A stretch of DNA of 64,000 bases from Devosia sp. 67-54 (GTDB lineage Bacteria > Pseudomonadota > Alphaproteobacteria > Rhizobiales > Devosiaceae), in NCBI RefSeq assembly GCF_001899075.1, contig NZ_MKVA01000005.1, positions 992,001 to 1,056,000 on the forward strand, read 5' to 3'. The notes under the pieces are model-generated. The model worked only from the letters and a program-made list of their open reading frames with translations, made no database searches and was not told the origin of the DNA. Of the stretch, positions 1-64,000 are shown piece after piece. Position numbers and translations under genes: made by a program. Positions within the stretch are counted from its first letter, which is position 1, and every line of letters starts with the position of its first letter.

Positions 1-415
1 TCTGGGTGCGGTCGCGGAACTCCTGCTCCTTGCGCAGGTGTTCCTCGGTGATGGGGTCGGCATCGAAGTCGGCGGTCTCGAACACCTGCCGGATCTCGAG
101 CTCGTCGCCCGGTTCCATCGGCGCGCGGCGCGCCCACGCAATGGCGTCCTCGAGCGACTTCACCTGCAGGATCCAGAAGCCGGCGACCAGCTCCTTGGCC
201 TCGGTAAACGGTCCGTCCTTGACCGTGCTGGCGCCCTTCTCTCCGAAGGCGATGCGAGCGCCTTTGGACGAGGGATGCAGCCCCTCGCCGGCGAGCATGA
301 TGCCGGCATCGATGAGTTGCTCGTTGTACCGGCCCATGGCGGCGAGCTGTGCGGATGTCGGCATGGCGCCGGCTTCGCTGTCGGCATTGGCTTTGACGAT
401 GACCATGAAGCGCAT
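1..415 (-). CDS. YCII-related (YciI/DGPF) domain protein, 3' end cut by window
   Basis: The reading frame starts at an ATG with an upstream GGAGAAT ribosome-binding site and runs off the left edge, so the C-terminus is missing. The protein opens MRFMVIVKAN and has the KDGPFTEAKE segment (DGPF motif) and an FWILQVKSLEDAIAWA stretch typical of YCII-domain proteins, a small ferredoxin-fold family of poorly known function. In many bacteria such genes precede an ECF sigma factor; whether one follows here lies outside the window. No signal peptide or membrane segment is seen. Confidence 0.88.
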   Translation of the reverse strand, partial: MRFMVIVKANADSEAGAMPTSAQLAAMGRYNEQLIDAGIMLAGEGLHPSSKGARIAFGEKGASTVKDGPFTEAKELVAGFWILQVKSLEDAIAWARRAPMEPGDELEIRQVFETADFDADPITEEHLRKEQEFRDRTQ

Positions 416-546
416 TGCAATTCTCCGTTTCTGGCGTCTGCAGACACAACGAAATGCCGCATCCGGAATCGACACCGTTCGGCGAGATTTTTGAACTTTC
501 TCTCAAGCTGCTGAATTATCACGACAATCTTTATTTAACTCAGCGG

Positions 547-574
547 TTGACAATGCAATAGCTGCCGCTATATT
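547..574 (+). promoter_or_regulatory. sigma-70-type promoter of the ArsR-SRPBCC operon
   Basis: TTGACA at 547-552 and TATATT at 569-574 are separated by 16 bases, a near-consensus promoter in an AT-rich island within otherwise GC-rich DNA. It points at the ArsR gene that begins at 610. Confidence 0.75.
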
Positions 575-589
575 AAACCATATAGTTTA
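574..589. promoter_or_regulatory. candidate ArsR operator
   Basis: TAAAC and GTTTA form a perfect inverted repeat around a 6-base centre (CATATA), overlapping the end of the -10 box and the expected transcription start. That position fits autorepression by the ArsR protein encoded 20 bases downstream. The assignment to this regulator is inferred from position. Confidence 0.5.
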
Positions 590-609
590 CAACCATCCGG
601 TTGAACAAC

Positions 610-954
610 ATGACCGACAGATTGAGCCTCACCCTGTCCGCCCTCGCCGACCCGACGCGCCGGGGCATTCTTGCCCGCCTGGCGGCGGGCGAGGCCACGG
701 TGAAGCAACTGGCCGCGCCCTACGACATGAGCCTCGCCGCCGTCAGCAAGCACCTCAAGGTGCTGGAGGGGGCCGGGCTGATCTCGCGCGGCCGCGATGC
801 GCAATATCGCCCATGCAAGCTCGAGGCGGCGCCACTGCGCGATGTCGCCGGCTGGCTCGAGGACTACCGCAAGTTCTGGGAGGCCAGCCTCGACCGGCTC
901 GAGGACTATCTGGCCGAGTTGCAGAAGGGAGACGCCGATGGCCCCCGCAACTGA
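610..954 (+). CDS. ArsR-family winged-helix transcriptional regulator
   Basis: This 114-residue protein starts ALADPTRRGILARLAAGE and carries the helix-turn-helix segment MSLAAVSKHLKVLEGAGLI at about residues 40-58, classical for the ArsR subgroup paired with SRPBCC/AHSA1 genes. The metal-binding cysteine motifs of ArsR/SmtB sensors are absent, so it probably does not sense metal. A TTG nine bases upstream could also start the protein, but the ATG gives the usual length. It heads an operon with two SRPBCC proteins and a hydrolase and probably represses its own promoter. Confidence 0.93.
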   Translation: MTDRLSLTLSALADPTRRGILARLAAGEATVKQLAAPYDMSLAAVSKHLKVLEGAGLISRGRDAQYRPCKLEAAPLRDVAGWLEDYRKFWEASLDRLEDYLAELQKGDADGPRN

Positions 955-1098
955 CGCGTCGAGCGGCGTGCGATGGGCGACATCATTCCCTTCCCGCGCC
1001 GTCCCGGCTGGGCAGCGCTCTATCTTCGCCTCTGGAACGCCAGTCTCGACCGGCTCGGCGCCTATCTCAACAACAGCTTGAAAGACAGGGAACGCGAC

Positions 1099-1599
1099 AT
1101 GACCGATCTCAGATTCGACTATCCCAGCGATCAGCCTGTGATGATCACCACCCGCACATTCGACGCGCCGCGCGCCCTGGTGTGGAAATGCTTCAGCGAA
1201 CCGCAGCACGTCGCCCGCTGGTTCGGACCCAAATCCATGTCGCCGGTGAGCCGGATCGACACCTTCGAGTTCCGTGTCGGCGGCAAGTGGCGTTACGTCA
1301 CGCAGCCCCCAGGCGGCGCACCGGCGATCGTCTTTCACGGCACCTACAAGGACATCGAGACGCCGGCCCGGATCGTCAACACTTTCGCCGTCGAAGGCAT
1401 GTATGAAGAGAACGACCTGCTGACCGAGACCCACACTTTCGAAGCGCGGGGCGAAAAGACGTTCTACCGGGCCGTCGCCAATCTGGGCAGCCTCGCCGCA
1501 CGCGACGCGGTCGTTGCCAGCGGCATGGAAACCGGCGCCCGCGAGTCGCTGGCCCAGCTCGACGACCTGCTGGCCGAGTTGCAGGAACCGGTGAAATGA
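1099..1599 (+). CDS. SRPBCC/AHSA1 domain protein
   Basis: The protein of 166 residues has the AHSA1-type START/Bet v1-like features: TRTFDAPRALVWKCFSEPQ near the N-terminus, VARWFGPK, FRVGGKWRYV and a C-terminal GMETGARESLAQLDDLLAEL helix. These folds bind hydrophobic ligands; the ligand here is unknown. The ATG at 1099 follows an AGGGAA ribosome-binding site; the frame is open upstream to 973, but that part looks like a leftover of another ArsR C-terminus. Its stop overlaps the next ORF in an ATGA junction. Confidence 0.9.
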   Translation: MTDLRFDYPSDQPVMITTRTFDAPRALVWKCFSEPQHVARWFGPKSMSPVSRIDTFEFRVGGKWRYVTQPPGGAPAIVFHGTYKDIETPARIVNTFAVEGMYEENDLLTETHTFEARGEKTFYRAVANLGSLAARDAVVASGMETGARESLAQLDDLLAELQEPVK

Positions 1600-1826
1600 T
1601 CGCCGCCCCCGCCACCGGCGACGGCAGGACGCTGGTCATCAGCCGCACCGAAACGCTCGACTTCCGCAGCGGCGGGAGCTGGCGGCACGTGATGATCGGC
1701 CCCGACGGCCGCGAGTATCCGACCGACAACGTCATCCTCGAGGTGATCATCCCCGACGCCACCCACTACAGCATCGGCAACGACCCGCGGCTGGCCGCTA
1801 CCGTCGCCGGCTTCCTCGACGCCTGA
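1596..1826 (+). pseudogene. chimeric remnant: SRPBCC middle segment joined to a hydrolase-like tail
   Basis: This 76-codon frame has a segment (ETLDFRSGGSWRHVMIGPDG) that matches the central strands of an AHSA1 domain but lacks the start and end of the fold. Its last 25 residues (DATHYSIGNDPRLAATVAGF) instead resemble the C-terminal His region of alpha/beta hydrolases. It therefore looks like two decayed genes joined by a deletion. The start overlaps the preceding stop (ATGA), so it may still be translated as a short protein. Confidence 0.55.
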
Positions 1827-1837
1827 CGGAGATGGCA

Positions 1838-2344
1838 ATGTCCGAGAACATCGTCGACGCCCCGCCGGGCGAGGCCTATTTCACCATCACGCGCAGCTTC
1901 GAGGCGCCACGGCGGCTGGTGTACAAATGCTACACCGAGCCGCAGCACATGGCGCATTTCTGGGGCCCGCGCGATACCACGCTCATCGAGTGCCGCATCG
2001 ACCTGCGGGTCGGCGGCGTGTGGAAGGTGCGCTGGCAGTATGCCGACGGCCGCGGCTGGGGCTATGCCAGCGTCTATCTCGACATCGTGCCCGATACCAT
2101 GCTGCACTATCGCGACGCCCCCGCTGACTGGGTGTTCGGCCTCGACGGCCTGCCGCCGCTGGAACTCGACTCCACCATCGCGCTGGCCGACCAGGGCCGG
2201 AACACCGTGGTCACGGTCACCGTGCGCTGCGCGTCGGTCACGGCGCGCGATGAAAATCTGCGGCGCGGCTTCACCGGCATGGTGAGCATCGGCAACGACC
2301 GGCTGGCCGAATACCTCAAGACCATCCCCCTCGGATCGGCGTGA
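1838..2344 (+). CDS. SRPBCC/AHSA1 domain protein, second copy
   Basis: A 168-residue member of the AHSA1 family with ITRSFEAPRRLVYKCYTEPQ, MAHFWGPRD, LRVGGVWKVRWQY and a C-terminal GFTGMVSIGNDRLAEYL helix. It is clearly related to the copy at 1099-1599 (same VYKCYTEPQH / VWKCFSEPQH core), so the two arose by duplication. GGAG at 1828-1831 is correctly spaced for the ATG at 1838 rather than the ATG at 1832. It is followed after 13 bases by the hydrolase gene and is presumably cotranscribed with it. Confidence 0.9.
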   Translation: MSENIVDAPPGEAYFTITRSFEAPRRLVYKCYTEPQHMAHFWGPRDTTLIECRIDLRVGGVWKVRWQYADGRGWGYASVYLDIVPDTMLHYRDAPADWVFGLDGLPPLELDSTIALADQGRNTVVTVTVRCASVTARDENLRRGFTGMVSIGNDRLAEYLKTIPLGSA

Positions 2345-2357
2345 AAAGGAGATCGAG

Positions 2358-3155
2358 ATGCCCTTCGTTGCGTCCAGGGACGGCACCCGCATCGGCTACT
2401 CCGTGGCGGGCGCCGGCCCGGCCCTCGTCATCGTCGACGGCGCGCTGTGCTGGCGCGCCTCCGGTCCGTCCGGCGCGCTCGCGGCCGCGCTCAGGGACCG
2501 CTTCACCGTCTACACCTACGATCGTCGCGGCCGCGGCGAAAGCGGCGACGCCAGGCCCTATGCCGTCGCCCGGGAGGTCGAGGACCTCGATGCGGTCATC
2601 ACGGCGGCCGGCGGCACCGCCGCGCTGTACGCGATTTCGTCCGGCGTGCCGCTGGCGCTGGCGGCCGGCAACAGCCTGCCGGCCGGCCGGATTGCCAAAA
2701 TGGTGCTCTACGAGGCCCCGATTTATGCCGATCCGAGCCACCAGGCCGACCCGGCCTATGTTCCGCGGCTCACGCAATTGCTGGCCTACGGCAACCACGT
2801 CGGTGCCGTGAAGCTGTTCCTGCGCAATGTCGGCGTGCCCGGCTTCGGGCTGCTGATGATGCAGATCATGGGCATCCTGCGCAAGCTGGCCCCGGTCGCC
2901 CCCACCCTCGCTTACGATACCGCGCTGTGCGCTCCCTACTGGACCTCGAGCCCGCCGTCGCCGGCGGCCTGGCCGAACGTCACCATGCCGGTGCTCAATG
3001 TCGGCGGCGGCAAGTCCGACGCCTGGATGCAGAATGCGCAGTCGGCGATCAGCCGCGCGCTGCCCAACGCCACGCACAGGACGCTGCCCGGCCAGAACCA
3101 CATGGTCGCCGCCGGCGCCATCGCGCCGCTGATCAGGGCGTTCGTCGCGGGCTGA
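2358..3155 (+). CDS. alpha/beta-fold hydrolase
   Basis: This 265-residue protein has the fold landmarks: YSVAGAGPALVIVDG near the oxyanion strand, YDRRGRGESG, and a nucleophile elbow reading YAISSGVPLAL, where the usual G-x-S-x-G is degenerate at the first glycine (A-I-S-S-G). PGQNHMV near the C-terminus supplies the catalytic His. It is probably an esterase or similar serine hydrolase of unknown substrate. It is the last gene of the ArsR-SRPBCC operon and ends three bases from the convergent chemoreceptor gene. Confidence 0.88.
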   Translation: MPFVASRDGTRIGYSVAGAGPALVIVDGALCWRASGPSGALAAALRDRFTVYTYDRRGRGESGDARPYAVAREVEDLDAVITAAGGTAALYAISSGVPLALAAGNSLPAGRIAKMVLYEAPIYADPSHQADPAYVPRLTQLLAYGNHVGAVKLFLRNVGVPGFGLLMMQIMGILRKLAPVAPTLAYDTALCAPYWTSSPPSPAAWPNVTMPVLNVGGGKSDAWMQNAQSAISRALPNATHRTLPGQNHMVAAGAIAPLIRAFVAG

Positions 3156-3158
3156 CGG

Positions 3159-4970
3159 TCAGAACTCGGTCCAGTCCTCCCGCTTGAGCGCGGCATTGCC
3201 CTCGGCGAGGTAGACACGCGCCGCGGCGGCGGCCTTTCCCCGCGGCGGCCGCGTCGCGGGCGGATGCTGGCGGGCCGCCTCCGGAGCGCCGCGCCCGCCG
3301 TCCTCGAGCACGAAGGTGTCGACGATCCGGTCGAGCTCGCTCGCCTGGCCCTCGGTCTGCTCGATGGCGGCGTTGGTCTCTTCCACCAGGGCGGCGTTGT
3401 GCTGCGTCATCTCGTCGACCTGCTTGACCGCCGAGGTGAGCTCGACGATGGCGCCGGACTGCTCCGAGGTGGCGCGCGTGATCTGCTCGATGAGAACGCC
3501 GTTCTCGTGAATGCCTTCCAGCATCGCGGTGACCTTCTGCGTCGCCTCGGCCACCTTGCGGCTGCCGGTCGCCACCTCGCCGGACGATTGCTCGATCAGC
3601 GCCTTGACCTCCGAGGATGCGCCGGCCGCCGATTGCGCCAGGCGCCGGACTTCGATCGCAACGACGGCGAAGCCCTTGCCGGCATCGCCGGCCCGCGCCG
3701 CCTCCACCGAGGCGTTGAGCGCCAGCAGATTGGTCTGGAACGCGATGTCGTCGATCAGCCCGATGATGTTGGAGATCTTGGTCGAGGAGGCCGAAATGCG
3801 CTCCATGGCATCGTTGGCTTCGGTCATGACGCCATTGGCTTCGGACGCCGTCACCGACACCGCCTTCGCCTTGGCGCTGGCCGAGGCCGCGCGCGCCGCA
3901 TTGTCGCCGACCGTGGTCGAGAGCTGCTCCAGCGCCGCCGAGGTCTCCTCCACGGCGGCCGCCTGCTTGGTGGTTCGGTCGGCAAGATCGTTGGCGCCCG
4001 ACAGGATTTCGCCGGTCGCGGTCTTCAGCGAGCTCGATGCCGTGCGCAATCGCCGGACGATGTCGCGCATGGTGGCCACGGTGCCGTTGTAGGCGACGCG
4101 GACCTTCTCGAGATCGCCCTTGAACGCATCGTCGATCACCGCGGTCAGATCGCCGTCCGCCAGCCGGCTGAGATGGGCGCCCAGCACCTTGACCGCCTCC
4201 TTGCGCGCCGTGGCGTCGGTGGCGTCGGTGGCGTATTTCACCACCTTGTACGGCCTGCCGCTGACATCGAAGATCGGATTGTAGGACGCCTGAATCCAGA
4301 CTTCGCGGCCATTCTTGCCGAGGCGCCGGTATTCGGCCGCCAGGCTCTCGCCGCGGCGCAGCGTGTCCCAGAACGCGGCATAGTCGGCGCTCTGCGCGTA
4401 GGCCGGGTCGACGAACATGCGATGATGATGGCCGACGATCTCGTCGAGGCCGTAGCCCATTGCCCTGCAGAAATTCTCGTTGGCCGTGAGGATGGTGCCG
4501 TCGAGGTTGAATTCGATCACCGCCTGAACGCGGCCGATGGCCGCGAGCTGGCTCTGGGCATCGGCCGCGGCCAGCTTGCGGGCGGTGACGTCGGCGGCGA
4601 TCTTGACGACCTTGCACGGCTTTCCGTGCCGATCCAGAACCGGATTATAGGACGCCTGGATCCACACCTCGCGGCCGCCCTTGGCGATGCGCTTGTATTC
4701 GGCGGCGTCGTGCTCGCCGCGGCAGAGGCGGCGCCAGAATTCCGCATAGTCTGGCGACTGCGCCTCCGCCGGGTCGACGAACATGCGATGGTGCCGTCCC
4801 TTGATCTCGGCCAGCGTGTAACCCATCGTCTTGAGGAAATTGTCGTTGGCGCCGAGGATGGTGCCGTCGAGCGCAAATTCGATGATCCCCTGCGACCGCG
4901 AGAAGGCTGCAAGCGTCGCCGCCGCGTCGTGATCCGACACGCCGAGAAGGCGGCGCAATATCGTCGTCAT
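3159..4970 (-). CDS. soluble methyl-accepting chemotaxis protein with tandem PAS domains
   Basis: The 603-residue protein has no membrane segment. Two closely similar PAS domains (about residues 15-130 and 140-250) share [15 protein letters not shown] and [12 protein letters not shown], so they arose by internal duplication. A HAMP-like segment ([13 protein letters not shown]) and the MCP signalling domain with hairpin tip [20 protein letters not shown] follow. The extreme C-terminus reads DWTEF, a variant of the CheR/CheB-tethering pentapeptide. The layout resembles the cytoplasmic redox/biofilm-dispersal sensor BdlA. The ATG at 4970 has a GGGAG site; an upstream in-frame ATG is less likely. 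Confidence 0.94.
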
Positions 4971-5100
4971 GAAATGCTCCCAGAGCCCTAAAACATGCAC
5001 GGAAGTGTTCCGGCAACGACCCTAACAGAGCGTGAAGAAGGCGGCTCGCGCAGACCCGTAGAGCGAAATTTCGTCCGGCAGGCGCTCGGTAGAAATACCG

Positions 5101-5128
5101 ATCCCCTCGTCATTTCTGACGAGGGGAT
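5101..5128 (-). terminator. perfect hairpin between thrS and the chemoreceptor gene
   Basis: ATCCCCTCGTCA and TGACGAGGGGAT pair over 12 bases around a TTTC loop, 42 bases beyond the thrS stop on the reverse strand. There is no strong U-tract after it (GGTATTTCT follows), so it may be a weak or Rho-assisted terminator, or an RNA-processing stem. Confidence 0.5.
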
Positions 5129-5169
5129 GTGTCAAATCCAGTCCGCCCGGCGGCGCCGCGGCTGCGGCG

Positions 5170-7149
5170 TCAGGCGGCAAGCCGGGGCGAGCGTTTGAGA
5201 TCGGGCGGCGTCGCCTCGGTCATCAGCTCGACGATGGCGTCCATCGCCGGCATCACCTTCTGGCCTTCGGTGCCGAGGCGGCGGATGGAGACGGTCCCCT
5301 CCTCCGCCTCGCGCTTGCCGACCACGAACAGCAGCGGCACTTTCTGCGTCGAGTGCTCGCGCACCTTGTAGTTGATCTTCTCGTTGCGCACGTCGAGCTC
5401 GGCCCGGATGCCGGCGTCGCGCAATTGCCCGACCAGCTTTTCGGCATAGGCATCCGCGTCCGAGACGATGGTCGCCACCACCACCTGGGTGGGCGACAGC
5501 CACATCGGCAGCTTGCCGGCATAGCTTTCGAGCATCATGCCGATGAAGCGCTCGAGCGAACCGAGGATGGCGCGGTGCAGCATCACGGCATATTTGCGCG
5601 AGCCGTCCTCGGCCACATAGGTGGCGTCGAGCCGCTCGGGCAGCACGTAGTCGAGCTGCAGCGTGCCCACCTGCCAGGAGCGGCCGATGGCATCCTTCAG
5701 ATGGAATTCCAGCTTGGGCGCGTAGAAGGCGCCCTCGCCTTCGGCAATGACGAAGTCGTAGCCGGTGGCGCGCAACGCGTCCCCCAGCGCCTTCTCGGCA
5801 GCGTTCCAGCGCTCGATGGTACCGCCGAACTTCTCCGGCCGCGTCGCGAGCTTGATCACCACATTGTCGAAACCCATGTCCTCGTACACCGAATAGAGCA
5901 GGTGCACGAAACGCTCGGTTTCGGACTGGATCTGCTCCTCGGTGCAGAAGATGTGGGCGTCGTCCTGCGTCATCTGCCGCACGCGCAGCAGGCCGTGCAG
6001 CGCGCCATGCGCCTCGTTGCGGTGGCAGCAGCCGAACTCGGCCAGCCGCATCGGCAGGTCGCGGTAGCTCTTGGTGCCCTGGTTGAAGATCTGGATGTGG
6101 GCCGGGCAGTTCATCGGCTTCAGCGCCATGAGGTCGGCCTTGCCGCTGAGCACCGGCCCCTCTTCCTCGGTGCCGGGCACCTCGTCGGGAACCACGAACA
6201 TGTTCTCGCGGTATTTGCCCCAGTGGCCGGAGGCCTCCCAGAACTTGGAGCTCATGAGCTGCGGCGTCTTCACCTCGGTGTAGCCGCCGGCGTTCACCCG
6301 ACGGCGGATGTATTCCTCCATCTGGTTGTAGATGACGAAGCCCTTGGGGTGCCAGAACACCGAACCGGGCGCCTCGTCCTGCAGATGGAACAGATCGAGC
6401 TCGCGGCCGAGCTTGCGGTGGTCGCGCTTTTCGGCTTCCTCCAGCATCCTGAGGTAGTCGTCGAGCTCCTTGCGGTTGGCGAACGCCGTTCCATAGATGC
6501 GGCTGAGCACCGGGTTGTTGCTGTCGCCGCGCCAATAGGCGCCGGCCACCTTGGTCAGCTTGAAGGCCTGTCCGACATCGCGGGTCGTGCGCATGTGCGG
6601 GCCGCGGCAGAGGTCGAACCACTGGCCCTGCTTGTAGATCTTGATCGACTGGTCGGCGGGGATGGCGTCGACCAGCTCGACCTTGAAGGTCTCGCCCTTG
6701 GCGGCGAACACGCGCCTGGCCTCGTCGCGCGACCACACCTCCTTGGTGAAGGCGGCGCCGCGGTCGATGATCTCGGCCATCTTCTTTTCGATGGCCGGGA
6801 ATTCCTCCTCGCTGAACGGCGTGTCGCGCTTGAAGTCGTAGTAGAAGCCGTTCTCGATGACGGGGCCGATGGTCACCTGCGTGCCGGGCCAAAGCTCCTG
6901 AACGGCTTCGGCGAGAACGTGCGCGGCATCGTGGCGGATGAGTCCCAGTCCGTCCGCGCTGTCGCGCAGCACGAACTCGATACGGCCGTCCTCGTTCAGC
7001 GGGTCGCTCAGATCCGTGAGCACCCCGTTCCACTTCATGGCGACGGTCTTTTTGGCGAGGCTGGGGGAGATCGCTTCGACCACGGTGGTCCCGGTGGTGC
7101 CACGCGCATAGTCGCGTACTGCACCGTCGGGGAACGTCACCTTGATCAT
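5170..7149 (-). CDS. thrS: threonyl-tRNA synthetase
   Basis: The 659-residue enzyme charges tRNA-Thr with threonine. An N-terminal TGS domain (residues 1-63) is followed by the editing domain with H73xxxH77 and C181xxxH185, then the class II catalytic core. The zinc ligands are C348 in MNCPAH, H399 in DDAHIFC and a later His in the [10 protein letters not shown]-flanked region; the anticodon-binding domain occupies the last 110 residues. AGGAGACC precedes the ATG at 7149. It is the last gene of a yidD-thrS run and ends near a perfect hairpin. Confidence 0.98.
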
Positions 7150-7317
7150 TTTGGTCTCCTGAGTTGCCAATATTGGCGGGAACGCCGGAAAACGGCGGCG
7201 TGCGGCTCTTATCATGGCCGGAGTCGGGGTGTCACCCGCCCGCGGCGCGCGCAAGGCGTTCACCCCCGGCTCACCGACGCGCTCAGTGCCTGCTGCGGGC
7301 AATAACCTGCGAGAATG

Positions 7318-7617
7318 TCAGGCCCAGCGACCGTATCTCCACGGTAAATACCACCGTGCGCGTGATGGTAGTGCCACGGGCACCGGGTCATATCCGTGCG
7401 TCCCGCCCGGCCGGCAGCGGGTGATCCGGGCCAGCCCCATCCAGCCGCCGGGCCAGAAGCCGAAGCGCCAGATGGCGTCGCGCGTGTATTCGCTGCACGT
7501 CGGCGCATGCCGGCAGGTGCGGCCGGTAAAGGCCGAGAGCGTGTAGCGGTAAAGCTGGATCAGTCCGTAGGCGGCGAGCTTGAACGGAAAGTCGACGACG
7601 CGCCAGAAAGTGCTCAC
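7318..7617 (-). CDS. yidD: YidD membrane protein insertion efficiency factor
   Basis: This small protein carries the YidD/DUF37 signature: LIQLYRYTLSAFTGRTCRHA, PTCSEYTRDAI, GGWMGLARITRCRPGG and YDPVP, ending in PWRYGRW as in rhizobial homologs. YidD is a peripheral inner-membrane factor that aids YidC/Sec insertion. No ATG is available: GTG at 7617 or TTG at 7629 (which overlaps the upstream stop) are the candidates, giving about 99-103 residues. It follows the Fe-S scaffold gene directly and is probably cotranscribed with it. Confidence 0.93.
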   Translation of the reverse strand: MSTFWRVVDFPFKLAAYGLIQLYRYTLSAFTGRTCRHAPTCSEYTRDAIWRFGFWPGGWMGLARITRCRPGGTHGYDPVPVALPSRARWYLPWRYGRWA

Positions 7618-7625
7618 AAAACGAG

Positions 7626-8081
7626 TCAACTGGCGGCCGCAACGGCTTGGCCGGCCTCGATCTTGTCGAGCGCGTCGACCACCGCGTCGAACACCAGCAA
7701 GGTCGAGATATGACGCGGAACGTAGTCGCGGACAGGCTCGAGATAAGCGAGGTCGGCCCACTTCCCGGCGGGCGGCGCGCCGTCGGCCTTGAGCATTTCG
7801 GTCATCTGCGCGCGCAACGCGCGGAACTCGGCCACGGGCGTCCCGACGATGTGCGCAGCGACGATCGCCGCCGAGGTCTGGCCCAGCGCGCACGCGGATA
7901 TCTTGTGCCCGTAAGCACATATCCTGCCGTCGGCGGACACGGCGACATCGACCTCGATGGACGACCCGCAGACGCGGCTCACCCGGCGCGCCGTCGCATC
8001 CGGATGGGCCAGCCGCCCCGGAATTGGTTGATTGGCCGCGATTTCGAGGATCTTTTGGGAATAAAGATCGCTCAGTTCCAT
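7626..8081 (-). CDS. NifU/IscU-like iron-sulfur cluster scaffold protein
   Basis: The 151-residue protein resembles the alphaproteobacterial NifU-N-type scaffold: RVCGSSIEVDV and ISACALGQTSAAI carry two of the cysteines of the fold, and PVRDYVPRHISTLLVFDAVVDAL is the conserved C-terminal helix. Such proteins sit beside folE and yidD in Rhizobiales. The usual third cluster-ligand cysteine near the C-terminus is replaced by the RHISTLL region, so it may not hold a cluster as IscU does. The ATG at 8081 starts MELSDLYSQ. It is divergent from folE across 153 bases. Confidence 0.85.
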   Translation of the reverse strand: MELSDLYSQKILEIAANQPIPGRLAHPDATARRVSRVCGSSIEVDVAVSADGRICAYGHKISACALGQTSAAIVAAHIVGTPVAEFRALRAQMTEMLKADGAPPAGKWADLAYLEPVRDYVPRHISTLLVFDAVVDALDKIEAGQAVAAAS

Positions 8082-8234
8082 TGTAGTTACATCGCTGTTT
8101 CTTGAGGCCTTTTGCCCCATGCTCATATAGTCGTCCCACCGGCCGATGTCAGCGTGCCCTGCCTGAGGCACGTGGTCCGGAACATTTCGGGCTCCGCCAG
8201 CATCTAATGCCCGAGATCAAAAGGAAAACCTCAA

Positions 8235-8861
8235 ATGGACGCCAGCGCCAAGCCGACCGCCGCGACGCCGTCAAGCCTGAAGCCCTTCGCGCGCCCCACG
8301 CGGGAAGAGGCCGAGGCGGCGGTGCGCACCCTGATCGCCTGGGCCGGCGACGATCCGACGCGCGAAGGCCTGCTCGACACGCCACGGCGGGTCACCAAGG
8401 CATATCGCGAATTCTTCGCCGGCTACGAGGAAGATCCCAAGGCCATCCTGAGCAAGACCTTCAAGGAGGTCGGCGGCTATGACGACATCGTGATGGTCAA
8501 GGACATCCCGTTCTCGAGCCACTGCGAGCACCACATGGTGCCGTTCTTCGGCAAGGCGCACATCGCCTACCTGCCGCATGACGGTGTGGTCGGCATCTCC
8601 AAGCTGGCGCGGCTGGTCGAGGTGTTCTCCAGGCGCCTGCAGGTGCAGGAAGTGCTGACGGCGCAGATCATCGACGCCATCAACGAGCACCTCAACCCGC
8701 GCGGCGCCGCGGTGATGCTCGAGGCGGAACATATGTGCATGTCGATCCGCGGCGTGCACGCGCACGGCGCACAGACCGTGACGCAACGCTTCACCGGCGT
8801 GTTCGCCGAGGAAAAAGCGGAACAGGACCGCTTCTTCCAGATGATCCGCGGCCAGCGCTGA
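8235..8861 (+). CDS. folE: GTP cyclohydrolase I
   Basis: The 208-residue enzyme converts GTP to 7,8-dihydroneopterin triphosphate at the start of folate and pterin synthesis. Visible landmarks are [17 protein letters not shown], the zinc-binding [40 protein letters not shown] and [18 protein letters not shown] with the second cysteine and histidine. AAAAGGAAAA precedes the ATG. Its stop is immediately followed by the stop of the convergent porin gene. In relatives folE is directly followed by hisI; here a porin gene lies between them. Confidence 0.98.
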
Positions 8862-9563
8862 TCAGTTGAAGCGGAAATTCACCCCGACGGTGACGGAGTC
8901 GCTGGTGGGGTGGGAACTGGTCTCGTAGTTCTGGCCCACATAGAAATTCGGCGCCGTCAGTGCAGTGTGAAGATACTGCGCCGTCAGGCTCCAGTTTTCA
9001 TCGAGCGCCACTTCCGCACCCACGCCGGCGGTCCAGCCATAGCCGATGCCCTCGTCGGAGAGCGGCGCGCTGACCAGTGGCGGCGCCAGGGTATTGGTCG
9101 CCGAGGTCTTGAGATGGGCGACCGCGAGGCCCGCCGTGGCATAAGGCAGGAAATTGCCGACCGCGAAGCCCAGGCGCCCGCGCAGCGTCGCCTGAATGTC
9201 GGACGAGGCCGTGACCGTGCTGCTCGACAGCATGTATCCACCGCTCGAGGCGATCAGCGGATCGGGCATGGTGGTGCTGATGTCGCCGGCGCTGACGCCT
9301 GCCTCGACGCCCAGCACGACGTTGCCCATCTGCTGGTTGTAGCCGGCCTGCACGCCACCAGTGAAACCGTGGGGCAGCGAGTTGATGGCGACGGACGCGT
9401 ACGGGCTGGTCGCGATAAACGCGGCGTGCGAATCCGACGCCGTGTAGCTGAGATTTCCGCCCACATAGCCACCGGTCCAGTCGACCGTCGGATCCTGCGC
9501 CATTGCGCCCATGGTCCCCGCGGCCAGTACCGTGGCAGCCAGCGCGATCGACTTCGTCCTCAT
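8862..9563 (-). CDS. outer-membrane beta-barrel protein (Omp25/Omp31-like porin family)
   Basis: The 233-residue product starts with a clear signal peptide (MRTKSIALAATVLAAGTMGAMA, cleaved before QD) and continues DWTGGYVGGNLSY, the first strand typical of Omp25/31-type barrels. Alternating strands such as GFTGGVQAGYNQQMGNVVLG and LRGRLGFAVGNFLPYATAGLA follow, ending VTVGVNFRFN. The terminal Asn after FRF departs from the usual final aromatic. Outer-membrane location is inferred. It is inserted between folE and hisI, facing folE tail to tail. Confidence 0.9.
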   Translation of the reverse strand: MRTKSIALAATVLAAGTMGAMAQDPTVDWTGGYVGGNLSYTASDSHAAFIATSPYASVAINSLPHGFTGGVQAGYNQQMGNVVLGVEAGVSAGDISTTMPDPLIASSGGYMLSSSTVTASSDIQATLRGRLGFAVGNFLPYATAGLAVAHLKTSATNTLAPPLVSAPLSDEGIGYGWTAGVGAEVALDENWSLTAQYLHTALTAPNFYVGQNYETSSHPTSDSVTVGVNFRFN

Positions 9564-9784
9564 CCTTGCCCCCAAAAAGCCAGAATCCTCAATGGCACAA
9601 ATACTGATGACAAACATTGAGAGACCCCTAACGGTCGTTCACGCATCCGTGATCCACGAATGTCGCAATGCCGATCAAGCCGTTCGCCGGGTGGTATTGA
9701 CTGCGTGCTTCGTGAGGCACGGTCGAGATCTGGCTTGCCCTGAAGCGCTAGCCTTTGGCTCAGGGCGCGCGGTAAAAGCCCGCC

Positions 9785-10222
9785 ATGAGCATTGTTTTCG
9801 CCGATCCCGCCGCCCTCAGCCACGCGCAGTTGGAAGAGGGCACCGTCTTTGCCCCGCGCTTCGACGTGCAGGGGCTGATCACCGCCATCGCGCAGGACGC
9901 GGCCGGGCGCGTGCTGATGGTGGCGCACATGAACGCCGAGGCGCTGCGGCTGACGATCGAGAGCGGGGACGTGCACTATTTCTCCCGCTCGCGCGGCAAG
10001 CTTTGGAAGAAGGGCGAGACCTCGGGCGAGGTGCAGAAGCTCATCCGCCTCGCGACCGATTGCGACCAGGACGTGCTGCTGCTGACGGTCGAGCAGACGG
10101 GACGCGGCGCCGCCTGCCACACCGGCCGGAAGAGCTGCTTCTACCGGGTGCTGCAGGACGGTGCATTGGCCGACACCGGCGAGCCGCGGCTGTTCGATCC
10201 GGACGCCGTTTATCGCCGCTGA
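9785..10222 (+). CDS. hisI: phosphoribosyl-AMP cyclohydrolase
   Basis: The 145-residue enzyme performs the third step of histidine synthesis, opening the adenine ring of phosphoribosyl-AMP. Typical segments are [33 protein letters not shown], the metal-binding ATDCDQD and [12 protein letters not shown] with its zinc cysteines. There is no fused HisE domain, as usual in alphaproteobacteria. The 3' end overlaps the convergent LysR gene by 13 bases. Confidence 0.97.
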
Positions 10223-11085
10223 GCCGCCAGCAGGTCGACGACGCGCGCCACGGCGTCGCGGCGGCGGGCCGGGCCGACGGTGGTGACCGCCAGCGCGCGC
10301 GGCAGCGCCACGCGCATCGGGAACGGCGCCACCAGCCGGCCGCTGGCGAGGTGCTCGCGGATCAGCGCCTCGTGCCCCATCAGCACGCCGGCACCGTTCA
10401 CCGCCTCGGTGACGGCCAGGGCGTAGAGCGAGAACAACGGGCCGCGCGGCGCGAAGGCGAGGTCCGGGGCCACCGCGTGCATCCAGGTCGACCAGTCGTC
10501 GGCCCAGATGGCGTCGGTCAGGCAGGTGGCCGACAGCAGGTCCCTAGGATCATCGAGGTTCGCCGCGAGCGAGGGGGCGCACACCGGAAAAATCACGTCG
10601 TCGTCGAGCCCCTGCCCCTCCCCCACCGGCCGATAGAAGATCGACAGGTCGAACGGCACGCGCTTGAGGTTGGGTGGCCGTTCCATCGCAGTGATGGAGA
10701 TGGCGATGTCGGGCGCCGCGGCACGGAGCGCGGGCAACCGCGGCGACAGCCAGAGCTGGGCGATTGCCGGCAGCGCCGCGATATGGACGCGCGGCGCCGC
10801 CTCGGACCGCAGCCTCTGGGTCGCGGCGGAAAGCGTGTCGAAGGCAGAGACGAAGTCCGGCAGCAGGCGGCCGGCCAACGGCGTCAGCCCGATGCCGTGC
10901 GCCCGCCGGTCGAACAGCGGCGCGCCGATTTCCGCCTCGAGCCCCTTGATATGTGCGGCGACGGCGCCGGGCGTGACGCCCAGTTCTTCCGCGGCGGCAA
11001 CGAAGCTGCCGAGCCGCGCGGCGGCCTCGAAGGCGCGCAAGGCGTTGAGCGGCAGGCTGCGGGGACGTGGCGGGGCGACGGGCAT
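10210..11085 (-). CDS. LysR-family transcriptional regulator (GcvA-like)
   Basis: The 291-residue protein has an N-terminal winged helix-turn-helix ([20 protein letters not shown], then [20 protein letters not shown]) and a C-terminal effector domain. The wording of the HTH and of [12 protein letters not shown] is that of the GcvA subgroup. It is transcribed away from the SHMT-like gene at 11183, the usual arrangement for a LysR regulator and its target, and shares a 97-base region with it that contains a palindrome. The 3' end overlaps hisI by 13 bases. Confidence 0.92.
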
Positions 11086-11117
11086 CGATGAGCCGCAAAT
11101 TTCCTAGGGCTAGATTT

Positions 11118-11129
11118 CCAGAATACTGG
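11118..11129. promoter_or_regulatory. candidate LysR binding site
   Basis: CCAG-AATA-CTGG is a perfect 12-base inverted repeat inside the divergent region between the LysR gene and the SHMT-like gene, embedded in an AT-richer stretch (TTTCCAGAATACTGGTTT). Position suggests an operator for the neighbouring regulator. Confidence 0.45.
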
Positions 11130-11182
11130 TTTGCCGTGGGTCCGCAAGTTTGCTCGCATGGCGTCTCCAGCAGGAGAGACCG

Positions 11183-12499
11183 ATGACCGCCCTCGCCCCA
11201 CGCCCCTGGGTTCCGACCGAAGACTACGTGCAATCGCTCGCCGCCAGGACCGCAAGCCAGTCCAACGAGGCGGTGGCGATGCGCATCGAGGAGCTGATCG
11301 CGCGCAACGAGGAAATCCACGAGCGCGACTGCTTCAACCTCAACCCGGCGACCAATGTGATGAATCCGCGAGCGGAAGCGGCGCTGAGCCGCAAGCTCGG
11401 CTCGCGTCCCTCGCTCGGCTATCCCGGCGACAAATACGAGATGGGGCTGGAGGCGATCGAGCAGATCGAGGTGATCGCCGCCGAGCTCGCGGCGGAGGTA
11501 TTCGAGGCGAAATATGCCGAAATCCGCGTCGGCTCGGGGGCGCTTGCCAACCTCTACGGCTTCATGGCGCTCAGCAAGCCGGGCGACACCATCATCGCGC
11601 CGCCGGCGAGCATCGGCGGCCACGTCACGCACCACGCCGGTGGCTGCGCCGGGCTCTACGGGCTCACGACGCTCGATGCGCCGGTCGATGCCGAGAACTA
11701 CACCATCGATATTCCCGCGCTGCGCGAGCTCGCGCACGAGCGCCGGCCGGTGCTGATCACCGTTGGCGGCAGCCTCAATCTGTTCCCGCACCCGGTGCCC
11801 GAGGTGCGGGCCATCGCCGACGAGATCGGCGCCAAGGTGCTGTTCGACGCGGCACACCAGTGCGGCATGATCGCCGGCAAGACCTTCCCCAATCCGCTGG
11901 CGCAGGGTGCACATCTGATGACGATGAGCACGTATAAGAGCCTTGGCGGCCCGGCCGGCGGGCTGATCGTCACCAACGACGCCGACATCGCCGAGCGGCT
12001 CGACGCCATCGCCTTCCCGGGCCTGACCGCCAATTTCGACGCGGCGAAGTCCGCGGCGCTGGCGATCACCCTGCTCGACTGGCGCGAATATGGCGAAGCC
12101 TACGCGCAGAAGATGGTGGCGACGGCGCGCGTGCTCGCCTCGGCGCTGGCGTCAGAGGGGCTCGCGGTGCACGGCGCCGATCACCGCTTCACCCGCTCCC
12201 ACCAGTTCGCGCTCGACGCCGCGCCGTTCGGCGGCGGACAGGCGGCGAGCAAGACGCTGCGCAAGGCAGGCTTTCTCGCCTGCGGCATCGGCCTGCCGGG
12301 GGAGCCGGTCGCCGGCGACATGAACGGGCTCAGGTTCGGCACGCCGGAGCTGGTGCGCTGGGGCATGAGCGAAGCCGACATGCCGAGACTCGCGGCGCTG
12401 ATCGCCGAGGCGCTGCGCGCCAACGATCCCGGCACCATCGCTCCCCGCACCGCCGCCTTCCGGCAGCAATTCCAGGGGTTACACTACATCCGTCAGTAG
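11183..12499 (+). CDS. SHMT-like PLP-dependent enzyme (fold type I)
   Basis: The 438-residue protein follows the serine hydroxymethyltransferase plan: NLNPATNVMNPRAEAALS, SLGYPGDKYEMG, VGSGALANLYGFMAL, the cofactor-binding FDAAHQCGMIAG (D222, H225) and the Schiff-base lysine K252 in TMSTYKSLGGPAGG. It departs from true GlyA in the HxxGxPQ-type regions, so its substrate may be a substituted serine or threonine rather than serine itself. AGGAGAGACC precedes the ATG. The divergent LysR gene suggests substrate-dependent induction instead of housekeeping expression. Confidence 0.85.
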   Translation: MTALAPRPWVPTEDYVQSLAARTASQSNEAVAMRIEELIARNEEIHERDCFNLNPATNVMNPRAEAALSRKLGSRPSLGYPGDKYEMGLEAIEQIEVIAAELAAEVFEAKYAEIRVGSGALANLYGFMALSKPGDTIIAPPASIGGHVTHHAGGCAGLYGLTTLDAPVDAENYTIDIPALRELAHERRPVLITVGGSLNLFPHPVPEVRAIADEIGAKVLFDAAHQCGMIAGKTFPNPLAQGAHLMTMSTYKSLGGPAGGLIVTNDADIAERLDAIAFPGLTANFDAAKSAALAITLLDWREYGEAYAQKMVATARVLASALASEGLAVHGADHRFTRSHQFALDAAPFGGGQAASKTLRKAGFLACGIGLPGEPVAGDMNGLRFGTPELVRWGMSEADMPRLAALIAEALRANDPGTIAPRTAAFRQQFQGLHYIRQ

Positions 12500-12702
12500 T
12501 GCGGCGGGGGCGGCTCCGGGGGTTCGACCAAAGCGGGGTTGTCGGCGATGTCGCGCAGGCGCTCGCCGAGATTGCCGATCAGCCGCTTGAGTTCGGCGAT
12601 CTCGGCCCATTGCGCGGTGACGGTCCTGCTCAGATCCTCGATCGCCTGATCCTGGTAGGCGACGGTGGTTTCGAGCCGCTCGAGGCGCTCGGCGTCGGTC
12701 AT
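12493..12702 (-). CDS. slyX: SlyX family protein
   Basis: The 69-residue protein is almost wholly coiled coil (RLERLETTVAYQDQAIEDLS, then QWAEIAELKRLIGNL) and ends in the family hallmark PPEPPPPHY. The function of SlyX is not known. The start codon overlaps the rhomboid stop in an ATGA junction, so the two are translationally coupled; the stop overlaps the convergent SHMT-like gene by 7 bases. Confidence 0.93.
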   Translation of the reverse strand: MTDAERLERLETTVAYQDQAIEDLSRTVTAQWAEIAELKRLIGNLGERLRDIADNPALVEPPEPPPPHY

Positions 12703-13448
12703 GCTTGCCTCCGTTCGAACAGCGGCACCAGCAGCAGACCGGCGAGGAAGCCGCCGATGTGGGCCTGCCAGGCTACCTGCAAATCGCTGTTGCCGGTGAA
12801 CATCGGAATCAGCGGCACGATGCCGTTGAGCACGATCCAGGTCAGCGAGAAGAACCGAGCCGTCGGGTTGCGGACGAACTCGCGCAGGCTCGCGAGGTGC
12901 CGGCCGAGCAGATGCCGCTCGCCGGTCTTTTCGTCGATGGCGACGACCGGCGGCTGGAAGATGAAGCGCACCGCCGCGCCGGTCAGCGCCGCGACGCCGC
13001 CGGACGCGCCCAGCAGCACCTGAACGTGCGGCAGGGTGGTCGCGGCGAAGGCCAGCGCACCGGCCAGGGCGCCGGCGAGAAACAGCACCACCATGCGCAC
13101 GCCGCCATAGCGCTGCGCCACCGGGGTGGCGAAGATGGCGAGCCACACGGTGTTGAGGCCGACATGTTCCCAGCCGGCATGCAGGAACGCATGCGTGAAC
13201 GGCGTCCACAGCAGCGGCCAGTAGCCGCCCTCGACGCTCGCCGGATCGATCAGGCGATAGGGTACGAAGGCGAACCAGGTGAGCAGCGCCTCGTGCCCGT
13301 CCGGGTTAAGAATCAGGTCGCTGGCGGCCTGGATGGCCAGCAGAAGCCCGCCCAGAAGCAAGACCGAAAGTGGCAGGTTGAAAATCGGCTGGCGCTGCGG
13401 CGGCGCAGCATGGTCTTGATCTGATTGAGGTTTTTCGTCGCCGCGCAT
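12699..13448 (-). CDS. rhomboid-family intramembrane serine protease
   Basis: This 249-residue membrane protein has six or so hydrophobic segments, the HAFLHAGWEHVGLNT motif, the catalytic serine in LLGASGGVAAL and the catalytic histidine in WQAHIGGFLAGLL. A rhomboid cleaves membrane proteins within the bilayer; the substrate is unknown. GGAG five bases before the ATG at 13448 supports this start over an upstream in-frame codon. A roughly 35-residue loop between TM segments (AIDEKTGERHLLGRHL) is typical of alphaproteobacterial members. It is coupled to slyX. Confidence 0.93.
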   Translation of the reverse strand: MRGDEKPQSDQDHAAPPQRQPIFNLPLSVLLLGGLLLAIQAASDLILNPDGHEALLTWFAFVPYRLIDPASVEGGYWPLLWTPFTHAFLHAGWEHVGLNTVWLAIFATPVAQRYGGVRMVVLFLAGALAGALAFAATTLPHVQVLLGASGGVAALTGAAVRFIFQPPVVAIDEKTGERHLLGRHLASLREFVRNPTARFFSLTWIVLNGIVPLIPMFTGNSDLQVAWQAHIGGFLAGLLLVPLFERRQA

Positions 13449-13630
13449 CTGAACTCCAGGGTCTTCGGGCTTTAACGCCCTGTTCACCGACTTATCCACA
13501 CCACACCCCCGCCATTAACCCTAAGAAAGCTTTAAAGGCGATTTCCGCCCAAGCTTTTGCGACTGTGCCTCGGGCGGCAATGCGGACCTTCGGGGAACGC
13601 CGGCCGAGGCTTGGATATAGGTTGGCGTCG

Positions 13631-14287
13631 ATGCAGAAACAGAGCACCAAAACGCTCTACGACTACTGGAATACGCTTCGCGGCTCGCGCAGCGCTCCCG
13701 ACCGGCGGGACATCGACCCCACCAGGATCCGCGGCGCCCTCGCCAACACCTTCATCCTCGAGCTCAACGACAACAGCGAGTTCGACTTCCGGCTCGCCGG
13801 CTCGCACATCTGCGCGGCGTACGCACGGGAGCTGAAGGGGCGGTCGTTTTCGCGCCTCTGGCATCCGCGTGACCGCGACGCCATGGGCACGCTGGTGCGC
13901 GCCGTCACCGAAGACCATGCGGTGGCGCTCATCACCTTCACCGGCATGACGGCGATCCATACCCGGCTGTCGGTCGAGACCATCCTCCTGCCCGTGCGCC
14001 ACAACGGCTCGACGCAGACCCGCCTGCTCGGCGCCATGACCGTGCTCGACGAACCCTACTGGTTCGGCGTGCAGCCTGTGGTCGAGCAGCGCATCACCGG
14101 CCTCCGGCTGATCTGGCCGGACGACCAGTCGCATGCCGAGATCGCCCGCGACATCTCCGCTTCGGTGCCGCAGGAGGTGATGTTCGCCAGCGCCGGCGGG
14201 CCGCCGCAGCCGATCGCCGGCGTGGTGTTCGGCCGGCAGGCACGGCGTTACGCGCACCTTGCCGTCATCGACGGCGGGCGCACGTAA
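13631..14287 (+). CDS. PAS domain protein of the PAS_5 (DUF1320-like sensory) type
   Basis: The 218-residue cytoplasmic protein has YDYWNTLRGSRSAPDRRDID and IRGALANTFILEL, then FRLAGSHICAAYARELKGRS and FSRLWHPRDRDAM, features of the alphaproteobacterial PAS_5 family. The family lacks an enzymatic output; many members sit beside PilZ genes, as here. The ligand is unknown. AGG precedes the ATG at 13631 by nine bases. It is the first of three forward genes that appear to form a c-di-GMP-linked group. The family name is from memory; the link to PAS_5 is firmer than the function. Confidence 0.82.
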   Translation: MQKQSTKTLYDYWNTLRGSRSAPDRRDIDPTRIRGALANTFILELNDNSEFDFRLAGSHICAAYARELKGRSFSRLWHPRDRDAMGTLVRAVTEDHAVALITFTGMTAIHTRLSVETILLPVRHNGSTQTRLLGAMTVLDEPYWFGVQPVVEQRITGLRLIWPDDQSHAEIARDISASVPQEVMFASAGGPPQPIAGVVFGRQARRYAHLAVIDGGRT

Positions 14288-14383
14288 AAAACCCCGGATT
14301 CCCGGCAATCTTCGTGGGCATCCTCATATTCGGTTAACCAAACGCCGGTAGCGTCTGTCGGGTCAATCGAGTGACGCGGCCAA

Positions 14384-15016
14384 ATGCTGACCGACAACCC
14401 TGCCCCGCAACGCAGCGCCCGAGCCTCGCGCAATTATGTGCAGCTCCCGCGTTTCCAGCGCGTCAAGATTTCGGTGCTCGGCCGCTACATGCTCGCCGAC
14501 CGTCGTGAGTTCCCCTGCCAGGTACTGGAAATGTCTCCCGGCGACGCCGTGGTGATTGCCCCTGTCGCCGGCAATCCCGGCGAAAAGGTCATCGCCTATC
14601 TCGACCACATCGGGCGTGTCGAAGGCGCGATCATCGATTCGATCGATGGCGGCTTCACCATGGACGTCGCCGCCAGCCCGCGCAAACGCGACAAGATGGC
14701 GGCACAGCTCACCTGGCTCGCCAACAAGGACATCCTCAACCTGCCCGAGGATCGGCGGCACGAGCGCGTGGTGCCCGACAACCGGCATTCGACCGTGGTG
14801 CTGGACGACGGCCGCCGCTACAATTGCAAGATCATCGACATCTCGCTGTCGGGCGCGGCGATCGAGCTGGCCGTGAGGCCGGCGATGGGCACGCCCGTGA
14901 CCCTCGGGCGCATGCGGGCCCGCGTGGTGCGGCACTTCCAGGACGGCGTCGCGGTCGAGTTCGCCTCGGCGCAGGAAATGCTGACCGTGGTGCAGCAGAA
15001 CCTGCGCATCAACTGA
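14384..15016 (+). CDS. tandem PilZ domain protein (c-di-GMP binding)
   Basis: The 210-residue protein contains two PilZ-like halves. The second (about residues 125-205) has an RRHERV arginine motif and the canonical DISLSGAAIEL (D/NxSxxG), both needed for c-di-GMP. The first (about 20-100) keeps PRFQRVKISVLGRYML but has EMSPGDAVV in place of DxSxxG, so it probably does not bind the nucleotide. It lies between the PAS gene and the peptidase gene and is probably a c-di-GMP effector in cell-surface control. Confidence 0.9.
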   Translation: MLTDNPAPQRSARASRNYVQLPRFQRVKISVLGRYMLADRREFPCQVLEMSPGDAVVIAPVAGNPGEKVIAYLDHIGRVEGAIIDSIDGGFTMDVAASPRKRDKMAAQLTWLANKDILNLPEDRRHERVVPDNRHSTVVLDDGRRYNCKIIDISLSGAAIELAVRPAMGTPVTLGRMRARVVRHFQDGVAVEFASAQEMLTVVQQNLRIN

Positions 15017-15147
15017 GCCGTCCGGCGGCCCGGCATGGTTAAGCCGGCCTTTCTGCAATCAGGACAATTCGCTTAAAAACTCGTCGCGACTTTTGCGAGT
15101 GAGGCAATTTGGCGGCGGCATCTTGATCTCCATCAGGGGGTTTCAAG

Positions 15148-15774
15148 ATGTCCAACTCAGTCACCATCACGCTCGGCGGCATGCTGATCGCCAGCGTCAT
15201 GTTCACGTCGCCGGCAGCCGCGTCGTCGTCGGTCGATCTCTCCAATCCGGCGTTCGCGCCGGTCAGCGGCCAGACCAGCATTCCAGTGGGCGCCGACGAT
15301 TTCTGCCGGCGCGTGCCGCAGGCGTGCCGGGCGGAGGCCCGTGTCGTCGAGGTCGAAACGCTGACACCGGCGAGCTGGCAGCAGTTGGTCGCCATCAACG
15401 ACAACGTCAACGCCACGATCACGCCCGAGACCGACGAGGACAACTACCAGCTCGCCGAATACTGGACCTATCCCACCGACGGCCGCGGCGATTGCGAAGA
15501 CATCGCGCTCGAAAAGCAGCGCCAGCTCATCAGCGCCGGATGGGATGCGAGCACGCTGCTGATGACCGTGGTGCGCGAGCGCGACGGCAACGGCCATGCG
15601 GTACTGATGGTTCGCACCGACCGCGGCGACCTCATCCTCGACAATCAGGTGGGCCGCGTCCTCGTCTGGAAGGACACCAACTACGAATACATCAAGCGCC
15701 AGTCGCAGACCGACGCCGGCAAGTGGGTCGGACTGGTCGACGACCGCGCCACCATCGTCGCGGCGCGCCGCTAG
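15148..15774 (+). CDS. transglutaminase-like cysteine peptidase (BTLCP, LapG-like)
   Basis: The 208-residue product has a signal peptide (MSNSVTITLGGMLIASVMFT..AAA) and a papain-like triad: Cys in GRGDCEDIALEKQ, His in NGHAVLMVRT and Asp in LILDNQVG. This is the DUF920/BTLCP family whose known member LapG is a periplasmic protease that releases adhesins under c-di-GMP control. A LapD or adhesin gene is not present in the window. It follows the PilZ gene after 131 bases, which hints at a shared pathway. Confidence 0.92.
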   Translation: MSNSVTITLGGMLIASVMFTSPAAASSSVDLSNPAFAPVSGQTSIPVGADDFCRRVPQACRAEARVVEVETLTPASWQQLVAINDNVNATITPETDEDNYQLAEYWTYPTDGRGDCEDIALEKQRQLISAGWDASTLLMTVVRERDGNGHAVLMVRTDRGDLILDNQVGRVLVWKDTNYEYIKRQSQTDAGKWVGLVDDRATIVAARR

Positions 15775-15831
15775 CCGCCGCTGGAGCAGAATTCTCGGGC
15801 CCTTCCCCCCTGATACGGTGCCCGATGAAGA

Positions 15832-15861
15832 GGGGCCGGCTTCTCCCCCGAGGCCGGCCCC
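15832..15861. terminator. hairpin between convergent genes
   Basis: GGGGCCGGC and GCCGGCCCC form a perfect 9-base stem with a 12-base loop in the gap between the peptidase gene (+) and the membrane protein gene (-). No U-tract follows on either strand, so termination is likely but not certain. Confidence 0.5.
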
Positions 15862-15883
15862 GCCCTTCTCCCCCTGGAGAAAC

Positions 15884-16204
15884 TCAGCCGACGATGGCGA
15901 AATAGATGCCGAGGAAGAACAGCCCGGTGAGGAAGCTCCAGCCGAAAGCGACGAGCGCACTTACCAGCACCGAGCCGACCGACAGCGTGCCATCATCTTC
16001 CTGACGCCAGCCCATCTGCAGCATGATGAACGGGCCGCAGACGAAACTCATGAACAGATGGCCGAACATGTGCACGACGGTCTTGCCGTCGTAGCGCAGC
16101 ATCGCCTGCTGACCGATCGTCCACTGGTAGAAGTAGGTTCCGGCCCCTGCGATCGCGAGCCCCACAGCCATGATGAACCCTGCCAGCAGCAACTCGAACA
16201 TCAT
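15884..16204 (-). CDS. small membrane protein of unknown function
   Basis: The 106-residue product has three predicted membrane helices: residues about 3-25 (LLLAGFIMAVGLAIAGAGTY), 48-65 (HMFGHLFMSFVCGPFIML) and 80-104 (LVSALVAFGWSFLTGLFFLG). I do not recognise a functional family, though similar proteins occur in Hyphomicrobiales. ATG codons at 16204 and 16201 are both possible. It is divergent from the anchored protein at 16317. Confidence 0.75.
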   Translation of the reverse strand: MMFELLLAGFIMAVGLAIAGAGTYFYQWTIGQQAMLRYDGKTVVHMFGHLFMSFVCGPFIMLQMGWRQEDDGTLSVGSVLVSALVAFGWSFLTGLFFLGIYFAIVG

Positions 16205-16316
16205 CGCACCACGCCTCACCGCCGCGTCTGCCGCGCGGCCTCGTTAACTCTCCATTAATCATAAGAGCGGCCATATCGGCTGTCACCTGCTCCCCGAGCG
16301 ACTGGTTAATTCGCAC

Positions 16317-16988
16317 ATGGATTCGACCGCTGCGTCGGCACATCGGACGCCTCACCGCCACCCGCTGGGCTACAATCTCGGTGCGATCGCGGTGCTGGTG
16401 GGACTTGCCGCGCTCGGCCTCGCCTACGCCATCGATGCGATGGAGCGGTCAAGCGGCACGCCGGCCTCTGCCAGTACGGCGCTGGTCACGCGAACCCTGG
16501 GCGGCACGACACTCACCATTCCCGCCGACTGGCTTGCGGACGACAGCGGCCAGCAGGGCGGCTTTGCCAAGCAGGTCGATCTGCGGCTGTCGCTGCCGCT
16601 CGGCCCCGACGCCGCACCGCGCGAAATCGACGTTACCCTCACCCAGCGCAGCCGCGTGCGGCCGAGCGCATCGCTGCTCGACGGGGTGTACCTGCATCAG
16701 TTCCAGCAGGCGCAACTGAGCGGCCCGGTCGGGCTCATCGGCAAGCCGTTGCGGGCGAGCGACGGGTTCGAAGGCGAGACGGTCTGGTACGATCCGCTCC
16801 GATCAAACCCGTTCGTCGCCAAATGCCAGGCGGCGGTGGTGGCCGGCGCGCCGGCCAAATGCCTGCGGACGGTGTATCTGGGATCGGGCATCGCAGCGGT
16901 TTACGCGTTCGACGACGACGTGCTGCCGAACTGGCGCAAATTCGACGCCGCCCTGCATCCGCTGCTCGACCGGATCGGCGCGCTCTAG
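16317..16988 (+). CDS. membrane-anchored hypothetical protein
   Basis: The 223-residue protein has one N-terminal membrane segment (about residues 20-41, LGAIAVLVGLAALGLAYAID) and a periplasmic domain with two cysteines (AKCQAAV and AKCLRTVYLG) likely to form a disulfide. No family is recognised. The stop codon TAG shares the tetranucleotide CTAG with the stop of the convergent UPF0145 gene. Its distance from the divergent gene at 16204 (112 bases) leaves room for promoters. Confidence 0.8.
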   Translation: MDSTAASAHRTPHRHPLGYNLGAIAVLVGLAALGLAYAIDAMERSSGTPASASTALVTRTLGGTTLTIPADWLADDSGQQGGFAKQVDLRLSLPLGPDAAPREIDVTLTQRSRVRPSASLLDGVYLHQFQQAQLSGPVGLIGKPLRASDGFEGETVWYDPLRSNPFVAKCQAAVVAGAPAKCLRTVYLGSGIAAVYAFDDDVLPNWRKFDAALHPLLDRIGAL

Positions 16989-17305
16989 AGTTTTTCAACC
17001 CGCACGGCGGTGCCGTAGGCCAGCATCTCGGTGATGCCGTCGGCGATGTCGTTGCTGTCGTAACGCATGGCGATCACGGCGTTGGCGCCGTGCTCTTCGG
17101 CGTGCTTGATCATCAGGTCGAGCGCTTCCTGCCGCGACGTCTCGGCCAGCGTCGTGAACAGCGAGAGATTGCCGCCGACGATCGACTGCAGCGCGCCGCC
17201 GATGGTGCCGAAGACGTTGCGGGAGCGCACCGTGATGCCGCGCACCAGACCAAGGATCTCGACGACGCGATAGCCGGGCAAATCGTTGGTGGTGGCGACG
17301 ATCAT
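16985..17305 (-). CDS. YbjQ/UPF0145 family protein
   Basis: The 106-residue protein is a full-length UPF0145 (heavy-metal-binding-like) member: LPGYRVVEILGLVRGITVRS, GTIGGALQSIVGGNLSLFTT, REALDLMIKHAEEHGANAVI and MRYDSNDI. The fold forms rings; the function is unsettled. It begins two bases after the DUF3126 stop and belongs to the cysE-DUF3126-UPF0145 run. The stop overlaps that of the convergent gene at CTAG. Confidence 0.93.
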   Translation of the reverse strand: MIVATTNDLPGYRVVEILGLVRGITVRSRNVFGTIGGALQSIVGGNLSLFTTLAETSRQEALDLMIKHAEEHGANAVIAMRYDSNDIADGITEMLAYGTAVRVEKL

Positions 17306-17307
17306 GG

Positions 17308-17523
17308 TCAGTTCACCTCGTCGAGGTCCTCTTCGAGGATGGCCATCTGGAAATTGTAGGATTTGTCGCCGTCCTCGTCGTCGACATAGATCAGGCCCAA
17401 GAACTCTTCCCCGAGATAGACCTCGACGCTGTCGTTCTGCTTGCGCGGACGCACGTCGATGCTGCGGTTGTTGAATTTGATCTGCAGGTATTTCTGCAGC
17501 TTGATGATCTCGGGGTGGTTCAA
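17308..17523 (-). CDS. DUF3126 family protein
   Basis: This about 71-residue protein has the DUF3126 features NNRSIDVRPRKQNDSVEVYL, GEEFLGLIYVDDEDGDKSYN and FQMAIL. The family is small, restricted to alphaproteobacteria and uncharacterised, and sits next to cysE. No ATG exists; the TTG at 17523 (LNHPEIIKLQKYLQ) follows GGAG by nine bases and matches the family start, while a further TTG at 17559 would add twelve residues. Confidence 0.88.
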   Translation of the reverse strand: MNHPEIIKLQKYLQIKFNNRSIDVRPRKQNDSVEVYLGEEFLGLIYVDDEDGDKSYNFQMAILEEDLDEVN

Positions 17524-17650
17524 AGTCCGCCGCTCCAGTCGCTTCAGGGTGGGCCACAATAGAGCGGGATCGCCGAAAGGGGCAGAGGTTTTTGGCCCGA
17601 TCCCGCGCTAATCGCGCTTGCGGCGTTCCGCAGACCCGACGCGGCGGAAT

Positions 17651-18472
17651 TCAGCCGCTTAGATCGGCGACCACCTGATCCATGGCCGAAGCCGGCTGCA
17701 GCGCTCCTGCCTCGCCCACCACCTTGGCGGGGATGCCGACGACGGTGACGCGCGGCGGCACGTCCTTGACCACCACCGAGCCGGCGCCGACGCGGGCGCA
17801 GTCGCCGACTTTGATATTGCCCAGGATGATGGCGCCGGCGCCGATCAGCACGCCATCGCCGATCTTGGGGTGGCGATCCTCATCGGCCTTGCCGGTGCCC
17901 CCCAGCGTTACGCCCTGCAGGATCGAGACATTGTCGCCGATCACCGCAGTCTCGCCGGCAACGAAGCCGGTGGCGTGGTCGAGCATGATGCCCTTGCCGA
18001 TGCGGCAGGCGGGATTGATGTCGACCTGGAACACCTGGCTCGAGCGGCTCTGCAGATAGAGGGCAAAATCCTTGCGGCCGGCGAGGAACAGCGCGTGCGC
18101 GAAGCGATGCGTCTGGATCGCCTGATAGCCCTTGAAATAGAGGAACGGCACGATGGCGCGGTGCGTCGCCGGATCGCGCTCGAGGGTGGCGGCGAGGTCG
18201 GCGCGCGCCTCGGCGCCGATCGCCGGCCTGAAGTCCAGCGCGTCATGGAAGGCCTGGCGGATCAAATCGGCCGACACGTCGGGATGGTCGAGCCGCTCGG
18301 CCAGCCGATGCGCCAGCGCCGCCTCGAAGCTTTCGTGGTTCAGCACATTGGCCATCACCATCGAGCTGAGGCTCGGCTCGGACTGGAGGACGTCGCGGGC
18401 GTTGGCCCGGACGGCGTCCCAGACGGGGTCCATGGATGCCACGGCCACTGGCGATTTGAGCGATACGCTCAT
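17651..18472 (-). CDS. cysE: serine O-acetyltransferase
   Basis: The 273-residue enzyme transfers acetyl from acetyl-CoA to serine, the first step of cysteine synthesis. An N-terminal helical domain (ANVLNHESFEAALAHRLAER, HDALDFRPAIGAEARADL) precedes the left-handed beta-helix with DINPACRIGKGIMLDHATG, GETAVIGDNVSILQGVTLGG and GDGVLIGAGAIILGNIKVG. H in LDHATG and the DP pair are the family active-site residues. GGAG eight bases before the ATG at 18472 supports this start. It follows the hydrolase gene, an order conserved in Rhizobiales. Confidence 0.97.
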   Translation of the reverse strand: MSVSLKSPVAVASMDPVWDAVRANARDVLQSEPSLSSMVMANVLNHESFEAALAHRLAERLDHPDVSADLIRQAFHDALDFRPAIGAEARADLAATLERDPATHRAIVPFLYFKGYQAIQTHRFAHALFLAGRKDFALYLQSRSSQVFQVDINPACRIGKGIMLDHATGFVAGETAVIGDNVSILQGVTLGGTGKADEDRHPKIGDGVLIGAGAIILGNIKVGDCARVGAGSVVVKDVPPRVTVVGIPAKVVGEAGALQPASAMDQVVADLSG

Positions 18473-18560
18473 CGAAAGATCTCCATCGCAGGATGCCGAT
18501 ATACGGCAAACCCATGCCGGGGACCAAGCCCCGAGGGGCAAAATGGTTCACGTTTTGCCG

Positions 18561-19310
18561 TCAGCGGCGAGCCAGGAATTCGAGCGCCGCCGCCTTGAAC
18601 TTCGGATCGCCGGTCGCCAGCATGTGGTTGCGCCTTGGGATGACGAAGGCCTCGCCGTGCGGCAGCAGCCGCGCCAGCGCCTCCGGGTTGCCGGCCATGT
18701 CGTCGGCGCTGCCCACCGCCACCAGCGTCGGCTGCACGATCCGCCGGACCTCGGCCTCCGGCATGGGTTCGCGCGAGGAGATCATGCAGGCGGCCAGCGC
18801 CGCCCGGTCGGCCCTCGAATGATCGGCAAAAATCCTGAACTGGCGGCCGGTTGCGCCTTTTACCTCAGCCAGCGAATCCGCGGTCAGCGCGGCGATGATC
18901 TCTTCGGAGTCCTCAAGTCCGGTGACGAGGTTGATGCCCATGCCGCCCCACACCGCCCGCGTCACGCGCTCGGGGTGGCGCAGCGCCAGATAGCCGGCGA
19001 TGCGTGCGCCCATGGAATAGCCCATGACCGGCAGGCTGGCGTGCCCCAAATGGTCGAGCAGGCGCGCCGCGTCGTCGGCCATGTCGTGGGCGAAATAGAG
19101 GTTCGGGTCGTAGAGCTTGCGGGACCCGCCATGGCCGCGATTGTCGATGGTGACAGGCGCCCAGCCGGCCTGCTGCAGCACCTCGACCCAGCCGGTGTTG
19201 AGCCAGTTGATCGCGCCGGACGACGCAAAGCCGTGAATCAGGAGGATGGGCCTGCCCTCGCCGTACACGTCATAGGCGAGGTCGATCCCGGCGGAGCGAA
19301 ACATTGGCAT
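18561..19310 (-). CDS. alpha/beta-fold hydrolase
   Basis: The 249-residue protein has the oxyanion segment ILLIHGFASSG, DNRGHGGSRKL, the nucleophile elbow MGYSMGARIAGYLALRHPER and a terminal RRNHML with the catalytic His; VAVGSADDMAG supplies the Asp. The substrate is unknown. ATG at 19310 or 19304 could start it. It lies upstream of cysE on the same strand, separated by 88 bases, an association seen in related genomes. Confidence 0.9.
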   Translation of the reverse strand: MPMFRSAGIDLAYDVYGEGRPILLIHGFASSGAINWLNTGWVEVLQQAGWAPVTIDNRGHGGSRKLYDPNLYFAHDMADDAARLLDHLGHASLPVMGYSMGARIAGYLALRHPERVTRAVWGGMGINLVTGLEDSEEIIAALTADSLAEVKGATGRQFRIFADHSRADRAALAACMISSREPMPEAEVRRIVQPTLVAVGSADDMAGNPEALARLLPHGEAFVIPRRNHMLATGDPKFKAAALEFLARR

Positions 19311-19373
19311 GCCGGCCGAGTAGCACGCCGCCCCTTGCCCTCCAACAGCGGACATGGTTGCTCTGCGGGCGAG

Positions 19374-19892
19374 ATGACCGACATCCGTTTCGCCTACGCC
19401 ACTCTCGACGATGTGCCGCGTGTCGCCGCGCTGGTCGAGACGGCCTATCGCGGCGAGGCCGCGGCCACCGGCTGGACCAACGAAGCGGCATTCCTCACCG
19501 GTCCGCGCAGCTCGCCGCAGGAGGTGGAGCGGCTGGTGCGGGCGGCCGAGTCGCGCTTCGTGCTGGCGCTGGACGACGACATCCTCGCGGGCTCCGCCCT
19601 GATCAAGCGGCACCACGACGGGGCGTATTTCGGCATGTTCGCCATCGATCCGGCGCGGCAGCAGCAGGGGCTGGGCAAGGCCATGATGGCGCAATGCGAA
19701 ACCGCGGTGCGCGAGCTCTGGGCGGCAAGATATCTGCGACTCGGCGTCATCAGCCTCCGGCACGAATTGATCGCCTGGTACGAGCGCCGCGGCTTCGTCG
19801 TGACCGGCGAGCGCGAGCCGTTCCCGTTCGACGAGGCTCCGGGCGCGCTGCGGACCGATTTCGACCTGGTGGTCCTTCAAAAGCCACTTTAG
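19374..19892 (+). CDS. GNAT family N-acetyltransferase
   Basis: This 172-residue protein has the acetyl-CoA binding loop in MFAIDPARQQQGLGKAMM (Q/R-x-x-G-x-G/A) and the C-terminal LIAWYERRGFVVTGEREPFP typical of GNAT enzymes. The acceptor substrate is unknown. It is divergent from the hydrolase gene at 19310 across 63 bases and only has a weak ribosome-binding site (GGGCGAG). Confidence 0.9.
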   Translation: MTDIRFAYATLDDVPRVAALVETAYRGEAAATGWTNEAAFLTGPRSSPQEVERLVRAAESRFVLALDDDILAGSALIKRHHDGAYFGMFAIDPARQQQGLGKAMMAQCETAVRELWAARYLRLGVISLRHELIAWYERRGFVVTGEREPFPFDEAPGALRTDFDLVVLQKPL

Positions 19893-19940
19893 GCCCTATA
19901 TGGTCGCGCCGACCGCAACCTCCTCATTCGCGAGACGTCC

Positions 19941-20189
19941 ATGGCCGCCCATCAGAGCACCCCGCATTTCCACAATACCGAGGGCCTGAAGCGCATCGAG
20001 GTCGGCTCCAAGGAATTCATGTGCGTGGGCGCCCTGCCGCCGTTCGACCATCCGCACATCTACATCGACATGGGCAAGGACACCGAGATCGTGTGCTCCT
20101 ATTGCTCGACGCTCTACGTGTACAATCCGGAGCTGGCCCCGGGCACCTCGCAGCCGCTGTCGGCCGTGTACCAGGCCGAACACGCCTAG
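19941..20189 (+). CDS. zinc-finger (CHCC-type) domain protein
   Basis: The 82-residue protein shows the CHCC pattern: FMCVGALPPFDHPHIYID followed by IVCSYCSTLYVY, so Cys28, one His and the CxxC pair can bind zinc. The domain is that of mitochondrial NDUFS6 and its alphaproteobacterial relatives, where it is linked with respiratory complex I assembly. The gene is followed after ten bases by the FAD monooxygenase. Confidence 0.9.
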   Translation: MAAHQSTPHFHNTEGLKRIEVGSKEFMCVGALPPFDHPHIYIDMGKDTEIVCSYCSTLYVYNPELAPGTSQPLSAVYQAEHA

Positions 20190-20198
20190 TTTCGCGTC

Positions 20199-21443
20199 AT
20201 GGCCAATGGCCGGACCATCTACATCGCCGGAGCCGGCATCGCCGGCATGACGCTGGCGCTGGCGCTGGCGAAGTTCGGCGCCACCGTGGTCGTGCTCGAG
20301 CGCAACAGCAAGGTGCAGGAGGTGGGCGCCGGGCTGCAGATCAGCCCGAACGCACGGCGCGTCCTCAACCAGTTGGGCCTCGACAAGACCATTGCGGCGC
20401 GCAGCTTCGAGCCCAGGGCCATCGACGTCTACCCCTACCGCGCCAAGGCGCCGGTGGTCAGCCTCGAGCTCGGCCCGGTCATGCGCGAGCGGTACGGCGT
20501 GCCCTATGCCGTGATGCACCGCGCCGACCTTGCCGACGCGCTGTACCGGGCCTGCAAGCGGTTCGCCAATATCGACCTGCTGTTCGGGGTACGCGGCTTC
20601 GATGCGGTCAACCACGCGCGCGGCACGTCGCTGGTGGTCGACGAAGCCAATGGCGGCAATCGGAGCGCCCGGGTGTTCGCGCTGGTCGGGGCCGACGGCG
20701 TGCGCTCGGAAACGCGCACGCGTGTGCTCAATGGCCCTGCGGCCACCTATTCCGGCTTCGTTGCGTGGCGTACGACGATCTCGGCCGACCTGCTCCAGGG
20801 CGTGCTGGCGCTCGACCGCACCACGATGCTGCTGGCACCGGGCTACCACATGGTGTGCTACCCGCTGCCGGCGCGGAAACAGGTCAACGTCGCGCTATTC
20901 GTCAAGACCAAGGCAAAGGACCTTGCCGGCGATACGCCGCCGAAAGAGCCCAAGCTCCCCTGGGCCGCGATGTCTTCGCCCACCATCGATGCCGTCGTGC
21001 GCCTGGCGCAGGGCGGCTGGGGCTATTGGATCGTCGACACGGTGGATGCCGCCGTGTGGTCGGACGGGGGTGTAGGTCTCATCGGCGACGCTGCGCACGC
21101 GATGCTGCCGTTCCAGGCGCAGGGCGCGGCGATGGGCATCGAAGATGCCGCCATCCTCGCGCCGCTGCTGATGACCGAACCCGACGCCGCCTCGGCCTTC
21201 CAGCGCTTTGGCGCCATGCGCAAGGAGCGGGTCGAGCGCGTCCGCAAGATTTCGGACTTCAACGGCTTCGCCTACCATCTCGAATGGCCGTTCACGCTCG
21301 GACGCGACGCCGTGCTGCGCGCGCAGGGTCCGCGCGGCCATCTCAAGCGCCTCGACTGGCTCTACGGCTTCGACGCCGCTCCCGAGCCGGCAGTCCCACC
21401 GCCCGACCGCGCCGCAAGGCTGGCCGAGGGCAGCGGGCCTTAG
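20199..21443 (+). CDS. FAD-dependent aromatic-ring monooxygenase-like protein
   Basis: The 414-residue flavoprotein belongs to the PHBH/UbiH/salicylate hydroxylase group: GAGIAGMTLALALAKFGATV (FAD dinucleotide fold), VGADGVRSETR (the DG motif for NAD(P)H and FAD) and GLIGDAAHAMLPFQAQGAAM (GD motif). It probably hydroxylates an aromatic or similar ring compound. The substrate is unknown. It is tightly linked to the zinc-finger gene and followed by an efflux-type MFS gene. Confidence 0.92.
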   Translation: MANGRTIYIAGAGIAGMTLALALAKFGATVVVLERNSKVQEVGAGLQISPNARRVLNQLGLDKTIAARSFEPRAIDVYPYRAKAPVVSLELGPVMRERYGVPYAVMHRADLADALYRACKRFANIDLLFGVRGFDAVNHARGTSLVVDEANGGNRSARVFALVGADGVRSETRTRVLNGPAATYSGFVAWRTTISADLLQGVLALDRTTMLLAPGYHMVCYPLPARKQVNVALFVKTKAKDLAGDTPPKEPKLPWAAMSSPTIDAVVRLAQGGWGYWIVDTVDAAVWSDGGVGLIGDAAHAMLPFQAQGAAMGIEDAAILAPLLMTEPDAASAFQRFGAMRKERVERVRKISDFNGFAYHLEWPFTLGRDAVLRAQGPRGHLKRLDWLYGFDAAPEPAVPPPDRAARLAEGSGP

Positions 21444-21501
21444 CGCTTGCGCTTGCCCGCGCCCCTGTGTCAACTGCCGCCCTTGCAACGCCCGAGACTC
21501 C

Positions 21502-22833
21502 ATGGCCTCTGACCGCAAAGACTCGCCGCTCACCCTCGCCTGCATCCTCATTACCATCCTGTTGGACATGGTGGGCTATGGCATCATCGTTCCGGTGTTG
21601 CCCGAACTGATCAAGGATCTGACCGGCGGCGGCGTGGCCGAGGCGGCGGTGTTCGGTGGCTGGCTGGTCTTCGTCTACGCCTCGATGCAGTTCCTGTTCT
21701 CGCCGGTGCTGGGCAACCTCAGCGACCGTTTCGGCCGCCGGCCGGTGCTGCTCGGCTCATTGCTGGGGCTGACGTTCGACTACACCATGATGGGGTTCGC
21801 CCCCGTCGTCTGGTACCTGTTCATCGGCCGCTTCGTGTCGGGGGTCGCCGGCGCCGCGGTCGCCACGGCCACCGCCTACATGGCCGACATCACTCATCCC
21901 GCCAAGCGCACGCAGCGCTTCGGCCTGATCGGGGCTGCGTTCGGTCTCGGCTTCATCATCGGCCCGGTGATCGGCGGCGAACTAGGCGAATTCGGCCCCA
22001 AGGTGCCGTTCTATGCGGCGGCGGTGCTCGCCTTCGCCAACTTCCTCTTCGGCCTGTTCGTGCTGCCGGAATCGCTCGACCACAAGCATCGCCGGCCCTT
22101 CAGCATCCGCCGCGCCAATCCGTTCGGGGCGCTGCTGTCGCTGCGGAAATTCCCGGTGGTGCTGTGGCTGATGCTGGCGCTGTTCATGTTCACCACGGCG
22201 GCGCAGGCGTTCCCCTCGGTCTACAACTACTTCACCATCGAGGTGTTCAACTTCACCTCGTCGCAGATCGGCCGCACGCTCGGGCTGTTCGGCATCGTCT
22301 TCGCGCTGTTCCAGGCGTTCGGCGTCGGCCCGCTGGTCAAGCGCTTCACCGAGACGCCGGTGGTGGTCGTCGGGATGCTGGCGGCGGTCGTCGCCTTCAC
22401 CGGCATTGCCTTCATCAAGCACGAAGTCTGGGTCTATGTGTACATCGTCATCGGCGCCGTCAGCGGGCTCGCTGCGCCGGCCATCAATGGCGTGCTGTCG
22501 CGGCAGGTGCCCGACAACGCGCAGGGCGAATTGCAGGGCGCGGTGAACGCCGCCAACTCGCTGGCCACCATCATCGGTCCGCTCGCGGCCACGCAGATCT
22601 TCGCCTATTTCACCTATGGCGAGGGCTCGCCGGGCTATTTCCCCGGGGCGCCGTTCGTCGGCGCCGCCGTCCTGACCGCCGGCGCGGTGGTGCTGTTCAC
22701 CGCCATCGCGCTCCGCTTCGATCTCGGCCACAAGCCGAGCGTCGCGACGCATCCGCGAACTCCGGAAATGTCGCCCCCGGGCCAGATGCACATTCCCCGC
22801 GATGCCCACGAGGACGTACAGCCGCCTCTCTAG
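21502..22833 (+). CDS. MFS transporter of the TCR/Tet family
   Basis: The 443-residue protein has 12 hydrophobic segments with GNLSDRFGRRPVLLGSLLGL (motif A between TM2 and TM3) and GAAFGLGFIIGPVIGGELGE (motif C of drug antiporters). Such proteins export drugs or small molecules with proton exchange. The hydrophilic tail contains two histidines and is rich in Pro. It follows the monooxygenase by 58 bases and could export a product of it or be unrelated. Confidence 0.9.
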   Translation: MASDRKDSPLTLACILITILLDMVGYGIIVPVLPELIKDLTGGGVAEAAVFGGWLVFVYASMQFLFSPVLGNLSDRFGRRPVLLGSLLGLTFDYTMMGFAPVVWYLFIGRFVSGVAGAAVATATAYMADITHPAKRTQRFGLIGAAFGLGFIIGPVIGGELGEFGPKVPFYAAAVLAFANFLFGLFVLPESLDHKHRRPFSIRRANPFGALLSLRKFPVVLWLMLALFMFTTAAQAFPSVYNYFTIEVFNFTSSQIGRTLGLFGIVFALFQAFGVGPLVKRFTETPVVVVGMLAAVVAFTGIAFIKHEVWVYVYIVIGAVSGLAAPAINGVLSRQVPDNAQGELQGAVNAANSLATIIGPLAATQIFAYFTYGEGSPGYFPGAPFVGAAVLTAGAVVLFTAIALRFDLGHKPSVATHPRTPEMSPPGQMHIPRDAHEDVQPPL

Positions 22834-22916
22834 GACTTTGTCAGGACAAGCGGGAGCGCCGCGCCGTGTCGGCAGCGCCATGCGCCCAGCCGGGCCCGTG
22901 GTGAGGCGGCAGGACG

Positions 22917-24335
22917 CTACTTGCCGATCGTGCTGGGCCAGGTGCCGTGCTGCTCGCCGGGGCGGTCGATGAGCTCGAAGCCGTGGGCGCCAAAGAAATC
23001 GCGCTGGCCCTGCGTCAGGTTGGCGGTGCCCAGCGCCTGACGGTAGCTGTCGAAATAGGCGAGCGAGGCGGAAAGGCAGATCATTGGGAACTCGCCGAGG
23101 GCGGCTTCGGCCACCACCTTGCGCAGCGATTTGTGCGCGTCCTGCATGATGGCGACGAAATCGGGCACCATCAGCAGGTTCTGCGCCCCGCCCTTGGCAT
23201 AGGCGGCAGACATCTGGTCAAGGAAGCGCGAACGGATGATGCAGCCATTGCGCCAGATCTTGGCGATGGTGGCGAGCGGCAGGTTCCAGCCGTTCTCCTC
23301 GGACGCCTTGGCCAGCACGGCGAAGCCCTGCGCGTAGGAGACGATCTTGCCGGCGAGCAGCGCCTTCTCCAGCTCGGCGAGCGGCACGTCGGCCTTGCCG
23401 GCGCTGCGCTTGCCGTAGACCTTCTCGGCGGCGACGCGCTCGTCCTTGCGCGAGCTGATCGAGCGGGCGGCCACGGCGCCCTCGATGGCCGTCGCCGGCA
23501 CGCCGAGTTGCTGGCCGGCGATGGCGGACCACACGCCGGTGCCCTTCTGGCCGGCCTTGTCGAGGATCAGCTCGACCAGCGGCTTGCCGGTCTTGGGCTC
23601 AATGGCCTCGAGCACGTAGCCGGTGATCTCGATGAGGTAGGAGTTGAGCGGCCCCTTGTTCCACGCCTTGAACACGTCGGACGCCGCCTTTGGGTTCATC
23701 CCCAGGCCGTCGCGCATCACCCCATAGACCTCGGCGATCATCTGCATGTCGCCATATTCGATGCCGTTGTGGATGGTCTTGACGAAGTGGCCGGCGCCGC
23801 CCTCGCCCAGATAAGCGCAGCACGGCTCGCCGTTGAACTTGGCCGAGATGGCTTCGAGGATGGGCTGGGCGTTCTTCCACTGCGCCTCGGCGCCGCCGAC
23901 CATGATCGAGGGACCGTGCCGGGCCCCCTCCTCGCCGCCGGAAACGCCGATGCCGAGATAGCCGATGCCCTTGCGCTGCAGATAGTCGAAGCGCCGCTGC
24001 GTGTCGGTATAGAGCGAATTGCCGCATTCGAGGATGGCGTCACCGGGTTCGAGCATCGGCAGCAATTGCTCGATCATCTCGTCGACCGGCTTGCCGGCCT
24101 TGACCATGATGATGATCGAGCGCGGCCGCTTCACCGACTGGATGAAGGCCTTGATGTCGGCTTCAGGAATGCATTTGCCGTCGAGCCCCTGCGCTTTCGC
24201 CACCACCATGAAATCGTCGATCTTGCTGGCGGTGCGGTTGTGCACTGCGATGGTGTAGCCTTTTTCGGCAATGTTCAGCGCCAGGTTGGAGCCCATCACG
24301 GCAAGACCAATAAGGCCGATATCGGCAGACGGCAT
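22917..24335 (-). CDS. gnd: 6-phosphogluconate dehydrogenase, decarboxylating
   Basis: The 472-residue enzyme oxidises 6-phosphogluconate to ribulose 5-phosphate with NADP+. The N-terminal Rossmann motif is GLIGLAVMGSNLALNIAEKG, followed by HNRT, SGGEEGARHGPSIMVGG and GHFVKTIHNGIEYGDMQMIA with the catalytic Lys and His. The IIRSRFLDQM region and the C-terminal domain are complete. AGGAGCTTTC precedes the ATG at 24335. It is divergent from the gluconate 5-dehydrogenase-like gene, giving a sugar-acid module. Confidence 0.97.
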   Translation of the reverse strand: MPSADIGLIGLAVMGSNLALNIAEKGYTIAVHNRTASKIDDFMVVAKAQGLDGKCIPEADIKAFIQSVKRPRSIIIMVKAGKPVDEMIEQLLPMLEPGDAILECGNSLYTDTQRRFDYLQRKGIGYLGIGVSGGEEGARHGPSIMVGGAEAQWKNAQPILEAISAKFNGEPCCAYLGEGGAGHFVKTIHNGIEYGDMQMIAEVYGVMRDGLGMNPKAASDVFKAWNKGPLNSYLIEITGYVLEAIEPKTGKPLVELILDKAGQKGTGVWSAIAGQQLGVPATAIEGAVAARSISSRKDERVAAEKVYGKRSAGKADVPLAELEKALLAGKIVSYAQGFAVLAKASEENGWNLPLATIAKIWRNGCIIRSRFLDQMSAAYAKGGAQNLLMVPDFVAIMQDAHKSLRKVVAEAALGEFPMICLSASLAYFDSYRQALGTANLTQGQRDFFGAHGFELIDRPGEQHGTWPSTIGK

Positions 24336-24504
24336 GAAAGCTCCTCCAAGGCGCAAAGTGTTCTTTTCGGTGAACTTTCTGGCACGCGACACCGGCTTTT
24401 GCCAGCCTAAAAGCGGCCGGGAATCCAAGGCTGCAAGCGCTGTCAGCCCTTAACAGCCGACCGCGGCTGCGCTACTGCCGGCCCATTGGATCGGAGGCCC
24501 GTGA

Positions 24505-25275
24505 ATGGATAGCCTGTCCCAGTTCAGTCTCGCCGGAAAGCGCGCCCTGGTCACCGGATCAAGCCGCGGCATCGGCTTTGCCATCGCTGCTGCGCTGGCC
24601 GGTGCGGGTGCGGACGTCATCCTCAACTCGCGCGATCCCGAAACGCTGGGCAAGGCCACTGCCGACCTCGCCGAGTCCGGGGCACGGGCCCGCGCGGTGG
24701 CATTCGACGTCACCAGTTCGGTGAGCGTCGGGGACGCGGTCGAGTTCATCGAGCGCGACATTGGGCCGATCGACATCCTGGTCAACAACGCCGGCATGCA
24801 GTTCCGTGCGCCGCTGGAGGAGTTCCCCGAGGACAAATTCGAGCGGATCATGTCGACCAACGTCACCTCGGTGTATCTGGTCGGGCAGGCCGTGGCGAAG
24901 CGGATGATCCCGCGCGGCGCCGGCAAGATCGTCAACATCTGCTCGCTGATGAGCGGGGTGGCGCGCCCATCGATCGCCCCCTATGCCGCCAGCAAGGCGG
25001 CCGTCGCCAATCTCACCCGCGGCATGGCGACCGAATGGGCGCGGCACGGGCTCAACGTCAACGGCATCGCGCCGGGCTATTTCAAGACCGAGCTCAACGA
25101 GGCGCTGGTCAAGGATGCCGAGTTCAGCGCCTGGATCGGCCGCCGCACGCCGATGGGCCGCTGGGGCGAGGTCGCCGAACTGGGCGGCGCAGCGATCTTC
25201 CTGGCGTCCGATGCCGCGAGCTTCGTCAACGGCCACATCCTCTACGTCGACGGTGCCTTCATGGCGACGGTGTAG
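24505..25275 (+). CDS. SDR oxidoreductase, gluconate 5-dehydrogenase-like
   Basis: The 256-residue classical SDR has the TGSSRGIGFAIAAALAGAGA cofactor motif, NNAGMQFRAPLEEFPEDKFE and the catalytic S..Y..K (CSLMSGVARPSIAPYAASKA). FSLAGKRALVTGSSRGIG and the MQFRAPLEEF signature are those of gluconate/idonate 5-dehydrogenases, which interconvert 5-ketogluconate and gluconate. Its neighbours gntK and gnd make that assignment likely. A hairpin separates it from gntK. Confidence 0.88.
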   Translation: MDSLSQFSLAGKRALVTGSSRGIGFAIAAALAGAGADVILNSRDPETLGKATADLAESGARARAVAFDVTSSVSVGDAVEFIERDIGPIDILVNNAGMQFRAPLEEFPEDKFERIMSTNVTSVYLVGQAVAKRMIPRGAGKIVNICSLMSGVARPSIAPYAASKAAVANLTRGMATEWARHGLNVNGIAPGYFKTELNEALVKDAEFSAWIGRRTPMGRWGEVAELGGAAIFLASDAASFVNGHILYVDGAFMATV

Positions 25276-25309
25276 CGGCGCCCTTTTCTCGCGAGGTCGT
25301 ATCAGATAA

Positions 25310-25330
25310 GGCTGAAAAGCGCTTTCAGCC
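25310..25330 (+). promoter_or_regulatory. hairpin between the SDR gene and gluconokinase
   Basis: GGCTGAAA and TTTCAGCC form a perfect 8-base stem with a 5-base loop 17 bases before the gluconokinase start. It could be an operator, an attenuator or an mRNA-stability stem. Confidence 0.35.
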
Positions 25331-25347
25331 GTACGAGTCCTTCTCTC

Positions 25348-25887
25348 TTGAGTCTTCAGCCTGCCCGCATCCTCATCGTCATGGGCGTTTCGTCCAGCGG
25401 CAAGACCGTGACCGGCAAGGCCATCGCGCGGCGCCTGCACGCCCCGTTCCTTGATGGCGACGACTACCATCCGGACTCCAACAAGCAGAAGATGCACGCG
25501 GGCATTCCGCTCGACGACAACGACCGCTGGCCGTGGCTGTCGGCCTTGGCCAAGGCGCTGCACGAGGCGGCGGAGCAAAAGGGCGTGGCCGTCGGCGCCT
25601 GCTCGGCGCTCAAGCGCAGCTATCGCGACTATCTGCTGAAGGAGGCAGGCGAGCCGATCCTGTTCGTCTATCTCGAGGGCAGCCAGAAGCTGATCGAGGA
25701 GCGAGCCTCGGCTCGCCACCACGAGTTCATGCCCTCGTCGCTGGTCGGCAGCCAGTTCGAGACGCTCGAAGTCCCCGGCGCGGACGAAAACGCTATCAGC
25801 GAGCCGGTCACCCTGCCCGTCGAAACCATCGCCGAGCGCGTCGTAAAGGCGGTTCCGCATTTGAAGAGCTTCCGGCGGAAGCAGTAG
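25348..25887 (+). CDS. gntK: gluconokinase
   Basis: The 179-residue kinase phosphorylates gluconate to 6-phosphogluconate. It has the P-loop MGVSSSGKTVTGKAIARRLH, the family signature DGDDYHPDSNKQKMHAGIPL, DDNDRWPWL and VACSALKR-like GACSALKRSYRDYL. No ATG lies before the P-loop strand, so the TTG at 25348 is the likely start. The product feeds gnd at 22917. The last 80 bases overlap the DUF89 gene on the other strand. Confidence 0.95.
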   Translation: MSLQPARILIVMGVSSSGKTVTGKAIARRLHAPFLDGDDYHPDSNKQKMHAGIPLDDNDRWPWLSALAKALHEAAEQKGVAVGACSALKRSYRDYLLKEAGEPILFVYLEGSQKLIEERASARHHEFMPSSLVGSQFETLEVPGADENAISEPVTLPVETIAERVVKAVPHLKSFRRKQ

Positions 25888-26929
25888 CGTCGCGCACCGG
25901 CACCTGCTGCACCGCGACGATCGAGCCATCCATCGGAAACTCGTGCTTCGACAGCGCCGTCGGCCAATCCGTCATGCCGGCAAGGCAGTAGGATTTGATC
26001 GAGCGTAGCGACAGGAGCGGCGCGGCCGGCAGCACGGGCAGGTCCTGGAAGGGCGTCTCGACCGGCACGGTCACGTCGCCGATAGCCCGGCGGAAATTGA
26101 GGTCGCCCTTGAGGACGTTGAGGACATCCGGCCCTTCCCCCAATTCGTCGAGCGGCAGCCGGTCGAAGAATTTCGGCGACGACCAGAAGGCATGCGCGGC
26201 GAAGCGGATTCCGCCGCGCTGCACCGCGTTTTGCAGGCGCTTGCCGAAGCCGTCGCTGCCCAGCCGGTCGAACAGGATGGTGACGTCGTCGGCGGTGGTG
26301 TCGGAGACGAACATCGGCAATTGCTTGACGTGCACCACCACCTCGACGCCAGCCTCCGCCGCGATGACGCACAGGATCAGGTCGGCGACGAACTCGCCGC
26401 CGAAATTGTCGGCGATGAGGTTCAGCCGCCGGACGGAGCCGGCGTCGAGCGCCAGCGCCTCGCGCCCAAGCTCGTAGCGGCCGGTGGGCGAGCCGATCTG
26501 CGACAGATCGTGCGCATTGGCGTCGAGCGCCAGCGCCAGACCCTCAGCCAGCGTCGAGACGCGGCCGAGCGCGTCGTCGGCCCATTTGAGGTGCCGGTCG
26601 AGATCGCGGTGCTTGGTGGCGCGGAACGGATCGGCACGGGTGTCGGCGAAGCGTACCGCTTCGAGGATGCGGAAATACATCCAGAATTCGAAATCGAAGA
26701 ACGGCGCCTCGCCGATGCGCCGGCCGTTGACGCGCGCCGGAAATCCCTCCCAGCCCGCGAACGGCCAGTTGCCGAGGTCAACCACCATCGGCGCGCCGGC
26801 GGCGATGGCGCGCGAGATGGCCTCGAGCCGCGCCACGGTTTCGGTGTCGAAGCCGTCGCCGGCATTGCGAACGATCATCGGGATGCGCTTCGCCATCGTC
26901 TCGGCGACGAAGCGGCGATAACGCTCCAT
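25808..26929 (-). CDS. DUF89 / ARMT1-like damage-control phosphatase family protein
   Basis: The 373-residue protein contains the DUF89 landmarks LIADNFGGEFVADLILCVIA (metal-binding Asp-Asn), VHVKQLPMFVSDTTADD, LNVLKGDLNFRRAIGD and SIKSYCLAGMTDW. Family members are Mn- or Co-dependent phosphatases acting on damaged phosphometabolites. The C-terminal 26 codons overlap gluconokinase antisense. The ATG at 26929 is preferred to a GTG at 26956. Substrate unknown. Confidence 0.85.
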   Translation of the reverse strand: MERYRRFVAETMAKRIPMIVRNAGDGFDTETVARLEAISRAIAAGAPMVVDLGNWPFAGWEGFPARVNGRRIGEAPFFDFEFWMYFRILEAVRFADTRADPFRATKHRDLDRHLKWADDALGRVSTLAEGLALALDANAHDLSQIGSPTGRYELGREALALDAGSVRRLNLIADNFGGEFVADLILCVIAAEAGVEVVVHVKQLPMFVSDTTADDVTILFDRLGSDGFGKRLQNAVQRGGIRFAAHAFWSSPKFFDRLPLDELGEGPDVLNVLKGDLNFRRAIGDVTVPVETPFQDLPVLPAAPLLSLRSIKSYCLAGMTDWPTALSKHEFPMDGSIVAVQQVPVRDATASAGSSSNAEPPLRRARRWFRRAG

Positions 26930-26968
26930 GGGACCGACGGAGCGGGATCTAGGCACGCGGGGCCACCG

Positions 26969-27499
26969 TCAGAAGCCGAACGCGTATTGGCCGGTGGGGC
27001 TGGCGGCGTGCTCCAGCGCCAGCATGCGCATCTTGGCGCCGACGCCACCGGGCGAGGAAAAGCCCACCGCCTTGTCGCCGGCACCCAGCACGCGATGGCA
27101 CGGAATGATCAGGGGAATGGGGTTGGCGCCCATCGCCTGCCCCACGGCACGCGACAGCGCCACGTCGCCGAGGGTACGGGCGATGGCGCCGTAGGTGGTG
27201 GTTTCGCCATAGCCGATCTTCAGCAGCTCGGCATAGGCTTGCCGGTTGAACTCGGGGATGCCGTCCAGGTCGAGCGGCACACCGGTGAAGTCGATCTTTT
27301 CGCCTTCGGCATAGCGCCGGATCATATCGGGAAGCGCGGCGAAGCGGCCGTCGGGGAAACCCGGCTCGGCCGGATCGCGCGAAATCCAGATTTCGGTCCT
27401 CGCCCGGTCGCGGCCGGGCAACGCCACACGCGCCACGCCGGTATCGGTCCAGGCGAGGCCGAAGGTGCCGAGCGCGGTGTCGACAAGGCAGTAGCGCAT
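26969..27499 (-). CDS. ogt: methylated-DNA--[protein]-cysteine S-methyltransferase
   Basis: The 176-residue repair protein accepts alkyl groups from O6-methylguanine on the cysteine of LIIPCHRVLGAG. GYGETTTYGAIARTLGDVAL and SRAVGQAMGANPIPL form the helix-turn-helix DNA-binding part, and MRYCLVDTALGTFGLAWTD the N-terminal domain. The ATG at 27499 is chosen because the upstream residues are not family-like. Ogt-type, without an Ada-N domain. Confidence 0.96.
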   Translation of the reverse strand: MRYCLVDTALGTFGLAWTDTGVARVALPGRDRARTEIWISRDPAEPGFPDGRFAALPDMIRRYAEGEKIDFTGVPLDLDGIPEFNRQAYAELLKIGYGETTTYGAIARTLGDVALSRAVGQAMGANPIPLIIPCHRVLGAGDKAVGFSSPGGVGAKMRMLALEHAASPTGQYAFGF

Positions 27500-27560
27500 G
27501 GCCGGCAATATAGTCGCGGGCTGCGACGGACCCAACCCGGTTTTGGCGGTGCAGCGTCAA

Positions 27561-27872
27561 TCAAAGTGAGCATGAGGAAAACAAGCACAGGAACGGCAAT
27601 GAAACGAAGGCGAGGGCAATGCATATCCATGGCCCGAAGGCGAAAGGCAGGCTGATCAACAGAAACCGAGCCCGCTTTCCGACGACAGCGAACGCGCCAG
27701 CTACGATTACTACCCAAGCGATCGGCCCCCATATCAAGAACAGCCCCAGCCATTCGGGATAGCCAGCCAGGGCAAGCCCTCGCGCGATCACAACAACGGT
27801 AAGGAACGCCATGAGGCCCGCAACAGCGAGCGTCGCGGCGGCGAAGGGAACCAGCAGCCATCGGTGCGCCAT
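27561..27872 (-). CDS. small membrane protein, unknown
   Basis: The 103-residue product has three hydrophobic helices (about residues 7-30, 40-62 and 70-98) and a cysteine-rich end (LCLFSSCSL). No family is recognised. GAAGGAAG lies about eight bases before the ATG. It follows the large membrane protein gene at 28918 on the same strand and may be coexpressed. Confidence 0.65.
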   Translation of the reverse strand: MAHRWLLVPFAAATLAVAGLMAFLTVVVIARGLALAGYPEWLGLFLIWGPIAWVVIVAGAFAVVGKRARFLLISLPFAFGPWICIALAFVSLPFLCLFSSCSL

Positions 27873-27916
27873 GTTCCCATCTTCCTTCGTTGCCTCCATG
27901 CGGGGCACCAGCCCGC

Positions 27917-28918
27917 TCAGGCGACCGGGCCGCCCGGCGCGGTGAATGGCGCGCCCGGTGCGGGCCGGCCGATGCCTGCCCAGTTGGCGGCCTTGTCCTT
28001 GAGCTCGCGGAACTTCCGGCTCACCTGGCCGATGCGCTCGTCCCAGGCGGGGTCGGGCGACTGTCCGGCGATGACGCGGAAATAGACGTCCATCATGGCG
28101 GCGATGGCGAAGGGCTCGATCAGCGCCGCCTTCACCGCCCAGGCGAAGAGGATGGCGAAGACGAAGCCGCCTGCCCCCCAGGCGTTGGGAATGAACCAGA
28201 CCAGCGCTGCGGCGGGCGCCAGCATCAGCAGGAACACCACGAAGCTGAGCACGTACATGATGATGGTCAGCCAGGCGGCGTTCTTGAGCATCACCTTGTA
28301 GTTCTGCGCGTAGAGCACCACGGCAGTCTCGGCGTCCTGCCACGGATTGGTGGTGCGCACGCGGAACAGATAGCCGAGCACCACCTCGTCCATCAGCCCG
28401 ATGGCGACGCGCAGGAAGGCGCGGACCACGGCAAGCACGTTCTGCAGCCCCGGGATCGGCAGGAACGAGGCGATGCCCTGGATCAGCCCGAGGATCGCCG
28501 CCAGCACGCCGCGGACCAGCAGGTCGACGCCGAACAGCACGCTGGTTTCGGTGAAATGGTTGCGCACGATCTCGGTGGCGTAGTTGATCTGGCCCTGCCC
28601 CTGCGGGATCTGCCGGCCGTCGAGCAGTTCCACCAGTACGGCGATGTGGCCGGCCTTGACGATGTAGAGCAGATATTCGCGCAGGAACCAGATGGTGCCG
28701 GCCGTCACCGCAAAGCCGATGATGCCGCCCCAGGCCATGGCGCCGACACGGAAGTCCGGATCGCCGAAGGCCCCGACGCCCCAGCCGATGCCGACGCCGG
28801 TTCCCGTCACCAGCACATAGGCGACGGCGATGCCGAAATAAACGATGACGCGGAAGACGATGAAAGGAAGCGTCTGGCCCATAAGGCCGAGCGTGCGGCC
28901 GACGGAAAAGTCCCACAT
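27917..28918 (-). CDS. multi-pass membrane protein, unknown function
   Basis: The 333-residue protein has about six hydrophobic segments (for example PFIVFRVIVYFGIAVAYVLV, GLIQGIASFLPIPGLQNVLA and LTIIMYVLSFVVFLLMLAPA) and a soluble Pro-rich C-terminus (GRPAPGAPFTAPGGPVA). The FRVRTTNPWQDAETAVVLYA segment between helices is conserved-looking. I do not recognise a family; the region between helices could be a cytoplasmic domain. Confidence 0.72.
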   Translation of the reverse strand: MWDFSVGRTLGLMGQTLPFIVFRVIVYFGIAVAYVLVTGTGVGIGWGVGAFGDPDFRVGAMAWGGIIGFAVTAGTIWFLREYLLYIVKAGHIAVLVELLDGRQIPQGQGQINYATEIVRNHFTETSVLFGVDLLVRGVLAAILGLIQGIASFLPIPGLQNVLAVVRAFLRVAIGLMDEVVLGYLFRVRTTNPWQDAETAVVLYAQNYKVMLKNAAWLTIIMYVLSFVVFLLMLAPAAALVWFIPNAWGAGGFVFAILFAWAVKAALIEPFAIAAMMDVYFRVIAGQSPDPAWDERIGQVSRKFRELKDKAANWAGIGRPAPGAPFTAPGGPVA

Positions 28919-29004
28919 GGCGAACCTCGATGCGCGCCCCGCGCGGTGCGAGGTTATCGCGAATCGCGCCGCGGCGGCAATTCACCGCAGGCGACGCCTG
29001 TCGA

Positions 29005-29355
29005 TCAGGTGAAAAGCACGGCGGCCAGTGCAAGCAATGCCGGAATTGTCTGGATGAGGAGGATGCGGACACCGACGGTTGCCGCCCCGTAAGCACCCGC
29101 CACCGCAACGCAGAGAAGGAAGAAGATCTTCACCGGGTCGCCGGCGTCACCCAGCCAGATGCCCCAGATCAACCCGGCCGCCAGGAAGCCGTTGTAGAGC
29201 CCCTGATTGGCGGCCAGCACCTTGCTTTCCCGGGCGAAGGATTCGCTCGTGCCGAACGCCTTGCGGCCGCGCGGCGTGTCCCAGAGAAACATCTCCAGCA
29301 CGACGATGTAGAGATGGATGACGGCGACAAGGCCGGTGAGGATGTTGGCGATCAT
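29005..29355 (-). CDS. DUF1304 family membrane protein
   Basis: The 116-residue protein has four membrane helices and the DUF1304 hallmarks IANILTGLVAVIHLYIVVLE, F.WDTPRGRKAFG and LAANQGLYNGFLAAGLIWG. The role of the family is unknown. The ATG at 29355 is 28 bases from the divergent start at 29384, so the two promoters must overlap the genes or lie inside this short gap. Confidence 0.93.
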   Translation of the reverse strand: MIANILTGLVAVIHLYIVVLEMFLWDTPRGRKAFGTSESFARESKVLAANQGLYNGFLAAGLIWGIWLGDAGDPVKIFFLLCVAVAGAYGAATVGVRILLIQTIPALLALAAVLFT

Positions 29356-29383
29356 GAGGTCTTTCTTACAGCCTCCCCCGTCC

Positions 29384-30220
29384 ATGGCCAACGACGGCGA
29401 AACGCCGGCAATTCCGCAAAGCTTCGTTTACGCGCCGGCCGTAGTCTCGCGGCGATCGGAAGCCTTGGGGGCAACGGTGTCGGGACGGGATCTCGTCGAA
29501 GATTTGCGCAGCGGTGCGAAGCCGCCGCCGCGCGCCGCGCGCTCCGTCGGACTTGTCGACATCGCGCTCGCCCTCGTTGCAATCGTCGCGCTCACCGGCG
29601 TGGGCTATTTTGGCTACACGAACTGGCTGCAGCCGCGCCTTTCGGGCCCTGGCGCCCCGCAGCAACCGCCCGCGCTCGCCGCCGCTCTCCCCGCCAAGCC
29701 GGCACCGCAGCCCTGGACGGATGCGGACGACGCCCGATGTGTGCAAAAGGCCCGCGCCGAGGCGCAGTCGAAGGGGCCGCGGCAGGTGATCTCGCCCAAC
29801 CCGTCGCTGGCGCCGGGCTTTGCCGGCATGGCGAGCCTGCTGGAATGCAAGATTACGCGAAAGGTCGAGCGCTTCTGTGATCCCGAGCAGAAGGGCAAGC
29901 TGGTCGAGGCCGTGAACGACTATCTCACCCGCACCGACCTCATCGTCGGGGCGCTGGGATTGCAGGGCGCGCCGATGGCGATCATGGGGCAGATCGTCGG
30001 CGGCGAAGCCGCCGCCGGTTCCGGCATCTATGAGGCGCAGCGCGCCGAAGTCCTCGCCTTCATGCAGACCTACAATGGGCGAGTGGCCAAGGCCATTCGG
30101 GCACTGGCGCGCGACGGCCTCGTCGCCCCCACCGATTTTGCCGGCTTCCTCGGCGGAACGCCGGAAAACGTCAAGGCGCTGTTCGGGGCGGCGCTGGCGG
30201 AACGCAACATCTGCGCGTGA
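29384..30220 (+). CDS. membrane-anchored protein, unknown
   Basis: This 278-residue protein has a cytoplasmic N-terminus of about 55 residues, one membrane helix (VDIALALVAIVALTGVGYFG), a Pro/Ala-rich linker (GAPQQPPALAAALPAKPAPQ) and a C-terminal domain with four cysteines (ARCVQKA, LECKI, RFCDPEQKG, NICA) that probably forms disulfides outside the membrane. No enzymatic motif is recognised. The ATG at 29384 lacks a good ribosome-binding site; one at 29354 would add ten residues. Confidence 0.75.
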   Translation: MANDGETPAIPQSFVYAPAVVSRRSEALGATVSGRDLVEDLRSGAKPPPRAARSVGLVDIALALVAIVALTGVGYFGYTNWLQPRLSGPGAPQQPPALAAALPAKPAPQPWTDADDARCVQKARAEAQSKGPRQVISPNPSLAPGFAGMASLLECKITRKVERFCDPEQKGKLVEAVNDYLTRTDLIVGALGLQGAPMAIMGQIVGGEAAAGSGIYEAQRAEVLAFMQTYNGRVAKAIRALARDGLVAPTDFAGFLGGTPENVKALFGAALAERNICA

Positions 30221-30229
30221 GCGGGTGCC

Positions 30230-30258
30230 ATAAATAAAGAGCCGCCCCGAAGGGCGGC
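30230..30258 (-). terminator. terminator of csbD
   Basis: GCCGCCC and GGGCGGC pair around a CGAA tetraloop (30241-30258). Read on the reverse strand the stem is followed by CTCTTTATTTAT, a T-rich run, so it fits an intrinsic terminator for the csbD-type gene. Confidence 0.65.
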
Positions 30259-30311
30259 CCTGTCGCGGCACGTGCGTGAGTTCACCTGCCAATCCTAAAT
30301 GTCGTCGATTC

Positions 30312-30494
30312 TCAGTGCTTGAGGTCCTTGCGGGCCTCGTCCTTGGCCTTGCCCACGGCCGACTGTACCTGTCCGGCCGCCTTGTCGAGCTTGCCTTCCG
30401 CCTGCAGCTTGACGTTGCCCGTCATCTTGCCGGCGGCATCCTTCACGGCGCCTTTCATCTGCTTGCCCGCGCCTTCGATCTGGTCCTTGTGCAT
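30312..30494 (-). CDS. CsbD family stress-response protein
   Basis: The 60-residue hydrophilic, Lys-rich protein (KDQIEGAGKQMKGAVKDAAG, KLQAEGKLDKAAGQVQSAVG) has the CsbD-like pattern found in general-stress proteins. GAGGAGG sits before the ATG. It has its own terminator and a 187-base upstream gap without other coding signs, so it is probably monocistronic and stress-induced. Confidence 0.93.
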   Translation of the reverse strand: MHKDQIEGAGKQMKGAVKDAAGKMTGNVKLQAEGKLDKAAGQVQSAVGKAKDEARKDLKH

Positions 30495-30681
30495 CTGGTT
30501 AACCTCCTCAGAATGCAGTCGGTGAGGAAACGGCCGGACGCCGCGGCGGTTCCCGTCCGTTTCATGAATTCGGGGCCCATCTCAGCGGCAAGCTGCGCTG
30601 CACAGGCGTTCATTGCCGCTGCGTGACGTCCAAAAAGCGCGGCCGTCGGCCGGAACGCCATTCTTCACACGACGTCAGGGG

Positions 30682-30999
30682 TCAACGGGGCGGAACGCCG
30701 GGGGCGGCCGCGGAACTCGGCTCGCCGAGATAGCTCACCTCGATGCGATGGAACAGCGGTCCCTGCTTCATGCCGGACAGCCATTTGTCGAAATCGGCGC
30801 GATCCCGGAATCCGGCCTTGCGCGCATCGGCGGCCGTCACGTCCGCCGGGTCCATCTCGTCCATGCGACCGATCCGCAGCAGCCCGATCCTGGTCTTGAG
30901 CGTGCCGCCCGCCTTGACCGAAGGCCGCGTCCAGCGCCGGAACTGCAGCGTGATGTCGCCCCGCCTGATCGCCTCCAGCACCTCGGCCTTGATCAACAT
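30682..30999 (-). CDS. ASCH-like small protein
   Basis: The 105-residue protein has LQFRRWTRPSVKAGGTLKTR followed by IGLLRIGRMDEMD and DVTAADARKAGF, a pattern resembling ASCH-superfamily RNA-related proteins. The family assignment is tentative. AGGAGGGCAGG precedes the ATG. The C-terminus is Ala/Pro-rich (SSAAAPGVPPR) and probably disordered. Confidence 0.75.
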   Translation of the reverse strand: MLIKAEVLEAIRRGDITLQFRRWTRPSVKAGGTLKTRIGLLRIGRMDEMDPADVTAADARKAGFRDRADFDKWLSGMKQGPLFHRIEVSYLGEPSSAAAPGVPPR

Positions 31000-31082
31000 C
31001 GCCCTGCCCTCCTCATAACCGGCTCGCGGCGCACCGCGCCGGGCGTTTGATAGCGGCTCTGGGGGGAAGGAGCACGCGCAAT

Positions 31083-31214
31083 GTTTTCTGCCATCGGCCT
31101 CGCGGCGACCTGGTGCTGGTGCTGCCCGCGGCCACCCGGCTGGCTCTGGTCACGGCGCCGCAGGCGGAGGCGCTGACGCCCCACGATTGGCTCGGCGTCT
31201 ACACGCATCAATAA
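31083..31214 (+). pseudogene. possible C-terminal gene fragment
   Basis: An open frame without a start codon reads DLVLVLPAATRLALVTAPQA then EALTPHDWLGVYTHQ and stops at TAA two bases from the tRNA-Leu 3' end. The composition is protein-like and the frame is absent from any longer gene, so it may be the tail of a lost gene. The evidence is weak; the 216-base gap otherwise holds nothing I recognise. Confidence 0.2.
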
Positions 31215-31215
31215 G

Positions 31216-31301
31216 TGGTGCGGGCGGCGGGACTCGAACCCGCACGGGGATACCCCCTCGGGATTTTAAGTCCCGTATGTCTACCATTCCATCACGCCCG
31301 C
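31216..31301 (-). tRNA. tRNA-Leu (anticodon TAA)
   Basis: Acceptor strands GCGGGCG and CGCCCGC close the molecule, the anticodon stem-loop is CGGGA-CTTAAAA-TCCCG (anticodon TAA), a long variable arm (GAGGGGGTATCCCC) marks it as class II, and the T loop contains GGTTCGAGTCC. The discriminator A and CCA are encoded. It starts 40 bases from the gpt stop on the same strand and is 86 nt long with CCA. Confidence 0.97.
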
Positions 31302-31341
31302 ACATGCTGGACGTACGTGGAGCGGTGCGGCAAGGCAATGG

Positions 31342-31839
31342 CTAGTCCGTGCCGCCCGCGATCGGCGCCACGTAGGCGACGTCGAGGTCCCAGGGGAAGA
31401 AGATCCAGGTGTCCTGGCTGACTTCGGTGATGAAGGTGTCGACCATCTCGCGGCCCTTGGGCTTGGCGTAAACGGTGGCGAAGTGGGCGCCCGGCAGCAT
31501 GTCGCGTACGGCCCGGGCGGTGGCGCCAGTATCGACCAGATCGTCGACGATCAGGATTTTCCGCCCGGCCTTCGCCTTCTCGACGATCTGCGGATCGATC
31601 GGCTTCAGCAGCCTGATCTCGCCCTGCGACTGGTGATCGTAGCTCTTGACCGCGACGCAATCGACGGTGCGGATGTTGAGCTCGCGGGCGACGATCGCCG
31701 CCGGCACCAGGCCGCCGCGGGTGATGGCGACGCAGGCCTCGAACGGTCCCTCGCCATTCAGCCGCCAGGCGAGCGCCCGGCTGTCGCGATGGAACTGGTC
31801 CCAGCTCACCGGGAAACTCTTGGTACGCGGATCGTTCAC
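31342..31839 (-). CDS. gpt: xanthine-guanine phosphoribosyltransferase
   Basis: The 165-residue salvage enzyme converts guanine or xanthine plus PRPP to nucleotides. The PRPP motif is [20 protein letters not shown], with [20 protein letters not shown] upstream and FPWDLDVAY near the C-terminus. The start is GTG with GGAGAGCAGTC upstream. It is followed by tRNA-Leu and preceded by the MoaB/CinA-like gene. Confidence 0.96.
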
Positions 31840-31858
31840 GACTGCTCTCCTCGCAATC

Positions 31859-32632
31859 TCAATAGGGATCGGGCGACGGGAAGCCGCCCTTGGCGTGTTC
31901 CGCAGCCACCATGTCGTACACGGCCTTCGCCGCCTGCCTGAGCCGTGCCTCGTCGGCCGAGCGCAGCACCAGCTCGGTCATCACCGTGCCGTCGCCCATG
32001 CGCGGGTAGCTGCCCATCTTCACGTCGGGGAATTGCTGCTGCAGCGCGGCCAGCGGGCCACCGATATTGCCCTCGCCTACCCGCGACTTGACCGTCAGCG
32101 AATGCACCTTGCGGCCGCCCTTGAGGGTGGGCGCGATCGAATCCAGCATCGCCCGCATGATCACCGGCACGCCCGCCATCACGTGCACGTTGCCGATGCG
32201 GAAGCCGGGGGCGGCGCTCACGGAGTTGACGATCAGGCTCGCGCCCTCGGGAATACGCGCCATCCTGAGCCGCATCTCGTTGGGCTCGGTGCCGCGCTCC
32301 TTCCAGCGGGCTTCGAGCATGGCCCGCGCCTCCGGGTTGATCGGAAGCGCCACGCCGAACGCCTTGGCGATGGCGTCGGCGGTGATGTCGTCATGGGTCG
32401 GGCCGATGCCGCCGGTGGTGAAGACGTAGGTGTAGCGGGCGCGCAGCGCGTTCACGGCGGCGATGATGTCGTCCTCGACATCGGCAACCACCCGCACCTC
32501 CATCAGGTCGATGGCAAGGTCGGTGCAAAAATCGGCGGTGGCGCCGATATTGACGTCCTTGGTGCGCCCCGAGAGGATTTCGTCGCCAATGACGAGCAGC
32601 GCGGCGGTCGGGTTCTTCGGATCGTCAGTCAT
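31859..32632 (-). CDS. molybdopterin-binding (MoaB/CinA-N) domain protein
   Basis: The 257-residue protein has the MoCF-type features [40 protein letters not shown] and [19 protein letters not shown]. This matches the CinA N-terminal domain; the amidase half is missing, as usual in the alphaproteobacterial stand-alone form. The true substrate of such proteins is uncertain. The ATG at 32632 is preferred to upstream in-frame codons. It is divergent from map. Confidence 0.88.
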
Positions 32633-32872
32633 CTTCGTCGGCCGGAGCGGGAAAGGCGCATGCATCGCGCGCCGGCGCGGCAAAAGCAACGGGCGCACGG
32701 GCTTTTGCACCAGAGCGGGATTGCCGATTCGCGGCTGCTCCCGGCTTTTTTTCGCGCTCTGTCGGATCGGTCGCGGGAGTGCCCGATCGTTCGCTCCCTC
32801 CGACGCAAGGCAGCCCGGCCTTCCAAATCCGTCCCCGACGGACTATTTCTGAACGACGCGAAAGATATCGAG

Positions 32873-33703
32873 ATGATTACGTACGTCGACGCCGAAACCA
32901 AGACCCGCCGCACCTCGGGCATCATTCCGCTGCACGGCGAGGCCGGGTTTGCCGGCATGCGCAAGGCGGGAGCCCTCACCGCCGAGGCGCTCGACCTGCT
33001 GACCGAGCATGTGAGGCCCGGCGTCACCACGGCCTTTCTCGACCGGATGGCTTATGAGTTCGCCATGGATCACGGGGCGATCCCGGCGACCCTGTTCTAC
33101 AAGGGCTACCGCTATTCGATCTGCACCTCGATCAACCATGTGGTGTGCCACGGCATGCCGGAAGAGCGCCCGCTACGCGAAGGCGACATCGTCAATATCG
33201 ACCTGACGCTGATCGTCGACGGCTGGTACGGCGACAGCTCGCGCATGTACCCGGTGGGCGAAATCTCGCGCAAGGCGGAGCGGCTGATCGAAGTGACTTA
33301 CGAGTCGCTCTATGCCGGCATCGCGGCAGCGAGGCCCGGCAACACCACCGGCGACATCGGCGCCGCCATCCAGGCGCACGCCGAGGCCGAGCGCACCTCG
33401 GTGGTGCGCGATTTCGTCGGCCACGGCGTCGGCCAATTGTTTCACGACGAGCCCAACATCATGCATTTCGGCGTGCCGGGCACCGGCGTGGAGCTCAAGC
33501 CGGGCATGATCTTCACCATCGAGCCGATGATCAATCTCGGCCGCCCGCACGTCAAAATCCTGTCGGATGGCTGGACGGCGGTGACGCGCGACCGCACGCT
33601 GTCGGCGCAAGCCGAGCACTCGATCGGCATCACCGAGACGGGGCACGAAATCTTCACCCTCTCCCCGCGCGGCCTGTTCAACCCGCTCGACGCCCGCAAA
33701 TAG
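32873..33703 (+). CDS. map: methionine aminopeptidase, type I
   Basis: The 276-residue enzyme removes the initiator Met from nascent proteins. The five metal ligands are visible in IVNIDLTLIVDGWYGDSSR (Asp), DFVGHGVGQLFHDEPN (His), MIFTIEPMINLG (Glu) and AQAEHSIGIT (Glu). ATG at 32873 starts MITYVDAE; the initial segment before the metal domain is short as in type Ia. radC starts three bases after its stop. Confidence 0.97.
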   Translation: MITYVDAETKTRRTSGIIPLHGEAGFAGMRKAGALTAEALDLLTEHVRPGVTTAFLDRMAYEFAMDHGAIPATLFYKGYRYSICTSINHVVCHGMPEERPLREGDIVNIDLTLIVDGWYGDSSRMYPVGEISRKAERLIEVTYESLYAGIAAARPGNTTGDIGAAIQAHAEAERTSVVRDFVGHGVGQLFHDEPNIMHFGVPGTGVELKPGMIFTIEPMINLGRPHVKILSDGWTAVTRDRTLSAQAEHSIGITETGHEIFTLSPRGLFNPLDARK

Positions 33704-33705
33704 CG

Positions 33706-34431
33706 ATGGGGGATGAGGCCAAGCCGGCGCTGGACGGACTGGCCGAAGCCCCTGCGGTCGACCTCAAGACGGGCCATCGCGACCGGGTGCGCGAGCGCTT
33801 CAAGCGCGTCGGCGGCGAGGCCTTCACCGATGCGGAACTGCTGGAAGCGGTGCTGCATCTGGCGATACCGCGCCGCGACACCAAGGACCTCGCAAAGCTC
33901 CTGCTCAGGCGCTTCGGCTCGTTTTCCGCGGTCCTCGCGGCGCCAAGGGCGCAACTGGACGAATTCGCCGGGCTTGGCGATACCACGATCACCAGCCTCA
34001 AGATGATGCAGGCGGCGGCGCAGCGCTATGCCCGTGACCGGGTGGACCAGACGCAGCCGATCCTCAGCTCATGGGCGGCCCTGATCGATTACTGCCGCTC
34101 GGCCATGGCGTTCGAGGACGTCGAGCAGTTCCGCGTACTGTTCCTCGACAAGAAAAACCGGCTGATCGCCGACGAAGTGCAGCAGCGCGGCACCATCGAC
34201 CACACCCCGGTCTATCCGCGCGAGGTGATCAAGCGCGCGCTCGAACTCGGCGCTACCGCCTTGATCCTCGCGCATAACCACCCGTCGGGCGATCCGGCGC
34301 CCTCCACTGCCGATGTGCAGATGACGCGCCAGATCATCGACGTCGCCAAGCCGCTCGGCATCACCGTCCACGACCACATCATCATCGGCAAGTCCGGCCA
34401 CGCCTCGATGAAGGCGCAGCGGCTGATCTGA
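33706..34431 (+). CDS. radC: RadC family JAB-domain protein
   Basis: The 241-residue protein has an N-terminal helix-hairpin-helix-like part (FTDAELLEAVLHLAIPRRDT, LLRRFGSFSAVLAAPRAQL) and the MPN/JAB domain with the metal motif LAHNHPSGDPAPSTADV. The old name DNA repair protein is not well supported; its role may be in recombination or competence. It is coupled to map. Confidence 0.95.
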   Translation: MGDEAKPALDGLAEAPAVDLKTGHRDRVRERFKRVGGEAFTDAELLEAVLHLAIPRRDTKDLAKLLLRRFGSFSAVLAAPRAQLDEFAGLGDTTITSLKMMQAAAQRYARDRVDQTQPILSSWAALIDYCRSAMAFEDVEQFRVLFLDKKNRLIADEVQQRGTIDHTPVYPREVIKRALELGATALILAHNHPSGDPAPSTADVQMTRQIIDVAKPLGITVHDHIIIGKSGHASMKAQRLI

Positions 34432-34439
34432 CGGGTACG

Positions 34440-35672
34440 CTACTCGGAGTCCGGTGCCGAGGTGGCGGCCCTGCCGCCCAATTTCAGGACTGCGCCACGC
34501 ACCGATTTCGCCATCGCCAGCAGCTTGGGATCGGACTTCACCCGCGCCTTGAGCTGGTGCAGGCCGCGGTGGCCGGCGGCCGCCAGCAGGCCGCGGCGCG
34601 TCACCGGCACGTAGTGGTGCCGCACCGGCACCTGCACATTGCACCAATGGCGCTTCTCGTCGGTCAGCCCCTCGCCCATGTCGAAGACGCGATAGCCGGC
34701 GTCGAACACGGTCTGCATCACCCGCAGCAGGCATTGCTTGCCCGGTGAGCCGGGGCGAAGCGCCGGGTCCTCGCTCATCGACGAAATCAGGCAGAAGATG
34801 CGGTCGCCATAGACGATGTTGTAGCGCACCGCGACGACGTCGCCGTTCAGCGTCAGCACATGCAGCTTCACCGGCACCTGCGAGCCCAGAGTGGCCGTGG
34901 CATCGTAGAAGGCGCGGATATTGGGGCCGCAGAACGGATCGAACACACCCATCTCGCGGAACCGTGCCGCGCGCTGGCGGAACATGGTGTCGAGCACGAG
35001 GCCGGCCGGAATGCCGCTCTCCATCTCCTCGAAGCGCACCTCGCCCATGGCCTCGAGCTTGTCGCCCTGCTGACGGTCATGCTTGCGGCGCGACTTGTTG
35101 CGCTGGGTCTTGTCGGCGTCCTCGAAGCCGGCGAAGGCGGCGCGATAGAGGGTGTCGGCTTCGATCGACTGGCCAAGCTCGGCGAACAGGTCGACTCCGT
35201 CGACGACGAGTTGCGGCACCGATTTGAGGTAGACCAGATCGGCGCCGGGAACGTCCGCGAGCATCTGCCGCCAGAGCGCCGCCCGGCGCGCCGGTGGCAT
35301 CGCGGCGAGCCGCGATGTGTCGACCAGGGGGGCGTTGCAGCCGACATGGGCGCCGGGAAACCAGGAGAGCAGGCGTACGCCCTTGTCCCAGCGCCGCTGC
35401 AGCGGCAGCAGCGCCACGGGCACGCCGGCGTCCTCGGCGAGGATGAAATACTGGTTCGCCTCGGCGACGCCGAGGTTCGAGATCCACAGCCGTACGAATT
35501 CGAAAATCTGGCCCGGCGACTCGACGCCGCCGGCGGTGAGTCGGCGCCAGACCGCCTCGACGCCCTCCAGCCGGTGGCCGACCGAAACATGGAAGCTTCC
35601 CACCGCGGACTCGATCGTCCGCGGCATGGCCTCGACCAGCGACGTGCGTGCGAGGGCTGCACTCTGCGCCAT
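34440..35672 (-). CDS. CelD/BcsL-like GNAT-fold acetyltransferase
   Basis: The 410-residue protein has two halves of a GNAT-like fold (the CelD family), with LEGVEAVWRRLTAGGVESPG, LSWFPGAHVGCNAPLVDTSR and YRVFDMGEGLTDEKRHWCNV. CelD-type proteins are implicated in exopolysaccharide or cellulose modification; the acceptor is not known. AGGA eight bases before the ATG at 35672 supports that start over one at 35687. It faces radC and lies downstream of nothing coupled. Confidence 0.85.
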   Translation of the reverse strand: MAQSAALARTSLVEAMPRTIESAVGSFHVSVGHRLEGVEAVWRRLTAGGVESPGQIFEFVRLWISNLGVAEANQYFILAEDAGVPVALLPLQRRWDKGVRLLSWFPGAHVGCNAPLVDTSRLAAMPPARRAALWRQMLADVPGADLVYLKSVPQLVVDGVDLFAELGQSIEADTLYRAAFAGFEDADKTQRNKSRRKHDRQQGDKLEAMGEVRFEEMESGIPAGLVLDTMFRQRAARFREMGVFDPFCGPNIRAFYDATATLGSQVPVKLHVLTLNGDVVAVRYNIVYGDRIFCLISSMSEDPALRPGSPGKQCLLRVMQTVFDAGYRVFDMGEGLTDEKRHWCNVQVPVRHHYVPVTRRGLLAAAGHRGLHQLKARVKSDPKLLAMAKSVRGAVLKLGGRAATSAPDSE

Positions 35673-35783
35673 TCCGGCAATCCTCATCTTCCCGCTTGCA
35701 AGCTGGCGGGCAGGCATGAATCTGCGGTTCACTTTGCCGCTAATCCCGCGCGAGGACTGGCTTTTCTGGCGCCAGGGTTAATT

Positions 35784-36521
35784 TCAGCCGAAGCTTTGCA
35801 GGATCGGGAAGGTTTCGAGGAACCAATAGCTGAGGCGGGTGAACTGACCCGTCAGGAACAGCAGGCCGGTGAGCACCAGCAGCACGCCCATGACCTTCTC
35901 CACCGTGCCCAGATGTCTGCGAAAGCTGGCGAAGAAGGTGAGGAACGGCCCGATGGCAATGCCGGCGAGCAGGAACGGCACGCCCAGCCCCAGCGAATAG
36001 ATGCCGAGCAGGCCGGCGCCCTGCCAGGCCGTATCCTGTACCGCCGCGACCGACAGGATCGCCGCCAGCACCGGGCCGATACACGGTGTCCAACCGACGG
36101 CGAAGGCCAGTCCGAGCAGAAAGCCGCCCATCGGCCCGCTCGCGGCGCCGGGGCCGGAATGCCGGAACTGGCGGTCGAGAAAGCCGATACGGAAGACGCC
36201 AAGGAAATGCAGGCCCATGGCGATGATGAACAGACCGGCGACCGGGGTGATCACCGGCAGCGCCTGCCGGAACGCCTGGCCGAAGGCCGTCGCCGTCGCC
36301 CCAAAGGTGACGAACACCAGCGAGAAGCCGAGGATGAAGAACACCGAGGTGAAGACGGATTTGCGCCAGATCACCCCCGCTGTCGCGCCATCTGCCCGCA
36401 ACTGGTCGAAGCTCGAGCCGGACATATAGGTAAGATAGGGCGGCACCAGCGGCAGCACGCAGGGGCTCAGGAAGCTCAGCACCCCTGCCCCGAACACCAG
36501 CGGAAACGAAAACCCGTTCAT
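35784..36521 (-). CDS. ccdA: cytochrome c biogenesis protein CcdA
   Basis: The 245-residue protein has six membrane helices with the two active cysteines in [15 protein letters not shown] and [13 protein letters not shown]. CcdA passes electrons from cytoplasmic thioredoxin to periplasmic thiol proteins for cytochrome c assembly. The N-terminal extension in the longer frame is not used. It is divergent from rpe across 154 bases. Confidence 0.95.
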
Positions 36522-36675
36522 GCCGGGCTTGTGGCAGGGGGTTGTCGGCAAGGCAACTGCCTCAACGTCGCGTGATGGCATCGGGGCGAGACGCGCCTCT
36601 TGCTCACCACACCAACCGCGGCTAAGTCGCATCTACCCGCTTTCGGATATCTACCCAACATCGGATACAAAGCGC

Positions 36676-37353
36676 ATGACCCTACCGATCCGTATCGCGC
36701 CATCGATCCTCAGCGCCGATTTCGCGCGTCTGGGCGAGGAAATCCGGGCCATCGCGGCAGCGGGCGCAGACTATATCCATGTCGACGTGATGGATGGCCA
36801 TTTCGTGCCCAACATCACGCTGGGCCCGATCCTCGTGCAATGGATACGCCCGATCACGACCAAGGTGCTGGATTGCCATCTGATGATCGCGCCGGCCGAT
36901 CCCTATATTCCAGCGTTCGCCAAGGCGGGGGCCGACATCATCACCTTGCACGCCGAGGCCGGTCCGCATCTGCACCGCTCGCTGCAAGCGATCCGGGCCG
37001 AGGGCAAGAAGGCGGGCGTTGCGATCAATCCGGCGACGCCGGTGTCGGCGCTCGAGCACGTTGTCGACAGCGTCGACCTGATCCTGGTGATGAGCGTCAA
37101 CCCCGGCTTCGGCGGGCAGAGCTTCATCCCCGAGGCGGTGACCAAGCTGAAACAGGCCAAGGCGCTGATCGGTGGACGGCCGATCGACCTCGAAGTCGAT
37201 GGCGGCATCAATCCGGAAACCGCCGGGCCCGTGGCGCGCGCGGGCGCCAATGTGCTGGTGGCCGGCAATGCGGTGTTCGCCGGCAACGACCCCAAGACCT
37301 ACGCTCCGCGCATCAAGGCGATCCGCGATGCCGCCTCGACGCTCGATGTCTAG
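36676..37353 (+). CDS. rpe: ribulose-phosphate 3-epimerase
   Basis: The 225-residue TIM-barrel enzyme interconverts ribulose 5-phosphate and xylulose 5-phosphate. Signatures are [17 protein letters not shown] (catalytic Asp and metal His), HAEAGPHL and [17 protein letters not shown], ending with [11 protein letters not shown] (second Asp). The 3' end overlaps the FosX-like gene by 8 bases. Confidence 0.97.
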
Positions 37354-37783
37354 CCCTGTGCCCTCGGGTCTCAGCCACATGACCTTCGTCGTGGCCGACC
37401 TCGATGCGATGGAGGCGATCCTCGTCGGCGTATTGGGCGCACGGAAAGTCTACGATAGCGGCCCCAAGCAGTTCTCGCTGTCGGAGGAGCGCTTCTTCGA
37501 AATCGGCGAAGAGCCGCTGTGGGTCGCCACGATGCAGGGCGAGGCCCTTCCGGCTCGCAGTTACAATCACGTGGCCTTCAAGATCGACGATAGCGATTTC
37601 GAGATCTATCGCGCGCGCATCGCGTCCCTAGGGCTGGATTTGCGTGAGAGCCGCCCGCGAATCGCCGGCGAAGGCCGCTCGCTCTATTTCCACGACCACG
37701 ACAATCATCTGTTCGAGCTGCACACCGGCACACTAGCCGAACGGCTGGCGGCCTATGCTGCCGCGGCACCATCGAGGACTTAA
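37346..37783 (+). CDS. fosX: FosX-like fosfomycin epoxide hydrolase (VOC fold)
   Basis: The 145-residue VOC protein has metal ligands H11 (LSHMTFVV), H75 (YNHVAFKID) and E124 (LFELHTGT). The segment [10 protein letters not shown] carries a glutamate (E49) that aligns with the catalytic base of FosX, and [19 protein letters not shown] is FosX-like. FosX uses Mn2+ and water to open fosfomycin. Resistance is inferred, since related VOC genes occur without a phenotype. It starts inside rpe and is followed by purB after two bases, so it rides in a housekeeping operon. Confidence 0.85.
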
Positions 37784-37785
37784 CC

Positions 37786-39108
37786 ATGATCCCGCGCTAC
37801 TCCCGTCCCGAGATGGTGGCCATCTGGTCGCCCGAGACGAAATTCCGCATCTGGTTCGAGATCGAGGCGCACGCCACGACGCAGCTTGCCAATCTCGGCG
37901 TGGTGCCGAAAGAGGCGGCCGAAACCATCTGGGACAAGGGCAGCAAGGCCACCTTCGACGTCGCCCGCATCGACGAGATCGAGGCGACCACCAAGCACGA
38001 CGTCATCGCCTTCCTCACCCATCTCAGCGAAATCGTCGGCCCCGAGGCGCGCTTCGTGCACCAGGGCATGACCAGTTCCGACGTGCTCGACACGACGCTC
38101 GCGGTGCAATTGGCGCGCGCCAGCGACATCCTGCTCGCCGACATCGACACGCTGCTTGCGGCGCTGAAGCGCCGCGCCAAGGAGCACAAATATTCGATCA
38201 CGATCGGGCGCTCGCATGGCATCCATGCCGAGCCGACGACCTTCGGCATCAAGCTCGCCCAGGCCTATGCGGAGTTCGCCCGCGCCCGCGAGCGCCTGGT
38301 CAACGCCCGCCGCGAGATCGCCACCTGTGCCATCTCCGGCGCCATCGGCACCTTCGCCAATATCGACCCGTCGGTCGAAGCCTATGTCGCCGACAAGCTC
38401 GGGCTGGTGCCCGAGACCGTGTCGACGCAGGTCATCCCGCGGGACAGGCATGCGATGTTTTTTGCAACGCTGGGGGTGATTGCGTCCTCGGCGGAGCGGC
38501 TGGCGACTGAGATTCGGCATTTGCAGCGGACGGAAGTGCTTGAGGCGGAAGAGTTCTTTTCGCCGGGGCAGAAGGGCTCGTCGGCGATGCCGCACAAGCG
38601 CAACCCGGTGTTAAGCGAGAACGTGACGGGCCTTTCTCGACTTGTTCGCGGCATGGTCACGCCGGCGCTCGAGGATGTGGCGCTCTGGCACGAGCGCGAC
38701 ATCTCGCACTCGTCGGTCGAGCGCATGATCGGGCCGGACGCCACGGTGACGCTGGACTTCGCCCTGGCGCGGCTGACCGGGCTGATCGACAAGCTGCTGG
38801 TCTATCCCGACGCCATGAAGCGCAACCTCGATTTGCTGGGCGGGCTGCACAACTCGCAACGCGTACTGCTGGCGCTGACGCAGGCCGGAATGAGCCGCGA
38901 GGCCGCCTATGCCGCGGTGCAGCGCAACGCCATGAAGGTGTGGGAGATGCGCGGCGACCGCGCCGGGAAATTCGCGAGTCTTTTGAAGGCGGACCCCGAG
39001 GTTTCTCAGAATCTGAGTCCGGCCGAGATCGACGCCATGTTCGACGATTTCTATCACCTCAAGCACGTCGATGCGATCTTCGAGCGGGTGTTCGGGCCGG
39101 ATCTCTGA
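37786..39108 (+). CDS. purB: adenylosuccinate lyase
   Basis: The 440-residue enzyme performs two steps of purine synthesis: SAICAR to AICAR and adenylosuccinate to AMP. The signature GSSAMPHKRNPVLSENVTG is intact, with FVHQGMTSSDVLDT and GRSHGIHAEPTTFG carrying the active-site residues. The homotetramer fold (helical) is complete. It is downstream of fosX and upstream of the small hydrolase. Confidence 0.98.
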   Translation: MIPRYSRPEMVAIWSPETKFRIWFEIEAHATTQLANLGVVPKEAAETIWDKGSKATFDVARIDEIEATTKHDVIAFLTHLSEIVGPEARFVHQGMTSSDVLDTTLAVQLARASDILLADIDTLLAALKRRAKEHKYSITIGRSHGIHAEPTTFGIKLAQAYAEFARARERLVNARREIATCAISGAIGTFANIDPSVEAYVADKLGLVPETVSTQVIPRDRHAMFFATLGVIASSAERLATEIRHLQRTEVLEAEEFFSPGQKGSSAMPHKRNPVLSENVTGLSRLVRGMVTPALEDVALWHERDISHSSVERMIGPDATVTLDFALARLTGLIDKLLVYPDAMKRNLDLLGGLHNSQRVLLALTQAGMSREAAYAAVQRNAMKVWEMRGDRAGKFASLLKADPEVSQNLSPAEIDAMFDDFYHLKHVDAIFERVFGPDL

Positions 39109-39111
39109 CCG

Positions 39112-39663
39112 GTGAAGATCGCGGAAGCCGACATCCTGATCGCGCCGGGGCTGGGCAATTCGCCGCCCGAGCACTGGCAGCGCCGCTGGGCGCGGCGCAT
39201 GGCCAATGCGCATGTCATCGAGCAGGACGATTGGCAGACGCCGGCGCCGGCCGACTGGATCGGCCGCATCCATCAGGAGATCATGCTGGCGACCCGGCCG
39301 GTGGTGCTGGTCGGCCATTCCCTGTCGGTCGCCGCGATCGTGCTGACGGCGCAGCGCCTCGCCGACACCAAGGTGCGCGGCGCATTCCTGGTGTCGCCGC
39401 CGGATTTCGACGGCCCTGACCTCCCGCCCGAAGCCAGGCCGTTCAAGCCGCCGACCGATCCGCTGCCCTTTCCCTCGATGGTCATCGCCTCGACCACCGA
39501 CCCGCTGGTGACGGTCGAGCGCGCGCAGGGCTTTGCCGCCGACTGGGGCAGCGCCTTAAAGCTCGCGGGCGACGCCGGCCACATCAACGCCGCCTCCGGC
39601 CACGGCCCATGGCCGGAAGGGCTGCTGATGTTCGCGGAACTGATGCAGCGGCTGAAGGCCTAA
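39112..39663 (+). CDS. RBBP9/YdeN-family serine hydrolase
   Basis: The 183-residue protein has LIAPGLGNSPPEHWQRRWAR, the nucleophile VGHSLSVAA, STTDPLVTVERAQGFA (Asp) and DAGHINAASGHGPWPEG (His), the features of the small RBBP9-like hydrolases. GTG is the start, three bases after the purB stop. Its substrate is unknown. It closes the rpe-fosX-purB run. Confidence 0.9.
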   Translation: MKIAEADILIAPGLGNSPPEHWQRRWARRMANAHVIEQDDWQTPAPADWIGRIHQEIMLATRPVVLVGHSLSVAAIVLTAQRLADTKVRGAFLVSPPDFDGPDLPPEARPFKPPTDPLPFPSMVIASTTDPLVTVERAQGFAADWGSALKLAGDAGHINAASGHGPWPEGLLMFAELMQRLKA

Positions 39664-39739
39664 CCCGTCGCAGAACGGTGTCGTCGCGCAGGAGTGCGAG
39701 GATTGCGGCCTCGGCCTGCGCTCCTTCGGCGCGAACGCG

Positions 39740-40213
39740 TTAGCGGCGGTGGGCGATGAACGAGATCTTCTTGTGCCCCGTTCCCTTGGCCGGCGTATAC
39801 TCACAGACCAGATTGTCGAGCAGCGGGCGCTTTTCCTTGAGCAGCCCGGCGATAAAGCCGAGAACCAGGCTCGGCCGGCACGTCATGGTGTCAGCCGTCC
39901 AGGCCATGCCCTTGTTGCACGAGGTGCGGCTCAGCCTGACGTCGACGAACACGCCGGCGACGTTCCAGTTCAACCGCCCATCGCAGCGCAGCCCGCCACC
40001 CCGCACCGAATAGGTGCCGCGATGCTTCAGGCAAAAGCTGAAGCTGTACTTGTCATAGATATTGCCGACGGCGGCATAGCAGTTGGAGACGATGACGCCG
40101 CCCGGGACATCCGGCACCGCGACCCGGACGTCGCGCTCGACGGCCGAAGCGGCACTGGTGAAGATGAACAGGCAGGCTGCGAGCACCGCAAGCATATTGG
40201 CAAGCTGACGCAT
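39740..40213 (-). CDS. secreted cysteine-rich protein, unknown
   Basis: The 157-residue product has a signal peptide (MRQLANMLAVLAACLFIFTS, cut near ASA) and about six cysteines in the mature part (SNCYAAVG, SFCLKHRG, LRCDGRLN, TSCNKGM, MTCRPS, LVCEYTP), likely three disulfides. A GGGAG site supports the ATG at 40213. The CYAAVGNIYDKYSFSFCLKH and ISFIAHRR regions are not known motifs. No family is recognised. Confidence 0.75.
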   Translation of the reverse strand: MRQLANMLAVLAACLFIFTSAASAVERDVRVAVPDVPGGVIVSNCYAAVGNIYDKYSFSFCLKHRGTYSVRGGGLRCDGRLNWNVAGVFVDVRLSRTSCNKGMAWTADTMTCRPSLVLGFIAGLLKEKRPLLDNLVCEYTPAKGTGHKKISFIAHRR

Positions 40214-40275
40214 GATCATACTCCCGCAAGCAAATGCCGGCAGGTTATGCCCGCGAGGCTCGTCGCGGCAAGGCC

Positions 40276-40599
40276 TCAGCCTTCGGCCAGCACCTGCTCG
40301 CGGGCGGTGATGGTCAGTTCGGCCATCTTCTTTCGAATCATGTCGTCGGACACCGAGGCGCCCTTGGCCTTGAGGTCGGCGGAAATCTTGCGGAACACGT
40401 CTTCCTCACCGGCTTCCTCGAAGTCGGCGGCAACCACCTCGGCGGCGTAGTCCCTGGCGTGCTGGTCGGACAATCCCATGTGCTCGGCCGCCCACAGGCC
40501 CAACAGCTTGTTGCGGCGGGCCTCGGCCTTGAACCGCAGCTCGTCGTCGCGCGCGAACTTGGCTTCCTGGGCTTTTTCGCGGTCGTCAAACTGGGCCAT
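40276..40599 (-). CDS. DUF1476 protein, zeta inhibitor subunit of F1FO-ATPase
   Basis: The 107-residue helical protein matches the alphaproteobacterial zeta subunit: FDDREKAQEAKFARDDELRF and NKLLGLWAAEHMGLS. In related bacteria its N-terminus blocks rotation of F1 in the hydrolysis direction. The gene is typically near purC in Rhizobiales, as here. The ATG at 40599 starts MAQFDDRE. Confidence 0.93.
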   Translation of the reverse strand: MAQFDDREKAQEAKFARDDELRFKAEARRNKLLGLWAAEHMGLSDQHARDYAAEVVAADFEEAGEEDVFRKISADLKAKGASVSDDMIRKKMAELTITAREQVLAEG

Positions 40600-40767
40600 C
40601 TCGGTCTCGCCTCGTGCTCTCAAACGCGGCGCCGCGCGCCGCCTCCGTAGAGGAGATAGTCGGTGCGATGGCTTTAATCAACGGCCCGTGAAGCATGCCA
40701 CATGGAGCGAGGAATCCGGGGCAAGCCGTTCTGCGGCTTCAGCTATTTCCGGGCAGCCCGGCCACGC

Positions 40768-40789
40768 CCCGAAAGAGCTTGCTTTCGGG
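40768..40789 (+). promoter_or_regulatory. hairpin in the purC leader
   Basis: CCCGAAAG and CTTTCGGG pair over 8 bases with a 6-base loop about 62 bases upstream of purC. It has no U-tract and could be an attenuator, mRNA-stability element or protein site. Confidence 0.3.
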
Positions 40790-40850
40790 AGGGGTTCTGG
40801 CGCATGAACGGCCCAACCTCCCCCACCCGATCGCTGTCAGGATTTTGCCA

Positions 40851-41615
40851 ATGAACCGTCGGCGGAAGATTTACGAGGGCAAGGCGAAGGACCTCTACGA
40901 GGGTCCGGAGCCGGGCACTCTGGTTCAGTACTTCAAGGACGACGCCACCGCCGGCAACGGCGCCAAGCACGATATCATCGACGGCAAGGGCGTCCTCAAC
41001 AACCGCATCTCCGAATACATCTTCACCAAGCTCAATACGCTGGGCATCCCCACGCATTTCATCCGCCGCATCAACATGCGCGAGCAACTGATCAAGGAAG
41101 TCGAGATCATTCCGCTCGAGGTGGTGGTGCGCAACGTCGCGGCCGGCTCGCTGGTCAAGCGCCTCGGGCTCGAGGCCGGCACGCAGCTGCCGCGCTCGAT
41201 CATCGAATTCTACTACAAGGACGATGCCCTCAACGACCCGATGGTGAGCGAAGAGCACATCACCGCGTTCGGCTGGGCCACCCCGCCCGAGCTGGACGAC
41301 ATCATGAGCCTGGCGGTGCGCGTCAACGACTTCCTCACCGGCCTGTTTATGGGCGTCGGCATCCAGCTCGTCGACTTCAAGATCGAGTGCGGGCGGCTCT
41401 ACGAGGGGGACACGATGCGGATCGTGCTGGCCGACGAGATCAGCCCGGACAATTGCCGGCTGTGGGACATCAAGACCCGCAACAAGCTCGACAAGGACCG
41501 CTTCCGCGAGGATCTGGGCGGGCTGGTCGACGCCTATCGCGAAGTGGCGCAGCGGCTCGGCATTCTTGTGGAAACCGACAACGCGCTGACGACCGGGCCG
41601 CGCCTGGTCCAGTAA
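40851..41615 (+). CDS. purC: SAICAR synthetase
   Basis: The 254-residue enzyme condenses aspartate with CAIR in purine synthesis. It has the ATP-grasp-like [32 protein letters not shown] and [20 protein letters not shown] motifs. AGGA precedes the ATG by eight bases. purS begins nine bases after its stop. Confidence 0.98.
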
Positions 41616-41624
41616 GAAGCGCGC

Positions 41625-41864
41625 ATGAGAGCCCGCGTCACCGTCACCCTCAAAGCCGGCGTGCTTGACCCGCAGGGCCAGGCCATCACCGGTTCGCTCA
41701 AGAGCCTCGGCTTTTCCGGGGTTTCCGCCGTGCGGCAGGGCAAGGTGTTCGACCTCGAGCTGGGCGAGACCGACCCAGCGGAGGCGCGGCTCAGCCTCGC
41801 CGCGATGTGCGAGAAGCTGCTCGCCAACACGGTGATCGAGAACTACGCGATCGAGATCGTCTGA
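41625..41864 (+). CDS. purS: FGAM synthetase subunit PurS
   Basis: The 79-residue subunit bridges PurQ and PurL in the FGAM synthetase complex. It has the PurS signature VTLKAGVLDPQGQAITGSLK, LGFSGVSAVRQGK and CEKLLANTVIENYAIEIV. The stop is followed within six bases by a strong terminator stem, separating it from purQ. Confidence 0.97.
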   Translation: MRARVTVTLKAGVLDPQGQAITGSLKSLGFSGVSAVRQGKVFDLELGETDPAEARLSLAAMCEKLLANTVIENYAIEIV

Positions 41865-41869
41865 ACCGC

Positions 41870-41923
41870 AAAGCCCCGCCCGCCCTCCCGTCGTTGCGTA
41901 CGCGGGAAGGCGGGCGGGGCTTT
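41870..41923. terminator. strong bidirectional terminator after purS
   Basis: AAAGCCCCGCCCGCC and GGCGGGCGGGGCTTT pair over 15 bases, with a further TCCCG/CGGGA pairing inside. It lies between the purS stop and the convergent YCII stop and ends in short T-runs on both strands. It therefore marks the end of the purC-purS transcript. Confidence 0.8.
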
Positions 41924-41941
41924 CGGACCGTCTGCTGCCCG

Positions 41942-42331
41942 CTACAATTTCACCTGCGGGCGGCCTTCTCCGGTCTCGCTGTGCGTCTGCTCCAGGGTGG
42001 GGCGGATTTCGACGCTGGCGTATTTCATCAGGGCACTGTCCCTGGTCAGGGCGATGGCCTCGTCCATGTCCCGGGCCTCGATCAGGGTGAAGCCGCCGAG
42101 CCATTCCTTGGTTTCGAGGAACGGGCCGTCGGTGCGGCTGATGCCGCGCCGGCCGCCACGGATGGTGACCGCGGTTTCCGGGCCCTGCAGCGGCTGGCCG
42201 AGGATCAGATGGCCGGAGCGGCGCATATCGATGTCCTCGACAATGGTGTCGTCGGTGAGCTTGGTCAGCTCGGCCTCGGAGACGCCATCGAAGGCGCCGG
42301 GCTCGAAATAGACGAGGCACATAAATTTCAT
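41942..42331 (-). CDS. YCII-related (YciI) domain protein
   Basis: The 129-residue protein starts MKFMCLVYFEPGAF, then contains ISRTDGPFLETKEWLGGFTL (DGPF) and IEARDMDEAIALTRDSA, typical of the YCII domain. It is the second YCII gene in the window (see 1-415). GGAG precedes the ATG by seven bases. No ECF sigma factor is nearby. Confidence 0.9.
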   Translation of the reverse strand: MKFMCLVYFEPGAFDGVSEAELTKLTDDTIVEDIDMRRSGHLILGQPLQGPETAVTIRGGRRGISRTDGPFLETKEWLGGFTLIEARDMDEAIALTRDSALMKYASVEIRPTLEQTHSETGEGRPQVKL

Positions 42332-42539
42332 CTGGAGTCTCCATGCTTGTGTCGCAGGTAATCGCGCGACGAAGGGCGAAATCGACAATACTCTGTCAGG
42401 GCGTCTCGCAGGCTCTGTCATGGCGGCAGGTGCGGCGTTCGAGTCACACCGCGAGGCAATCGCGCCTGCGACGCCAAAGTGCCCTGTTTCGGGCCGGCGA
42501 ATCCGCTAGAGCGATGCCGTTCGTCCGGTTGCCCCTGCC

Positions 42540-42623
42540 ATGCTCAAGACCTTCTCGCTGTCGCTGCTGTTCATGCTTGCCCTCGGGCTCATGATCGCGG
42601 CCTATTCCAGCATCCCAACCTGA
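42540..42623 (+). CDS. 27-residue membrane microprotein, first copy
   Basis: The ATG-TGA frame reads MLKTFSLSLLFMLALGLM then IAAYSSIPT: a positively charged start, one hydrophobic helix and a short polar tail. A paralog lies at 44011-44100, 20 of 27 aligned residues identical. The DNA differs by eight synonymous and seven conservative changes, the pattern expected of a coding sequence under selection. It ends 18 bases before the glycosyltransferase. No clear ribosome-binding site precedes the ATG. Function unknown. Confidence 0.7.
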   Translation: MLKTFSLSLLFMLALGLMIAAYSSIPT

Positions 42624-42641
42624 TCCAGCGGCGGGGCCGAA

Positions 42642-43901
42642 TTGGCTCGTATCGTCTTCCTCAGCGTGCCGGCCTACGGACACCTCAATCCGGTGCTGCC
42701 GATCGTGCGCGAGCTGGTGCGCCGCGGCCATGAGGTCACGGTGTTCGACGAGCCGCCCTTCGCCCCGGTAATCGCGGCGACGGGGGCGAAATTCGTCGCC
42801 TACCCGCCGGTGATGAGCATGGAGGACATGGCCGCCGTGCTGATGAGCGGCGACCTGATGGCGACGTTCGAGCTGTTCGTGCGCTCGACCCCGGCGCTGC
42901 ACGAATTCTGCTACCGCACGCTGAAGCGCGACAAGCCCGACATCATCGTCGCCGACGGCATTGCGCTGTGGGGCGAAATGGTGGGGCGGGCGCTGCGGGT
43001 GCCGCATGTGATCACCAGCCCGTTCTTTGCCTACGAGATCGGGCGCAACCAGGCGCCGGGCGAGTTCCCGGCCAGCCTCAAGAGCTTCCTCAGACATCTG
43101 GGGCCGCTGGTCTGGGGCTGGATCGCGGTGGCGCTCAAGGGGGTGTGGCTGCTGCCGCTGCACTGGCCGATCCAGCCGGTGCGCGGCGACCTGACGCTGA
43201 TGCTGACCAGCCGCGAGGTGCACCCGCCCTCGCCCATCTTCGACAAGAAGGGCTGGGCCTTCGTCGGCGCCATGATCGACCCGGCGACGCGGCTCGACAG
43301 CTTCGATTTCTCGCGGCTCGACGGGCGGCCGGTGATCTATGTGTCGCTGGGGACGCTGATCTTCGGCAAGACCGATTTCTACGAGCGCTGCATGCAGGCG
43401 CTGGCCGACTTCTCCGGCCAGGTGCTGCTGTCGGCCGGGCGCGGCTCCGACCTCGGCCGCTTCGCCAAGGCGCCCGGGAACTTCATCGTCGCCGAGACCT
43501 TCCCGCAGCTCGAGGTGCTGCAGCGTACCGACCTGTTCATCACCCCGGCCGGGCTCAACAGCCTGCACGAGGCGCTGTGGTTCGGCGTGCCGATGGTGGC
43601 GGTGCCGCAGCATTTCGAGCAACTGCACAATGCCGAGGCGATGAGCACGCGGGGCGCCGGCATCACGCTGCCGGACGAGGCGCATGGCGGCACGGTCAGC
43701 CCGGCCGAGCTACGGCGGGCGGTCGATACGGTGTTCGCCGACCTCGCGGGCTACCGCAGCAAGGCGCTGGCGCTGGGCGAGAGCCTCAAAGCGGCCGGCG
43801 GGTTCGCGGCCGCCGCCGATCTCATCGAGCGCACCGGCGCGCGGCGTTCAGGTCACGTTCAGCCGGACGCCGTCACAAGCGCGTCGGCGGCGGTGCGGTA
43901 G
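42642..43901 (+). CDS. UDP-glycosyltransferase of the MGT/YjiC type (GT1)
   Basis: The 419-residue protein has VFLSVPAYGHLNPVLPIVRE at the N-terminus, VIYVSLGTLIFGKTDFYERC and the C-terminal donor-binding QLEVLQRTDLFITPAGLNSL followed by HEALWFGVPMVAVPQHFEQ (D/E-Q pair). Such enzymes transfer sugar from UDP-sugars to small hydrophobic acceptors or lipids. The start is TTG at 42642. A membrane-associated loop (VWGWIAVALKGVWLLPLHWP) is unusual and suggests contact with lipid. It sits between two microprotein genes. Confidence 0.88.
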   Translation: MARIVFLSVPAYGHLNPVLPIVRELVRRGHEVTVFDEPPFAPVIAATGAKFVAYPPVMSMEDMAAVLMSGDLMATFELFVRSTPALHEFCYRTLKRDKPDIIVADGIALWGEMVGRALRVPHVITSPFFAYEIGRNQAPGEFPASLKSFLRHLGPLVWGWIAVALKGVWLLPLHWPIQPVRGDLTLMLTSREVHPPSPIFDKKGWAFVGAMIDPATRLDSFDFSRLDGRPVIYVSLGTLIFGKTDFYERCMQALADFSGQVLLSAGRGSDLGRFAKAPGNFIVAETFPQLEVLQRTDLFITPAGLNSLHEALWFGVPMVAVPQHFEQLHNAEAMSTRGAGITLPDEAHGGTVSPAELRRAVDTVFADLAGYRSKALALGESLKAAGGFAAAADLIERTGARRSGHVQPDAVTSASAAVR

Positions 43902-44010
43902 TCGTTACCGGCCGCTTAACCAAACCGATTCAACACGGCTTAACCGGCCGACCCTATAACCGAGACATGCGCTGCGTAGCGCGCGCGACCACCAGTAAAG
44001 CCCGCCCCAA

Positions 44011-44100
44011 ATGCTCAAGACCTTCTCGCTGTCCGTGCTGTTCTTCCTGACCCTGGGCGTGATGTTCGCCGCCTATGCGTCGGTGCCGACGGGCTTCTGA
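44011..44100 (+). CDS. 29-residue membrane microprotein, second copy
   Basis: The frame reads MLKTFSLSVLFFLTLGVM then FAAYASVPTGF, paralogous to the peptide at 42540. Its first 23 DNA bases are identical to the other copy, but the later codons diverge synonymously. A single membrane helix is predicted. It lies between the glycosyltransferase and the acyltransferase genes, 112 bases upstream of the latter. Function unknown. Confidence 0.7.
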   Translation: MLKTFSLSVLFFLTLGVMFAAYASVPTGF

Positions 44101-44135
44101 TTTCCTGACAATTTTCGGCATTAAGCACGCCGGGT

Positions 44136-44151
44136 AACCGTCGCGACGGTT
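44136..44151. promoter_or_regulatory. 16-base perfect palindrome
   Basis: AACCGTCGCGACGGTT is a perfect palindrome 61 bases before the acyltransferase start. A weaker hairpin CGGGCG/CGCCCG (44156-44173) follows. It looks like a dimeric repressor or activator site. The protein is unknown. Confidence 0.4.
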
Positions 44152-44212
44152 GTCACGGGCGTTAACGCGCCCGCTGCTCTATGTCGGAAGCTCCAACCTG
44201 GAGTTTTGCGGC

Positions 44213-45292
44213 ATGTCAGGTCAGAACGCGCGGCTTTCGTGGGTCGATACGGCCAAGGGAATCTCCATCATCCTCGTGGTGATGATGTATTCGGTGTTCA
44301 ACGTCGGCCAGGATGCCGAGGGCATCGGCCTGTTCCACTACGTCATCGGCTTTGCCACCCCGTTCCGGATGCCGGAATTCTTCCTGATCTCGGGGCTGTT
44401 CCTCGACCAGGTGCTGTCGCGAACCTGGAAGGCGTATGCCGACCGGCGCGTGCTGCATTATTTCTACTTCTACGCCGTGTGGGCGGTGATCCACATCGTG
44501 CTCAAGATCGGCATCATGAGCGCGGCGCCCATCGAGGCGGCCAACGACGTGCTGTGGGCCATCGTCGAGCCCTATGGCGTGCTGTGGTTCATCTACCTGC
44601 TCGCCGCCTTCAGCGCCGTGACCAAGCTGTTCTACGACCTCAAGGCGCCGAAATGGGCGGTGTGGGCGTTCGGCGCCGCCTTCCAGATGGCGCACGTGCA
44701 GACCGGCAGCTACCTGGTCGACCAGTTCTGCGCCTATTTCGTCTATTTCTACTCGGGCTACATCTTTGCGCCGATGATCTTCCGGCTGGTCGACTGGGCC
44801 GCCGCCAACACACGGCTGGCGCTGCTCGGGCTCGCCGCCTATGCCGTGGTCAACGTCGTGCTGGTGTTCTCGCCCGGCTTCGAGGTGCTGCCCGGCGAAA
44901 TCCAGCTCGGCTGGGGCGGCGTCCCGGGGGTGCGGCTGCTGCTCGCCATCGCCGGCGCCCTGGCGCTGTGCGTCACCGCCGGGCTGATCACCAACTTCAA
45001 GGCGGTCACCTGGTTGCGCTGGCTGGGCGAGCATTCGATCGTGGTCTACCTGGTGTTCGTGCTGCCGATGTCGTTCGCCCGCATCGGGCTCAGCAAGCTC
45101 GGCCTGATCCAGGACGTGACGCTGTCGAGCTTCCTGGTGATGGTGATTGCCATCGGCGCCTCGGTGGGGCTGTACCTGCTGGTACAGAAGACCGGCCGCG
45201 GCAAGTTCCTGTTCGAGCGCCCGGCCTGGGCGCATCTCAGCGGCGTCAAGGGCAGCCGGTCGTATCGCCCGGCGGCGGTGCCGGCGGAATAG
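44213..45292 (+). CDS. acyltransferase family 3 membrane protein
   Basis: The 359-residue protein has about ten membrane segments and the AT3 features RLSWVDTAKGISIILVVMMY and FRMPEFFLISGLFL; the usual catalytic His-containing motif after the second helix is not obvious (VMMYS where H is usual), so the activity is uncertain. Such proteins move acyl groups onto extracytoplasmic sugars or lipids. GGAG nine bases before ATG 44213 sets the start. Together with the glycosyltransferase it suggests surface glycan or lipid modification. Confidence 0.85.
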   Translation: MSGQNARLSWVDTAKGISIILVVMMYSVFNVGQDAEGIGLFHYVIGFATPFRMPEFFLISGLFLDQVLSRTWKAYADRRVLHYFYFYAVWAVIHIVLKIGIMSAAPIEAANDVLWAIVEPYGVLWFIYLLAAFSAVTKLFYDLKAPKWAVWAFGAAFQMAHVQTGSYLVDQFCAYFVYFYSGYIFAPMIFRLVDWAAANTRLALLGLAAYAVVNVVLVFSPGFEVLPGEIQLGWGGVPGVRLLLAIAGALALCVTAGLITNFKAVTWLRWLGEHSIVVYLVFVLPMSFARIGLSKLGLIQDVTLSSFLVMVIAIGASVGLYLLVQKTGRGKFLFERPAWAHLSGVKGSRSYRPAAVPAE

Positions 45293-45332
45293 GACGGGGC
45301 GTTGCGGTGGCGGTGTGTGCGCCGAGAGATCG

Positions 45333-45407
45333 CACCCCTCACCCGGCTTCTAGGCTCGCTTACGCTCGCCAAGGCGCCGACCTCTCCCCTGAAGGGGCGA
45401 GGTGAGG
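45333..45407. repeat. RIME-like intergenic mosaic repeat
   Basis: The stretch has CACCCCTCACCC, then CCTCTCCCC and GGGGCGAGG around a TGAA loop (45381-45402) and ends GGTGAGG. The layout resembles rhizobial intergenic mosaic elements, and a second form lies at 50903-50960. It fills the gap before purQ. Confidence 0.6.
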
Positions 45408-45489
45408 CTGACTGCCAGCAACGGTTTCGGTGGGATGACACCTTGGGTCGGGCTTGCCTTTTGGCGGTGGACGCAGCACTAGTCGGCCT

Positions 45490-46155
45490 ATGAAATCAGC
45501 CGTCGTTGTCTTCCCCGGCCTCAACCGCGACCGCGACATGATCGCGGCGCTCGGCACGATTTCGGGCCGGGCGCCGGCTGTCGTCTGGCACAAGGAGACG
45601 GAGTTGCCGGATGTCGACCTGATCGTCATCCCGGGCGGCTTTTCCTATGGCGACTATCTGCGCGTCGGGGCCATCGCGGCGCGCTCGCCGATCATGGCGA
45701 CGATCCGCGAGCGGGCGGCGAAGGGCGTGCACGTGCTGGGCGTGTGCAACGGCTTCCAGATCCTGACCGAGGCCGGGCTGGTGCCGGGGGTGCTGATGCG
45801 CAACGCCTCGCTACGCTTCGTCTGCCGCGAGGTGCGGCTGAGGGTCGAGACGGCCGATACCGCCTTCACCCGCGGCTATGCGCAAGGCCAGGTGATCACG
45901 ACGCCGGTGGCGCATCACGACGGCAATTATTTCGCCGACGCCAATACGCTCAAGGCGATCGAGGACAACGGCCAGGTGGCGTTCCGCTATGCCGAGGGCA
46001 CCAATCCGAACGGGTCGGTCAACGACATCGCCGGCGTGCTCAACCGCGAGCGCAACGTGCTCGGCCTGATGCCGCACCCCGAGAATCTGATCGAAAGCGC
46101 GCATGGCGGGCTCGACGGCCGGGCGCTGTTTGCGGGGCTGCTGCAGGTCGCGTGA
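45490..46155 (+). CDS. purQ: FGAM synthetase glutaminase subunit PurQ
   Basis: The 221-residue class I glutamine amidotransferase releases ammonia for PurL. The catalytic Cys is in [20 protein letters not shown], with [18 protein letters not shown] before it and the His-Glu pair in [11 protein letters not shown]. It should act with PurS (41625) and PurL (47865). In related genomes purQ follows purS directly; here it is 3.6 kb away with a RIME-like repeat upstream. Confidence 0.97.
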
Positions 46156-46186
46156 TTCCGGCTTGCTCCGGCCGGCCATTGACGGT

Positions 46187-46204
46187 TTGATCCGGCAGGA
46201 TCAA
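46187..46204. promoter_or_regulatory. hairpin between purQ and Pr6Pr gene
   Basis: TTGATCC and GGATCAA form a perfect 7-base stem around GGCA, 32 bases after the purQ stop. There is no U-tract, so its role is unclear. Confidence 0.3.
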
Positions 46205-46221
46205 CAGCGGCCGAGGGCAAG

Positions 46222-46854
46222 GTGAAACAGACGCTGACCTGGGTTGGTTTCGTCGCCGGCGCCGCCGCCCTGATCCTGCAACTCGCCATCACGCTGCCAG
46301 CCCGCCTCGACAAGGGCGACAGCCTGGTGGGGGGGCTGGTGTTCTATTTCAGCTTCTTCACCATCCTCACCAATCTGGCGCTGGTGCTGATCTATGCTGC
46401 CGAGCTGTGGCCGCGCGCGCCGCTCGGCTGGTTCCGCCGGCCGGTGACGCAGGGCATGATGGCCGCGGCGATCACGCTGGTGATGGTGTTCTACCATCTG
46501 ATCCTGGCCGAGACGTGGGACCCGCAAGGGCTGAGCCTCGTCTGCGACGTGGCGCTGCACTACGTGACGCCGCTGCTGTACCTTTTGTGGTGGGTGCTAT
46601 GCAGCCGGCACGGGGCGCTGCGCTGGAGCGACATTCCAGCCATGCTGCTGCCGCCGACGATCTATCTGGCCTGGGCGATGGCGCGCGGCGCCGTGGTGGG
46701 CGAATATCCCTACCCCATCCTCGAGGCCAACCGCATCGGCTACATGCTGGTGGCGCTCAACGTGGTGCTGGTGCTGGTTGGCCTCACGGTGCTGTGCGCC
46801 CTCGCCATCGGGGCCGACGGGCTGCTGGCCCGGGCGCGGAGGCTGCCGTTGTGA
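46222..46854 (+). CDS. Pr6Pr family membrane protein
   Basis: The 210-residue protein has six membrane helices with FYFSFFTILTNLALVLIYAA, YHLILAETWDPQG and ALHYVTPLLYLLWWVL, as in the Pr6Pr/FAR-17a/AIG1-like family. The helices carry His residues that may be functional; substrate unknown. GTG is the start with a GAGG site. The GTG start of the next gene overlaps its stop. Confidence 0.9.
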   Translation: MKQTLTWVGFVAGAAALILQLAITLPARLDKGDSLVGGLVFYFSFFTILTNLALVLIYAAELWPRAPLGWFRRPVTQGMMAAAITLVMVFYHLILAETWDPQGLSLVCDVALHYVTPLLYLLWWVLCSRHGALRWSDIPAMLLPPTIYLAWAMARGAVVGEYPYPILEANRIGYMLVALNVVLVLVGLTVLCALAIGADGLLARARRLPL

Positions 46855-47225
46855 GCCCGGGCGAACGCAATGTCTATGGCGAGCCGCTGGTGCCCTGCTC
46901 GATGGACCCGCTCACCGGCTTCTTCCGGTCCGGCTATTGCGCCGCCGGCCCCGACGGCGGGGCGCGGCACCTCGTCTGCTGCGAGATGAGCGCGGCGTTC
47001 CTCGCCTTCAGCAAGACGGTCGGCAACGACCTCAGCACGCCGCGCCCGGAGATGGCCTTTCCCGGCCTCAAGCCGGGCGACCGCTGGTGCCTGGTGGCGC
47101 CGCGCTGGGTGGAGGCGCATGCCGCCGGGGTGGCGCCGCGCGTGGCGCTGCTCTCGACGCACGAAGGCGCGCTCGACTACACCGACCTCGCCACGCTCAA
47201 GGCGTATGCACTGGATCTGAGCTGA
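46851..47225 (+). CDS. DUF2237 family protein
   Basis: The 124-residue protein has NVYGEPLVPCSMDPLTGFFR, FLAFSKTVGNDLSTPRPEMA and FPGLKPGDRWCLVAPRWVEA, hallmarks of DUF2237, with Cys in PCSMDP, GYCAAGP, LVCCEMS and RWCLVA. The function is not known. GTG start overlaps the Pr6Pr stop (GTGA), implying translational coupling. Confidence 0.93.
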   Translation: MSPGERNVYGEPLVPCSMDPLTGFFRSGYCAAGPDGGARHLVCCEMSAAFLAFSKTVGNDLSTPRPEMAFPGLKPGDRWCLVAPRWVEAHAAGVAPRVALLSTHEGALDYTDLATLKAYALDLS

Positions 47226-47239
47226 GCACGGAGGCCCCC

Positions 47240-47779
47240 ATGGCGCGCATCGTCGGCTACATCGCCAGCAGCCTCGACGGCTTCATCGCCGGCCACAACG
47301 ACAGCCTGGACTGGCTGACGCCGAAATATGACGAGCTGCTCGGCCCCGACTACCAGCGGCATTATGCCGAGTTCATCGGCCGCATCCGCACCACGGTGAT
47401 GGGGCGCGCCACCTACGAGTGGTCGGCGGCGCACGGGTCGCCCTCGCCCTACCCCGACAAGCGCACCATCGTCGTCACCTCGAAGCGGCTCGCCGGGGCG
47501 CCGGCCGACATCGAAATCTGGCGCGAGGGCGTCGACGCGCTGGCGGCGCACCTGCGCAGCCTCGACGACGGCGACGTCTGGATGGTCGGCGGCGGACGCC
47601 TGCAGATGGCATTCCTCGAGCGGGGGGCGCTCGACGAGATCGAAATCTTCGTGATCCCCGAGATCATCGGCGGCAGAACCCCGCTGTTTCCGGCCACCGG
47701 CCTGCGCCGGACGCCGCGCCTGATCTCGGCGCAAACCCTGGCGGCCGGCTGCGTGCGGCTGCACTATGGCTTCGATTGA
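47240..47779 (+). CDS. dihydrofolate reductase-family (RibD C-terminal) protein
   Basis: The 179-residue protein has YIASSLDGFIAGHNDSLDWL, TVMGRATYEW and WMVGGGRLQMAFLERGALDE, the NADPH-binding features of the RibD-C/DHFR-like family. It is unlikely to be the main DHFR. GGAGG precedes the ATG. It is 15 bases from the DUF2237 gene and presumably cotranscribed. Confidence 0.93.
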   Translation: MARIVGYIASSLDGFIAGHNDSLDWLTPKYDELLGPDYQRHYAEFIGRIRTTVMGRATYEWSAAHGSPSPYPDKRTIVVTSKRLAGAPADIEIWREGVDALAAHLRSLDDGDVWMVGGGRLQMAFLERGALDEIEIFVIPEIIGGRTPLFPATGLRRTPRLISAQTLAAGCVRLHYGFD

Positions 47780-47864
47780 GGCCGGATAAGCGGGCGCGTC
47801 CCCTGTTCGCTCGCGGAGAGCTGGGCTAAGAGGGCCGCATCGCGCTCTCCCCGCTGGCGGTGCC

Positions 47865-50096
47865 ATGACATTCGACAATCATCGCGAGATCACGCCGGAC
47901 CTGGTCGCCGACCACGGCCTCAAGCCCGACGAATACCAGAAGATTCTGGGCCTGATCGGGCGCACACCGACCTACACCGAGCTCGGCATCTTCTCGGCGA
48001 TGTGGAACGAGCACTGCTCGTACAAATCTTCGAAGAAATGGCTGCGCACCCTGCCGACGACGGGCGAGCGGGTGATCCAGGGGCCGGGCGAGAACGCCGG
48101 GGTGGTCGACATCGGCGACGGCCAGGCGATCGTGTTCAAGATGGAGTCGCACAACCATCCCTCGTTCATCGAACCGTATCAGGGGGCGGCGACGGGCGTG
48201 GGCGGCATCCTGCGCGACGTGTTCACCATGGGGGCGCGGCCGGTGGCGGCGATGAATGCGCTGCGCTTCGGCGCGCCGGAGCACGACAAGACCCGGCATC
48301 TGGTGTCGGGCGTGGTGGCGGGGGTCGGCGGGTACGGCAATTCGTTCGGCGTGCCGGTGGTGGGCGGCGAGGTGGAGTTCGACGCGCGCTACAACGGCAA
48401 CATCCTGGTCAACGCCTTCGCGGCGGGCCTCGTCGACACCGACAAGATCTTTTACTCGAAGGCCGAAGGGGTCGGGCTGCCGGTGGTCTATCTCGGGGCC
48501 AAGACCGGGCGCGACGGCGTCGGCGGCGCCACCATGGCCTCGGCGGAATTCGGCGACGACATCGAGCAGAAGCGCCCGACGGTGCAGGTGGGCGACCCGT
48601 TCACCGAAAAGCGGCTGCTGGAAGCCTGCCTCGAACTGATGGCGACCGGCGCGGTGATCGCCATCCAGGACATGGGGGCGGCCGGCCTCACCTGCTCGGC
48701 GGTGGAGATGGGCGCCAAGGGCGACCTCGGCATCGCGCTCGATCTCGACCGGGTGCCGGTGCGCGAAGCCGAAATGACGCCCTACGAGATGATGCTGAGC
48801 GAGAGCCAGGAGCGCATGCTCATGGTGCTGCATCCGGAGAAGGAAGCCGAAGCGCGCGCCGTGTTCGAGAAATGGGAGCTCGATTTCGCCACCGTGGGCA
48901 TCACCACCGACGACCTCCGCTTCCGGGTGACGTGGCGGGGCGAGGAGGTCGCGAACCTGCCGATCAAGGAGCTGGGCGACGAAGCGCCGGAATACGACCG
49001 GCCGTGGACGCAGCCGACGGTGGTGGCGCCGCTCGCCGAGAACGATATTCCACAGATGGAGGTGGCCGAGGCGCTGCTCAAGCTGGTCGGAGGCCCTGCC
49101 CTCAGCTCGCGCCGCTGGGTGTACGAGCAGTACGACACCTGGATCCAGGGCAATTCGCTGCAGCGGCCGGGGGGCGATGCGGGGGTGATCCGCGTCGATG
49201 GACCAAACCCGCACAAGGGCCTCGCCTTCACCTCGGACGTGACGCCGCGCTATTGCGAGGCCGATCCGTACGAAGGCGGCAAGCAGGCGGTGGCCGAGGC
49301 GTGGCGCAACCTCACCGCGGTGGGCGCCGAGCCGCTGGCGGCGACCGACAACCTCAATTTCGGCAATCCCGAGCGACCCGAGATCATGGGGCAATTGGTC
49401 GAGGCGGTGCGCGGCATCGGCGATGCCTGCCGGGCGCTCGGCTTCCCCATCGTTTCGGGCAATGTGTCGCTCTACAACGAGACCAACGGCCAGGGCATCC
49501 TGCCGACGCCGACCATCGGCGGCGTGGGGCTGATCGACGATTGGCGCCGGTCGGCGCGCATCGGCTTTGCCGGCGAGGGAGAGTGCATCCTGCTGGTCGG
49601 GGCGCCCGACTGGTGGGGCACGCATCTGGCGCAGTCGATCTACATGCGCGACCTGTTCGGCCGCACCGACGGGCCGCCGCCGCCGGTCGACCTGGCGATG
49701 GAAAAGAAGGCCGGCGACCTGGTGCGGCTTTTGATCCGCGACGGCCACGCCAGCGCCGTGCACGACCTGTCCGACGGCGGGCTGGCGGTGGGGCTGGCGG
49801 AGATGGCGATGGCCTCGGGCATCGGCGCCGTGGTCAACCAGCTCGAGGGGGGCGACCCGATCCCGCAATTCTTCGGCGAGGACCAGGGGCGCTATCTGGT
49901 GACGCTCAAGCGCGATTTCGTCGACACATTCTACGACGAGATCTACCCCTATGCCGGGGTGTTCGCGCCGTGGATCGGCAATACCGGCGGCACCGAACTG
50001 GTGCTGGGCAAGGCGCGGCCGATCGCGGTCACCGACCTCAGGAGCGCGCACGAAAGCTGGTTCCCGACCTATATGGCCGGCGAGATCGCGGCGTAG
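47865..50096 (+). CDS. purL: FGAM synthetase large subunit PurL
   Basis: The 743-residue enzyme makes FGAM from FGAR, ATP and ammonia. It has the AIR-synthase-like repeats with [56 protein letters not shown] and [15 protein letters not shown]; the ATP-binding and active-site His and Glu are present. It is the small (PurSQL-type) enzyme, not the fused 1,300-residue form. Confidence 0.98.
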
Positions 50097-50100
50097 GCGT

Positions 50101-50229
50101 TCAACTCAGGCGGTCGTGCCGGCGGCCGTGCTCGGCGCGCCAGACATAGACGATGAGGGCCAGTGTCGACGCCGCGAAGGCGACGAGGATGGCGACGTCG
50201 GTGAAATCGAGCAGCGGCTGCATCCACAT
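50101..50229 (-). CDS. 40-42 residue small membrane protein
   Basis: The frame reads MWMQPLLDFTDVAILVAFAA then STLALIVYVWRAEHGRRHDR: one membrane helix followed by a basic tail. ATG codons at 50229 and 50223 are possible. It lies between purL (stop at 50096) and the basic protein gene at 50237 on the same strand. No family is recognised. Because it is shorter than usual gene-finding cutoffs its reality rests on the helix-plus-basic-tail pattern. Confidence 0.5.
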   Translation of the reverse strand: MWMQPLLDFTDVAILVAFAASTLALIVYVWRAEHGRRHDRLS

Positions 50230-50236
50230 CGTAAGG

Positions 50237-50407
50237 TCACGCCGCGTGGGCGTGCTCCCTGGTGCGGGCGCGGGAGCGACGGCGGGCTGCCGCCTGGGCG
50301 GCCTTGCGCTCGGCGGCGATGCCCGCCACCACCATGGCGATATCGGCCTCGAGCCCGGCGAGCACGGCGTCCAGCGGCTTCTTCTTGCGAGAAACGGACT
50401 TCATCAT
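50237..50407 (-). CDS. 56-residue basic protein, unknown
   Basis: The frame reads MMKSVSRKKKPLDAVLAGLE, then helix-like segments (ADIAMVVAGIAAERKAAQAA) and an Arg-rich end (RRRSRARTREHAHAA). GAGG seven bases before the ATG at 50407 is a good ribosome-binding site. It lies directly upstream of the small membrane protein gene and divergent from bolA. The role is unknown; an RNA- or DNA-binding basic protein is possible. Confidence 0.55.
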   Translation of the reverse strand: MMKSVSRKKKPLDAVLAGLEADIAMVVAGIAAERKAAQAAARRRSRARTREHAHAA

Positions 50408-50582
50408 ACGCATCCCTCAAAACGACTTGTCGGCAACGCCGGGATGAAAGACCTGCGCAGTCCTCGAGGCAAACGATTGTCGCGAGCACAGTAAAATCGT
50501 GAGGTTAATTGCCGTGGCCGGCGCGTTGTCGCTGCCGGTCGGCCATGCCATATCTGCAGGCAGATCAGCGGCGGAGGTTCCC

Positions 50583-50852
50583 ATGCCCATGACGGCATCC
50601 GAAATCGAAAAACGCATCAAGGCCGCCCTGCCCGATGCGCGGATCGAGCTGCGCGACCTCGCCGGCGACGACAACCATTGGGCGGCGACGATCGTCTCCG
50701 AACAGTTCCGCGGCAAATCGCGGGTGCAGCAGCACCAGATGGTCAACGCCGCGTTCGGCGCGGACATGGGCACGGTGCTGCATTCGCTGGCCATCCAGAC
50801 CTCGGCGCCGGCGAGCGGCGACGCCGCGCAGGTGAAGACGGGCGGCAACTAG
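50583..50852 (+). CDS. bolA: BolA family protein
   Basis: The 89-residue protein has the BolA fold: EIEKRIKAALPDARIELRDL, AATIVSEQFRGKSRVQQHQM and VLHSLAIQTSAP, with the conserved HWAATIVS/RVQQHQMV positions for glutaredoxin and Fe-S binding. GGAGG precedes the ATG by five bases. It is followed by grxD, the usual partner of BolA. Confidence 0.94.
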   Translation: MPMTASEIEKRIKAALPDARIELRDLAGDDNHWAATIVSEQFRGKSRVQQHQMVNAAFGADMGTVLHSLAIQTSAPASGDAAQVKTGGN

Positions 50853-50902
50853 GCGCGTGCGATGCTCGCGCGGGGCGGGCCCCTCCAGTGGGTGGGGCAA
50901 GG

Positions 50903-50960
50903 CCCCCTCATCCGTCTCGGTCCTACGGGCCGATCCACCTTCTCCCCCTTGGGGAGAAGG
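50903..50960. repeat. RIME-like intergenic repeat
   Basis: CCCCCTCATCCG is followed by a TCGG..CCGA pairing and then the perfect 10-base stem CCTTCTCCCC/GGGGAGAAGG with a CTT loop (50938-50960), the form of rhizobial intergenic mosaic elements. It lies between bolA and grxD; the rest of this 243-base gap holds nothing else I recognise. Confidence 0.75.
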
Positions 50961-51095
50961 GAGTCCCGACTGCGGGAACCCCGACTGCTGCGCCCGCGCT
51001 TCATCGTCACATCCCGATGAACGGCTCGACAGATGGGCAAACTGGGCCTATCTAGTCGGCAAATTCCGGTCTCCCCGGCGGCGAAAGGCAGAGTC

Positions 51096-51431
51096 ATGAG
51101 CGATATCAACGCCCGCATCGACGAGCAGGTGAAGTCCAACGACGTGTTCCTCTACATGAAGGGCACGCCGGACTTTCCGATGTGCGGCTTTTCCGGCCGC
51201 GTGGTGCAGATTCTCGACTATCTCGGGGTCGACTACAAATCGGCCAATGTGCTCGAGGACCAGGAGCTGCGCGAGGGCATCAAGGCCTACACCAACTGGC
51301 CGACCATCCCGCAGCTCTACGTCAAGGGCGAGTTCGTCGGCGGCGCCGACATCGTGACCGAGATGTTCCAGGCCGGCGAATTGCAGGCGCACCTCACGGA
51401 CAAGGGCATCGCGGTCAAGCAGACCGCCTGA
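51096..51431 (+). CDS. grxD: monothiol glutaredoxin (CGFS type)
   Basis: The 111-residue Grx4/GrxD protein has the CGFS active site in TPDFPMCGFSGRVVQILDYL, NWPTIPQLYVKGEFVGGADI and YMKGTPDF. It binds a [2Fe-2S] cluster with BolA and delivers it. AAAGGCAGAG precedes the ATG at 51096. It has a classical terminator after it. Confidence 0.97.
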   Translation: MSDINARIDEQVKSNDVFLYMKGTPDFPMCGFSGRVVQILDYLGVDYKSANVLEDQELREGIKAYTNWPTIPQLYVKGEFVGGADIVTEMFQAGELQAHLTDKGIAVKQTA

Positions 51432-51450
51432 CGCCTGCGCCGTCTCTCGC

Positions 51451-51485
51451 AAATCCCCGGCCCCGCGGCCGGGGATTTCGTTTTT
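51451..51485 (+). terminator. Rho-independent terminator of grxD
   Basis: AAATCCCCGGCC and GGCCGGGGATTT form a perfect 12-base stem with a CCGC loop, followed by CG and TTTTT. It lies 20 bases after the grxD stop. Confidence 0.92.
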
Positions 51486-51561
51486 GCGCATGAGCGGCGA
51501 TGATGGGTGCCATCACAACATGTCGTTTCGGGCTGTTCCGAACCTCGGCTAGAGTTTGCCC

Positions 51562-52794
51562 ATGAGCCTTGCCGTCTCCGCACCTGCCGCCCGCTCCGCC
51601 GCCGTGCCGCTGATCCTCGTGGTCGTCGCCGGCTGCGTGATCGCGGCGATCACCAACGGCATCCGCACCAGCTTCGGGCTGTTCACCCTGCCGGCCACCG
51701 CCGAGCTCGGGCTGAGCCGCGAGGCGTGGGGCATGGCGATGGCGATCCAGAACCTGGTGTGGGGCATCGTGCAGCCGTTCGCCGGCGCCATCGCCGACAA
51801 GCGCGGCACGGCGCGGGTGATCGTCGCCGGGCTGGTGATCTATGCCGCGGGGCTGGTGCTGATGGTGGTGTCGCCGAGCGCGCTGCTGCTGAACCTGACC
51901 GCGGGCATCCTGTGCGGCGTCGGCATTTCGGCCTCGTCGTTCTCGATCGTGATGATCGCCTTCGGCCGCAACGTGCCGCAGGAGAAGCGGCCGCTGATCT
52001 TCGGGGTCGCCACCGCCGCCTCGTCGTTCGGCCAGTTCATCTTCGCGCCGATCGGCCAGGGCTTCATTTCGGCCTTCGGCTGGCAGAGCGCGCTGGTCTA
52101 CCTGGCGCTGTTCCTCGCCATCGCGCTGGCGCTCGCCTTCGCGCTGCGCGGCAAGACCGAGCAGGCGTCGGGCGCCGCCGATTTGCCGTTCATGCAGGCG
52201 CTGTCGCGGGCCTGGGGCTTCGGCTCGTACCGGCTGCTGGTGATCGGGTTCTTCGTGTGCGGCTTCCACCTGGCGTTCATCAACGTCCACATGCCGGCCT
52301 ATCTGGTGCAATGCGGGCTGAGCCCGGAGGTGGGCGGCTGGTCGATCGCCATCATCGGGCTGTTCAACATCGCCGGCTCGCTGGCCTCAGGGTATCTGGG
52401 CGGCAAGCTGCCCAAGCAATTGCTGCTGGCCTCGATCTATTTCCTCAGGGCGCTGGCCATCGCCGGCTTCGTGTTCTTCCCGGTGACGCCGCTGACGGCG
52501 TACCTGTTCTCGGCCGCCATCGGTTTTCTGTGGCTGTCGACGGTGCCGCTGACGGCGGGGCTGGTGACGCTGTTCTTCGGGCCGCGCTACATGGGGATGC
52601 TGTACGGCGTCGCCTTCCTCAGCCACCAGATCGGCTCGTTCGTCGGGGTGTGGCTGGGCGGTTATGTCTACGACACCACCGGCTCGTACAGCCTGGTGTG
52701 GTACCTCGGCATCCTGCTGGGGCTCGGCTCGGCGGCGATCAATTTGCCGATCCGGGAGATTGCGGACCGCAAATTTCACGCGGTTGCCGCCTAA
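51562..52794 (+). CDS. MFS transporter
   Basis: The 410-residue protein has 12 membrane helices with NGIRTSFGLFTLPATAELG, GIVQPFAGAIADKRGTARVI (motif A region) and GVATAASSFGQFIFAPIGQG. It resembles the OFA/monocarboxylate-type MFS group. Substrate unknown. It lies alone between terminators and the next MFS gene. Confidence 0.88.
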   Translation: MSLAVSAPAARSAAVPLILVVVAGCVIAAITNGIRTSFGLFTLPATAELGLSREAWGMAMAIQNLVWGIVQPFAGAIADKRGTARVIVAGLVIYAAGLVLMVVSPSALLLNLTAGILCGVGISASSFSIVMIAFGRNVPQEKRPLIFGVATAASSFGQFIFAPIGQGFISAFGWQSALVYLALFLAIALALAFALRGKTEQASGAADLPFMQALSRAWGFGSYRLLVIGFFVCGFHLAFINVHMPAYLVQCGLSPEVGGWSIAIIGLFNIAGSLASGYLGGKLPKQLLLASIYFLRALAIAGFVFFPVTPLTAYLFSAAIGFLWLSTVPLTAGLVTLFFGPRYMGMLYGVAFLSHQIGSFVGVWLGGYVYDTTGSYSLVWYLGILLGLGSAAINLPIREIADRKFHAVAA

Positions 52795-52893
52795 GTTCTT
52801 AAACGTCCTGGCATCCCGAGCTTGCAAAGGCGGGACGGCAGGTTCATGGTCCGACCCTCTCGGGTCGCCTCCTCCTCGCCCGATGGATATCAC

Positions 52894-54150
52894 ATGGCAG
52901 AGCAGTCCCACCTCAACCGGGTCCTTTCCCGGCCGGAATTCATTGGCCTTGTTGCGGCGCTGATGGCGCTCAACGCGCTGGCGATCGACGTCATGCTGCC
53001 GGCCCTGCCCTATATGGGCGACGCGCTGGGGGTATCGAACGAGAACGAGCGGCAGCTCGTGGTGTCGGCCTACATGATCGGGTTCGGCGCGGCGCAGCTC
53101 GCCTTCGGGCCGATCACCGACCGCTTCGGCCGGCGGGCGCCGCTGTTCGTGGGCATGGCGCTCTACGTGCTGTGCGCGTTCCTTGCAACGTTCGCGCCGA
53201 CCTTCGCCATCCTGCTCGCCCTGCGCTTCTGCCAGGGGCTGGGGGCGGCGGCGACGCGCGTCATCGCCATTTCGGTGATCCGCGACCGCTATTCGGGGCG
53301 CGAGATGGCCTCGGTGATGTCGCTGGCCTTCATGGTGTTCATGGCGATCCCGATCATCGCCCCGGGCATCGGCCAGGTGATCCTGCTGTTCGGCAGCTGG
53401 CACTACATCTTCCTCTTGATGGCGGGGCTCGCCACGGTGTTCGGCATCTGGGCCTGGCTGCGCCTGCCCGAAACGCTGCACCCCGAATATCGCCGCGAGC
53501 TCAAGCTGTCGGTGATCGGCGCGGGATTCCGCGTCGTGTTCACCAATCGCGTGGCGTTCTTCTACGGCCTCGCCGGCATGCTGTTCTTTTCGGCGATGTT
53601 CGGCTTCATCATCTGCACGCAGCAGATCTTCGTGGGCATCTACGGGCTCGGAACGCTGTTCCCGGTGGCCTTCGCCAGCGTGGCGCTGCTGATGGCGCTG
53701 GCCAATTTCCTCAATTCGGTGGTGGTGAAGCGCTTCGGCATGCGCCGCATCAGCCACCTCGCGACGCTGATCTACGTCGCCTGCGGCGTGGCGATGCTGG
53801 TGCTGGCGCTGCTCGGGCCGGTCAATTTCTGGGTGTATTACGCGCTGCTGATGGTGCTGCAGTTCGTGTTCGCCTGGGCGACGTCGAACATGAATTCGCT
53901 GAGCATGGAGCCGCTCGGCGCGGTCGCCGGAACCGCCGCGGCGGTGTTCGGCTTCATGCAGACGGTGGGCGGCGCGCTGATCGGCACCTTCATCGGCCAG
54001 CAGTTCAACGGCACGCTGATCCCCAATTCGCTGGCCTATGTGGTGATGGGCGTGCTGGTGCTGGGCTGCGTGCTGATCGCCGAAAAGGGCCGGCTGTTCG
54101 GCGTCGGCGTCGAGTACCAGGCGCCGCCGGCGACGGCGATGGCGGAGTAG
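52894..54150 (+). CDS. MFS multidrug transporter, Bcr/CflA family
   Basis: The 418-residue protein has LNALAIDVMLPALPYMGDAL, GPITDRFGRRAPLFVGMALY, FCQGLGAAATRVIAISVIRD and MSLAFMVFMAIPIIAPGIGQ, hallmarks of Bcr/CflA drug efflux. It probably exports drugs or a small molecule. The ATG at 52894 starts MAEQSHLNR. It is convergent with the methyltransferase gene. Confidence 0.93.
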   Translation: MAEQSHLNRVLSRPEFIGLVAALMALNALAIDVMLPALPYMGDALGVSNENERQLVVSAYMIGFGAAQLAFGPITDRFGRRAPLFVGMALYVLCAFLATFAPTFAILLALRFCQGLGAAATRVIAISVIRDRYSGREMASVMSLAFMVFMAIPIIAPGIGQVILLFGSWHYIFLLMAGLATVFGIWAWLRLPETLHPEYRRELKLSVIGAGFRVVFTNRVAFFYGLAGMLFFSAMFGFIICTQQIFVGIYGLGTLFPVAFASVALLMALANFLNSVVVKRFGMRRISHLATLIYVACGVAMLVLALLGPVNFWVYYALLMVLQFVFAWATSNMNSLSMEPLGAVAGTAAAVFGFMQTVGGALIGTFIGQQFNGTLIPNSLAYVVMGVLVLGCVLIAEKGRLFGVGVEYQAPPATAMAE

Positions 54151-54179
54151 CGCGGACGCATCCGCCGGCCGGTGCTGGT

Positions 54180-54199
54180 GGCCCCACCCCAGCGGGGCC
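54180..54199. terminator. weak hairpin between convergent genes
   Basis: GGCCCC and GGGGCC can pair around an 8-base loop in the 80-base gap between the MFS and methyltransferase genes. A U-tract is missing. Confidence 0.3.
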
Positions 54200-54230
54200 C
54201 GACTGCGATATCGGTGGCGGCGACCTGCGG

Positions 54231-54947
54231 TCAGGTCTTGAGGCCGACGAGCACGGTCCAGCCCAGCATCGGGCGGATGGTGCGCAAATAGTAGTCCCAG
54301 CCGGCGCGGCTCTTGTCGAGCACCTCGTCGTGGTCGGGATGGTCCGGGTGCTCCCTGGCCCAGCGCAGCGTGGCGTGCCGGTGGTGGCTGGCGTAGCGCT
54401 CGAAATCGGCGTCGGAGGCCGAGATCATCGCCGACACGTCGGCGCCGTGGCGCTGCACCACGCCCAGGGATTCGATGGCGTCGAGCGGCAGGTGCTGGTG
54501 GGTGTTGACGGCCGGCCGGTGCTTCAGCGTCAGGTCGCCGACCACCACGGCGCCGCCGGGCCGGGTCGCGGCGACCATCCACTCCACCGCCTGCACGAAG
54601 CCGCCGAGGGCGAAGGTGGCGCCGAGGCAGAGCACCACGTCATAGCTATCGGGCTCGGGGACGAAATCCTCCGCCGGGCCCTCGACATAGTCGATGCGGC
54701 CGCGCGCCGGCTGCCGGCGGCGGGCGAAGTCGATGAACGCCGGATTGAGCTCGAGCCCGGTGCCGTCGATGGCGTGGCGATCGGCCCATTGCCGCATCAG
54801 CCAGGCCTTGCCGCAGCCCACGTCGAGGACGCGCAGGCCGTCGCGGATGTCGCAATAATCGTCGAGCAGCCGGAGCTTGCGGTCGGTCACCGGGTTCTGG
54901 ATTTCGATGTCGGCCTCGGCGATGGCCCAATAGTCCTTGAGATCCAC
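54231..54947 (-). CDS. class I SAM-dependent methyltransferase
   Basis: The 238-residue protein has motif I in GLRVLDVGCGKAWLMRQWAD, acidic residues in GTGLELNPAFID and PDSYDVVLCLGATFALGG. The acceptor is unknown. GTG at 54947 is preceded by GGAGGAGCGCC. It is downstream of the inositol-phosphatase-like gene on the same strand. Confidence 0.92.
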   Translation of the reverse strand: MDLKDYWAIAEADIEIQNPVTDRKLRLLDDYCDIRDGLRVLDVGCGKAWLMRQWADRHAIDGTGLELNPAFIDFARRRQPARGRIDYVEGPAEDFVPEPDSYDVVLCLGATFALGGFVQAVEWMVAATRPGGAVVVGDLTLKHRPAVNTHQHLPLDAIESLGVVQRHGADVSAMISASDADFERYASHHRHATLRWAREHPDHPDHDEVLDKSRAGWDYYLRTIRPMLGWTVLVGLKT

Positions 54948-54980
54948 GGCGCTCCTCCGCCCTGCATGGCTCTGCCGAGC

Positions 54981-55802
54981 CTATACCGTGAACACCTCGC
55001 GACGCAAAAGGCTCCAGCTGTCCTGGTCGGTGGCGAGCAGCAGGCCGCCACCGAGATCGCTCGGGCGGTAGGCGGAGCCGTCGAATTTGCGCACACAGGC
55101 CCCCGCCTCCACCGAGATCAGCGTTCCAGGCAGATGGTCCCACGGCATCAGCTTGTTGAACATCACGGCGTGGCAGTGGCCGCTGGCGAAGGTGCGGTAG
55201 TCGTGGCCGGCGACGCGATAGTTGGCCGAGATCGCCAGCTTGGCGAGATTGCCCAGCACCTGCACCTTCGCGTGCGGCGGCAGGAAGCCGATCGAGACAT
55301 GCGCCACCATCTGGGCCAGCGGCACCGGCTCGGCCACCCTGAGGCGCCGCGTCTCGCCGTCGGGGCGGCGCAGGAAGGCGCCGGCGCCGCGCTCGGCCAG
55401 CACCCAGTCGTCGCCCATCGGATCGTAGATGATGCCCGCGACGGTTTCGCCCCGGGCGACGACTGCGGCCATGACCGCATAGAGCGGCAGCCCGGCGGCG
55501 AAATTGGCGGTGCCGTCGACGGGATCGAGCGTCACCGCCAGATCGGCGCCGGCGAGCCGCTGCAGCACGCCGGGGTCGGCGGAGACTGCCTCCTCGCCGA
55601 TCACCACCGCCTGAGGCCAGCGCCGGTTGAGCACGGCGGTGATGCGCTTTTCGGCCTCGGTGTCGGCTTCGGTGACGAGATCGGTCGGGCTGCTCTTGGT
55701 GTGCACCGTCTCCGGGTCCAGCCGGCGGAAGCGCGGCAGGATTTCCGCCCTGGCCGCATCGCGCAGGATGTCGGCAAGCTCGATGACGTCGATCTCAGGC
55801 AT
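54981..55802 (-). CDS. inositol monophosphatase family enzyme
   Basis: The 273-residue protein has the family motifs DLVTEADTEAEKRI, VVIGEEAVS, TLDPVDGTANF and PWDHLPGTLISVEAGA with the Mg2+-binding acids. It could be a histidinol-phosphatase, inositol-phosphatase or a nucleotide phosphatase. It begins 20 bases after ttcA on the same strand. Substrate not determined. Confidence 0.9.
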   Translation of the reverse strand: MPEIDVIELADILRDAARAEILPRFRRLDPETVHTKSSPTDLVTEADTEAEKRITAVLNRRWPQAVVIGEEAVSADPGVLQRLAGADLAVTLDPVDGTANFAAGLPLYAVMAAVVARGETVAGIIYDPMGDDWVLAERGAGAFLRRPDGETRRLRVAEPVPLAQMVAHVSIGFLPPHAKVQVLGNLAKLAISANYRVAGHDYRTFASGHCHAVMFNKLMPWDHLPGTLISVEAGACVRKFDGSAYRPSDLGGGLLLATDQDSWSLLRREVFTV

Positions 55803-55822
55803 GTGGAACGGTCTTTCAGATG

Positions 55823-56686
55823 TCAGGCAAGCGGGCGGAGGCCGAGGAAGTCGAACAGCTTGGGATCGAGCATGTGGCTGGGGCGGATGTTGCCGAGGGC
55901 GCGGATCATCACGTCCTTGCGGCCGGGCATCCTGCGCTCGATGTCGTCGAGCATCGCCTTCATGGCGTTGCGCTCCAGCCCCTCCTGGCTGCCGCAGAGA
56001 TCGCAGGGGATGATCGGGAAGGCCATGTGCTCGGCGAAGCGCGCGAGGTCGGGCTCGGCGCAGTAGATTAGCGGCCGCAGCACCTCGACGTCGCCCTCGT
56101 CGTTGAGCAGTCTCGGCGGCATGGCGGCGAGCTTGCCGCCGTGGAAGAGGTTCATGAAGAAGGTTTCGAGGCTGTCCTCGCGGTGGTGGCCGAGGACCAG
56201 CGCCGAGCAGCCCTCCTCGCGCGCGATGCGGTAGAGATGGCCGCGCCTGAGCCGCGAGCAGAGCGAGCAATAGGTGGCGCCCTCGGGCAGCTTGTCGGTG
56301 ACGATGGAGTAGGTGTCCTGATACTCGATGCGGTGGCGAATGCCGTTGGCCTCGAGGAAGCCGGGCAGGATGTGCCTGGGGAAGTTCGGCTGCCCCTGGT
56401 CGAGGTTGCAGGCGATGAGCTCGACCGGCAGCAGACCGCGCCATTTGAGGTCGAGCAGGATGGCGAGGAGGCCGTAACTGTCCTTACCGCCCGACAGCGC
56501 CACCAGCCAGCGCTCGCCGGGCCGGACCATGGCGAATTTGTCGATCGCCTCGCGGGTGAGGCGGACGAGGCGCTTCCTGAGTTTGTTGAACTCGACCGAG
56601 CGCGGCGCGGCGCGGAACATCGGATGGGCGCCGGCGGCGTCCTCGGCGCTCTCTTCGATGCGGTCGGCGCTGACGATCTCGTTCAT
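55823..56686 (-). CDS. ttcA: tRNA 2-thiocytidine(32) synthetase TtcA
   Basis: The 287-residue PP-loop enzyme thiolates C32 in tRNA. It has [19 protein letters not shown] (PP-loop), the cysteines [13 protein letters not shown] and CDLCGSQE for the Fe-S cluster, and [19 protein letters not shown]. Starts MNEIVSADR at 56686. Divergent from the peptide transporter gene. Confidence 0.95.
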
Positions 56687-56828
56687 GGCGGTGTCCTACG
56701 CCGCAGGCCCCGAGATAACAATGCGTTTAGGTGGATTACATCGGGGTAAGGCCATGCCAATTCCTTGCTCCGGCCCGTTTCTTCCAGTTACATAACAGAA
56801 CCTTAGCGCCCGAGGAGAGCTGCTTCCC

Positions 56829-58124
56829 GTGTTCCGCTCGTTCTTCCCCTCGCCGGTCAATTTCTTCATCTCCGCGGTCGCCTGGACCGCCGTGGCGATG
56901 ACGCTCTGGTTCACAGCCGGACCGGCGCTGGAGCCGTATCTGAGCCTCGGGCCATGGCTGGCGGTGCATCCGACGCCGGGCGCCGCCGAACCGTTCTTCG
57001 ACGCGCACCGGGTGTGGCTGTACGAATACGTGATCCTCGCCGGCTATCTGTTCTGCGTGCCCTGGGCGATCTTCAACGACAACCGGCGCTGGTACTGGTG
57101 GAGCGTGGTCGGCTCGGTGACGATCTTCGAGGTGATCTACTTCAACGTGCAGGTGAGCGCCTGGCTGAACGACTGGTACGGCTCGTTCTACGACCTGATC
57201 CAGAGCGCCCTGGCCAAGCCCAATTCGGTCAGCATCGACCAGTATCTGGGGCAGATCGCGACCGTGGCCATCGTGTTCGCGGTCAACATCTTCGTGCTGG
57301 TGCTCAACGCCTTCCTCAACGCGCATTACCTGTTCCGCTGGCGGCGGGCGATGACGTTCTACTACATGGCCAACTGGCCGCAGGTGCGCACCATCGAGGG
57401 TGCGGCGCAGCGCGTGCAGGAAGACACGCAGAACTTCTCGCAGATCGTCGAGGGCATCGGGCTCAACATCATCTCGTCGTTCATGACGCTGATCGTGTTC
57501 CTGCCGATCCTGTGGGGGCTGTCGAGCCACATCGTCGATTTGCCGTTCTTCGGCCACGTCGAGGGGAGCCTGGTGTGGCTGGCGCTGTTCCAGGCGGTGT
57601 TCGGCACGGTGCTGTTCGCGGTGGCGGGCGTCCGCCTGCCCGGCCTCAACTTCGCCAACCAGCGGGTCGAGGCGGCCTACCGCAAGGAACTGGTCTATGG
57701 CGAGGACGAGGCGGGCCGGGCGCAGCCGGTGACGGTGCGCGAGCTGTTCAAGAACGTGCAGCGCAACTATTTCCGCATCTATTTCCACTACACCTATTTC
57801 AACGTCTTCCGGTACGCCTTCATCAACGCCAGCCAGTTCTTCCCGTACCTGGCGATGGGACCGACGATCGTCGCCGGCGCCATCACCTTCGGCATCTTCA
57901 ACCAGGTGCTGAACGCCTTCGGGCAGGTGGCGGATTCGTTCAGCTTCCTGATGAATTCGTGGACGACGATCATCAATCTGATCTCGATCTACCAGCGCCT
58001 GCGCGGCTTCGAGCGGCAGATCCCGCTGAGCTCCAAGATCTTCGCCAACGACTACAACGACCCGCGCTACCTGGCGACGGCCTCCGTGCCGGCGGGGGCG
58101 GCACCGCAGGTGATGCCGGAGTAG
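56829..58124 (+). CDS. sbmA: SbmA/BacA-family peptide transporter
   Basis: The 431-residue protein has the SbmA/BacA hallmarks: RWYWWSVVGSVTIFEVIYF, RWRRAMTFYYMANWPQVRTI, GAAQRVQEDTQNFSQIVEGI and FINASQFFPYLAMGPTIVAG. SbmA imports peptides with proton exchange; BacA is important for rhizobial and Brucella persistence. GTG start with GGAGAG about ten bases upstream. Monocistronic on the forward strand; its stop is two bases from the convergent GFA stop. Confidence 0.95.
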   Translation: MFRSFFPSPVNFFISAVAWTAVAMTLWFTAGPALEPYLSLGPWLAVHPTPGAAEPFFDAHRVWLYEYVILAGYLFCVPWAIFNDNRRWYWWSVVGSVTIFEVIYFNVQVSAWLNDWYGSFYDLIQSALAKPNSVSIDQYLGQIATVAIVFAVNIFVLVLNAFLNAHYLFRWRRAMTFYYMANWPQVRTIEGAAQRVQEDTQNFSQIVEGIGLNIISSFMTLIVFLPILWGLSSHIVDLPFFGHVEGSLVWLALFQAVFGTVLFAVAGVRLPGLNFANQRVEAAYRKELVYGEDEAGRAQPVTVRELFKNVQRNYFRIYFHYTYFNVFRYAFINASQFFPYLAMGPTIVAGAITFGIFNQVLNAFGQVADSFSFLMNSWTTIINLISIYQRLRGFERQIPLSSKIFANDYNDPRYLATASVPAGAAPQVMPE

Positions 58125-58126
58125 GC

Positions 58127-58531
58127 TCAGTCGTCGTGGAAGACTTGGCCAGGAAGCGTCGGTAGCCAGGGCAGCGCAGAGCGGAAGAAATACTGGCGCT
58201 TCGGCGCCAGACTGGCGCGCTGGGCCAACGCACCGACCCTGAGCCCGAGCTTCCTCGACCCCGCCGGCTCGTCGCTGGTGGCCCAGAGCGGGGAGCCGCA
58301 GTCACGGCAAAAGGCCTGCTGTCGCCGCTTGCCGCTGTCGGCCACCTTGATGTAAATGCGCGGCTCGCCGCGCAGCAGCCGGAAATCCTGTTCGGCGCAG
58401 GGCGCTGTCACCCGGAACGCCGTGCCCGAAAGCTGCTGGCAATCGGTACAGTGGCAGATGCGGACGCGGTCAGGATCGATCTCCGCCGCGAAGGCGATGG
58501 CGCCGCAATGGCATTGGCCGTCTACGTGCAT
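58127..58531 (-). CDS. GFA family (glutathione-dependent formaldehyde-activating) protein
   Basis: The 134-residue protein has the zinc cysteines of the Gfa fold: GQCHCGAIAFAAEI, ICHCTDCQQLSGTAFRV and FCRDCGSPLW. Few family members are truly formaldehyde-activating; the function is uncertain. It is one of two GFA genes here (see 63187). Confidence 0.92.
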   Translation of the reverse strand: MHVDGQCHCGAIAFAAEIDPDRVRICHCTDCQQLSGTAFRVTAPCAEQDFRLLRGEPRIYIKVADSGKRRQQAFCRDCGSPLWATSDEPAGSRKLGLRVGALAQRASLAPKRQYFFRSALPWLPTLPGQVFHDD

Positions 58532-58619
58532 GATTTCTCCCGGCTTTCCGAAGCCAAGGCTAGCACCAAAGCAAAGGGGCCGCAGGTGGCGTCGGAGCAG
58601 GAACCCGAAAAAACAGAGG

Positions 58620-58637
58620 TTCCCGCTTTCGCGGGAA
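58620..58637. repeat. short hairpin repeat
   Basis: TTCCCGC-TTTC-GCGGGAA followed by TGACCCGG resembles the scattered intergenic hairpins common in alphaproteobacteria. It is outside the terminator of rpsD. Confidence 0.5.
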
Positions 58638-58659
58638 TGACCCGGTGGATGGGGGAGCC

Positions 58660-58695
58660 CTCACAAACAAAAAGGCCGCCCTGAGGGCGGCCTTT
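58660..58695 (-). terminator. Rho-independent terminator of rpsD
   Basis: AAAGGCCGCCC and GGGCGGCCTTT pair over 11 bases with a TGA loop (58671-58695); on the reverse strand the stem is followed by TTGTTTGTGAGG. It lies 21 bases after the rpsD stop. Confidence 0.93.
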
Positions 58696-58716
58696 GAATT
58701 TCGGAGCAGAACGCGG

Positions 58717-59334
58717 TCAGCGCGAGTAGAACTCGACCACCAGGTTCGGTTCCATCTGCACCGGGTACGGCACGTCGGCCAGGGCCGGGACGCGGACGTA
58801 GGTGGCGACCTGCTTGCCGTGGTCGACTTCCACATATTCCGGCACGTCGCGCTCGGCGAGCTGGTTGGCTTCGAGCACGATGCCGAGCTGCTTGGATTTC
58901 TCCTTCACCTCGACCTTGTCGCCCGGCTTGACCTGGTAGGACGGGATGTTGACGCGCTTGCCGTTGACCAGGATGTGGCCGTGGCTGACGAACTGGCGGG
59001 CGGCGAACACGGTCGGCACGAATTTGGCGCGGTAGACGATGGCGTCGAGACGGCTCTCGAGCAGGCCGATCAGGCGCTCGCCGGTGTCGCCCTTGATACG
59101 CGCGGCCTCGACATAGAGCTTGTGGAAGGCTTTTTCGGTGATCGAGCCGTAATAGCCCTTGAGCTTCTGCTTGGCGCGCAGCTGCAGGCCGTAGTCCGAG
59201 GTCTTGCCCTTGCGGCGCTGGCCGTGCTGGCCGGGGCCGTAGGCGCGGGCGTTGAGCGGCGAGGCCGGACGGCCCCACAGGTTCTCGCCCAGACGGCGGT
59301 CGATCTTGTGCTTGGCTTCAATGCGCTTCGACAT
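58717..59334 (-). CDS. rpsD: 30S ribosomal protein S4
   Basis: The 205-residue protein binds 16S rRNA and starts assembly of the 30S body. Visible are the N-terminal [40 protein letters not shown]-type segment and the S4 domain [20 protein letters not shown], then [31 protein letters not shown] precedes the ATG at 59334. It is not in an rps operon and has its own promoter and terminator. Confidence 0.98.
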
Positions 59335-59461
59335 CGTAATCCTTTCATGGAACGTCGAAAGAGATTGCGCCCTCCTCTGCCCTGCCTTGCGGCAGGACCG
59401 ACAGACCATTGAAACAACGATCCCGGGTGCGCTTTTGGGGTCAAGCCCCGAAAGTGGCGGT

Positions 59462-59490
59462 CGGATACGGGCAAAGCCCGGCAAAGTCAA
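59462..59490 (-). promoter_or_regulatory. rpsD promoter
   Basis: On the reverse strand TTGACT (59485-59490) and TATCCG (59462-59467) are 17 bases apart, a typical alphaproteobacterial -35/-10 pair. It lies 128 bases upstream of the rpsD start; a second TTGACC lies nearer the gene without a clear -10. Confidence 0.65.
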
Positions 59491-59551
59491 GCTGACGCGG
59501 TAGGGTATTTCACGACGAGATCGACTCCGGTGGACGTGGCCCCCACCCCGT

Positions 59552-59580
59552 CCCCTCCCCGCAAGGGCAAGGGGGAGGGG
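59552..59580. repeat. RIME-like inverted repeat
   Basis: CCCCTCCCC and GGGGAGGGG form a perfect 9-base inverted repeat with an 11-base loop in the rpsD upstream gap. It has the C/G composition of the other intergenic mosaics. Confidence 0.55.
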
Positions 59581-59680
59581 AGCCTGACTGAACCATCGTT
59601 GTATCGGTTCCATCGCCTCCCCTTCCGGGGGCGAGCGGCCCAAGCGCAGAGGCGCGTCCACCAAGACGCGAAACGCTCCG

Positions 59681-60925
59681 TCAGCCCTCGACCATCGCCC
59701 GGTCCAGCGTGCGCTGGCGACGGAGGCCGGGGAAGCTCTGGCTCCAGATGGCGGCCACCGCCATGGTCGCGGCGCCGCCGAGCGCCACTGCCGCCTGGGC
59801 GCCGATCCAGGCCGCCATGACGCCGGCGCGGAACTCGCCGAGCTCGTTGGAGGCGCCGATGAACACCGAATTGACGGCGTTCACCCGGCCGCGGACGCTG
59901 TCGGGGGTCCACAGCTGCATGATGGTCTCGCGGATCGACACCGACACCATGTCGCAGGCGCCGATCAAAGCGAGCAGCGGCACCGACAACCAGACGCTGG
60001 TGGAGAGGCCGAAGAGCAGCGTGAACAGGCCGAAGCCGCCCACGAAGACGAAGAGGATCACCCCGGCATTGTCGCGGATGGGGAAGCGGGCGAGGAGGAG
60101 CGCCGTGGCGATGGCGCCGACGCCGGGGGCGCCTCGCAGCAGGCCGAGGCCCCAGGGGCCGACCTCGAGGATGTCGCGGGCGAACACCGGCAGCAGCGCC
60201 ACCGCGCCGCCCATCAGCACGGCGAACAGATCGAGCGAGATGGCGCCCAGCACCACCTTCTGGTCGAAGATGTAGCGGAAGCCGGCCAGCAGCGTCTGCA
60301 CGCTGCTCGGCTCGCTGCTGCTGCGCGGCTGCTGGTGCACCTGGCCAATGGCGATGGCGGCGACGCCCACCAGCGCCACGGCGGTGCCGTAGGCGACGGC
60401 CGGGCCGACGCCGTAGAGCAGGCCGCCCACCACCGGGCCGACGATGCCGGCCAGCTGCCAGGCGGTGGCGTTCATGGTCACCGCGTTGGCGAGCGCCTGC
60501 GGCGGCACGAGGTTGGGCGCCAGCGAGGCACCGGCGGGGCCGATGAAGGCGCGGGCGGTGCCGAGGCAGACCAGCACCACGAAGAACGGCCAGATGATGT
60601 GCAGATGCTGGAGCGAAAAGGCGAGGAAGGCGAGGCCGCAGCACGCTTCCACCGCCAGCGCCGCCTGGATGATGCGGCGGCGCGGGAAGCGGTCGGCGGC
60701 GAGGCCGGTCACCAGCACCAGGAGCAGCGCCGGCAGGAACTGCGCCAGCCCGACCAGCCCGAGCAGCAGCGGCGAACGGGTAATGTCGTAGACCTGCCAG
60801 CCCAGCGATACCGAGGCGATCTGCGCGGCAAAGCTCGAGCAGAGCGAGGTGGCCCAGAACAGGCGGTAGTCGCGATAGGCGAAGGCCCTGGTGGCAGGAG
60901 CGGCCGAACCGGCGGGAGAGGACAT
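59681..60925 (-). CDS. MFS transporter, MFS_3 (EntS-like) family
   Basis: The 414-residue protein has 12 helices with [60 protein letters not shown] and [20 protein letters not shown], typical of MFS_3/EntS-like exporters of siderophores or drugs. ATG at 60925 or 60940 could start it. Downstream of the TrmJ gene on the same strand. Confidence 0.9.
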
Positions 60926-60960
60926 GGCAGCCGAGCCCATCGCACGCCGGCCCGATGCGG

Positions 60961-61773
60961 TCAAATCGGCTCGCCCGCCTGCCCCCGGTTCGGACGGTTG
61001 GCCTTGGGGCGCTCGTGCTTGCGCTCGATCGCGGAGATCACCCCGTGCAGGGTGCGCACCTCCTGGCCCGACAGGGTGCCGCGGCTCAGCATGGCGCGGA
61101 GGTTGTTGACCACGTGCGGCCGCTTGTCGGGGGCGGTGAAGAACCCGGCCTCGTCGAGCGCGCGCTCGAGATGCTCGAACAGGCTCAGCAATTCGCCCTT
61201 GGTGGCGGGCTCGGCGACGGTTTCGGAGAACAGCAGCCTGTTGCCGAGGTCGGTCTGGCGCCGCCACTCATAGGCCATGATCAGCACCGCCTGGGCGATG
61301 TTGAGCGAGGCGAAGGCGGCCTCGACCGGCAGCGTCACGATGGCGTCGGCGAGCGCCACCTCCTCGTTATAGAGGCCCCAGCGCTCGCGGCCGAACAGGA
61401 TGCCGGCGCCGCCGGCGCCGGTTTCGATATGGGCGATCACCCGCTGCGAGGCCTCTTCCGGACCCAGCACCGGCTTCTGCAGGTCGCGGCGGCGGGCGGT
61501 GGTGGCGTAGACCAGCGACAAATCGGCGATCGCCGCCTCGGTGCTCGGGTACACCCGCACCCGCTCGATCACGTGGTCGGCGCGCGAGGCGGCGGCCACC
61601 GCCTTCTCGTTGGGCCAGCCGTCGCGCGGGTTGACCAGCCGCAGATCCCACAGGCCGAAATTGGCCATGGCCCGCGCCGTGGTGCCGATGTTCTCGCCGA
61701 GCTGCGGTTCGCACAGGATGATCGCGGGGCTCGGGCGATACTCGAATTTCTGGGTCTTGTCGGTGCCGGCCAT
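60961..61773 (-). CDS. trmJ: RNA 2'-O-methyltransferase TrmJ-type (SpoU family)
   Basis: The 270-residue SPOUT-class protein has ILCEPQLGENIGTTARAMAN, LVNPRDGWPNEKAVAAASRA, GILFGRERWGLYNEEVALAD and LPVEAAFASLNIAQAVLIMA, the knot motifs of TrmJ (LasT). It methylates a ribose in the tRNA anticodon loop. The ATG at 61773 is used; a GTG at 61782 is possible. The Lys/Arg-rich C-terminus (RKHERPKANRPNRGQ) is likely disordered. Confidence 0.93.
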   Translation of the reverse strand: MAGTDKTQKFEYRPSPAIILCEPQLGENIGTTARAMANFGLWDLRLVNPRDGWPNEKAVAAASRADHVIERVRVYPSTEAAIADLSLVYATTARRRDLQKPVLGPEEASQRVIAHIETGAGGAGILFGRERWGLYNEEVALADAIVTLPVEAAFASLNIAQAVLIMAYEWRRQTDLGNRLLFSETVAEPATKGELLSLFEHLERALDEAGFFTAPDKRPHVVNNLRAMLSRGTLSGQEVRTLHGVISAIERKHERPKANRPNRGQAGEPI

Positions 61774-61805
61774 GGCCGGCACTTACGGCGGAAGCCGCGG
61801 GAAGA

Positions 61806-62399
61806 TCAAGCGACCTTGTGGCGGGTGATCTCGTGCACCTTGGCGCCGCGGCTCCATTCGCGGTCGAGCACGGCAAAGTGCAGTTCCTCGTCCCACTCGC
61901 CCTGGAACAGCGCGTGCTCGCGATAATGCGCCTCGAGCCGCATGCCGAGCCGCTTCAGCAGCCGGGCCGAGGCCTCGTTCTGGCCGGCGGTGCGGGCATA
62001 GACGCGATGCAGGCGGAACTCCTCGAAGCCGAGGGTCACCACCGCCTTCACCGCCTCGGAGGCATAACCCTTGTTGCGGAACAGCGGTCCGATGGCGAAG
62101 CGGATTTCGCCCTGCGCGGCGGTGGAGTCGGTGTAGCGCAGCGACACGTGCCCCATCACCTTGCCGTCGGATTTGCGCACGATGGCGAGGGTCAGCACTT
62201 CACCCGGCCGGGTGAGGCGGGTCTGCTTGCGCATCGATTCGAAGGCCGCCTTGGCCTCCGATTTGTCGCGCGCCTTCCAGTCGAGGTAGCGCTGCACGTC
62301 GGGCAGCGAATAGTAGCTCAGCACCCCGTCGAGATCGGATTTCTCGAAGGGCCGCAGGATCAATCGTTCGGTTTTGATGGTCTGGTCAGATATAGCCAT
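61806..62399 (-). CDS. GNAT acetyltransferase (RimJ-like)
   Basis: The 197-residue protein has TERLILRPFEKSDLDGVLSY, GEIRFAIGPLFRNKGYASEA (acetyl-CoA loop) and RVYARTAGQNEASARLLKRL. It is paralogous to the GNAT at 62476-63108 (shared HRVYAR, LLKRLGM, FxGxWDEE). Acceptor unknown. Confidence 0.93.
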   Translation of the reverse strand: MAISDQTIKTERLILRPFEKSDLDGVLSYYSLPDVQRYLDWKARDKSEAKAAFESMRKQTRLTRPGEVLTLAIVRKSDGKVMGHVSLRYTDSTAAQGEIRFAIGPLFRNKGYASEAVKAVVTLGFEEFRLHRVYARTAGQNEASARLLKRLGMRLEAHYREHALFQGEWDEELHFAVLDREWSRGAKVHEITRHKVA

Positions 62400-62475
62400 T
62401 GGCGCCCTCCGCTGCGCGCTAAGCCCTGACCACAAAACGTGACCCGCGACGGCCCAGTTCCGGCCGCCATCTGAA

Positions 62476-63108
62476 CTAAATTTTCGTGATCGTCACAAAT
62501 CCGTCGCAGCGCTGCGCGCCGCCCCACTCGCGATCGAGGATGGCGAAGATTCGCTCCTCGTCCCAGCGCCCCTTGAAATGCGCATGCTCGCGAAAATGCG
62601 CCTCCTGGCGCATGCCCAGCCGCTGCATGACGCGGAACGAAGCGGTGTTGCGGGCGTCGCAGCGCGCGTAGACGCGGTGCATGCCGGCATCGGCGAAGGC
62701 GAACGCCAGCAGCCCGCACGCGGCCTCGGTAGCATAGCCCCGGCCGTGCACGTCGGGGTGGAAGATGTAGCCGATCTCGGCCTGCCGGTCGGCGACGCTG
62801 CGCCAGATCAGCGACACCTCGCCGATCAGCCGGCTGTCGTCGCGGCGCTCCACGGCCAGGAGGATCTTGTCGCCCTCCCCCGAGAACGCCACCTGCGTGG
62901 TGCGGGCCCGCACCGCTTCGGCGCATTCCTCGTGGTTCATCGGCTCGTCGAACAGATATTCGGCCACGTCCGGCCGGCTGCGGTAGGAATAGACGGCGTC
63001 GACGTCGCCGCGGTTGAACGGCCGAAGCCGCAGCCGCGCCGTCTCGATGGGGTAGCGCGGCACGTAGAGGACGGCGGCCGGGATAGGAAGCGGCTGGCTC
63101 TGGCTCAT
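62476..63108 (-). CDS. GNAT acetyltransferase (RimJ-like), second copy
   Basis: The 210-residue protein has TARLRLRPFNRGDVDAVYSY, AEIGYIFHPDVHGRGYATEA and RVYARCDARNTASFRVMQRL. It is a tandem paralog of the gene at 61806. Acceptor unknown. It diverges from the GFA gene at 63187. Confidence 0.92.
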   Translation of the reverse strand: MSQSQPLPIPAAVLYVPRYPIETARLRLRPFNRGDVDAVYSYRSRPDVAEYLFDEPMNHEECAEAVRARTTQVAFSGEGDKILLAVERRDDSRLIGEVSLIWRSVADRQAEIGYIFHPDVHGRGYATEAACGLLAFAFADAGMHRVYARCDARNTASFRVMQRLGMRQEAHFREHAHFKGRWDEERIFAILDREWGGAQRCDGFVTITKI

Positions 63109-63186
63109 GGCTGGCCGGAGGTAAGCCCGTCGCGCCGGCAAATCAACCGCTTGCGGCGCAACGTCCGCCGGTGCAGCCTCCGGCGC

Positions 63187-63636
63187 ATGGACCGCGCGCC
63201 CCGCCCTGTCGTCGACCTTACGGCCCGCTGCGCCTGCGGCGGCGTTTCGCTGCACTTTGCCGGCAAGGTGCTGTCGATGTTCCTGTGCTCGTGCGAGGAC
63301 TGCCAGCGCGCCACCGGCACCGGCCATGCCGCCATCGTGCTGGCGCGGCGGGCCGATGTCAGCGTCACCGGCGAAACGCGCAGCTTCAGCCGTCCCGCCA
63401 ATTCCGGCGCGACGCTGACCAGCAGCTTCTGCCCCGATTGCGGCACGCCGCTGTTGGCGCAATCGAGCCGGGCGGCGGAGCTCGCGATGCTGCCGGTCGG
63501 CCTGTTCGGCGCCGCGGCGGCGGCGTGGTACGCGCCCAACCAGCTGATCTTTGCGCGCAGCCACCGCGAGTGGGATGTGATCGACGCCGCCCTGCCGCAG
63601 CACCAGACCTATCGCGACGGCGGAGCGATGATGTGA
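63187..63636 (+). CDS. GFA family protein
   Basis: The 149-residue zinc-fold protein has ARCACGGVSLHFAG, FLCSCEDCQRATGTGHAAI and SFCPDCGTPL. It is the second GFA gene (see 58127). The GTG start of the TfoX gene overlaps its stop. Confidence 0.92.
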   Translation: MDRAPRPVVDLTARCACGGVSLHFAGKVLSMFLCSCEDCQRATGTGHAAIVLARRADVSVTGETRSFSRPANSGATLTSSFCPDCGTPLLAQSSRAAELAMLPVGLFGAAAAAWYAPNQLIFARSHREWDVIDAALPQHQTYRDGGAMM

Positions 63637-63962
63637 CCGCCGCCTCAGATGCGCTCGCCGTGCGGCTCCGGCCGTTGCTGCCCAAGGGGCTGGCCGAAAA
63701 GGCCATGTTCGGCGGCATCGGCTTCATGCTGGACGGCAACATGCTGGTGGCGACCACGGCCAACGGGGATTTGCTGGTGCGGATCGATCCCGAAAAGATG
63801 GAGGCGGCGCTGGCGCGGCCCGGGACGTCCCGGATGCAGATGGGCTCGCGGACGATGAGCGGCTTCGTCGCGGTCGATCCGGACGCCCTGCCCGACGCCG
63901 CCGCGCTCAAGGACTGGATCGCCACCGCCCGCGCCTACGTCAGGAGCCTGCCGCCAAAATGA
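63633..63962 (+). CDS. TfoX/Sxy N-terminal domain protein
   Basis: The 109-residue protein has KGLAEKAMFGGIGFMLDGNM, VATTANGDLLVRIDPEKMEA and SRTMSGFVAVDPDAL, the TfoX-N pattern. TfoX-N alone is widespread in bacteria and not necessarily linked to competence. GTG start coupled to the GFA stop. Confidence 0.93.
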   Translation: MTAASDALAVRLRPLLPKGLAEKAMFGGIGFMLDGNMLVATTANGDLLVRIDPEKMEAALARPGTSRMQMGSRTMSGFVAVDPDALPDAAALKDWIATARAYVRSLPPK

Positions 63963-64000
63963 AGACCGCCGCGAGGAGTTCGACGCTCGACCACCTCGTC
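63959..64000 (+). CDS. start of a further gene, cut by window edge
   Basis: An ATG overlaps the TfoX stop (ATGA) and opens MKTAARSSTLDHLV, open to the end of the window. Too short to identify; the overlap suggests an operon member. Confidence 0.35.
   Translation, partial: MKTAARSSTLDHLV

Follow-up and report, generated by a model that had tools for sequence, protein, structure and literature searches.

A selected membrane-type microprotein follows purS in Devosia-type bacteria, in the slot held in Stappia/Roseibium-type bacteria by the small membrane protein NF041637

In nearly every sequenced genome that we searched from the Devosia-type family, the purine gene purS, which encodes a subunit of FGAM synthase, is followed by a very short gene for a membrane-type microprotein of 27-29 residues. 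This microprotein, here called UP, is a new, unmodelled family that occupies a known slot, since in Stappia/Roseibium-type bacteria the same place after purS holds NF041637, the "FGAM synthase-associated small membrane protein" (NCBIfam FGAM_small_mem, phosphoribosylformylglycinamidine synthase-associated). A gene for roughly 27 amino acids is conserved across nearly the whole bacterial family, yet none of the models in Pfam, NCBIfam or PADLOC matches it, and its PHROG match is negligible. We tentatively read UP as the Devosia-type counterpart of NF041637 and as an accessory of the purine unit that sits in the membrane, a reading to which we give slightly less than even confidence.

The analysis began from two copies, UP1 and UP2, in a stretch of 64,000 nucleotides of Devosia sp. 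67-54 (the window). The gene order there is purB, purC, purS, a YCII-related gene on the opposite strand, UP1, a glycosyltransferase gene, UP2, an acyltransferase gene, purQ, a Pr6Pr family gene and purL (Table 1); the window gene names are profile matches, and the gene caller that was used is crude. Both tiny frames lie on the forward strand at the positions given in the earlier note, flanking the glycosyltransferase gene with the acyltransferase 3 (AT3) gene after UP2, and its comparison of the pair was reproduced exactly: 20 of 27 residues are identical, and the 27 codons divide into 12 identical, 8 synonymous and 7 nonsynonymous. Its description of the glycosyltransferase as MGT-type holds in part, as the protein satisfies the Pfam UDPGT model but reaches 245.5 bits against TIGR01426 (MGT), for which the curated cut-off is 260 bits. 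UP1 and UP2 are the sole UP matches in the source genome at E<=10. The Pr6Pr family gene of the window recurs in related genomes, sometimes in two or three copies.

Table 1. Features of the purine gene cluster in the window
Feature	Position	Strand	Basis or remark
purC	40851..41615	+	TIGR00081 2e-69
purS, FGAM synthase subunit	41625..41864	+	NF004630 8e-33, TIGR00302 2.5e-26, PF02700
YCII-related protein, between purS and UP1	41942..42331	-	PF03795 1.5e-12
UP1	42540-42623	+	27 aa MLKTFSLSLLFMLALGLMIAAYSSIPT; extra copy, 18 nt 5' of glycosyltransferase start
UDP-glycosyltransferase, MGT-like, lineage-specific insert	42642..43901	+	Pfam UDPGT met; below MGT cut-off
UP2	44011-44100	+	29 aa MLKTFSLSVLFFLTLGVMFAAYASVPTGF; looks like ancestral purS-slot copy
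Acyltransferase 3 (AT3) family membrane protein	44213..45292	+	PF01757 1.9e-26
purQ	45490..46155	+	NF002957 1.8e-99
Pr6Pr family membrane protein	46222..46854	+	NF038065 8.6e-44
purL	47865..50096	+	NF002290 5e-299

The earlier note had staked its reading beforehand on the existence of homologs beyond this pair, and such homologs are abundant: a UP profile matches 126 of the 136 genomes of the family at E<=0.02, a count of non-independent events given that many of the genomes are related. Of these, 124 reach E<=1.5e-8, and the matches are not due to chance. The named relatives with UP that were fetched through purS are labelled Devosia, Arsenicitalea aurantiaca, or related isolates and MAGs; Devosia belongs to the Devosiaceae, order Hyphomicrobiales. 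Six of the ten family genomes without a UP match (G003, G014, G022, G084, G089 and G132) also lack a purS hit, so that the absence of UP from them may reflect assembly gaps. Four genomes (G100, G105, G133 and G135) bear purS without a clear UP, which argues that UP is not strictly essential. G107, a 60%-complete assembly, matches UP but gave hits to neither purS nor AT3, and it was not counted as an AT3-less case.

After a disrupted copy (G016), two weak rows (G100 and G133) and a chance row (G087) were dropped from 146 rows, 142 copies scoring >25 bits remained. These are 27-30 amino acids long (25 in G125 with a later start) and follow the consensus M-[LI]-K-T-x-S-L-S-x-x-F-F-x-x-L-G-L-x-x-A-A-Y-A-S-V-P-V. 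Among the anchored copies one position is Phe in 141/141 and another is Tyr in 131/141. For 34 non-overlapping pairs from different genomes, picked by an ORF divergence of 6-22% from 92 copies of 27 amino acids (a choice that biases the accompanying comparison of flanks, which is set aside here), we counted 290 synonymous differences over 743.8 sites and 76 nonsynonymous differences over 1908.2 sites, giving a dN/dS of 0.074; the differences fall on codon positions 1, 2 and 3 in the proportion 66/8/292. This ratio and this codon-position pattern therefore establish, beyond reasonable doubt, a protein kept by selection, in strong agreement with what had been proposed from the window pair.

Beyond the family the signal fades. 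No convincing non-family match came from a sample of 397 genomes of the order or from one of 387 genomes of the class, both drawn from larger groups: the best E in the order was 0.0097, and the class gave three others, at E 0.0013-0.0048, all within open frames of 186-444 amino acids, the best of them within the 444-residue frame. A plasmid search returned no UP match.

The stable neighbour of UP is purS, and not the glycosyltransferase or AT3. UP lies downstream of purS in 125 of the 129 purS-bearing family genomes. In 124 of the 129 it is on the same strand and within 3 kb, the median gap between the purS match and UP being 69 nt, and a diverged copy 71 nt past purS (G104) raises the count to 125. 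Among the 124 slot copies, 120 are found 52-190 nt past the end of the purS match, the remaining four being those of the window and its three glycosyltransferase-bearing relatives. Two further observations indicate that UP is neither strictly essential nor tied to the pur locus: Candidatus Devosia symbiotica (G100, 2.0 Mb; L182/L297) has kept purS with a degenerate UP, and Arsenicitalea (G019) has two extra UP copies away from the pur genes (L079:7770-7859 and L080:7324-7407). The first of these extra copies sits between two other small hydrophobic ORFs, and close to the second are a tRNA-Phe gene (L080:7541-7616) and an ORF that by eye looks like a hydrolase; the neighbours of the two copies gave no functional lead.

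This distribution bears on the suggestion of the earlier note that the pair might serve a surface-modification enzyme, with a conserved location beside glycosyltransferase and AT3 genes. An ortholog of the glycosyltransferase is present in just 4/136 family genomes, against 126/136 for UP, and the gene downstream of UP varies where purS is constant. We consider it improbable that UP acts with, or regulates, either the glycosyltransferase or the AT3 downstream of it. In favour of such a role, AT3 begins no more than 1.2 kb past UP in 93 of the 124 slot-copy genomes, and UP1 precedes the glycosyltransferase in all four genomes that have the enzyme, with its stop codon 15-18 nt upstream. AT3 is, however, 3.3-3.6 kb from UP in 17 genomes and 105 kb away in another (G040); five genomes (G008, G017, G070, G090 and G125) have an intact UP and no AT3 match at E<=1e-60; AT3 lies 592 and 309 nt after purS in two genomes with no UP match (G105 and G135); and in one genus terminators stand directly 3' of UP. 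At the same threshold AT3 is found in 122/136 family genomes; one genome below it (G080) contains AT3 pieces and was not counted as AT3-less. Co-occurrence with these two enzymes, tried as a mark of membership, was rejected on the four glycosyltransferase genomes and the five AT3-less genomes with intact UP. UP1 alone may have a local role with the glycosyltransferase, because its stop codon lies so close upstream in all four. What is supported of the first reading is the selection on a protein and the membrane-type sequence, and not the surface-enzyme partnership.

All 13 of 13 genomes of genus g15 have a strong intrinsic terminator 28-47 nt past UP (shuffle rate 0.015), so that UP is probably the last gene of the purS transcript there; outside g15 terminators 3' of UP are near chance (5/72, 1/32 and 2/25 copies). 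A Shine-Dalgarno (SD) core precedes UP in 63/72 copies in the largest genus and in 13/13 in g15, compared with 15% of shuffles. It is sparse in the remaining groups (4/13, 1/6 and 2/6), and in the window's genus it precedes 0/17 slot-type, 0/4 UP1 and 0/11 second copies. For the largest genus together with three genomes of other genera, [ACT]GGA occurs at the expected distance before the UP start in 71/75 gaps. A consensus scan of positions 41800-44300 of the window for promoters and terminators found none. Over 137 gaps, called by a rough script and in some cases not starting at purS, the sequence 5' of UP does not generally fold more stably than shuffles (mean z -0.39). The one exception is a short stem ahead of the SD: in most gaps of the largest genus, GCGCC...GGCGC with compensatory variants lies directly 5' of the AGGA ribosome site (for example L033, about 1446-1500).

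This stem, and the fact that UP is a short ORF ahead of a gene, could be taken to mean that UP is a leader or arrest peptide controlling the following genes (AT3 or purQ). We regard this as highly improbable, for the stem is upstream and not downstream of UP, the gene after UP differs between species, the distance from Pro to the stop codon varies, the conserved part of UP is a membrane helix, and positions 41500-45500 of the window have no Rfam match. Conserved downstream RNA structure and a constant regulated gene, sought as marks of a leader or attenuator, were not found: the gene varies, and terminators outside g15 are near chance.

In the window's genus 16 of 19 genomes have two UP matches. 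There dN/dS is 0.10 among 13 purS-adjacent copies and 0.42 among 11 second copies, and it is 0.05 among the four UP2-type and 0.14 among the four UP1-type copies, values computed over all pairs rather than independent pairs. One second copy (G016, L077:1330-1428) has a frame disrupted from about residue 12 onwards, which fits a relaxed constraint on extra copies. UP2 is similar to the slot copy in its peptide, and its 5' flank, CCAGTAAAGxCC, is similar to the one before the purS-adjacent copy of sister genomes. This resemblance makes UP2 the likely slot copy of the window; in four species, its own included, a segment bearing UP1 and the glycosyltransferase would have come to separate that copy from purS. 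Tandem copies in the window's genus, along with the size and hydrophobicity of UP, also recall type I toxin-like peptides held in duplicate. We give that explanation hardly any credence, in view of the single fixed place of UP in nearly the whole family, the strong purifying selection on it, and its lack of a PADLOC match and of more than a negligible PHROG match.

The description of UP as a membrane microprotein is supported by its sequence, which has one hydrophobic stretch, and by an AlphaFold model of a 30-residue relative, a single helix over residues 2-24 with a mean pLDDT of 93; UP is thus a predicted membrane protein with a single span. By the positive-inside rule the basic end of a membrane helix stays on the cytosolic side, and the basic N-terminal end of UP therefore suggests an N-in, C-out orientation. 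Faces of the form small-x3-small are helix-packing surfaces, and 124 of the 141 anchored copies of UP retain a small-x3-small-x3-small face. The C-terminal part of UP also contains A-x-[A/G/S], a signal-peptidase-like motif, in 127/141 anchored copies, and is followed by a nearly constant S/T-V-P-V tail. UP could on these grounds be a signal-peptide-like precursor, cut after A-Y-A to release an exported signal of 4-6 residues (S-V-P-V); we consider this very improbable, because tails of differing length and composition occur (PTGF, PVPL, PVV, PVGD), no receptor or export gene stood out beside UP, and the A-Y-A residues equally form a helix end.

The comparison with NF041637 rests on the slot that the two proteins occupy. 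Of 30 purS loci fetched from the order, three were too short; among the 27 scanned, 2 had UP (both from the window's family), 3 an NF041637-named hydrophobic ORF, 1 a chance-like frame and 21 none. The chance-like frame (L229) begins 120 nt after purS, where purQ already begins. NF041637 exceeds its curated 40-bit cut-off in 37/247 order genomes and in 0/136 family genomes; 42/136 family genomes match it at E<=1, all below the cut-off, the best E being 0.0046 and the best such match scoring 19.2 bits at a site other than purS. In the six of these 37 genomes for which purS was located as well (G143, G145, G172, G175, G179 and G189) NF041637 is 23-72 nt past the purS match, and in another (G170) a sub-threshold match lies 81 nt past it. 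A set of 80 named purS loci, two of which (L344 and L346) are one genome, divided into 30 with UP, 32 with an NF041637-type ORF, 18 with neither and 0 with both. The 32 come from Stappia, Roseibium (a member of the Stappiaceae), Labrenzia, Pannonibacter, Pseudovibrio, Hongsoonwoonella and one MAG labelled Rhodobacteraceae, and 0/18 of the loci with neither protein have another hydrophobic small ORF starting in the slot. In no genome or locus searched do UP and NF041637 occur together. Membrane-type microproteins of different sequence thus occupy the gap after purS in at least two lineages.

Homology between the two was sought and not detected. UP1 and UP2 have no match to the NF041637 model at E<=10, and a profile-profile comparison gave an hhalign probability of 0.5 over one aligned column, profiles of about 30 residues having little power in such a comparison. 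As no sequence relation is detectable, the slot common to UP and NF041637 could be a coincidence.

Under our preferred reading, in which UP is an accessory of the purine unit located in the membrane, UP would be translated as a single-span inner-membrane microprotein whose basic N-terminus faces inwards and whose short A-Y-A-S-V-P tail faces outwards. Its gene lies at the purS end of the purine cluster, and it would be made constitutively along with PurS. Its G-x3-A-x3-S face would pack against a second UP or a different membrane helix, and UP would form a membrane-side site or regulator for the purine-synthesis unit. The predicted cytosolic part of UP, about 4-5 residues, is too little alone to hold a soluble complex, and the N-tails of NF041637 are longer. 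With only about five cytosolic residues available, UP is less likely to grip soluble FGAM synthase directly than to assemble with itself or with a membrane partner. A broader proposal is that UP and NF041637 took the purS slot independently because FGAM synthase, or the purine flux through it, is tethered or sensed at the inner membrane; we think this rather unlikely. Our literature searches found no paper on NF041637 or on membrane tethering or sensing of FGAM synthase, and the main text of a paper on the S. meliloti small proteome (PMC10117765) makes no mention of purS, purQ or purL. The position of UP beside purS hints that purine synthesis and the cell membrane are linked in some way, and turns the bare NCBIfam label of NF041637 into a testable question, namely why a soluble purine enzyme should be made with a membrane peptide.

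Among known systems, the closest in arrangement is NF041637 itself. Like it, UP is a small protein with a predicted single span, encoded tens of nucleotides after purS on the same strand and ahead of purQ. The proteins differ in that NF041637 members are 35-62 amino acids long, with a charged N-tail and, in most of 19 aligned, a K-A-A-[IV]-F-x-x-x-P core, whereas UP has 27-30 amino acids and no such core. UP also resembles KdpF and CydX, each a single helix of about 30 residues encoded beside a larger enzyme. KdpF and CydX are small membrane proteins of integral membrane enzyme complexes; PurS, PurQ and PurL, beside which UP and NF041637 are encoded, are soluble.
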